Origin: an uncultured Devosia sp.
GTDB lineage: Bacteria; Pseudomonadota; Alphaproteobacteria; Rhizobiales; Devosiaceae
Length of the DNA: 26,819 nucleotides
Assembly (NCBI RefSeq): GCF_946479885.1
Contig: NZ_CAMLHM010000050.1
Coordinates: 1-26,819 of the forward strand
Direction of reading: 5' to 3'
Translations under genes and position numbers: made by a program
Part shown: positions 1 to 26,819 of the stretch, one piece after another
How positions within the stretch are numbered: the first letter of the stretch is position 1
How the letters are laid out: each line of letters starts with the position of its first letter
Notes under the pieces: model-generated
Seen by the model: only the letters and a program-made list of their open reading frames with translations
What the model was told of the DNA's origin: nothing
The model's database searches: none

Positions 1-1001
1 CCGCGTTCGGCCAGTTGCTGGGCCGTCAGGGCCAGCTTCATGGCGTTGAAGCACCGCTCCTGCGGCATGGCTGTCTCGGTGCGGTTGCGCACATCGTCGA
101 GGAACTGCCTGCCGAAGGGCCGCTCGACCTGTGAACAGTCTAGATAGCGCGGGCCTTCCTTATTGACCAGGAAGAGGTGATTTTCGCCGGGGCGGCCGGC
201 AATGTCGATATATTTGCGCAGCTCGATATAGCCTTCGGTGCCCAGAATGGTCAGGCGGCCGTCGCCCCAGGTCGGCAGGCCATCGGGCGTGAACCAGTCG
301 ACGCGGATATAGCCCGAGGTATTGGCTGTCCGCAGGTGCACGTCGCCCACATCCTGCAGGCCCGGTTTGCCGGGATTGTTGCGGTTGGCGACGGTGGCGG
401 AAACCACTTCGGCATCCATGGCACCGGAAAAGAACAGATACTGCTCGAACTGGTGGCTGCCGATATCGCAGAGGATGCCGCCATAGCGCTGGCGATCGAA
501 GAACCAGTCCGGCCGCTGGTTGTTGCGGATGGCATGGGGCCCCAGGCCCACCGTGTTGATCACCTTGCCGATGGCGCCCTGGGCGATGAGGTTGCCGGCT
601 TCGACAGTGGCGCGCACCTCGAAATGCTCGGAATAAAGCACCGAATAGATGCGACCGGTTTCCTTTTGCACCCGCTTGATCTCGTCGAGCTGGGCAAAGG
701 TGGTCATGCCGGGCTTGTCGGTCAGCACGTCCTTGCCATGCTGCATGACCGCGATCGAAATGGCGGCGCGGTCGGCCGGAATGGCCGAGGTCAGCACGAC
801 CGCAATCGCCGGGTCCTCGAGGATGGCGCGCGGATCGGCGACGCGCCTGGCCTGCGGATACTTGGCCCCGAAGGCGGTTGCGAGGTCGTCCTCGACAGCG
901 TGGAAGGCGGTGAATTGCGCGCCGGCATCGAGCAGGCAATCAACCTGGCCATAGATATGGGCGTGGTTGATACCGATGGCGGCGAATTTGATGTCAGTCA
1001 T
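1..1001 (-). CDS. Gfo/Idh/MocA family oxidoreductase (3' end outside window)
   Basis: NAD(P)-dependent sugar or polyol dehydrogenase-like protein, probably cytoplasmic. The frame runs open from an ATG at 1001 to the left edge (333 codons, no stop). The N-terminus (MTDIKFAAIGINHAHIYG) begins a Rossmann fold. The family Lys-Pro motif appears as TDKPG, with Lys at residue 96 (the usual form is EKP). The second family motif, D-x3-H, appears as CDIGSHQFEQ, with Asp179 and His183. It starts 4 bases after the stop of the upstream permease gene, so it is the fourth gene of the ABC transporter operon and probably acts on the imported compound. The substrate cannot be read from sequence. Long open frames on the opposite strand here are shadows. 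Confidence 0.88.
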   Translation of the reverse strand, partial: MTDIKFAAIGINHAHIYGQVDCLLDAGAQFTAFHAVEDDLATAFGAKYPQARRVADPRAILEDPAIAVVLTSAIPADRAAISIAVMQHGKDVLTDKPGMTTFAQLDEIKRVQKETGRIYSVLYSEHFEVRATVEAGNLIAQGAIGKVINTVGLGPHAIRNNQRPDWFFDRQRYGGILCDIGSHQFEQYLFFSGAMDAEVVSATVANRNNPGKPGLQDVGDVHLRTANTSGYIRVDWFTPDGLPTWGDGRLTILGTEGYIELRKYIDIAGRPGENHLFLVNKEGPRYLDCSQVERPFGRQFLDDVRNRTETAMPQERCFNAMKLALTAQQLAER

Positions 1002-1005
1002 AGAT

Positions 1006-1890
1006 TTAGCGTTTCATACCGGTGGTCGCGATGCCCTCGATGAGCAGCCGCTGGAAGAACAGGAAGAACAGGAAGATGGGCACGAGGCTGAGTACGCTCA
1101 TGGCGAAGAGCCCGCCATAATCGCTTTCGCCGGTGGAGTCGGTGAAGGTCCGCAGGCCCAGCATGACGGTGTAGGACTTCATTTCGCTGAGATAGATCAG
1201 CGGTCCGAAGAAATCGTCCCAGGTCCAGATGAAGGTGAAGATCGCCGCCGTCGCCAGCACGGGCATGGAGAGCGGCATGATGATCTTCCAGTAGATGCGC
1301 CAGGGCGAGCAGCCGTCCATCTGTGCCGCTTCGTCGAGCTCCTTGGGCAGGCCGCGGAAGAACTGCACCATCAGGAAAATGAAGAAGCCGTCGGCGGCCA
1401 GGAATTTGGGCACGACGAGGGGCAGGAAGGTGTTCACCCAGCCCAGGCTGCGGAACAGCACATATTGCGGGATCAGCGTCACCTGATAGGGCAGCATGAG
1501 CGTCATCAGCATCATGGCGAACCAGAAGTTCTTGAACTTGAAGTTCAGCCGGGCAAAGGCGAAGGCCGCCATGGAGCAGGCGATCACATTGCCGGCCACC
1601 GACAGGCCCGAGATGATGAAGCTGTTGAGGTAGAAGGTGGCAAAGCTGGTCCGCAGGCCATTCCAGCCACGGATATAGGCGTCGATGCTCCACGATGACG
1701 GCCAGATGCTGGCCGAGGTGAAGATCTCGTTTTCCGGGCGGAACGAGGCGGCGAGCAGCCATAGCAGCGGGTAGAGCATCAGCACCGAGGCGCCGAGCAG
1801 GCCGACATGGATCAACACCGAGGTCAGCCGGCTGCGGCCGGGCGATGCCGCGCCGGTAACGACCGTGAGCTTGGCGGTGACATTACTCAT
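1006..1890 (-). CDS. Carbohydrate ABC transporter permease (MalG/UgpE type)
   Basis: Inner-membrane permease of 294 residues, the usual size for the MalG-like subunit of a sugar importer. Several hydrophobic segments follow a short polar N-terminus; the first is around residues 25-47. The cytoplasmic EAA loop that docks on the ATPase is clear (EAAQMDGCSPWRIYWKIIMP, Glu187). The ATG at 1890 overlaps the end of the preceding permease gene by 8 bases, which suggests translational coupling, and the oxidoreductase gene starts 4 bases after this stop. No ATPase gene is visible in the window, so it may lie beyond the left edge or be a shared MsmK-like ATPase. The family call is firm; the substrate is unknown. 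Confidence 0.93.
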   Translation of the reverse strand: MSNVTAKLTVVTGAASPGRSRLTSVLIHVGLLGASVLMLYPLLWLLAASFRPENEIFTSASIWPSSWSIDAYIRGWNGLRTSFATFYLNSFIISGLSVAGNVIACSMAAFAFARLNFKFKNFWFAMMLMTLMLPYQVTLIPQYVLFRSLGWVNTFLPLVVPKFLAADGFFIFLMVQFFRGLPKELDEAAQMDGCSPWRIYWKIIMPLSMPVLATAAIFTFIWTWDDFFGPLIYLSEMKSYTVMLGLRTFTDSTGESDYGGLFAMSVLSLVPIFLFFLFFQRLLIEGIATTGMKR

Positions 1891-2830
1891 CGTAGTGCAC
1901 CCAGTATTTCGAGGTCAGGAAGGAGAAGGCGGTGAACAGGCCCACCAGTGCCAGCAGCACCCAGGCCAGGGCGGCGGCATAGCCCATGCGGAAGAAGCCG
2001 AACGCCTCCTGGTAGAGATAGAGCGTGTAGAACAGGGTCGAATTGATCGGGTTGCCGGTGCCACCGGAGATGATGAAGGCCGGGGTGAAGCTCTTGAAGG
2101 CCTCGATGGTCTGGATGATGGCGTTGAAGAACACCACCGGGGTCAGCAGCGGCAGGGTGATCTTGACGAATTGCCGCCATTTGCTGGCGCCGTCGAGACT
2201 GGCCGCCTCGTACATGTCGGATGGAATCTGCCTCAAGCCGGCCAGGAAGATGATCATGGGCGAGCCGAACTGCCAGATCGAGAGGATGATCAGCGTCCAC
2301 AGCGAGGTCTTGGGGTTGGAGATCCAGCTCGGCCCGGCAATGTCGAACACGGCAAGGAGCTTGTTGACCAGACCGTCGCCGGCAAAGATCTGCCGCCACA
2401 GGATGGCGATGGCCACCGACGCGCCAAGCAGGCTCGGCAGGTAGAACAGCGCACGATACATCGGCAGGCCCTTGATGCCGCGATTGAGCAGCATGGCCAC
2501 GGCAAGCGCAAAGGCTAGCTTGAGCGGCACCGAGAAGACCACGAAGAACATGGTCACCCGCATCGACGCCCAGAATTTGGGATCGTTGGTGAACATGCGG
2601 ATGTAGTTGTTGGCACCCACCCAGTCGGGGGAGGTCAGGAGGTCGAAATCGGTGAAGCTCAGATAGAGCGAGGTCACCATCGGGCCGATGGTCAGGCCGA
2701 GGAAGCCGATCAGCCAAGGCAGCAGGAACAGGTATCCCGGGGCATCGTTCTGCCAGATCCGGGACCAGAGGGATGGTGTGGCCGCGCGCTCCCTTGCGGA
2801 AGCGCCCGATTCAAGAGAGCGCGCGGTCAT
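1883..2830 (-). CDS. Sugar ABC transporter permease (MalF/UgpA type)
   Basis: Inner-membrane permease, partner of the MalG-like subunit encoded next. With the ATG at 2830 it has 315 residues. The first membrane segment (YLFLLPWLIGFLG) lies near residues 33-50. The EAA motif is YEAASLDGASKWRQFVKITL, with its Glu at residue 208. The frame extends upstream to a GTG at 2881 inside the binding-protein gene. I prefer the ATG at 2830 because it lies just after that gene's stop (2835), although its ribosome binding site is weak. It overlaps the next gene by 8 bases. Same operon and role as its neighbours. Confidence 0.92.
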   Translation of the reverse strand: MTARSLESGASARERAATPSLWSRIWQNDAPGYLFLLPWLIGFLGLTIGPMVTSLYLSFTDFDLLTSPDWVGANNYIRMFTNDPKFWASMRVTMFFVVFSVPLKLAFALAVAMLLNRGIKGLPMYRALFYLPSLLGASVAIAILWRQIFAGDGLVNKLLAVFDIAGPSWISNPKTSLWTLIILSIWQFGSPMIIFLAGLRQIPSDMYEAASLDGASKWRQFVKITLPLLTPVVFFNAIIQTIEAFKSFTPAFIISGGTGNPINSTLFYTLYLYQEAFGFFRMGYAAALAWVLLALVGLFTAFSFLTSKYWVHYDE

Positions 2831-2834
2831 TTTC

Positions 2835-4124
2835 TTAGGCTCGGCTGAGGATGTCGGCGGCGCCGGTGACGAGTTCGGCACCAGCCTGTTCGGGGGTCTT
2901 GGCGCCGAAGCCGACTTCCTGGCCCAGCGTACGGATCAGGGAAGCATCGACTTCACCGGCGGCAGCCGGCGGCGGCGGCGGCAGCTTGCCAAGCAGGTCG
3001 CCCAGGTTGGCCACGAAGTTCAGGGCGATCTGGCTCTGCTCGTCGAGGGTCGGGGCGACGATTTCGCGCGTGGCCTCGATGCACGGAATGCCGCGCTCGA
3101 CGCCCAGCAGCTTGGCCGCTTCCGGATCGGAGATGAAGAAGTTGAGGAAATCGGCAGCCGCTTCCTTGTTGGCTGAGGTGCCGCCAACCGAGAAGAACAT
3201 GGACGGCTTGCGGTAGTGGCCGCCGCCGACACCGGCGGCGATACGCGGATAGCCGATCATGCCCAGCTTGTCCTGGACGATGGCCTGGAAGCCAACGAGC
3301 TGGTTGGAGTTGGACGGCATCAGCGCCGCCTTGCCGAGCACCAGCATGGTGGTTTCGAGCGGACCGGTATCGAGCGCCTGGTCTTCAGCCGAAACGCAGA
3401 CACCGGCTTCGCGCAGCTTGGCCCAGAGCTGGTACCATTCGACGGCGTCGGCTTCGTCGAAGCCCAGCTTGCCATCGGCGGTGTAGAGCGCCTTGCCGCG
3501 CTGGCGCAGCCAGTTGTCGAGCGCCGGTTCCGAATAGGAGCCGTCGGCAATGGCCTTCATGCCACCACGGATATTGGCGCTGTTGAACGCCTCGCCGATG
3601 GTCATCAGGTCGTCATAGGTCCAGGCATTGGTCGGCAGTTCGATGCCGGCCTCTTCGAAGGCCACGGTATTGACCAGGGTCGCCACCGAATTGGCGCCGA
3701 GCGAAATGCCATAGAGCTTGCCGTCGACCTTGCCACCATCGAGCTGGTCGGCGTCGAAGCCGTCGAGCTTGAGGGCGCCGCCGACGAATTCGTCGAGCGG
3801 GGCGATGGCGTTACGCTTGGCGTATTCGACGATGTAGCGATAGTCCATCTGGATGATGTCGGGGGCGTTGCCGCCGGCCGTCTGGGTCGCCAGCTTGGGC
3901 CAGTAGTCGTTCCAGGCGAGGAATTCGCCCTCGACGGCCGTGCCCTTGGTCTTGGTGTAGAGGTCGGTCACGCCATAGGTGCGGTCGGCACGTGCCTGGC
4001 CGCCCCAGAAGATCAGGCGCAGGTTCGAGGCCTGGGCCCAGGCGGGCATAACGCCGGCGGCGCCAGCCGCGACGAGCGCGGAGCTGCCCATCAGAAATTG
4101 ACGGCGGTCGATACGAATAGTCAT
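2835..4124 (-). CDS. Extracellular solute-binding protein, family 1, Tat-exported
   Basis: Periplasmic sugar-binding protein (429 residues) that feeds the two permeases downstream. The N-terminus carries a twin-arginine signal (DRRQFLMG, Arg7-Arg8), a hydrophobic stretch and a likely cleavage site after AWA or AQA near residues 30-32, so folded export by Tat is expected. The mature part has family-1 character (NAPDIIQMDYRYIVEYAKRN, then a C-terminal half rich in aromatic residues). A run of five prolines lies near the C-terminus. A strong ribosome binding site (GGGAGG) sits 8 bases before the ATG. First gene of the leftward operon, preceded by two TetR-type operator candidates. The ligand is not predictable here. 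Confidence 0.92.
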   Translation of the reverse strand: MTIRIDRRQFLMGSSALVAAGAAGVMPAWAQASNLRLIFWGGQARADRTYGVTDLYTKTKGTAVEGEFLAWNDYWPKLATQTAGGNAPDIIQMDYRYIVEYAKRNAIAPLDEFVGGALKLDGFDADQLDGGKVDGKLYGISLGANSVATLVNTVAFEEAGIELPTNAWTYDDLMTIGEAFNSANIRGGMKAIADGSYSEPALDNWLRQRGKALYTADGKLGFDEADAVEWYQLWAKLREAGVCVSAEDQALDTGPLETTMLVLGKAALMPSNSNQLVGFQAIVQDKLGMIGYPRIAAGVGGGHYRKPSMFFSVGGTSANKEAAADFLNFFISDPEAAKLLGVERGIPCIEATREIVAPTLDEQSQIALNFVANLGDLLGKLPPPPPAAAGEVDASLIRTLGQEVGFGAKTPEQAGAELVTGAADILSRA

Positions 4125-4198
4125 CTGGTTTTCCTCCCTTGAAACTGCGGCCGTTCCGCTTCCGGAACGGGAGCGATCCGCGGCCTCCCGCCGCTAAA

Positions 4199-4213
4199 TC
4201 ACTAATCGGTTAC
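4199..4213. promoter_or_regulatory. Operator candidate, site 1 (TetR-type)
   Basis: TCACTAATCGGTTAC differs at two positions from TAACTAATCAGTTAC, the palindrome found before the gene at 6599. It lies 75 bases upstream of the binding-protein ATG, inside the ABC operon leader. Confidence 0.55.
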
Positions 4214-4296
4214 TTCAGTCCGGTGAAGCCGCTGTTTGCCACAAACGTTGCACCGTCGCGCTTATCGCTAAAATCTCCTTACGCAAAATGCACAAA

Positions 4297-4311
4297 TAAC
4301 CGACTGGTTAC
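4297..4311. promoter_or_regulatory. Operator candidate, site 2 (TetR-type)
   Basis: TAACC-GACT-GGTTA is a palindrome with the same TAAC-N6-GTTA geometry as the site at 6556-6571. Reading leftward, it begins immediately after the predicted -10 hexamer of the ABC operon, so bound protein would block RNA polymerase. Confidence 0.65.
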
Positions 4312-4341
4312 GACATAGCATACACTTTTGCGGCAAGGCAA
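4312..4341 (-). promoter_or_regulatory. Predicted promoter of the ABC operon
   Basis: On the minus strand, TTGCCT (4336-4341) and TATGTC (4312-4317) are separated by 18 bases. The hexamers are only moderate matches. Support comes from the operator directly downstream and from the same arrangement at the 6599 promoter. Confidence 0.4.
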
Positions 4342-4539
4342 TCACTTGTATGGAAGATGCAAGGTGACATTGAATTCCCCCTGCCTGACGCAGGCATGCC
4401 TGCTGATTTCTGCCTGCTTTCTGGTGTTTTGACAGCGGATGCCAGGTGGCGGACCGCGCTCTCCCATGGCCATTTCGTCGGCCAGTCTTGTCTTTTCGCC
4501 CTCACACTGGCGCAGTCTCGACCAAAAGAAAAATACGAA

Positions 4540-4555
4540 ATATCCTGTCCGATAT
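4540..4555. promoter_or_regulatory. Palindrome ATATC-N6-GATAT before the LysR gene
   Basis: ATATCCTGTCCGATAT is a perfect inverted repeat of 5-bp arms, 25 bases before the LysR start codon. LysR proteins often bind such T/A-rich dyads near their own promoter, so autoregulation is a reasonable inference, but a chance dyad cannot be excluded. Confidence 0.35.
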
Positions 4556-4580
4556 AGATTTCTTCTATGGACCTGCACGC

Positions 4581-5504
4581 ATGGACAAGCTGCTCAATCA
4601 GTTCCTGGCCGTGGCCGAGGCCGGCACGATCAGTGCCGCCGCGACGGCCCTGTTCGTGACCCAGCCGACGCTCACCTTCAACATGCGCAAGCTCGAGGAG
4701 ACCATGGGCGTGCCGCTGCTGATCCGCACGCCGCGCGGGGTGGAACTCACCGAATATGGCGAAACGCTGTACCAGAACGGCCGGCTGATGCGCCGGCTCT
4801 ATGACAACACGCTCAGCGCCATTGCCCATCAGCGCGGCCGCACCGAGCAGGGGCTGCGCATCGGTTCGGGCTATTCGTGGTGGACGCTGTTCATCCGCGA
4901 CATGGTGCTCGACTATTCACGGACCTACCCCAATGCGCGCATTCATGTGAGCCTGGGCAACCAGCTGCGCTGCATGGACCAGTTGCTGTCTGGCGACATT
5001 TCGCTGTTCGTGGCGCATGAGATCGAAGGATTGAGCCGCAGCACCGGCGCGCGCCTCATCCCGCTGACCCGGGTCGGGCAGAGCTATTTCGTGCGCGAGG
5101 GCCATGCCTTGCTCAGCCGGCCGCGCTCGATTGCCGAGATCGAAGCCTATCCGGCGGTGACCAGTTCCCTGCCCGAAGTTCGCCACCAGCGGTTCTTCGA
5201 GGCCTGGAGCCGGACCACGACAGGCAGCGCCCCGTTCGATCAGGGCAAATACGTGTTTGCCTCCAATTCCCTGGCCGCGTGCCTCGACTATGTCGAGCGC
5301 AGCGACGCGGTGATCAGCCATACCGAGGTGATGGCCGACGAGTTCATCCGCCGCGGCCTGCGCCGCATCGAGATCACCGAAATGACGCAGCGGAACCTGA
5401 TCGGCATCTATGTGCTGCAGGAGCGCGCCCAGGAGCCGCGCGTCGCCGAACTGATCGAGCGACTCATGGAAGCGGCCACGGCGGTGCTCCCGCCGCTGGG
5501 GTGA
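4581..5504 (+). CDS. LysR family transcriptional regulator
   Basis: DNA-binding regulator of 307 residues, the usual LysR length. The winged helix-turn-helix is at residues 1-60 (MDKLLNQFLAVAEAGTISAA, then TQPTLTFNMRKLEETMG), followed by a periplasmic-binding-like effector domain. The open frame extends upstream to 4446, but the family N-terminus starts at the ATG at 4581. There is no obvious ribosome binding site, and an out-of-frame ATG at 4567 overlaps. It is divergent from the ABC operon and lies between it and the TetR gene, so it probably senses the same or a related compound. The ligand is unknown. Confidence 0.92.
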   Translation: MDKLLNQFLAVAEAGTISAAATALFVTQPTLTFNMRKLEETMGVPLLIRTPRGVELTEYGETLYQNGRLMRRLYDNTLSAIAHQRGRTEQGLRIGSGYSWWTLFIRDMVLDYSRTYPNARIHVSLGNQLRCMDQLLSGDISLFVAHEIEGLSRSTGARLIPLTRVGQSYFVREGHALLSRPRSIAEIEAYPAVTSSLPEVRHQRFFEAWSRTTTGSAPFDQGKYVFASNSLAACLDYVERSDAVISHTEVMADEFIRRGLRRIEITEMTQRNLIGIYVLQERAQEPRVAELIERLMEAATAVLPPLG

Positions 5505-5505
5505 C

Positions 5506-5724
5506 TCCCCTCTCCCCTTGAGGGAGAGGGACGATCCGACGCGTCCAGCGGAGGATCAGGGTGAGGGGTCTTCGAGCCGTCCCATGGGGCAAATCGCTCC
5601 AGCGGAGCGATTTGAGGCGAGAAGGCCATAAGAGCTACGCTCGAATGGCGCGCCCCATGCCAGACGAGCAGAAAGAGACCCCTCATCCGCCCTTCGGGCA
5701 CCTTCTCCCTCAAGGGGAGAAGGG
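5506..5724. repeat. Paired inverted intergenic repeat (copy A)
   Basis: Fills the gap between LysR and TetR. The left arm (5506-5570) has CCCCTCTCCCCTTGAGGGAG and ends GTGAGGGGTC. The right arm (5677-5724) begins GACCCCTCAT and ends with the inverse CTCCCTCAAGGGGAGAAGGG. Between them lies a perfect 10-bp hairpin, AAATCGCTCC-AGC-GGAGCGATTT (5591-5613). The folded RNA would form a long imperfect stem, possibly ending both convergent transcripts. Confidence 0.75.
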
Positions 5725-5744
5725 AACGCACCGGAAACTGAACT

Positions 5745-6443
5745 CTAAGCCGGCTTGGTCCGGAGATAGTCGAGCACCATCTGCACGGCCTGGGCTTCGC
5801 GTTCCTGCACCATGTCGATGGCGCTGAGGTCGCGGGCGAAGATCACCGACAGGGTCGCCATATTGGACACGTAGAAGAAGCCCAAGGCGGCGATCGAAAT
5901 GTAGAGCTGCACCGGATCGACGTCGCGGCGGAAGATTCCGAGTTCGGCGCCCCGCTCCACGATGGTGGTGATCTGCCCCACCAGCGGGGAATGCAGGGCC
6001 TGGATATCGGGCAGCGTCTTGAGGAACCGGGCATTTTCGATGTTTTCCGTGCCCAGCAGGCGCGGAAACCATGGATTGGCGAGGAAGTGGCGGAAGGTGA
6101 AGCGCACCAGCCGGTCCATGGCATCGACCGGGCCGAATTGATCGAGACTCAACGCCCGCTCGCCGCGGCGGATCTCCTGGTACGCGTCCAGCAGCACGGC
6201 GCGGTAGAGGTCTTCCTTGTTGCCGAAATAGTGGTAGAGGAGCCGCTTGTTGGCCCCGGCCAGTGCGGCAATGGCGTCCACCCTGGCGCCCTCGAAGCCG
6301 CGCTCGGCGAACTCGGCCCGCCCGGCGACGAGGATCGCCGCCTTGGTCTTTTCAGAATTTCTGGCGCGCTTTACCGGCGCTGCCTTTGCCGCGAGCCGCT
6401 CGTCCATGTCCGCCCCCATGCGAACGGGCCAGTTACCGCGCAT
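5745..6443 (-). CDS. TetR/AcrR family transcriptional regulator
   Basis: Repressor-type regulator of 232 residues. The N-terminal helix-turn-helix is clear: KTKAAILVAGRAEFAERGFE, then VDAIAALAGANKRLLYHYFG and NKEDLYRAVL, roughly residues 30-80. The C-terminal ligand domain is all-helical. I chose the ATG at 6443 because GGAG sits 8 bases upstream; a GTG at 6452 and ATGs at 6419 and 6407 are alternatives. It is divergent from the oxidoreductase operon at 6599, and the palindrome at 6556-6571 in the shared gap is its likely operator. The same motif before the ABC operon suggests it controls both units. The ligand is probably a pathway intermediate (inference). Confidence 0.9.
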   Translation of the reverse strand: MRGNWPVRMGADMDERLAAKAAPVKRARNSEKTKAAILVAGRAEFAERGFEGARVDAIAALAGANKRLLYHYFGNKEDLYRAVLLDAYQEIRRGERALSLDQFGPVDAMDRLVRFTFRHFLANPWFPRLLGTENIENARFLKTLPDIQALHSPLVGQITTIVERGAELGIFRRDVDPVQLYISIAALGFFYVSNMATLSVIFARDLSAIDMVQEREAQAVQMVLDYLRTKPA

Positions 6444-6524
6444 GTCATCCACTCCAGATAACAGCGCGCGCCAGCGCGGTAAAGGCGAAGCCCGACTGTT
6501 GCCACATGATTGGCGACGAGCGGC

Positions 6525-6554
6525 TTGACGGCGCCCTGCTGTCCCGTGTAGCTA
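6525..6554 (+). promoter_or_regulatory. Predicted promoter of the oxidoreductase-DUF993 operon
   Basis: TTGACG (6525-6530) and TAGCTA (6549-6554) are separated by 18 bases. The palindromic operator begins two bases after the -10, covering the expected transcription start. Confidence 0.55.
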
Positions 6555-6555
6555 A

Positions 6556-6571
6556 GTAACTAATCAGTTAC
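6556..6571. promoter_or_regulatory. TetR-type operator (best copy)
   Basis: GTAACTAATCAGTTAC is an inverted repeat with perfect 6-bp arms (GTAACT and AGTTAC) around AATC. It sits between the divergent TetR and oxidoreductase genes, directly after the predicted -10 of the latter, 28 bases before its ATG. Related copies occur at 4199-4213 and 4297-4311. Confidence 0.7.
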
Positions 6572-6598
6572 ACGCCGAAGCGGCACGGAGGATTTCGA

Positions 6599-7750
6599 AT
6601 GGCAGACAGGCGGCTTGGACTCATCATGCACGGGGTCACCGGGCGTATGGGCTATAACCAGCATCTGGTGCGCTCGATCCTGGCGATCCGCGACCAGGGC
6701 GGCATTGCGCTGAGCAATGGCGACCGGCTGGTCGTCGATCCCATCATCGTTGGCCGCGATGCCGACAAGATCGAGCGGCTGGCCAAGAAGCACAACATTG
6801 CCCGCTGGGGCAGCGATCTCGACGCCGCGCTCGCCAATCCTGACGACACGGTGTTTTTCGATGCCGGCACCACGCTGATGCGCGCGTCGCTGATCGAGAA
6901 GGCACTGGCATCAGGCAAGCATGTCTATTGCGAAAAGCCCACCAGCGATTCCCTCGATATCGCGGTCAACCTGGCCAAGACCGCCCGTGCCTCGGGCCTC
7001 AAGCATGGCGTGGTGCAGGACAAGCTGTTCCTGCCCGGTCTGCTCAAGCTCAAGATGCTGCGCGACAGCGGCTTTTTCGGCGACATTCTCTCGGTGCGCG
7101 GCGAGTTCGGCTATTGGGTGTTCGAGGGTGACTGGCAGCCGGCGCAGCGCCCGAGCTGGAACTATCGCAAGGCCGATGGCGGCGGCATCATCCTGGATAT
7201 GCTGTGCCACTGGCGCTATGTGCTCGACAACCTGTTCGGCGAGGTCAAGGCCGTGTCCTGCCTGGGCGCGACGCACATTCCCGAGCGCGTCGACGAGAAG
7301 GGCAATCGCTACAAGGCCGATACGGATGACGCGGCCTATGCGACCTTCGAGCTCGAAGGCGGCGTGATCGCCCAGATCAACTCGAGCTGGACCACCCGCG
7401 TCCGCCGCGACGATCTCGTGACCTTCCATGTCGATGGCACCAAGGGTTCGGCGGTGGCGGGCCTCCACAAATGCTGGAGCCAGCATCGCGTCAACACCCC
7501 CAAGCCGGTGTGGAATCCAGACCAGCCGCAGACCATGAACTTCTTCAACGACTGGGAAGAGGTGCCTGACAACTGGCCGGCGCAGAACGGCTTCAAGGCG
7601 CAGTGGGAAATGTTCCTCAAGCATGTCGCCGAAGACGCGCCGTGGGAATATGGCCTCGAGGCCGGTGCCAAGGGCGTGCAGCTGGCGGAACTCGGCCTCA
7701 AAAGCTGGGCCGAACGCCGCTGGCTGGATGTACCCAAGCTGGAATTCTGA
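6599..7750 (+). CDS. Gfo/Idh/MocA family oxidoreductase
   Basis: Predicted NAD(P)-dependent sugar dehydrogenase or keto-sugar reductase of 383 residues. The Rossmann part starts at once (MADRRLGLIMHGVTGRMGYN). The conserved Lys-Pro motif is CEKPTS with Lys113. The D-x3-H motif is DMLCHWRYVLDNLFG with Asp200 and His204. The C-terminal part has family-typical beta-sheet sequence. GGAGG lies 8 bases before the ATG. It is first in a three-gene operon with a DUF993 protein and a TIM-barrel isomerase. It is clearly different in sequence from the other oxidoreductase at 1-1001, so the locus carries two distinct dehydrogenase steps. The exact substrate is unknown. Confidence 0.92.
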   Translation: MADRRLGLIMHGVTGRMGYNQHLVRSILAIRDQGGIALSNGDRLVVDPIIVGRDADKIERLAKKHNIARWGSDLDAALANPDDTVFFDAGTTLMRASLIEKALASGKHVYCEKPTSDSLDIAVNLAKTARASGLKHGVVQDKLFLPGLLKLKMLRDSGFFGDILSVRGEFGYWVFEGDWQPAQRPSWNYRKADGGGIILDMLCHWRYVLDNLFGEVKAVSCLGATHIPERVDEKGNRYKADTDDAAYATFELEGGVIAQINSSWTTRVRRDDLVTFHVDGTKGSAVAGLHKCWSQHRVNTPKPVWNPDQPQTMNFFNDWEEVPDNWPAQNGFKAQWEMFLKHVAEDAPWEYGLEAGAKGVQLAELGLKSWAERRWLDVPKLEF

Positions 7751-7760
7751 GTTCTGCGCA

Positions 7761-7889
7761 GACCCCCTCACCCGCCCTTCGGGCACCCTCTCCCGCAAGG
7801 GGAGAGGGGGATCTGAGTTCTCAACACCCGCCGTGCTCCCCTTCTCCCCTTGCGGGAGAAGGTGGCGCGCAGCGCCGGATGAGGGGGAG
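7761..7889. repeat. Paired inverted intergenic repeat (copy B)
   Basis: The first arm (7761-7810) begins GACCCCCTCACCCGCCCTTC. The second (7836-7889) is its approximate inverse, ending GCCGGATGAGGGGGAG. It fills the space between two genes of one operon, and its last bases form the ribosome binding site of the DUF993 gene at 7896. Confidence 0.8.
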
Positions 7890-7895
7890 TGCACA

Positions 7896-9065
7896 ATGAC
7901 CCATATCAATCTTCCAAACACCGATCGCAGCATCACCCCCTACACGCTGACCGGCGTCCCCATCCCCTTCGTCCGCCACAAGGCGACGGACTTTTCCCGC
8001 ATCGCCTATGCGGCGGCGCATGTGGTGGCCGATCCGCTAGCCAATAACGATCCCTGGCTCACGCCGGCCATCGATTGGGACACGACGCTCAAATTCCGCC
8101 ATCGCCTGTGGGATCTGGGGCTGGGCGTCGCCGAGGCGATGGACACCGCCCAGCGCGGCATGGGCCTGAGCTGGACGGACGCGCAGGAGCTGATCCGCCG
8201 CGCCCAGGCCGAAGCCCGGACGCGGGACGATGCGCTCATCGCCTACGGCGCGGGAACGGACCATCTGGCGCCGGGGCCGGATGTCACCATCGACCAGATC
8301 ATCGCTGCCTATGAGGAGCAGGTGGGATTCGTCGAAGGCCAGGGCGGCCGCGTCATCCTGATGGCCTCGCGCGCCCTCGCTGCCGCCGCCAAGTCCCCCG
8401 ACGACTATGCGCGGGTCTATGGCCGCATTCTCAGCCAGGTGAAGCAGCCGGTGATCATGCATTGGCTGGGCGAAATGTTTGACCCGGCCCTGCAGGGCTA
8501 TTGGGGCAATATCGACCACGACAAGGCGATGGATGTCTGTCTCGATGTCATCGCCGCCAATGCGGACAAGGTGGACGGCATCAAGATTTCGCTGCTGTCG
8601 GCCGAGAAAGAAATCGCCATGCGCCGGCGGCTGCCCGATCAGGTCAAGATGTATACCGGCGACGACTTCAACTATGCCGAACTGATCGCTGGCGATGACC
8701 AGGGTTATTCGCACGCGCTGCTCGGCATTTTCGACGCGATAGCCCCGGCCGCCTCGGCGGGCCTCGCCGCGCTCGGCAAGGGCAATAATAACGAATTCTT
8801 CGACCTGCTCGAGCCCACCGTGCCGCTCAGCCGGCATATCTTCGCGGCCCCGACGCGCTTCTACAAGACCGGCGTGGTGTTCCTCGCCTATCTCAATGGC
8901 CTCCAGGACCACTTCGCCATGATCGGCGGCCAGCAATCGACCCGTTCGGTGCAGCATTTGAGCGAACTCTTCCGTCTCGCCGACAAGGCACGGGTACTGG
9001 CCGATCCAGAGCTTGCCGTGAAGCGCATGCAGGCGGTGCTGGCTGTGAATGGGGTGGGAGCATGA
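7896..9065 (+). CDS. DUF993 protein, dihydrodipicolinate synthase/aldolase-like
   Basis: A 389-residue protein that I recognise as the DUF993 family, often annotated as dihydrodipicolinate synthase-like (TIM barrel, Schiff-base aldolase fold). Family stretches include RIAYAAAHVVADPLANNDPW, AMDTAQRGMGLSW, VIMHWLGEMFDPALQGYWG and MYTGDDFNYAELIAGDDQGY. The lysine in VDGIKISLL (Lys230) is a candidate Schiff-base residue by analogy with the fold (inference). The open frame extends upstream to 7623, but that part is a shadow and repeat DNA. The family start is the ATG at 7896, with GGGGGAG 6 bases before it, supplied by the intergenic repeat. It lies between a dehydrogenase and an isomerase, which suggests a carbon-carbon cleavage or lyase step in sugar breakdown. 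No reaction is established to my knowledge. Confidence 0.88.
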   Translation: MTHINLPNTDRSITPYTLTGVPIPFVRHKATDFSRIAYAAAHVVADPLANNDPWLTPAIDWDTTLKFRHRLWDLGLGVAEAMDTAQRGMGLSWTDAQELIRRAQAEARTRDDALIAYGAGTDHLAPGPDVTIDQIIAAYEEQVGFVEGQGGRVILMASRALAAAAKSPDDYARVYGRILSQVKQPVIMHWLGEMFDPALQGYWGNIDHDKAMDVCLDVIAANADKVDGIKISLLSAEKEIAMRRRLPDQVKMYTGDDFNYAELIAGDDQGYSHALLGIFDAIAPAASAGLAALGKGNNNEFFDLLEPTVPLSRHIFAAPTRFYKTGVVFLAYLNGLQDHFAMIGGQQSTRSVQHLSELFRLADKARVLADPELAVKRMQAVLAVNGVGA

Positions 9066-9085
9066 CCCGGGAGCTTGTCGCCTGC

Positions 9086-9184
9086 GCCTCCCTCCCCCTT
9101 GAGGGGAGGGATCGAGGGAGGGGGTCGATTGGTGGATCACTGAGGGACCCCCACCCCCAACCCCTCCCCTCAAGGGGGAGGGGA
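9086..9184. repeat. Paired inverted intergenic repeat (copy C)
   Basis: The left arm (9086-9126) contains CCTCCCCCTTGAGGGGAGGG and ends GGGGGTC. The right arm (9146-9184) begins GACCCCCACCCCC and ends CCCCTCAAGGGGGAGGGG. It separates the DUF993 gene from the isomerase gene inside one operon. Confidence 0.75.
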
Positions 9185-9206
9185 GCCCAACATCGAGGCC
9201 ATGCTC

Positions 9207-10025
9207 ATGACTGAAATCTCCCTCAACCTCGCCACGACGCGGCAGGTCTGGGGCTTTGCCGAAGCCGTCGATGGATGCCTGCGGGCCGGCATCACGGCCA
9301 TATCCCCCTGGCGCGACCAGATCGCGGCCGTCGGCCTCGCCGAAGCGGCCAATATCGTAAAAACAAACAAGCTGCAGGTTACCGGCGTTTGCCGCGGCGG
9401 CATGTTCCCCGCCGAAACGGCGGCTGGGCGACAGGCCAATATCGACGACAATCTGCGGGCGATCGATGAAGCGGCCGCGCTCAATGCCGATTGCCTAGTG
9501 CTTGTTGTCGGCGGCCTGCCCGGCTCAAGCAAGGACATTGTCGGCGCGCGCCAGATGGTGACCGACGGCATTGCCGCCATGCTGCCCCATGCCAGGGCGA
9601 GCGGCGTCAAGATCGCCATCGAGCCGCTGCATCCGATGTATGCCGCCGACCGCGCCTGCGTGAACACGATCGATCAGGCGCTCGATATCTGCGAGACGCT
9701 GGGCGAGACGGTCGGCGTCGCCATCGACGTCTATCACGTCTGGTGGGATCCCTACCTTGCCCGCGCCATTGCCCGGGCCGGCCGCATGAAGCGGATTTTC
9801 GCGCATCACATCTGCGACTGGCTGGTGCCGACCAAGGACATGCTGCTCGATCGCGGCATGATGGGCGACGGCGTCATCGACCTGCCCGGCATCCGCAAGA
9901 TGATCGAGGATGCCGGCTTCCACGGTCCGCAGGAGGTGGAAATCTTCAGCCAGGACAATTGGTGGAAGCGCCCCGGCGACGACGTGCTCGCTGTCATCAA
10001 GGAGCGGGTCGCCACGGTCTGCTGA
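9207..10025 (+). CDS. Sugar phosphate isomerase/epimerase (AP endonuclease 2-like TIM barrel)
   Basis: TIM-barrel protein of 272 residues, of the xylose isomerase-like / AP endonuclease family 2 group, which includes keto-sugar isomerases and epimerases. Typical metal-site stretches are present: GVKIAIEPLHPMY (Glu ligand), VGVAIDVYHVWWDP (Asp and His), IFAHHICDW (His) and VEIFSQDNWW (final Glu). These match the usual E-D-H-E divalent metal arrangement. I chose the ATG at 9207 because GAGG lies 8 bases before it; an in-frame ATG at 9201 is the alternative. Last gene of the 6599 operon, followed by a strong terminator. It likely interconverts an intermediate made by the dehydrogenase; the substrate is unknown. 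Confidence 0.88.
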   Translation: MTEISLNLATTRQVWGFAEAVDGCLRAGITAISPWRDQIAAVGLAEAANIVKTNKLQVTGVCRGGMFPAETAAGRQANIDDNLRAIDEAAALNADCLVLVVGGLPGSSKDIVGARQMVTDGIAAMLPHARASGVKIAIEPLHPMYAADRACVNTIDQALDICETLGETVGVAIDVYHVWWDPYLARAIARAGRMKRIFAHHICDWLVPTKDMLLDRGMMGDGVIDLPGIRKMIEDAGFHGPQEVEIFSQDNWWKRPGDDVLAVIKERVATVC

Positions 10026-10052
10026 GCCTCTTGCTCACGCCAAAACAAACAG

Positions 10053-10082
10053 AAACCCCCGGAGCTGGGCCCCGGGGGTTTT
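10053..10082. terminator. Strong bidirectional intrinsic terminator
   Basis: AAACCCCCGG (10053-10062) pairs with CCGGGGGTTT (10072-10081) around a 9-base loop. A T-run follows on the plus strand and a T-rich stretch on the minus strand. It ends the isomerase operon and can serve the convergent gene at 10099. Confidence 0.85.
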
Positions 10083-10098
10083 CATTCAGTCGTTAGGA

Positions 10099-10491
10099 TC
10101 AGGCGCGGCTATAGGCCAGCGTCTGGCAGAGGATGCCGCCGCGGCAGCCCTGGATCTCGATGGTGTCGGCGCTCACCTGGGTCACGGTGGCTTCGGCACT
10201 CATGCCGCCAGCCGAGAGCGAACCCTTCCACTCATTGGGCGCAACCTGCTCGGCCCGCATCACCTGCTTGCCGACAAAGGCCAGGTTTTCCGGAGTGGCC
10301 GACTGGCCCTCGAGGTTGGTCAGCACGCCGCAAAGATCAGTATTGTCCTCGCCGCACAGCGAGAATTCGAACGAAGTGCCATACTGGTCGACAAAGGTGC
10401 CGTTAGGCTTTGCCGCATCCTGAGCCAGGGTCGGCATGGCCGCTGCAGCACAAAGGGCACCGATAGCAAAAATGGTCTGTGTAATACGCAT
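10099..10491 (-). CDS. Small secreted protein, DUF2147-like
   Basis: Predicted periplasmic protein of about 130 residues. It begins MRITQTIFAIGALCAAAAMP with a Sec signal peptide and a likely cleavage after TLAQ-D or LAQ. The mature part has four cysteines in two pairs (SLCGEDNTDLCGVL and GCRGGILCQTL), which would suit disulfides. The pattern of Gly-x-Trp/Phe and CG..LCG resembles DUF2147 proteins, but the match is partial. The start may be the ATG at 10491 or at 10497; GGAG lies 9 or 3 bases upstream. The longer frame to 10599 adds a non-signal extension that I reject. Function unknown; convergent with the isomerase gene. Confidence 0.72.
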   Translation of the reverse strand: MRITQTIFAIGALCAAAAMPTLAQDAAKPNGTFVDQYGTSFEFSLCGEDNTDLCGVLTNLEGQSATPENLAFVGKQVMRAEQVAPNEWKGSLSAGGMSAEATVTQVSADTIEIQGCRGGILCQTLAYSRA

Positions 10492-10602
10492 GGTCATTGT
10501 CTCCATGCGACAACGCCGCCCCACGCAGTCGCCGTCAAAGTTAGGTTGATGGATTTCTAACGCGGCTCCGGCAATCCGGTTGCGCGCTGTTACGATCACT
10601 CT

Positions 10603-11796
10603 TTAACGGCGAAATGTGGCAGCAATTTCGACATGGGCCGATTGCGTGAACTGATCGACTGCGACAATTTCGCCCACCTGGTAGCCGCCTGCCACTAAAA
10701 TAGCCGCGTCGCGGGCAAAAGTGCCCGCATCACAGGCCACCATAACCACCGTCTTGACCTTGGACTTGGCCAGCTCCCGCACCTGGGCTTCGGCCCCGGC
10801 GCGTGGTGGATCGAGCACGACGGCCTCGTAGTTCAGCTCGAACTGGGTGAGGGGATCGCGGAACAGGTCACGCGCCTTGGCGGTGACTTCCCGAATACCC
10901 TTGGTAAAGCGGCGCGCCTTGTCGAGCGCCGATATGCCGGGTTTGTCGTTGTCGAAGGCGGCGACCGGACGCTGCTCGGCCAGCCGCAGCGCAAAGGGGC
11001 CAATGCCGCAAAAGAGGTCGGCCACGCTTTTGGCCTTGCCCACGGCGTCGACCACATAATCGGCCAGCGCCGCTTCGGCAGCCTGGGTGGCCTGGAGGAA
11101 GCTGCCGATGGGCAATTCCACCCGGGCCCGGCCCATTTCGATGATGGGCGCCTGCACCTGCAGCACCATTTCGCCGTTGAGCGCCAGCCGAGCCAGCTTG
11201 AAGCGCGCTACCAGCGGGGCCAGCCGGTCGGCACGCGCCTGCTTCTTTTCGGTGCGCACGGCGACGTCGAGCCCGGTCAGGGTGGCGGTGAAGCTCACAT
11301 CGGCTTCGCCGACCGACTGCATCACCGCCCGGGCGATATCGGGGGCACGGGCCAGCCCGGGCACGAGGATGGGGCAGGCCTCGATATCGTGAACCTGGTG
11401 GCTGCGCAGCCGCATATAGCCGGCGCCTTCGCGGCGCGCATGCAGGGTCGCGCGCCGGCGACCATCGCCCCCGGCGTCGATAAAACGGGTGACCTTCTGC
11501 TCGATGCCGGCAAAGCGCAGCGGCGTTTCGACGAGGCCGATCTTGAACGCCTCGTAGCTGGGCCGATCCATATGCTGCAGCTGGCAACCGCCGCAGGCGC
11601 CGAAATGTGGACAGAACGGCTCGATGCGATCGGGCGCGGGGGTAATGACCCCCAGCAACGTGCCGCGCTCGCCCTCGGCCTCGATCTCGACGGTTTCGCC
11701 CGGCAGCGCCAGGGGCACGAAGACCTTGCGGCCATCGATCTCGGCGACACCCTCGCCCTTATGGCCAAGGCTGGTGATTGACGTGGTGATTGGCAT
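10603..11796 (-). CDS. 23S rRNA (uracil-5-)-methyltransferase, RlmD/RumA type
   Basis: SAM-dependent RNA methyltransferase of 397 residues. A TRAM domain (SLGHKGEGVAEIDGRKVFVP) at residues 1-55 binds RNA. An Fe-S site follows with Cys62, Cys68, Cys71 (CPHFGACGGC) and Cys141 (EACPIL). The methylase core has VADLFCGIGPFALRLA for SAM binding and VVLDPPRAGAE. The catalytic cysteine lies in VACDAGTFARD (Cys355), where the family more often has SCNPATLARD. The ATG at 11796 fits the TRAM start; the frame upstream to 11937 runs into repeat DNA. The target base (U1939-equivalent or another) cannot be fixed from sequence. Alternative: one of the other RumA paralogues. Confidence 0.88.
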   Translation of the reverse strand: MPITTSITSLGHKGEGVAEIDGRKVFVPLALPGETVEIEAEGERGTLLGVITPAPDRIEPFCPHFGACGGCQLQHMDRPSYEAFKIGLVETPLRFAGIEQKVTRFIDAGGDGRRRATLHARREGAGYMRLRSHQVHDIEACPILVPGLARAPDIARAVMQSVGEADVSFTATLTGLDVAVRTEKKQARADRLAPLVARFKLARLALNGEMVLQVQAPIIEMGRARVELPIGSFLQATQAAEAALADYVVDAVGKAKSVADLFCGIGPFALRLAEQRPVAAFDNDKPGISALDKARRFTKGIREVTAKARDLFRDPLTQFELNYEAVVLDPPRAGAEAQVRELAKSKVKTVVMVACDAGTFARDAAILVAGGYQVGEIVAVDQFTQSAHVEIAATFRR

Positions 11797-11855
11797 TGAT
11801 GTCCGGAGCTTGCTGAGGGCGTTCAGTAGCCTGTCCCTGCCCCGATGCCAACATT

Positions 11856-11992
11856 CCTCTCCCCATCGGGAGAGGTGGCCCGGCGCAGCCGGGTCGGTGA
11901 GGGGGAATCCGTGGCCAGCTACAGCGCTCTGAGCCAAGCCCGCAGCACCCCCTCACCCGGCCTGCGGCCGACCTCTCCCCGATGGGGAGAGG
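11856..11992. repeat. Paired inverted intergenic repeat (copy D)
   Basis: The left arm (11856-11905) begins CCTCTCCCCATCGGGAGAGG and continues through CCGGGTCGGTGAGGGGG. The right arm (11948-11992) is its inverse, starting CCCCCTCACCCGGCCTGCGG. It fills the gap between two leftward genes and could fold into a long stem. Confidence 0.8.
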
Positions 11993-11999
11993 AAAGGGG

Positions 12000-14885
12000 T
12001 CATTGCACGGGCCGTGTTGCCCATTCCAGGAGGCTCGCCAGGCCGACGAAGGGGATGCCGGCATGTTCGCTGAGGCCCGAGGCGCAGGTCGAGACGGTGG
12101 AAACGCCCAACGTACAGTCTGCCGGTATGTCGCCCTTGGCAAACCGCGTCGCATGGGCGTTGAGTTCGGGGAAGAACAGGCCCTTGTCGCCGGCATAGCC
12201 GCAGCAGGTGACCGAGCTCAGCACCGCGACAGTCTTGGCGCAGGCGCGGGCGATCGCCTCTGTCATCGGTTGTTCGGCGAGGCGCTGCGCCGAGCAGTTG
12301 TGATGCACCGCCACCACGTCGAGCTGGCGCGTGATGGTCAGGCGCGGCAGCAGCTGACCGAGCAGGAACTGGCTGGAATCGAGCACCGGGGCATCGCCGG
12401 GAAATTCGCGCAGGTGCTTGGCGCAGGTGGACGCGTCGGTGACGACGCTCAGGCGCCCGGCATTGGACAGCGCCGACAGCTCGCGCTTGAGCTCGCCGCC
12501 CACGGCGGCCGCCTGCTCGGGGAAGCCCTTGGACTGAAACGGCTGGCCGCAGCACTGCCCATTGAGATGGGCGGGCATCACCACATCGAAGCCGGCACGC
12601 TCGAGCAAAGCCAGCATGGCATCGGGCACCGCGAGCAGGTCATGTTCCGTCTTGGGGGCCCCAAACAAACGGGTGGCGCAGCTGGGGAAGTAGACAATGG
12701 ATGGACGCGCATCGTGCCCATGAGGCGCCGGCCGGGGTGATCCGGGCCCGTGATGCAGGGCGCGCGATACGCGCGGCAGGCGCTCGCCGGTCAGCCGGCG
12801 GGCAGTATCGGTGATGGCCTCCACGGCAGGCGCAGGGATCACCTTGCGCGCCATGTCAGCCAAGCCAACGCCGCCGCGCATCATGGTTTCCACGGCGCCG
12901 CGGTGATCGGCCGCGAAGCCGGCCACGCTCCGGGCCGTGCCGCCGCGCCTCTGCCCGCGCTGGCCGATGATCATCGTGCCGGTTTCGATGCCGACCGGGC
13001 AGCGCAGCGAGCAGAGATTGCAGGCCGCGCAGGTGTCGAGGCCGGCATATTGGAAATCGTCATCCAGCTGTTTGAGCCGGGCCGGGTCCTCGCCGCTGCG
13101 TCGCAACCGTTCGCGCTCGCGGGTGACCGCGATGCGCTGACGCGGCGACAGGGTCATCTGGTGGCTCGGGCATGCCGGCTCGCAGAAGCCGCATTCGATG
13201 CAGAGATCGACCAGCTCGTCGGCCAGCGGCATGACCTTGAGATGTTTGATGTGGATCTTGTCGTCGGCGTTGAGCAACACGCCCGGATTGAGCAGCCCCT
13301 CGGGGTCGAACAGCGCCTTAATCCGGTGCATCAGCCCATAGGCCTTGGCGCCCCATTCGGCTTCGACGAAGGGGGCGATGGCGCGGCCGGTGCCATGCTC
13401 GGCCTTGAGCGAGCCGCCATATTGCACGGAAACCAGCTGGCTGAGATCGTGCGAGAAGCGATCGAACTTTTCCGCCGAGCCGGGCTGGGCAAAGTCGTCG
13501 CTCATCTGGAAATGCAGGTTTCCCGCCAGTGCGTGGCCGAAAATGATGGCGTCTTCGTAGCCATGCGCATCGAGCAACTGGCGCATATCGATGACGAATT
13601 CGGCGAGGCGCTCAATGGGCGCCGCCACGTCCTCGGTCAGCATGGACGTGCCCTTGGGTCGGGCCGCGCCGCCCGAAGCGAAGAAGCCCTTGCGGATATC
13701 CCACAGCGCATGGCTGCGCGCTTCGTCGGTGGAAAAATCGATGTGAGTGGCGCCATGGCGGGCCAGCAAGTCCACCGTCTTGGCAGTTTCGCTCGCCAGG
13801 GTCGCGGCGTCGGGGGCCGTCACGTCGATCAGCACGGCCGGGGAATTGCCCAATAGCCAGGGCAGTAGCGGCGCCATGGGCGCCAGATGCTCGACCGTGG
13901 CCAGCGCCCGGCGCTCGATATATTCGGCTGCGGTGACGCCCGTGGTGACCTGCACGCCGCCATTGGCCATTTCGATGATGGCCCGCCCCGCCGATTGCGG
14001 ATCGGGGAACGGCACCAGGGCCGTGGCCTTGAACGGGTGTTCGGGCACGGTGTTGTAGGTGACCTCGGAAACAAAGCCGAGCGTGCCTTCCGAACCCACC
14101 ATGAGGTGGATGAGAATATCGAGCGGGTCGTGGTAATCGACCAGCGCGTTGAGTGAATAACCCACCGTGTTCTTGATGCGGTACTTTTTCCGGATCAGCG
14201 CCACGAGGTCGGCATCGTCCATCACTTCGTGATGCAGCTGGTGCAGGCCTTCGAGCATGGTGCCGTGGCTCGCCCGGAAGGCGTCGCGACTGGCGGGATC
14301 GCCGCTATCGAGCATGGTGCCGTCGGTCAGCACGATGCGCAGCCGCGCCATGGTGTGATAGGTGTTCTGGGCGACGCCGCAGCACATGCCGGACGAGTTG
14401 TTGTTGACCACGCCCCCGATCTTGCAGGTGGCCTGGCTGGCCGGATCGGGGCCGATCTTCTTGTTGAAGGGCTTGAGCGCCTTGTTGGCATTGGCGACGA
14501 TAATGGCCGGGCCCAGCGTAATCTGGTCGGCGCCCGGATGGATGTCGAGCTTGCGCCAGCCGTCACCCAAAACGGCCAGCACGCCATTGGTCACCGCCTG
14601 TCCCGACAGGGACGTGCCCGCCGCCCGAAAGGTGATCGGCAAACCCTCGGCGCGGGCCGCGGCCATCACCGCGCGCACCTCGTCCTCGGAATTGATGAAC
14701 ACCACCACCGCCGGGATCAGCCGGTAGGAGCTGGCATCGCCGCTCCAGGCATAGGTCATCAGCGGATCGGTGTGAATCCGTCCGCGCACCTTGCCCTTGA
14801 GCCTCTTGGCGACGCGTTCGCCGGCCGCTTTCCGGTCGGGCGCTGGCTGCTGGGTGGACTTCGGATCAATCGTGGCTTGCTGCAT
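12000..14885 (-). CDS. Fused FAD-linked 2-hydroxyacid dehydrogenase with Fe-S domain (YdiJ/D-2-hydroxyglutarate or D-lactate dehydrogenase type)
   Basis: Large flavoprotein of 961 residues, similar in layout to YdiJ. The N-terminal FAD (PCMH-type) domain spans roughly residues 50-270 (FRAAGTSLSGQAVTNGVLAV and NNNSSGMCCG). The FAD-oxidase C-terminal domain spans roughly 270-530 (FGHALAGNLHFQ, KAEHGTGRAIAPF). Then come two 4Fe-4S motifs: CIECGFCEPACP from Cys562, and CAACNLCSLRCPVG near 618-630. Two cysteine-rich CCG domains follow (CCGQPF near 776, CCGYAGDKG near 892). Together these are the GlcD and GlcF-like modules in one chain, passing electrons to the quinone pool. I chose the ATG at 14885; a TTG lies two codons upstream. 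The natural substrate is uncertain. Confidence 0.88.
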   Translation of the reverse strand: MQQATIDPKSTQQPAPDRKAAGERVAKRLKGKVRGRIHTDPLMTYAWSGDASSYRLIPAVVVFINSEDEVRAVMAAARAEGLPITFRAAGTSLSGQAVTNGVLAVLGDGWRKLDIHPGADQITLGPAIIVANANKALKPFNKKIGPDPASQATCKIGGVVNNNSSGMCCGVAQNTYHTMARLRIVLTDGTMLDSGDPASRDAFRASHGTMLEGLHQLHHEVMDDADLVALIRKKYRIKNTVGYSLNALVDYHDPLDILIHLMVGSEGTLGFVSEVTYNTVPEHPFKATALVPFPDPQSAGRAIIEMANGGVQVTTGVTAAEYIERRALATVEHLAPMAPLLPWLLGNSPAVLIDVTAPDAATLASETAKTVDLLARHGATHIDFSTDEARSHALWDIRKGFFASGGAARPKGTSMLTEDVAAPIERLAEFVIDMRQLLDAHGYEDAIIFGHALAGNLHFQMSDDFAQPGSAEKFDRFSHDLSQLVSVQYGGSLKAEHGTGRAIAPFVEAEWGAKAYGLMHRIKALFDPEGLLNPGVLLNADDKIHIKHLKVMPLADELVDLCIECGFCEPACPSHQMTLSPRQRIAVTRERERLRRSGEDPARLKQLDDDFQYAGLDTCAACNLCSLRCPVGIETGTMIIGQRGQRRGGTARSVAGFAADHRGAVETMMRGGVGLADMARKVIPAPAVEAITDTARRLTGERLPRVSRALHHGPGSPRPAPHGHDARPSIVYFPSCATRLFGAPKTEHDLLAVPDAMLALLERAGFDVVMPAHLNGQCCGQPFQSKGFPEQAAAVGGELKRELSALSNAGRLSVVTDASTCAKHLREFPGDAPVLDSSQFLLGQLLPRLTITRQLDVVAVHHNCSAQRLAEQPMTEAIARACAKTVAVLSSVTCCGYAGDKGLFFPELNAHATRFAKGDIPADCTLGVSTVSTCASGLSEHAGIPFVGLASLLEWATRPVQ

Positions 14886-14981
14886 GGCCAAGAGCTAACA
14901 TGTCAGTCCCCACCTGCGAAGGCCCTTGTCAGCCGGTTGCATCAGGCGTTTGCTGAAGCCGGGCAATGGGAGGGGCAAGCA

Positions 14982-15384
14982 ATGCCTGATATCAACTGGC
15001 TGGCGGTCATCGCCGCGGCCATATCGATGTTCGTGATCGGCGGGATCTGGTACTCGCCCGTTCTGTTTGACAAGGCCTGGCGGCGCGCCGGCAATATCAG
15101 CGATGCCGATATGGCGCGCGGCAATCCGGCGCTGATTTTTGGCCCTGGCCTTCGTGCTGTGCCTGCTCATGGCCGCCAATCTCGCCTTTTTCATCTCCGG
15201 GCCGGAGGTGACACTCGGCTTTGCCGTCGGCGCCGCGGTGGCGGCTGGATTGGGCTGGGCGGCCCTGAGCCTAGGCGTCATCGCGCTCTTCGAGCGCCGG
15301 CCGCTGAGCTATGCACTGATCAATGGCGGCTATCTCACCATTGGCTTTGCGGTGATGGGGCTGATCCTGGGGCTCTGGCGCTAA
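14982..15384 (+). pseudogene. DUF1761 membrane protein gene, frameshifted by one extra T
   Basis: The ATG at 14982 follows a strong GGAGGGG site and encodes MPDINWLAVIAAAISMFVIG, then GIWYSPVLFDKAW, the DUF1761 signature. The frame becomes non-hydrophobic after NPALIF. From there the next frame continues sensibly (ALAFVLCLLMAANLAFFISG to MGLILGLWR, stop at 15384). Removing one T from the T5 run at 15136-15140 joins them into 133 residues, the family size, with about four membrane segments. It is either a sequencing error in a homopolymer, a true mutation, or phase variation. Function of the family is unknown. Divergent from the large dehydrogenase and convergent with the PadR gene. Confidence 0.8.
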
Positions 15385-15389
15385 GATAA

Positions 15390-15409
15390 GGCGGCGGTTT
15401 CCCGCCGCC
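15390..15409. terminator. Hairpin between convergent genes
   Basis: GGCGGCGG-TTTC-CCGCCGCC is a perfect 8-bp stem just after the DUF1761 stop and before the PadR stop. There is no T-run, so termination is plausible but not certain. Confidence 0.5.
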
Positions 15410-15416
15410 CCATTGA

Positions 15417-16163
15417 TCAGATATCGACATCGTCCTCGCCCAGCGCCTCGATCTCGGCGGCGGCGCGCTTGAGGATTTCGGCGGTGTGGCGCTGCTGCTC
15501 CTCGGTGCCGCGACGCGCCTTCTTGATGGCAGCCTTGAGGTCGCGGCGGGCGTCGTTGAGCTCGGGCACGACGTCCTTGAGGTCGCGATCGGTATCGGCG
15601 TCGGGGCGCGGACCCCAGCCGGGACCGTGGCCGCGATGCGGGGGGCGATTGCCGAAATCGGGGCCAGGACCTTCTTCGCCACGGCCAAACGGCCAGTCGG
15701 CCTTGGCGAATTCGCGGAAGCGGTTCATCTGCTCGCCGGCTTTGGCGAGGAAGGACAAGGTGGATTCGATGGCTTCCCGGTTATCGCTCAGATGCGCCCT
15801 GCCCTCGTCGGTGATGGTATAGAGCTTCTTGTTGCCATCGGCCTGCGAGGTGACATAGCCGGCCTCCTCGAGGAAGGTCAGCGCCGGATAGACGATGCCG
15901 GGGCTCGGCGTGTAAAAGCCGGCCGATTTTTCCTCGATGGCCTTGATCAGGTCATAGCCATGCCGGGGCTGCTGCTCGATCAGGTAGAGCGCCACAAGGC
16001 GCAGGTCGCCCGAGGCGAGCATGCGGCCGATGCGGAAATTGCCGCCCATATTGCCCCAGCCCTCGCCGCTCTCGATGCCGGACGCAAAGCGTCCCCAGCC
16101 GCGGCGCGCCATGGCTTCCATGCGGCGCCAGTTGGGTTCACCGTTTCTCCAATAACCACTCAT
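15417..16163 (-). CDS. PadR family transcriptional regulator
   Basis: Regulator of 248 residues. After a Trp/Arg/Gly-rich N-terminal tail (about 45 residues), the PadR winged helix is clear: ALYLIEQQPRHGYDLIKAIE, then YTPSPGIVYPALTFLEEAGY and KKLYTITDEGRAHL, roughly residues 50-130. The C-terminal part is Pro/Gly-rich, then highly charged and probably helical (DARRDLKAAIKKARRGTEEQ), suiting dimerisation. I chose the ATG at 16163 because GGAGACC lies just upstream; the frame continues to 16202 without support. Two GATATATCTT sites lie in its own upstream region, so autorepression is likely. No target or ligand can be named. Confidence 0.9.
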   Translation of the reverse strand: MSGYWRNGEPNWRRMEAMARRGWGRFASGIESGEGWGNMGGNFRIGRMLASGDLRLVALYLIEQQPRHGYDLIKAIEEKSAGFYTPSPGIVYPALTFLEEAGYVTSQADGNKKLYTITDEGRAHLSDNREAIESTLSFLAKAGEQMNRFREFAKADWPFGRGEEGPGPDFGNRPPHRGHGPGWGPRPDADTDRDLKDVVPELNDARRDLKAAIKKARRGTEEQQRHTAEILKRAAAEIEALGEDDVDI

Positions 16164-16174
16164 GATGGGTCTCC

Positions 16175-16240
16175 GATATATCTTTCGTTTCACTGACAAC
16201 AAAGGTCGGCGCCCATTTCGGCGATTTCAAGATATATCTT
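16175..16240. promoter_or_regulatory. Two PadR-type operator sites
   Basis: GATATATCTT occurs at 16175-16184 and 16231-16240, 56 bases apart in the same orientation. The second is part of a perfect 12-bp palindrome, AAGATATATCTT (16229-16240). The first abuts the ribosome binding site of the padR gene. Both overlap AT-rich hexamers that could be -10 elements. Confidence 0.65.
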
Positions 16241-16310
16241 ACGATTGTTTTTGGAGCGCCCATCCGGTGTCGCGCCCGCTGCGCGTCAATTACCGGTCGC
16301 CGATAAACAA

Positions 16311-16339
16311 AAATCCCGCCCGGCTGGGCCGGACGGGAC
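16311..16339 (-). terminator. Intrinsic terminator of the NDUFA9-like gene
   Basis: On the minus strand TCCCGTCCGG pairs with CCGGGCGGGA around CCCAG (one mismatch), followed by TTTTTG. It lies directly after the stop at 16364. Confidence 0.8.
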
Positions 16340-16363
16340 TGGTCTTGTCGCCAATGGAGCTGC

Positions 16364-17350
16364 CTAGAGAATCGGCGCTGGGGCGTTATCGCGGTCGAAC
16401 TGGCCGTGCTTGCGATAACGATACATGTAGTTGGGCAGGATCTCATCCATCGATGTCGGCGTGATGCCGAAAGCGGCGAAGGTCCGCTTGTCCTTGCTGG
16501 CCGCATCGGAAACGACATTGTCGACGCCGAGCAGTTCCACCTGGTCGCCAGTCAGCAGCGGCGGAAACGGCAGGATGGCAAAGGGCAGCGCCAGCAGCTT
16601 GGCAATGCCCGATGGCAGCGGCAGCATCGGACGGTTGCGGCCGGCCTCGCGCTGGATGCGCGCCAGCAATTGCTTGTAGGTCTCGACCTGCGGCCCGCCC
16701 AGTTCGTAGATACGGCCGACCTTGACCAGACCTTCGGCCGCCTGGGCAAAGGCTTCGGCGACATCGCCGACATAGGCCGGCTGGAAGCGCGTGCCACCGC
16801 CGATCAGCGGCAGGACCGGCAGCATGCGCGACAGGGCGCCCATCAGGTTGAAGAAGCCGTCTCCCTGCCCGAACAGAACCGAGGGCCGCATGATGATGGC
16901 GTTGGGGAAGGCCTTGAGCACGGCCTCTTCGCCCAGCAGCTTGCTCCTGGCATACTGGCTGACGTCGGCGGCCTGATCGACGCCCAGCGCCGACATATGC
17001 ACGAGCGTCGAAACGCCGGCGGCCTTTGCCGCGGTCGCGATATTGCCGGCGCCATCGATATGCACGGCCTGGAAGGTCTGGGCACCGCGCGAATAGCCCA
17101 CGCCGGTCAGGTTGATGACGATATCGGCACCGGCAACGGCCCGGTGCACCGAGGCCTGGTTGCGGACATTGGCCTGGATCGGCACGATCTGCCCGACGCT
17201 GCCGAACATCCTGGTATGCCCGGCCAGATCGGGACGGCGCACGGCGACGCGAATGCGGTGGCCGCGCTTGGCCAGCAGCTGCACGATCTGGGTGCCGACA
17301 AAGCCCGAACCGCCAAAGATGGTGACGAGTCTGGGTTCAATTCTGTCCAT
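16364..17350 (-). CDS. Complex I NDUFA9-like NAD(P)-binding protein (atypical SDR)
   Basis: Extended/atypical short-chain dehydrogenase family member of 328 residues. The nucleotide-binding motif is at the start (VTIFGGSGFVGTQIVQLLAK), followed by NLTGVGYSRG and YARSKLLGEEAVL, where the usual YxxxK is shifted to a YARSK form. Alphaproteobacterial proteins of this kind are close to the NDUFA9 accessory subunit of respiratory complex I; an assembly or quinone-related role is inferred, not shown. I chose the ATG at 17350, with GGAG 6 bases upstream, over a TTG at 17365. It is single, with its own terminator, divergent from the GFA gene. Confidence 0.85.
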   Translation of the reverse strand: MDRIEPRLVTIFGGSGFVGTQIVQLLAKRGHRIRVAVRRPDLAGHTRMFGSVGQIVPIQANVRNQASVHRAVAGADIVINLTGVGYSRGAQTFQAVHIDGAGNIATAAKAAGVSTLVHMSALGVDQAADVSQYARSKLLGEEAVLKAFPNAIIMRPSVLFGQGDGFFNLMGALSRMLPVLPLIGGGTRFQPAYVGDVAEAFAQAAEGLVKVGRIYELGGPQVETYKQLLARIQREAGRNRPMLPLPSGIAKLLALPFAILPFPPLLTGDQVELLGVDNVVSDAASKDKRTFAAFGITPTSMDEILPNYMYRYRKHGQFDRDNAPAPIL

Positions 17351-17438
17351 TGTGGGCTCCGGCAAACAGGCTTTTGGTTCAGTCCGCTTCTATCGCATAG
17401 CCGCCGCCGCTGTCGAGGGCGACGCACTGCGCACAGGC

Positions 17439-17468
17439 TTGACTCCCGTCGCACAATGTTCTTGTTAT
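17439..17468 (+). promoter_or_regulatory. Predicted promoter of the GFA gene
   Basis: TTGACT (17439-17444) and TGTTAT (17463-17468) are separated by 18 bases. The -10 lies within a GTTC-N7-GTTC element. Confidence 0.5.
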
Positions 17469-17472
17469 GTTC
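17458..17472 (+). promoter_or_regulatory. LexA-like box (GTTC-N7-GTTC)
   Basis: GTTCTTGTTATGTTC matches the direct-repeat SOS box known for alphaproteobacterial LexA. It overlaps the predicted -10 of the GFA gene, 22 bases before its ATG. One such 8-base match somewhere in a window this long could arise by chance; the position in a promoter makes it more credible. Confidence 0.5.
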
Positions 17473-17494
17473 ACTACGGACAAGGAGCGAGCCA

Positions 17495-17857
17495 ATGGCC
17501 GAAATGCAGACTTACCATGGGCAGTGCCATTGTGGCGCCGTGCAGTATGACGTCACCACCGACCTCAGCACGATGGGCGATTGCAACTGTTCACGCTGCC
17601 GACGCCTGAACTGGGTGCTGCAATCGGCGCCGGCCGGCCAGTTCACACTGCAGAGTGGCGCGGATAACCTGACAACCTACCATTTCAACACGGAAAATAT
17701 CGATCACCTGTTCTGCAAGACCTGCGGCATCGAGGCCTTTGCCCGGGGCAGCGACGGCAAGGGCAACGCCATGGTGATGATCAATGTCAATTGCCTGGAG
17801 CCCGCGGTGGTGGTGGATCGCAGCACCATCAAACACTGGGACGGCGCTAACTGGTGA
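17495..17857 (+). CDS. GFA family protein (glutathione-dependent formaldehyde-activating enzyme/CENP-V fold)
   Basis: Small zinc protein of 120 residues. The GFA cysteine set is complete: Cys11 and Cys13 (GQCHCGAV), Cys30, Cys32 and Cys35 (CNCSRC), Cys74 and Cys77 (CKTCGIEAF), typical for two zinc sites in the Mss4-like fold. Members are annotated as glutathione adduct-forming enzymes, but most have no proven activity. AGGAG lies 8 bases before the ATG. A longer frame running through from 16406 is a shadow of the opposite-strand gene. The promoter carries a LexA-like box, so DNA-damage induction is possible (inference). Confidence 0.9.
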   Translation: MAEMQTYHGQCHCGAVQYDVTTDLSTMGDCNCSRCRRLNWVLQSAPAGQFTLQSGADNLTTYHFNTENIDHLFCKTCGIEAFARGSDGKGNAMVMINVNCLEPAVVVDRSTIKHWDGANW

Positions 17858-17915
17858 GGTGCGCAAGAATGCCGGTTGACATCGTCCGGCGCTGCCCCTA
17901 GTTACACCACCGCTT

Positions 17916-18000
17916 GCCCAGATGGCGGAATTGGTAGACGCGCACGGTTCAGGTCCGTGTACCGCAAGGTGTGGAGGTTCGAGTCCTCTTCTGGGCACCA
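17916..18000 (+). tRNA. tRNA-Leu (anticodon CAG)
   Basis: 85 bases with CCA encoded. The acceptor stem GCCCAGA pairs with TCTGGGC. The anticodon stem CACGG/CCGTG encloses TTCAGGT, giving anticodon CAG at 17950-17952, which reads CUG. A long variable arm, as in class II tRNAs, and the T-loop GTTCGAGTC are present. A terminator follows at once. Confidence 0.97.
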
Positions 18001-18007
18001 GAAATTG

Positions 18008-18044
18008 ACCCCGGTCACGACTTATGTCGCGGCCGGGGTTTTTC
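18008..18044 (+). terminator. Terminator after tRNA-Leu
   Basis: ACCCCGGTCACGAC pairs with GTCGCGGCCGGGGT (one mismatch) around TTAT, followed by a run of T. Confidence 0.88.
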
Positions 18045-18162
18045 TTTGCGGCCTGCGCCTGCCCCCGGGAGCGAAAACCATGCTCGTGAAGCGCGCGCCG
18101 ACATATCAAGCTTTCTTTATATCCGCCTTGACCGGAACAGGTGCTGATGTCACAAACCTCCC

Positions 18163-18203
18163 ATAATTGCTCGTTTTGAGCGATTTTCGGCATGTTAAGG
18201 GGA
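18163..18203 (+). promoter_or_regulatory. Possible structured leader before metK
   Basis: AATTGCTC and GAGCGATT form an 8-bp stem (one G-U pair) around GTTTT, followed by TTTTC. A CCTCCC just upstream can pair partly with the ribosome binding site AAGGGGA. It does not fit any SAM riboswitch pattern I can recall, so this is only a candidate. Confidence 0.3.
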
Positions 18204-18209
18204 TTTTGG

Positions 18210-19466
18210 TTGGCACGGTCTTCCTATCTTTTCACCTCCGAGTCCGTCTCCGAGGGCCATCCGGACAAGGTTTGCGACCGGATTTCCGACGAAATCGTCG
18301 ACCTGGTTTTCCGCGAAGCCAAAAAGACCGGCATGGATCCGTCCCTGGTCCGCATTGCCTGCGAAACACTGGCCACCACCAACCGCGTGGTGATTGCGGG
18401 CGAAGTGCGCGTGCCCGAATCCCTGCTCAAGAAGGGCAAGGACGGCAAAGTGCTGCTCGACGCCGCCAGCCATCCGGTGGTCAACCCGTCCAAATTCAAG
18501 TCGACCGCCCGCAAGGCCATCCGCACCATCGGCTATGCGCAGGCCGGTTTTCACTGGAAGACCGTCAAGATCGACGTGCTGCTGCATGGCCAGTCGGCCG
18601 ACATTGCCCAAGGTGTCGACGCCGCCGGCAACAAGGATGTGGGTGCGGGCGACCAGGGCATCATGTTTGGCTATGCCAGCCGCGAGACCCCCGAGCTGCT
18701 GCCGGCGCCGATCTATTACGCACACAAGATTCTCGAGACCCTGACCACCGCCCGCAAGGCCAATAATGGCCCGGCCGGCAAGCTGGGGCCCGATGCCAAG
18801 AGCCAGGTCACGGTGCGCTACGAAGAGGGTAAGCCCGTGGGCGTCACCCAGATCGTGCTGTCGACCCAGCACCTGGATGAGAACCTGACCTCGGCCGACG
18901 TCCGCCGAATCGTCGAGCCCTACATCCATGAGGCCCTGCCCGACGGCTGGATCACCAAGGACACGGTCTGGCACGTCAATCCGACCGGCAAATTCGTGGT
19001 GGGTGGCCCCGATGGCGATGCGGGCCTGACCGGCCGCAAGATCATCGTGGATACCTATGGCGGCGCAGCGCCGCATGGCGGCGGCGCCTTTTCGGGCAAG
19101 GACCCGACCAAGGTGGATCGTTCGGCGGCCTATGCGGCGCGGTACCTGGCCAAGAACGTGGTCGCCGCCGGCCTTGCCGACCGCGCCACCATTCAGCTGA
19201 GCTATGCCATCGGCGTGGCGCAGCCGCTGTCGATCTATGTCGACCTGCATGGCACCGGCAAGGTCGAAGAATCGGTGGTCGAGGCGGCGCTGGCCAAGGT
19301 GATGGACCTGACCCCGCGCGGCATCCGCACCCATCTCGATCTCAACAAGCCCATTTATGCCCGCACCTCCGCCTATGGCCATTTCGGCCGCAAGCCAGGT
19401 CGCGACGGCAGCTTCTCGTGGGAAAAGACCGACCTGGTCAGCGCGCTCAAGGCCGCGGTGAAGTAG
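18210..19466 (+). CDS. metK: S-adenosylmethionine synthetase
   Basis: Makes S-adenosylmethionine from methionine and ATP, a homotetrameric cytoplasmic enzyme. The 418-residue product shows all hallmarks: [20 protein letters not shown] (His17 in the ATP site), [12 protein letters not shown], and [20 protein letters not shown] (the P-loop-like segment). Alphaproteobacterial MetK proteins begin [11 protein letters not shown], which corresponds to a TTG at 18210 with AAGGGGA 6 bases upstream. The ATG at 18192 would add LRGFW-type residues and lacks a ribosome binding site. The start codon is therefore unusual. Followed by a 26-bp inverted repeat, then trmB. Supplies the methyl donor for TrmB and the RlmD-type enzyme in this window. 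Confidence 0.96.
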
Positions 19467-19497
19467 GGCCTCTGGCAGTTCGCTGAACGGTCACCGC

Positions 19498-19565
19498 GTC
19501 ATTCCCGCGAAAGCGGGAATCTCCCTGGAAATGCAAAGAGAGATTCCCGCTTTCGCGGGAATGAC
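19498..19565. repeat. 26-bp perfect inverted repeat between metK and trmB
   Basis: Arms 19498-19523 and 19540-19565 are exact inverses, 16 bases apart. Each arm itself holds ATTCCCGC-GAAA-GCGGGAAT, a perfect hairpin with a GAAA loop. The sequence is of the GTCATTCCCGCGAAAGCGGG type, a widespread repeat of proteobacterial genomes. It may end the metK transcript or stabilise its 3' end. Confidence 0.85.
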
Positions 19566-19601
19566 GCCGTGGTCTATACGGCCCATCGTGCGGAGACCCC
19601 C

Positions 19602-20312
19602 ATGACCAAGCCAGACCACCAGCTACCCAAGACCCGTTCGGGCGAGGCGCGCGCCTTTTTCGGGCGACGTTCGGGCAAGAAGCTGCATGACGGCCAGCAG
19701 GCGGTGTTCGACGCCACCCTGCCCGCGCTCAAAATCAAGCTCAGCGGCAAGCTCGATCCGAAGGCGCTGTTTCCTGCGGCCGAGCGCATCGTCATCGAGA
19801 TCGGCTATGGCGGCGGCGAGCATCTGGCGCTCGAGGCCAGCAGGCATCCCGATACCGGCTATATCGGCTGCGAAGTGTTTACCGGCGGCATCGGCAAGAT
19901 GGTGCAGACCATTGCGGCGCAGCAGCTGGGCAATATCCGGCTTTTCACCGACGACGCGTTCAAGCTGCTGGTGGAGCTGCCCGATGCTTCGATCGACGAG
20001 ATCTACCTGCTCTATCCCGATCCCTGGCCCAAGACGCGCCACCACAAGCGCCGCTTCGTATCCCCGACCACGCTCAACGAGCTGGCCCGGGTATTGCGCC
20101 CGGGCGGTACGTTCCACTTCGCCACCGACATCGAGGATTATGCCAACTGGACGCTGGCCCATATCATCAGGGCACCGCAATTCAGTTTCGCGCCGGAAAC
20201 GCCCGGCGGCTGGCACCAGCCCTATCCGGGCTGGGAAGCGACACGCTACGAGCAGAAAGCCCGCCGCGAAGGGCGACTCGTCAGCTTTTATTTCAGCTTC
20301 ACACGGGTTTAG
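19602..20312 (+). CDS. trmB: tRNA (guanine-N7-)-methyltransferase
   Basis: Methylates guanine 46 of tRNA with SAM. The product has 236 residues. The SAM site is VIEIGYGGGEHLALEAS and the family signature is YPDPWPKTRHHKRRF, followed by ELARVLRPGGTFHFATD. The family C-terminus (TRYEQKARREGRLVSFYFSF) is intact. The ATG at 19602 has GGAG 6 bases upstream; a frame extension to 19569 enters the repeat and is rejected. It follows metK in the same direction, so it may share its transcript. Confidence 0.95.
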   Translation: MTKPDHQLPKTRSGEARAFFGRRSGKKLHDGQQAVFDATLPALKIKLSGKLDPKALFPAAERIVIEIGYGGGEHLALEASRHPDTGYIGCEVFTGGIGKMVQTIAAQQLGNIRLFTDDAFKLLVELPDASIDEIYLLYPDPWPKTRHHKRRFVSPTTLNELARVLRPGGTFHFATDIEDYANWTLAHIIRAPQFSFAPETPGGWHQPYPGWEATRYEQKARREGRLVSFYFSFTRV

Positions 20313-20323
20313 CCGCTAGCGCC

Positions 20324-20395
20324 GGAGCGGCTTCGCGGCTCGAGGCGGGAGCAGCTTCGCCGCCCTGTGTCGGAGCGGCTTCGCCGCCCGAGGGA
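20324..20395. repeat. Three 24-bp direct repeats after trmB
   Basis: Units start at 20324, 20348 and 20372, each beginning GGAGC(G/A)GCTTCGC and differing in the last bases. Each can form a small hairpin such as GCGGC-TTC-GCCGC. They may act as transcript 3'-end structures or simply be slippage products. Confidence 0.8.
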
Positions 20396-20459
20396 TGGCT
20401 GATATGTCAAAGTTTAATGCTTGGTGGCTCTGGTAGTCACGCAATCGCGACCCATATCC

Positions 20460-20485
20460 GAACCTCGACCAGTTTATCGAGGTTC
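20460..20485 (+). promoter_or_regulatory. Inverted repeat overlapping the HxlR ribosome binding site
   Basis: GAACCTCGA-N8-TCGAGGTTC has perfect 9-bp arms and ends two bases before the ATG at 20488. The only GAGG ribosome binding site (20479-20482) lies inside the right arm. Confidence 0.6.
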
Positions 20486-20487
20486 CC

Positions 20488-20871
20488 ATGCGCAGCCAGT
20501 CCACAGCCGGCCCACACGACAATGACGTGTTGATGTCGAGACCGGGAAAGTGGACGCTGACGATCATTACCATGCTGCGCGTCGAGGCCAGGCGCTTCAA
20601 CGATCTCAAGCGCGCCGGCGGCATTTCGCAGAAGACCCTGACGCTGACGCTGCGCGAACTGGAGCGCGACGGCTTCGTCACGCGCACCATGTTCGCGACC
20701 ATTCCGCCGCGTGTGGACTATGAGCTGACCGCCTTGGGGCGCGAATTGCTCACGCTGGCTGATAGCCTGCGCGACTTCGCTGACCGTAATGGTGCGCTGG
20801 TCCAGGAGGCCCGCGCGCGGTTTGATGCCAGCGGCGGTGAGCCGGTCATCAAACTGGTGCATTCCATCTAG
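20488..20871 (+). CDS. HxlR family transcriptional regulator
   Basis: Winged-helix regulator of 127 residues. The family pattern is clear: GKWTLTIITMLRVEARRFND, GISQKTLTLTLRELERDGFV and PPRVDYELTALGRELL. The usual N-terminal cysteine before GKW (redox sensing in some relatives) is absent, so a thiol switch at that position is unlikely. The ATG at 20488 follows directly on an inverted repeat that may be its operator or hide its ribosome binding site. It is alone and convergent with the small exported protein; the target is unknown. Confidence 0.88.
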   Translation: MRSQSTAGPHDNDVLMSRPGKWTLTIITMLRVEARRFNDLKRAGGISQKTLTLTLRELERDGFVTRTMFATIPPRVDYELTALGRELLTLADSLRDFADRNGALVQEARARFDASGGEPVIKLVHSI

Positions 20872-20872
20872 G

Positions 20873-20905
20873 CACGGGCGCCGCCGGCGTACCGGCGGCG
20901 CCGTG
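20873..20905. terminator. GC-rich hairpin between convergent genes
   Basis: CACGG-G-CGCCGCCGG pairs with CCGGCGGCGCCGTG around CGTA, a 14-bp stem with one bulged G. It lies just after the HxlR stop and before the stop at 20915. No T-run, so efficiency is uncertain. Confidence 0.55.
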
Positions 20906-20914
20906 GGCAGGCTA

Positions 20915-21187
20915 TTAGAGGGTAACCTGCTCAAGCGAACCAGGCGTGAAGAACTGCATGGTCTGGGTGCCGTCCTCGAGGGTGACATAGGCGCGGATCA
21001 GGCCGCTCCAGTCTTCGACGGCAGTGGCGTTGACGCCCTTCTGCTGCAGCTCGGCCAGGATCGAGTTGGCGGTGAATTCGCGCATCTCGGTCGAGGCATT
21101 GTCACCGAACACGTCGGCGAAGGCGGGGGCGGCAGCGCCGGCAAAAGCGGCGGCGGCAACGAGGGCGATAACAGTGTTCTTGATCAT
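20915..21187 (-). CDS. Small exported protein, unknown function
   Basis: 90-residue protein with a clear Sec signal peptide (MIKNTVIALVAAAAFAGAAA, cleavage likely after AFA-D near residue 24). The mature part has about 66 residues with a helix then a beta-rich end (ILAELQQKGVNATAVEDWSG, then AYVTLEDGTQTMQFF). This helix plus beta pattern is reminiscent of PepSY-type domains, but I would not assign it. The ATG at 21187 has AAGGA upstream at slightly long spacing; a longer frame to 21247 lacks the signal start. No conserved neighbour gives a function. Confidence 0.75.
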   Translation of the reverse strand: MIKNTVIALVAAAAFAGAAAPAFADVFGDNASTEMREFTANSILAELQQKGVNATAVEDWSGLIRAYVTLEDGTQTMQFFTPGSLEQVTL

Positions 21188-21446
21188 TTGAGGTGTTCCT
21201 TTCGTTTTGAACACCCTGGAGATGATCCCGCCCCGGCCGACCCTCAAGACACGATTTCCCAGATTCTTGCCCTTGAACTTCGGCCGATCATGGCGAGGGT
21301 TTTGCGAGCGAAATCAAGGCGTTCCGGAGCCCCTCGGTTTCTCGGAAGCTACCGGGTTACGGCCAGGTGACACATGCTGGCGCGGGCCTTTGCGGGGTCT
21401 GGAACCATTGTCGCGGCGCGCCCTTTAGCTTGAAAGGGAGGCCGCC
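21188..21446. other. Divergent intergenic region without a recognised gene
   Basis: 259 bases between the leftward exported protein and the rightward flavoprotein. A 73-codon open frame (21207-21428) has no start signal or family features. No clear promoter, repeat or RNA was recognised here. Confidence 0.5.
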
Positions 21447-22112
21447 ATGCCCGTTCGCGTACAGATTCTGAAGACCGAAATGGTCACCCACAATGTGCGT
21501 CACTATCGCGTCGAAAAGCCAAAGAATTTTCATTTTAGCCCCGGACAGGCGACGGAAGTCAGTATCGACAAGCCCGATTGGGTCGACAAGAAGCGGCCGT
21601 TTACCTTTACTTCACTACAAGACGAGCCCGATCTCGAATTCACCATCAAAAGCTATCGCGATCACCCTGGTGTCACCAATGCGCTCTGGGGCTGCGAAGC
21701 GGGCGACCACCTGCTGCTGCGCGATGTGTGGGGTACCATCCAGTATAAAGGGCCAGGCACGTTCATTGCCGGCGGCGCCGGGGTCACGCCGTTCATTGCC
21801 ATCCTCCGCCATCTCCATGCCAAGGGCGGGCTTGATGGCAACCGGCTGATCGTTTCCAACCAAACGGAACGCGACATTATCCTGCGCGAAGAGTTCGCGG
21901 CGATGGAGGGGCTCGAAACGCTGTGGACGGTGACGGGCGATCCGAAATCGAAGCTGCTGCAGCAGCGGATCGATACCGACTTCCTCAAATCTCATATCAA
22001 GGACCTCGCGCAGAACTTCTATCTATGCGGCCCCGACGCTATGGTTGCGGACCTGCGCACGGCGCTCGAGGAACTCGGCGCCGATGTGTCCAGCGTCACC
22101 TGGGAGCGATAG
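21447..22112 (+). CDS. FAD-binding oxidoreductase, ferredoxin-NADP reductase-like
   Basis: Flavoprotein of 221 residues. The FAD site is KKRPFTFTSLQDEP (residues about 51-64), and the pyridine nucleotide site is FIAGGAGVTPFIAILRHLHA (about 106-125). The C-terminal part has NFYLCGPDAMVADLRTALEE. This is the two-domain FNR superfamily layout without an extra ferredoxin domain, so the electron partner is encoded elsewhere. GGGAGG lies 6 bases before the ATG. The stop overlaps a GTG start of a 70-residue gene by one base. The acceptor is unknown: possibly a ferredoxin, flavodoxin or small heme protein. Confidence 0.9.
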   Translation: MPVRVQILKTEMVTHNVRHYRVEKPKNFHFSPGQATEVSIDKPDWVDKKRPFTFTSLQDEPDLEFTIKSYRDHPGVTNALWGCEAGDHLLLRDVWGTIQYKGPGTFIAGGAGVTPFIAILRHLHAKGGLDGNRLIVSNQTERDIILREEFAAMEGLETLWTVTGDPKSKLLQQRIDTDFLKSHIKDLAQNFYLCGPDAMVADLRTALEELGADVSSVTWER

Positions 22113-22324
22113 TGGAGCCGGTCGGCAAGTTCACCAGCGCGGATGGAAGAACGGTTGTCACCCTCTATAGGCGCGGTGACGGCCTCTACCAGTTCCGTGC
22201 GGCCGTGCTCAGCGGGGCGCCGGATGGCGATCGGTGGGATCACCGCTCGTCCGGCCTGTTCAATACCCTCGGCGACGCCGAGGCTGCCGCCCATGCCGCA
22301 GCCCATGCCGGCAGCAGTGCCTGA
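22112..22324 (+). CDS. Small hypothetical protein coupled to the flavoprotein gene
   Basis: 70 residues starting at a GTG whose first G is the last base of the upstream stop (TAGTG). GGGAG lies 6 bases upstream, so coupled translation is likely. The product (VEPVGKFTSADGRTVVTLYR, then DGLYQFRAAVLSG, ending in an Ala/His-rich tail) is soluble with a beta-rich start. I do not recognise a family. Open-frame sequence upstream of 22112 in this frame is a shadow. Third-position GC usage fits a real gene. Confidence 0.62.
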   Translation: MEPVGKFTSADGRTVVTLYRRGDGLYQFRAAVLSGAPDGDRWDHRSSGLFNTLGDAEAAAHAAAHAGSSA

Positions 22325-22328
22325 CACC

Positions 22329-22357
22329 TTGCGGCTCGCGGCCAACAGCGCTATATA
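22329..22357 (+). promoter_or_regulatory. Predicted promoter of the rimP-nusA-infB operon
   Basis: TTGCGG (22329-22334) and TATATA (22352-22357) with a 17-base spacer. Transcription would begin near 22364, giving a leader of about 68 bases. Confidence 0.6.
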
Positions 22358-22382
22358 GACGCCAACATCTCAGCAAGTTTGC

Positions 22383-22414
22383 AGAGTGGGAGCCGCCCGG
22401 CCCCGCTCTTTTTT
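22383..22414 (+). terminator. Terminator-like hairpin in the rimP leader (possible attenuator)
   Basis: AGAGTGGG (22383-22390) pairs with CCCGCTCT (22402-22409, one G-U pair) and is followed by six T. It lies after the predicted promoter and only 17 bases before the rimP ATG, so it may attenuate the operon rather than end the upstream gene. Confidence 0.6.
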
Positions 22415-22431
22415 ATTAGCCGAACGGAACG

Positions 22432-23055
22432 ATGAGCTTCGATCTCACTGAAAAACGCTACATCAAGGAAACGGGCCTGGAAGCCCGGGTTTCCCGTATC
22501 GTCGAGCCGGTGGCCAATGGCCTTGGTTTTTCCCTGGTGCGCGTCAAGATCACCCAGGAAAACGGCATGACCTTGCAGATCATGGCCGAAGACGAGCATG
22601 CGCGCTTCACCATCGTCAACTGCGAGACCCTCTCCAAGGACCTCTCGCCGGTGCTCGATGTGGAAGACCCGATCGACCGCGAATACCACCTTGAGGTTTC
22701 CTCGCCCGGCATCGACCGGCCGCTGGTGCGCAAGCGTGACTTCGCCGCCTATGTCGGCCACGAGGTCAAGATCGAGCTCAGCGACATGATCAATGGCCGC
22801 AAGCGCTTCCGCGGCTTCATCAAGGCGGTCGATGACGACGCGGTCATTATCACCCTGCCCGACGCCCCTGCCGGCACAGATCCCGACCACCGCCTGCTGT
22901 TCACTACCCTGGCGGAAGCCAAGCTGGTCATGACCGACGCCTTGATGGAAAAGGCGCGCATCGACCAGGAAGCCCACCCGATCGACGATGATGAGACCGA
23001 GACGGTCGAGATCGCCGACAACGATGACGATTCTATCTCTGAGGAGACACACTAA
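22432..23055 (+). CDS. rimP: Ribosome maturation factor RimP
   Basis: Needed for maturation of the 30S subunit. The product has 207 residues, longer than the usual 150-170 because of an acidic C-terminal tail (DDDETETVEIADNDDDSISE). The core shows RIVEPVANGLGFSLVRVKIT, the family hallmark DREYHLEVSSPGIDRPL, and a second small domain (GHEVKIELSDMINGRKRFRG). The ribosome binding site is weak (GGAACG). First gene of the operon with nusA starting at the next base after its stop. The acidic tail is typical of many alphaproteobacterial RimP proteins. Confidence 0.95.
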   Translation: MSFDLTEKRYIKETGLEARVSRIVEPVANGLGFSLVRVKITQENGMTLQIMAEDEHARFTIVNCETLSKDLSPVLDVEDPIDREYHLEVSSPGIDRPLVRKRDFAAYVGHEVKIELSDMINGRKRFRGFIKAVDDDAVIITLPDAPAGTDPDHRLLFTTLAEAKLVMTDALMEKARIDQEAHPIDDDETETVEIADNDDDSISEETH

Positions 23056-24654
23056 ATGGCCGTGAGCGCGAACCGCCTCGAACTGCTGCAGATCGCAGAT
23101 GCCGTTGCCCGCGAAAAGTCGATCGACCGCATGGTCGTGATCGAAGCGATGCAGGACGCCATGGAAAAGGCCGCCAAGGGCCGCTACGGCGCCGAGACGG
23201 AGATCAAGGTCGAGATCAACCCGCGCTCGGGCGAAACGCGCATGTGGCGCCTGCTCGAAATCGTCGAGGATATCGAAGAGCCCAGCCGCCAGATCGATCT
23301 CAAGCGCGCCCAGGCCAAGTCGCCGGAAGCCAAGATCGGCGATTTCCTGACCGAACCGCTGCCGCCCATGGAATTCGGCCGTATTGCCGCCCAGTCGGCC
23401 AAGCAGGTGATCGTGCAGAAGGTGCGCGATGCCGAGCGCGAGCGCATGTATGACGAGTATTTCAACCGCATCGGCGAGATCGTCAACGGCTCGGTCAAGC
23501 GCGTCGAATATGGCAATGTGATTGTCGACCTCGGCCGTGGCGAAGCCATCATCCGCCGCGACGAGCTGATTCCGCGCGAAATGTTCCGCTATGGCGACCG
23601 CGTGCGCGCCTATGTCTATGACGTGCGCCGCGAACAGCGCGGCCCGCAGATTTTCCTGAGCCGCACGCATCCGCAGTTCATGGCCAAGCTCTTCATGCAG
23701 GAAGTGCCCGAGATCTATGATGGCGTGATCACCATCCGCTCGATCGCCCGCGATCCGGGCTCGCGCGCCAAGATCGCCGTGACCTCCTCGGACTCTTCGA
23801 TCGATCCGGTCGGCGCCTGCGTGGGTATGCGCGGTTCGCGCGTCCAGGCCGTGGTCGGCGAGCTGCAGGGCGAAAAGATCGACATCATTCCGTGGACCGA
23901 CAACATTGCCGACCTCGTGGTTTCGGCGCTGCAGCCGGCCGATGTTGCCAAGGTGGTGCTCGACGAGCAGGCCGAGCGCATCGAAGTGGTCGTGCCCGAC
24001 GAACAGCTCTCGCTGGCCATCGGCCGTCGTGGCCAGAATGTGCGCCTCGCCAGCCAGCTCATCGGCTGGGATATCGACATCCTCACCGAGCAGGAAGAAA
24101 GCGAACGCCGCCAGAAGGAGTTCACCGAACGCTCCAGCCTGTTCATGGCTGCCCTTGACGTTGACGAGATGGTTGCCCAGCTATTGGCTTCGGAAGGCTT
24201 CTCCTCGGTTGAAGAGCTGGCCTATATCGACGCCAACGAAATCGCGTCGATCGACGGCTTCGACGAAGAGACCGCCGGCGAAATCCAGAATCGCGCCACC
24301 GAATACCTGGCGGCTATCGATCGGGCCCATGACGAAGAGCGCAAGAAGCTCGGCGTCGAGGACGAACTCTACGAGATCGCCGGCCTCACCGCCGCCATGC
24401 TGGTCGCGCTGGGCAAGGATGGCGTCAAGTCCGTCGAAGACTTTGCCGGTTGCGCCGCCGACGACCTGATCGGCTGGAGCGAACGCAAGGATGGCGAAAC
24501 CAAGCGCTTCGAAGGCACGTTCAAGGATTTCCCGGTGAGCCGTGAAGAGGCCGAAGACATGATCATGCAGGCCCGCATCAAGGCCGGCTGGATCAATGAA
24601 GAAGACCTGCCGCCGGTCGAAGGCGACGAGCTGACCGAAGAGGCTTCGGCCTAA
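23056..24654 (+). CDS. nusA: Transcription termination/antitermination factor NusA
   Basis: RNA polymerase-binding elongation factor of 532 residues. The N-terminal polymerase-binding domain spans about 1-130. The S1 domain is at about 135-200 ([20 protein letters not shown]). KH domains follow: [18 protein letters not shown] near 254 and [20 protein letters not shown] near 319. The C-terminal helix-hairpin-helix parts ([37 protein letters not shown]) correspond to the acidic repeats of proteobacterial NusA. It starts one base after the rimP stop. NusA promotes hairpin termination, so the hairpin in this operon's leader invites an autoregulation model. Confidence 0.97.
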
Positions 24655-24682
24655 GGGCCGAACGCCAGCGAGGGACCAGAAC

Positions 24683-25384
24683 ATGGCCCGGCGCGAAGAA
24701 ACGACCAGGATGTGCGCTCTGACACGGGCCGAAAAACCCGTGGCGGAGCTCATCCGTTTCGTGCTGGGGCCAGACGATGTGCTGGTGCCCGACACGGAAG
24801 CCAAGGCCGAGGGCCGCGGCGTCTGGATCAGTCTCAGCCGCGACCTGGTGGCCGAGGCGGTCAAGCGCAAGGTGTTTGCGCGCAGCCTCAAGACCGAGGT
24901 GCGGTTGCCCGATGACCTGCCCGGCCTGACCCAGATCAGGCTCGAGCAACGCTATCTGAGCGCCTTGGGCATGGCCCGCAAGGCGGGCCAACTGACCTTT
25001 GGCGCGACCAAGGTGCAGGGCCTGATCCGCACGGGTGACCTGATCGCGCTGATCACTGCTACCGACGCTGCCGAAGACGGGCGCAGCAAGATGGTCGGAC
25101 CGCTCAAGGCGCTGCATTACGCAGCCGCCGAGGAAGAAATCGAAGGCTTCGAAGTGCCCCATTTCGAATTGCTCTCCTCAGAGCAAATGGGTTTGGCACT
25201 CGGGCTGGAAAATGTGATACATGCTGCCCTCACGAGAGGGGCAGCAGCCCAAGCAGCAGTGGAAAAGGCCCGTAGACTGGCCCTTTATACTGCCAAACCA
25301 ACGGAAAAGGACACCGACCGCATTGCGGTTGACGGTGACCTTTTGCCCGAGGCCACCGACGAAAGACGCGAGATACATGGCTGA
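24683..25384 (+). CDS. YlxR-type RNA-binding protein with fused L7Ae-like domain
   Basis: 233 residues. The N-terminal YlxR (DUF448) domain, about residues 1-85, shows [20 protein letters not shown], then [16 protein letters not shown]. The second part ([34 protein letters not shown]) resembles the L7Ae/YlxQ RNA-binding fold, so the two proteins that are separate in Bacillus are joined here. It lies between nusA and infB, its standard place, and overlaps infB by 8 bases. Relatives bind RNase P RNA or ribosomal RNA; the role here is inferred. Confidence 0.92.
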
Positions 25385-26819
25385 TAACGACGACAAGCGC
25401 ACCGACGACACTGGCGCGAAGAAGACGCTGACACTAAAGGGCGGCCCAGGCCTGGGCAACCGTCCGGGCATGTCGCGCGGTCCTTCGCGCTCGACGGTTG
25501 TCGTTGAAAAGCGCACGCGACTGGTGCCCAAGCCCAATGCTCCGAGCGTTCCGCATCGGCCGCAGCCGGCTGCAGGTGCACCATCGCAGAGCCAGCGCCC
25601 GGCCGCCGGTCGTCCGGCTGCAGCGCCGCGCGCGCCACTGGGGCTGAGTGCAGCCGAGGCCGAAGCCCGCCGTCAGGCGCTGGCGCTGGCTGGAGCCCGC
25701 CAGGCCGAGGACAAGGAACGCTTCGCCGCCGAAGAGGCGCGTCGCATGGAAGACGATGCCCGTCGCCGCCAGGTCCGCGAGGAAGCCGAGCGTGCCGACG
25801 AGGTCCGGCGTCAGGCCGAGACCGAGGCGCCGGCCAGTGCGCCGGTCGAGGTCGTTCCGGAAGCCGCGGCTCCCGTGGCGACGCCGGCCGCTGCGCCCGA
25901 AAGCGCACCGGCGCCGGTTGAAGCGCCCGAGCCTGCCCTTGCACCCGCATCGCAGCGTAATGCCGGCCCGTCCAGCGTGCGCGTGGTTGCCGGCCGTCCT
26001 GGCCAGCCGCCGCGTCCCGTGCGTCCGGCTGGCGAAGCTCGTCCGAGCGGCAATACCCGCCCGGAAAGCGAACGCGGCGCCAATGCGCTGATCAAGCCCG
26101 GTGCAGCCGGCGCCCGTCCTGGTGCGCCTGGTGCCCGTCCCTCCGGCACCGCTGGCCGTCCAGCCGGCGAGCGTCGTCCGCCCGGCTCGGGCATGGCGCC
26201 GATCGGCAATGTGCCGCCGGCCCCGCCCAGCGAAGCCGATGGCCGCAAGGTCCGCACCGGTGCACCCCAGACACGGCCGACCACCGAGGCTGAACTCGAA
26301 AACGCCCGCCGCGCCTCGCGCGCTGCGCCGGAGCGGCCGACGCGCCGTGCCGGCGAGGACGCCAATGCCCGTGGCCGCCTGACGGTGACCAATGCCGGCG
26401 CCGAGAGCGACCGCGACAAGGGCCCGTCCCTGGCCGCCATGCGCCGCCGCCGCGACAAGAAGATGGGCCGCAACCAGCAGGACGCGCCCAAGCTCAGCCG
26501 CGAAGTCATCATCCCCGAAGTCATCACGGTTGCCGAACTGGCCAACCGCATGGCCGAGCGCTCTGTCACCGTCATCAAGATGCTGATGGCGCAGGGCACG
26601 ATGGCGACCATCAACGACGTGGTCGATGCCGATACGGCGGAGCTGATTGCGAGCGAGCTGGGCCATACGGTCAAGCGCGTCTCCGAAGCCGACGTTGAAG
26701 AAGGCCTGTTCGATATCGCTTCGGACGACAAGGCCGAGGACCTGACCGATCGTGCGCCTGTCGTGACCATCATGGGTCACGTCGACCACGGCAAGACCTC
26801 GCTGCTCGACGCGATCCGC
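25377..26819 (+). CDS. infB: Translation initiation factor IF-2 (3' end outside window)
   Basis: GTPase that places initiator tRNA on the ribosome. The ATG at 25377 overlaps the upstream stop by 8 bases, and 481 codons run open to the right edge. The N-terminus begins [21 protein letters not shown] long Ala/Pro/Arg-rich, probably disordered region with a charged helical stretch ([20 protein letters not shown]) fills residues about 20-365. The IF2 N-terminal domain follows ([20 protein letters not shown], about 376-408). The G domain starts with the P-loop GHVDHGKT (residues 467-474). The rest lies beyond the window. Long open frames on the opposite strand reflect its biased codon use. Confidence 0.97.

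Follow-up and report, generated by a model that had tools for sequence, protein, structure and literature searches.

The stretch analysed here, referred to as the window, comprises 26,819 nucleotides of an uncultured Devosia sp. (contig NZ_CAMLHM010000050.1 of assembly GCF_946479885.1). Its first part encodes an importer, two regulators and the enzymes of a putative breakdown pathway:

3..1001, minus strand: second Gfo/Idh/MocA-type oxidoreductase, truncated at the edge of the window
1006..1890, minus strand: importer permease
1883..2881, minus strand: importer permease
2835..4124, minus strand: importer binding protein (SBP_bac_8)
4581..5504, plus strand: LysR-family regulator, divergent from the importer
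5745..6407, minus strand: TetR-family regulator (PF00440, PF17938), with its start moved from 6452 to 6407
6599..7750, plus strand: Gfo/Idh/MocA-type oxidoreductase
7890..9065, plus strand: DUF993 protein, predicted dihydrodipicolinate-synthase-like fold
9201..10025, plus strand: xylose-isomerase-like TIM-barrel protein (AP_endonuc_2)

The importer binding protein is most similar in sequence to YesO (5z6b, 2.7e-58) and also matches a TogB-type protein (2uvg, 2e-22), both of which we take to be binders of pectin-derived oligosaccharides. The Gfo/Idh/MocA-type oxidoreductase of the breakdown operon is closest to 3oqb. No paper on DUF993 was found in the collection of literature searched. Its structural model (pLDDT 84.6) matches 4dnh, the itself uncharacterised SMc04132 of Sinorhizobium meliloti, at a TM score of 0.91, and among the 50 matches listed, TM scores by target against dihydrodipicolinate synthases are mostly 0.72-0.81. 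DUF993 is accordingly modelled with the fold of the dihydrodipicolinate synthase / N-acetylneuraminate lyase superfamily, at ~13-16% identity to these enzymes, and three of its lysines (K227, K232 and K326) are invariant in 17 sequences. SMc04133, next in number to SMc04132, is tabulated as an oxidoreductase in PMC12542648, and going by that table the S. meliloti pair combines a DUF993 protein with an oxidoreductase, as in the window. A plausible scheme is that a uronate-containing glycoside or sugar acid would be taken up, oxidised, isomerised and aldol-cleaved.

The TetR protein carries a clear TetR_N helix-turn-helix (PF00440, 57.2 bits against a cut-off of 24) and a C-terminal ligand domain (PF17938, 138.6 bits against 26.2). 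No named NCBIfam family reaches its cut-off; the closest, RutR, scores 55.3 bits where 368 is required for membership. The recognition-helix region, read by eye, is NKRLLYHY or NKRMLYHY and nearly invariant in aligned homologues. The protein resembles TetR-family local repressors in its helix-turn-helix and ligand-domain profiles, in the position of its gene beside the presumed targets and in the palindromic site at the promoter; inducer and targets differ from those of known members. Literature searches returned nothing relevant on TetR and Devosia among the matches listed, and the operator sequence was not found in them.

The regulatory features around these genes are as follows, with O1 to O4 denoting predicted operators:

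6556..6571, no strand assigned: O1, GTAACTAATCAGTTAC, directly 3' of the -10 of the oxidoreductase-DUF993-isomerase operon
4296..4311, no strand assigned: O2, outer importer operator, GTAACCAGTCGGTTAT on the minus strand
4198..4213, no strand assigned: O3, inner importer operator, GTAACCGATTAGTGAT on the minus strand, one arm mismatch
6421..6436, no strand assigned: O4, tetR-leader site, GTAACTGGCCCGTTCG on the minus strand, probably autoregulatory
6525..6554, plus strand: promoter of the oxidoreductase-DUF993-isomerase operon (TTGACG, 18 bases, TAGCTA), read by eye
4312..4341, minus strand: outer importer promoter (TTGCCT, 18 bases, TATGTC), read by eye and aligned in relatives
4345..4356, minus strand: 12-mer box, CTTCCATACAAG, candidate site of a wider regulon, in the outer importer promoter
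4180..4194, minus strand: leader hairpin GCGGC-GGGAG-GCCGC, directly after O3

The three TAAC-N6-GTTA palindromes named in a preliminary description of this DNA are all present, as 16-mers at 4198-4213, 4296-4311 and 6556-6571; the mismatch in O3 replaces TAAC with TCAC. A fourth match at 6422-6435, absent from that description, is conserved in the window's own group. Allowing one mismatch, the window holds these four matches against a shuffle mean of 0.95, and four are reached in 3/100 shuffles. Taken alone, the window is weak evidence for the palindromes, and it is the relatives that settle the question.

Loci were fetched with the TetR protein for the best 80 of 126 relatives, mostly Devosia, with Pelagibacterium, Kaistia, Halomonas, Belnapia and more among the others. 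Within the 110 bases before the oxidoreductase gene, an exact TAAC-N6-GTTA occurs in 71/77 regions, and of the alternative spacers tried, N2 to N12, N2 alone is found (two regions). Aligned sites average 1.4-1.7 bits per base across the operator columns. The six regions without an exact site are L053, L055, L071, L075, L078 and L080; L080 carries a site at -201, in L078 it lies farther upstream, and L071 has it upstream of tetR. The remaining three are Halomonas-type loci whose TetR proteins are 66-71% identical and which show no visible site. At the importer, one or more sites with at most one of eight positions mismatched are present in all 44 regions (the window and 43 loci). Many genomes carry tctC, a small gene (probably TctB) and TctA upstream of tetR and co-directional with it, along with a divergent TauE-family gene, the TctC, TctA and TauE families having been scanned in L020; here a site with at most one of eight mismatches precedes tctC in 26/32 loci, mostly ~50 bases before the start. 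The shared operator proposed in the preliminary description is thus conserved upstream of the orthologous oxidoreductase and importer operons, including importers away from tetR, and the proposal survives this comparison. A Kaistia genome (L115 / L210) was also seen to carry a second TetR-DUF993 pair (TetR 47%, DUF993 67% identical) with its own exact operator between the genes.

The oxidoreductase and importer sites sit in a promoter context that recurs among relatives. Read by eye, the O1 promoter consists of TTGACG (6525-6530), 18 bases, TAGCTA (6549-6554) and one further base before 6556, while the outer importer promoter on the minus strand runs from TTGCCT (4341-4336) through 18 bases to TATGTC (4317-4312) and directly, with 0 bases between, into 4311. 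The arithmetic put forward earlier, of two sites 0-1 base after a -10 with 18-base spacers, holds on this reading. A consensus promoter scan requiring 9 of 12 matches found no promoter in 4100-6650, so the promoter calls rest on conservation. When oxidoreductase regions are anchored on the operator, TTGAC is kept in 71/71 aligned sites, and the operator directly follows the -10. The importer alignments resolve two promoters: an outer one composed of CTTCCATACAAG, a TTGC-type -35, a -10 and O2, and an inner one composed of TTGAC, a -10 and O3. The inner -35 lacks TTGAC in 13/44 rows, the window included, where it has decayed; the operator stays. L044 and L045 combine LysR and the 12-mer with one promoter only. 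Mis-picked rows were left out of the profiles (L037, L046, L048 and L069 for outer sites; L037, L068 and L069 for inner sites).

The fourth site bears on the tetR gene itself. GTAAC-N6-GTTCG lies 72-74 bases before the tetR residue-31 codon in 10/39 divergent loci, the window included, with one mismatch in two of the ten. In six loci (L001, L004-L007 and L009), an in-frame stop falls within this site or between the site and the conserved coding region, and because of it the site is leader there rather than coding sequence. Since the in-frame stops place the O4-type site in the leader, the longest tetR reading frame probably starts too early, with the true start at 6407. In the window's group, tetR is likely to be autoregulated through O4.

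The distance of 98 between the two importer sites, given in the preliminary description, is correct. The looping that it was suggested to allow is not supported. Looping would mean that TetR works by holding O2 and O3 together rather than at each promoter alone, and both the spacing in the window and the 85-99 often seen in relatives could accommodate it; over all 38 loci the phasing reaches nominal significance (R 0.60 at 10.5 bp). These loci are related, however, and on the 14 distinct spacings, which range from 56 to 103, p is ~0.10. Furthermore, each operator follows a promoter of its own, and many loci have one operator only. We therefore regard looping as unlikely, and the spacing and promoter data favour two importer promoters, each predicted to be repressed separately at its own operator.

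A further question is which protein binds the palindromes, given that a LysR gene stands divergent from the importer. The LysR-family protein could be the binder that controls the importer, with TetR acting elsewhere, and the outer operator does accompany LysR in 37/38 two-operator rows. Against this, the palindrome also precedes the oxidoreductase and importer genes at loci that lack a LysR match (L042, L046, L048, L049, L056 and others), and L003, on a short contig, has two operators and no LysR match. The presence of the site at loci without an adjacent LysR gene (for example L042, L046, L049 and L056) therefore points to TetR over LysR, and we consider control through LysR very improbable. 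The conservation in relatives instead supports the earlier suggestion of a TetR regulon that links uptake and breakdown despite the LysR gene between them.

We put the probability at about 0.87 that one TetR protein controls both uptake and breakdown through a common palindrome, to which it is predicted to bind. In this mechanism, which we infer from sequence as regards TetR as binder, its repression and its inducer, the TetR-family protein would act as a local repressor that binds the 16-bp palindrome GTAAC-N6-GTTAY. As the palindrome lies just downstream of the -10 of the controlled promoters, bound TetR would block initiation. Its predicted targets in the window are the oxidoreductase-DUF993-isomerase operon (through O1) and the importer, via two promoters (through O2 and O3), and tetR itself is probably also under its control via O4. 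TetR would be released by an inducer, for which the imported compound or an intermediate of the pathway is the most likely candidate. In relatives, TetR may also control a tripartite tricarboxylate transporter. Some TetR-family members are activators, and activation of these promoters would be a conceivable variant; in the aligned promoters, however, the sites lie downstream of the -10 and over the start region, making activation the most improbable of the alternatives weighed here. Repression by TetR would be an ordinary kind of bacterial control, and this circuit appears well supported as such.

The palindrome also accompanies operons located away from tetR. Twenty-five genomes without an importer binding protein at the fetched TetR locus were taken, and 21 of them have a match at 1e-60; the best matches of 20 are assessable, L134 being left out as it starts near a contig edge. 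Two sites and the 12-mer precede 18 of these 20 importers. L140 has one site, and L141, with a match that is 41% identical and under the identity limit, has no site reported. Importer paralogues at 56-63% identity (L142, L143 and L144) are without a site, and L145 (57%) has one. What was observed directly is the sites themselves, where they lie, how well they are conserved, and that they also occur at importer and tctC operons away from tetR.

A scan of 20 genomes with GTAACYNNNYNGTTAY yields 61 distinct places, of which 44 (counted from the listing) are assigned to the regulon. Among the 17 places outside it, gene context was read for six, and strict sites before tctC genes away from tetR occur at two places in two genomes. 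Genome-wide, the strict pattern shows no total excess in these 20 genomes, with 82 strand-hits against 83 for a reversed control. Because the total is no higher than in the control, placement, rather than number, is the evidence.

Across the order, DUF993 is found in 73/249 genomes, and 20 of these distant loci were read. Within ~10 kb, all six loci in which TetR lies next to the operon start have the exact site (L217, L220, L221, L222, L226 and L228), as does L219. A similar recognition helix (NKRMIYHY) occurs in L225 and L229, where the oxidoreductase has no site. At 1e-25, every one of the 20 genomes encodes a TetR homologue. By eye, 9/20 have a strict site by TetR or DUF993, and 7/20 (L256-L262) have a variant, TTATCCAACG(G/A)GTTAA, between tetR and the oxidoreductase; in these seven, the TetR homologue lies ~5 kb upstream of the oxidoreductase. 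At L257, the one variant locus read for this, the variant precedes the gene of an ABC permease, after which an NMT1-type binding protein is encoded. The other four genomes (G172, G207, G223 and G242) show no site near the locus. The predicted operator is widely conserved, not universal. Distant DUF993 loci had also been considered as a TetR-free control, which looked clean within ~10 kb and was dropped, TetR homologues being present in all 20 genomes.

The outer importer promoter appears to receive a second input. The 12-mer occurs in 88 copies in 20 relatives' genomes, against one for the reversed pattern, and is present in 18/20 of them. It is exact in 38/40 rows with LysR and also in 8/32 rows without. 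It stands 46-49 bases from the first operator in 37 LysR-containing rows with two operators and 59 bases away in five rows without LysR; single loci give 48 (L045), 47 (L003), 49 (L131) and 149 (L139). That the 12-mer is the box of the local LysR was considered and dropped, as it occurs genome-wide and is also present in three genomes, G006, G041 and G042, that lack a LysR match at 1e-40.

Another twenty copies were inspected, and eight proteins encoded near them were compared with NCBIfam models. Three exceed their cut-offs: glucuronate isomerase, phosphogluconate dehydrogenase and class I fructose-bisphosphate aldolase. Two proteins resembling fructuronate reductase, one resembling KDG kinase and a TctD-like response regulator fall below theirs; a GH2 protein among the neighbours ends before its copy. 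In the copies read, the 12-mer often lies a few bases before a TTGAC-like hexamer, a placement that would fit an activator site. The outer importer promoter may accordingly be tied to a wider hexuronate and central-sugar regulon, and the importer is perhaps wired to hexuronate use through the 12-mer. Searches of the literature with the 12-mer and related strings gave nothing on bacterial control of these genes among the matches listed, and a plasmid search with 4100-4640 gave no match. At L231, a copy lies between a glucuronate isomerase gene and a divergent gene for a TctD-like response regulator, which is followed, by eye, by a kinase-like gene.

Directly after O3, the importer leader keeps a covarying stem of 5-6 bp, in which 87.9% of cells pair across all 60 leaders. 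Changes on both sides occur in 5/6 pairs, and 41 cells are changed on both sides, against 11.6 in shuffles and 1-4 in slid controls; further pair types are no more numerous than expected (74 of 500 shuffles). Pairing is lost at the outermost position in 21/60 leaders, and L069, L131 and L145 are unlike the rest. An earlier count on 40 chosen leaders of the 60 gave the same picture. No such signal appears on the oxidoreductase transcript (mean z -0.13, 65 leaders). In a transcript started at the inner promoter, the hairpin would lie near the mRNA start and may protect the mRNA there, and in a transcript from the outer promoter it would be internal.

Taken together, these features may describe a portable regulon serving an as yet undescribed pathway that breaks down a sugar or sugar acid, with one TetR protein, a core and at least three transporter types, a two-signal importer promoter and a hairpin leader, a reading that we hold tentatively and at slightly less than even odds. 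If it is true, the core consists of the Gfo oxidoreductase, the aldolase-fold DUF993 enzyme and the isomerase; the transporters differ by lineage, comprising a sugar ABC importer, the tripartite tricarboxylate transporter and an NMT1-type ABC importer; a single operator is retained even between far-apart operons; and the importer promoter responds to two signals, with TetR conveying the pathway inducer and the 12-mer conveying hexuronate status. The common operator links the uncharacterised enzyme family DUF993 to defined transporters, including ones encoded at other genomic locations, and taken with the 12-mer it limits the candidate substrates to carbohydrates or sugar acids, perhaps uronate-linked ones. 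The pathway thereby becomes testable, and the regulon is predicted for dozens of Devosia-like genomes. Relative to the preliminary description, the site in the tetR leader, the branch with the tricarboxylate transporter and the 12-mer box are new.

One minor feature of the locus lies between lysR and tetR, where ~5506-5730 contains inverted GGGAGAGGG/CCTTCTCCC-type repeats; by eye, a similar-looking stretch precedes tetR in L256.
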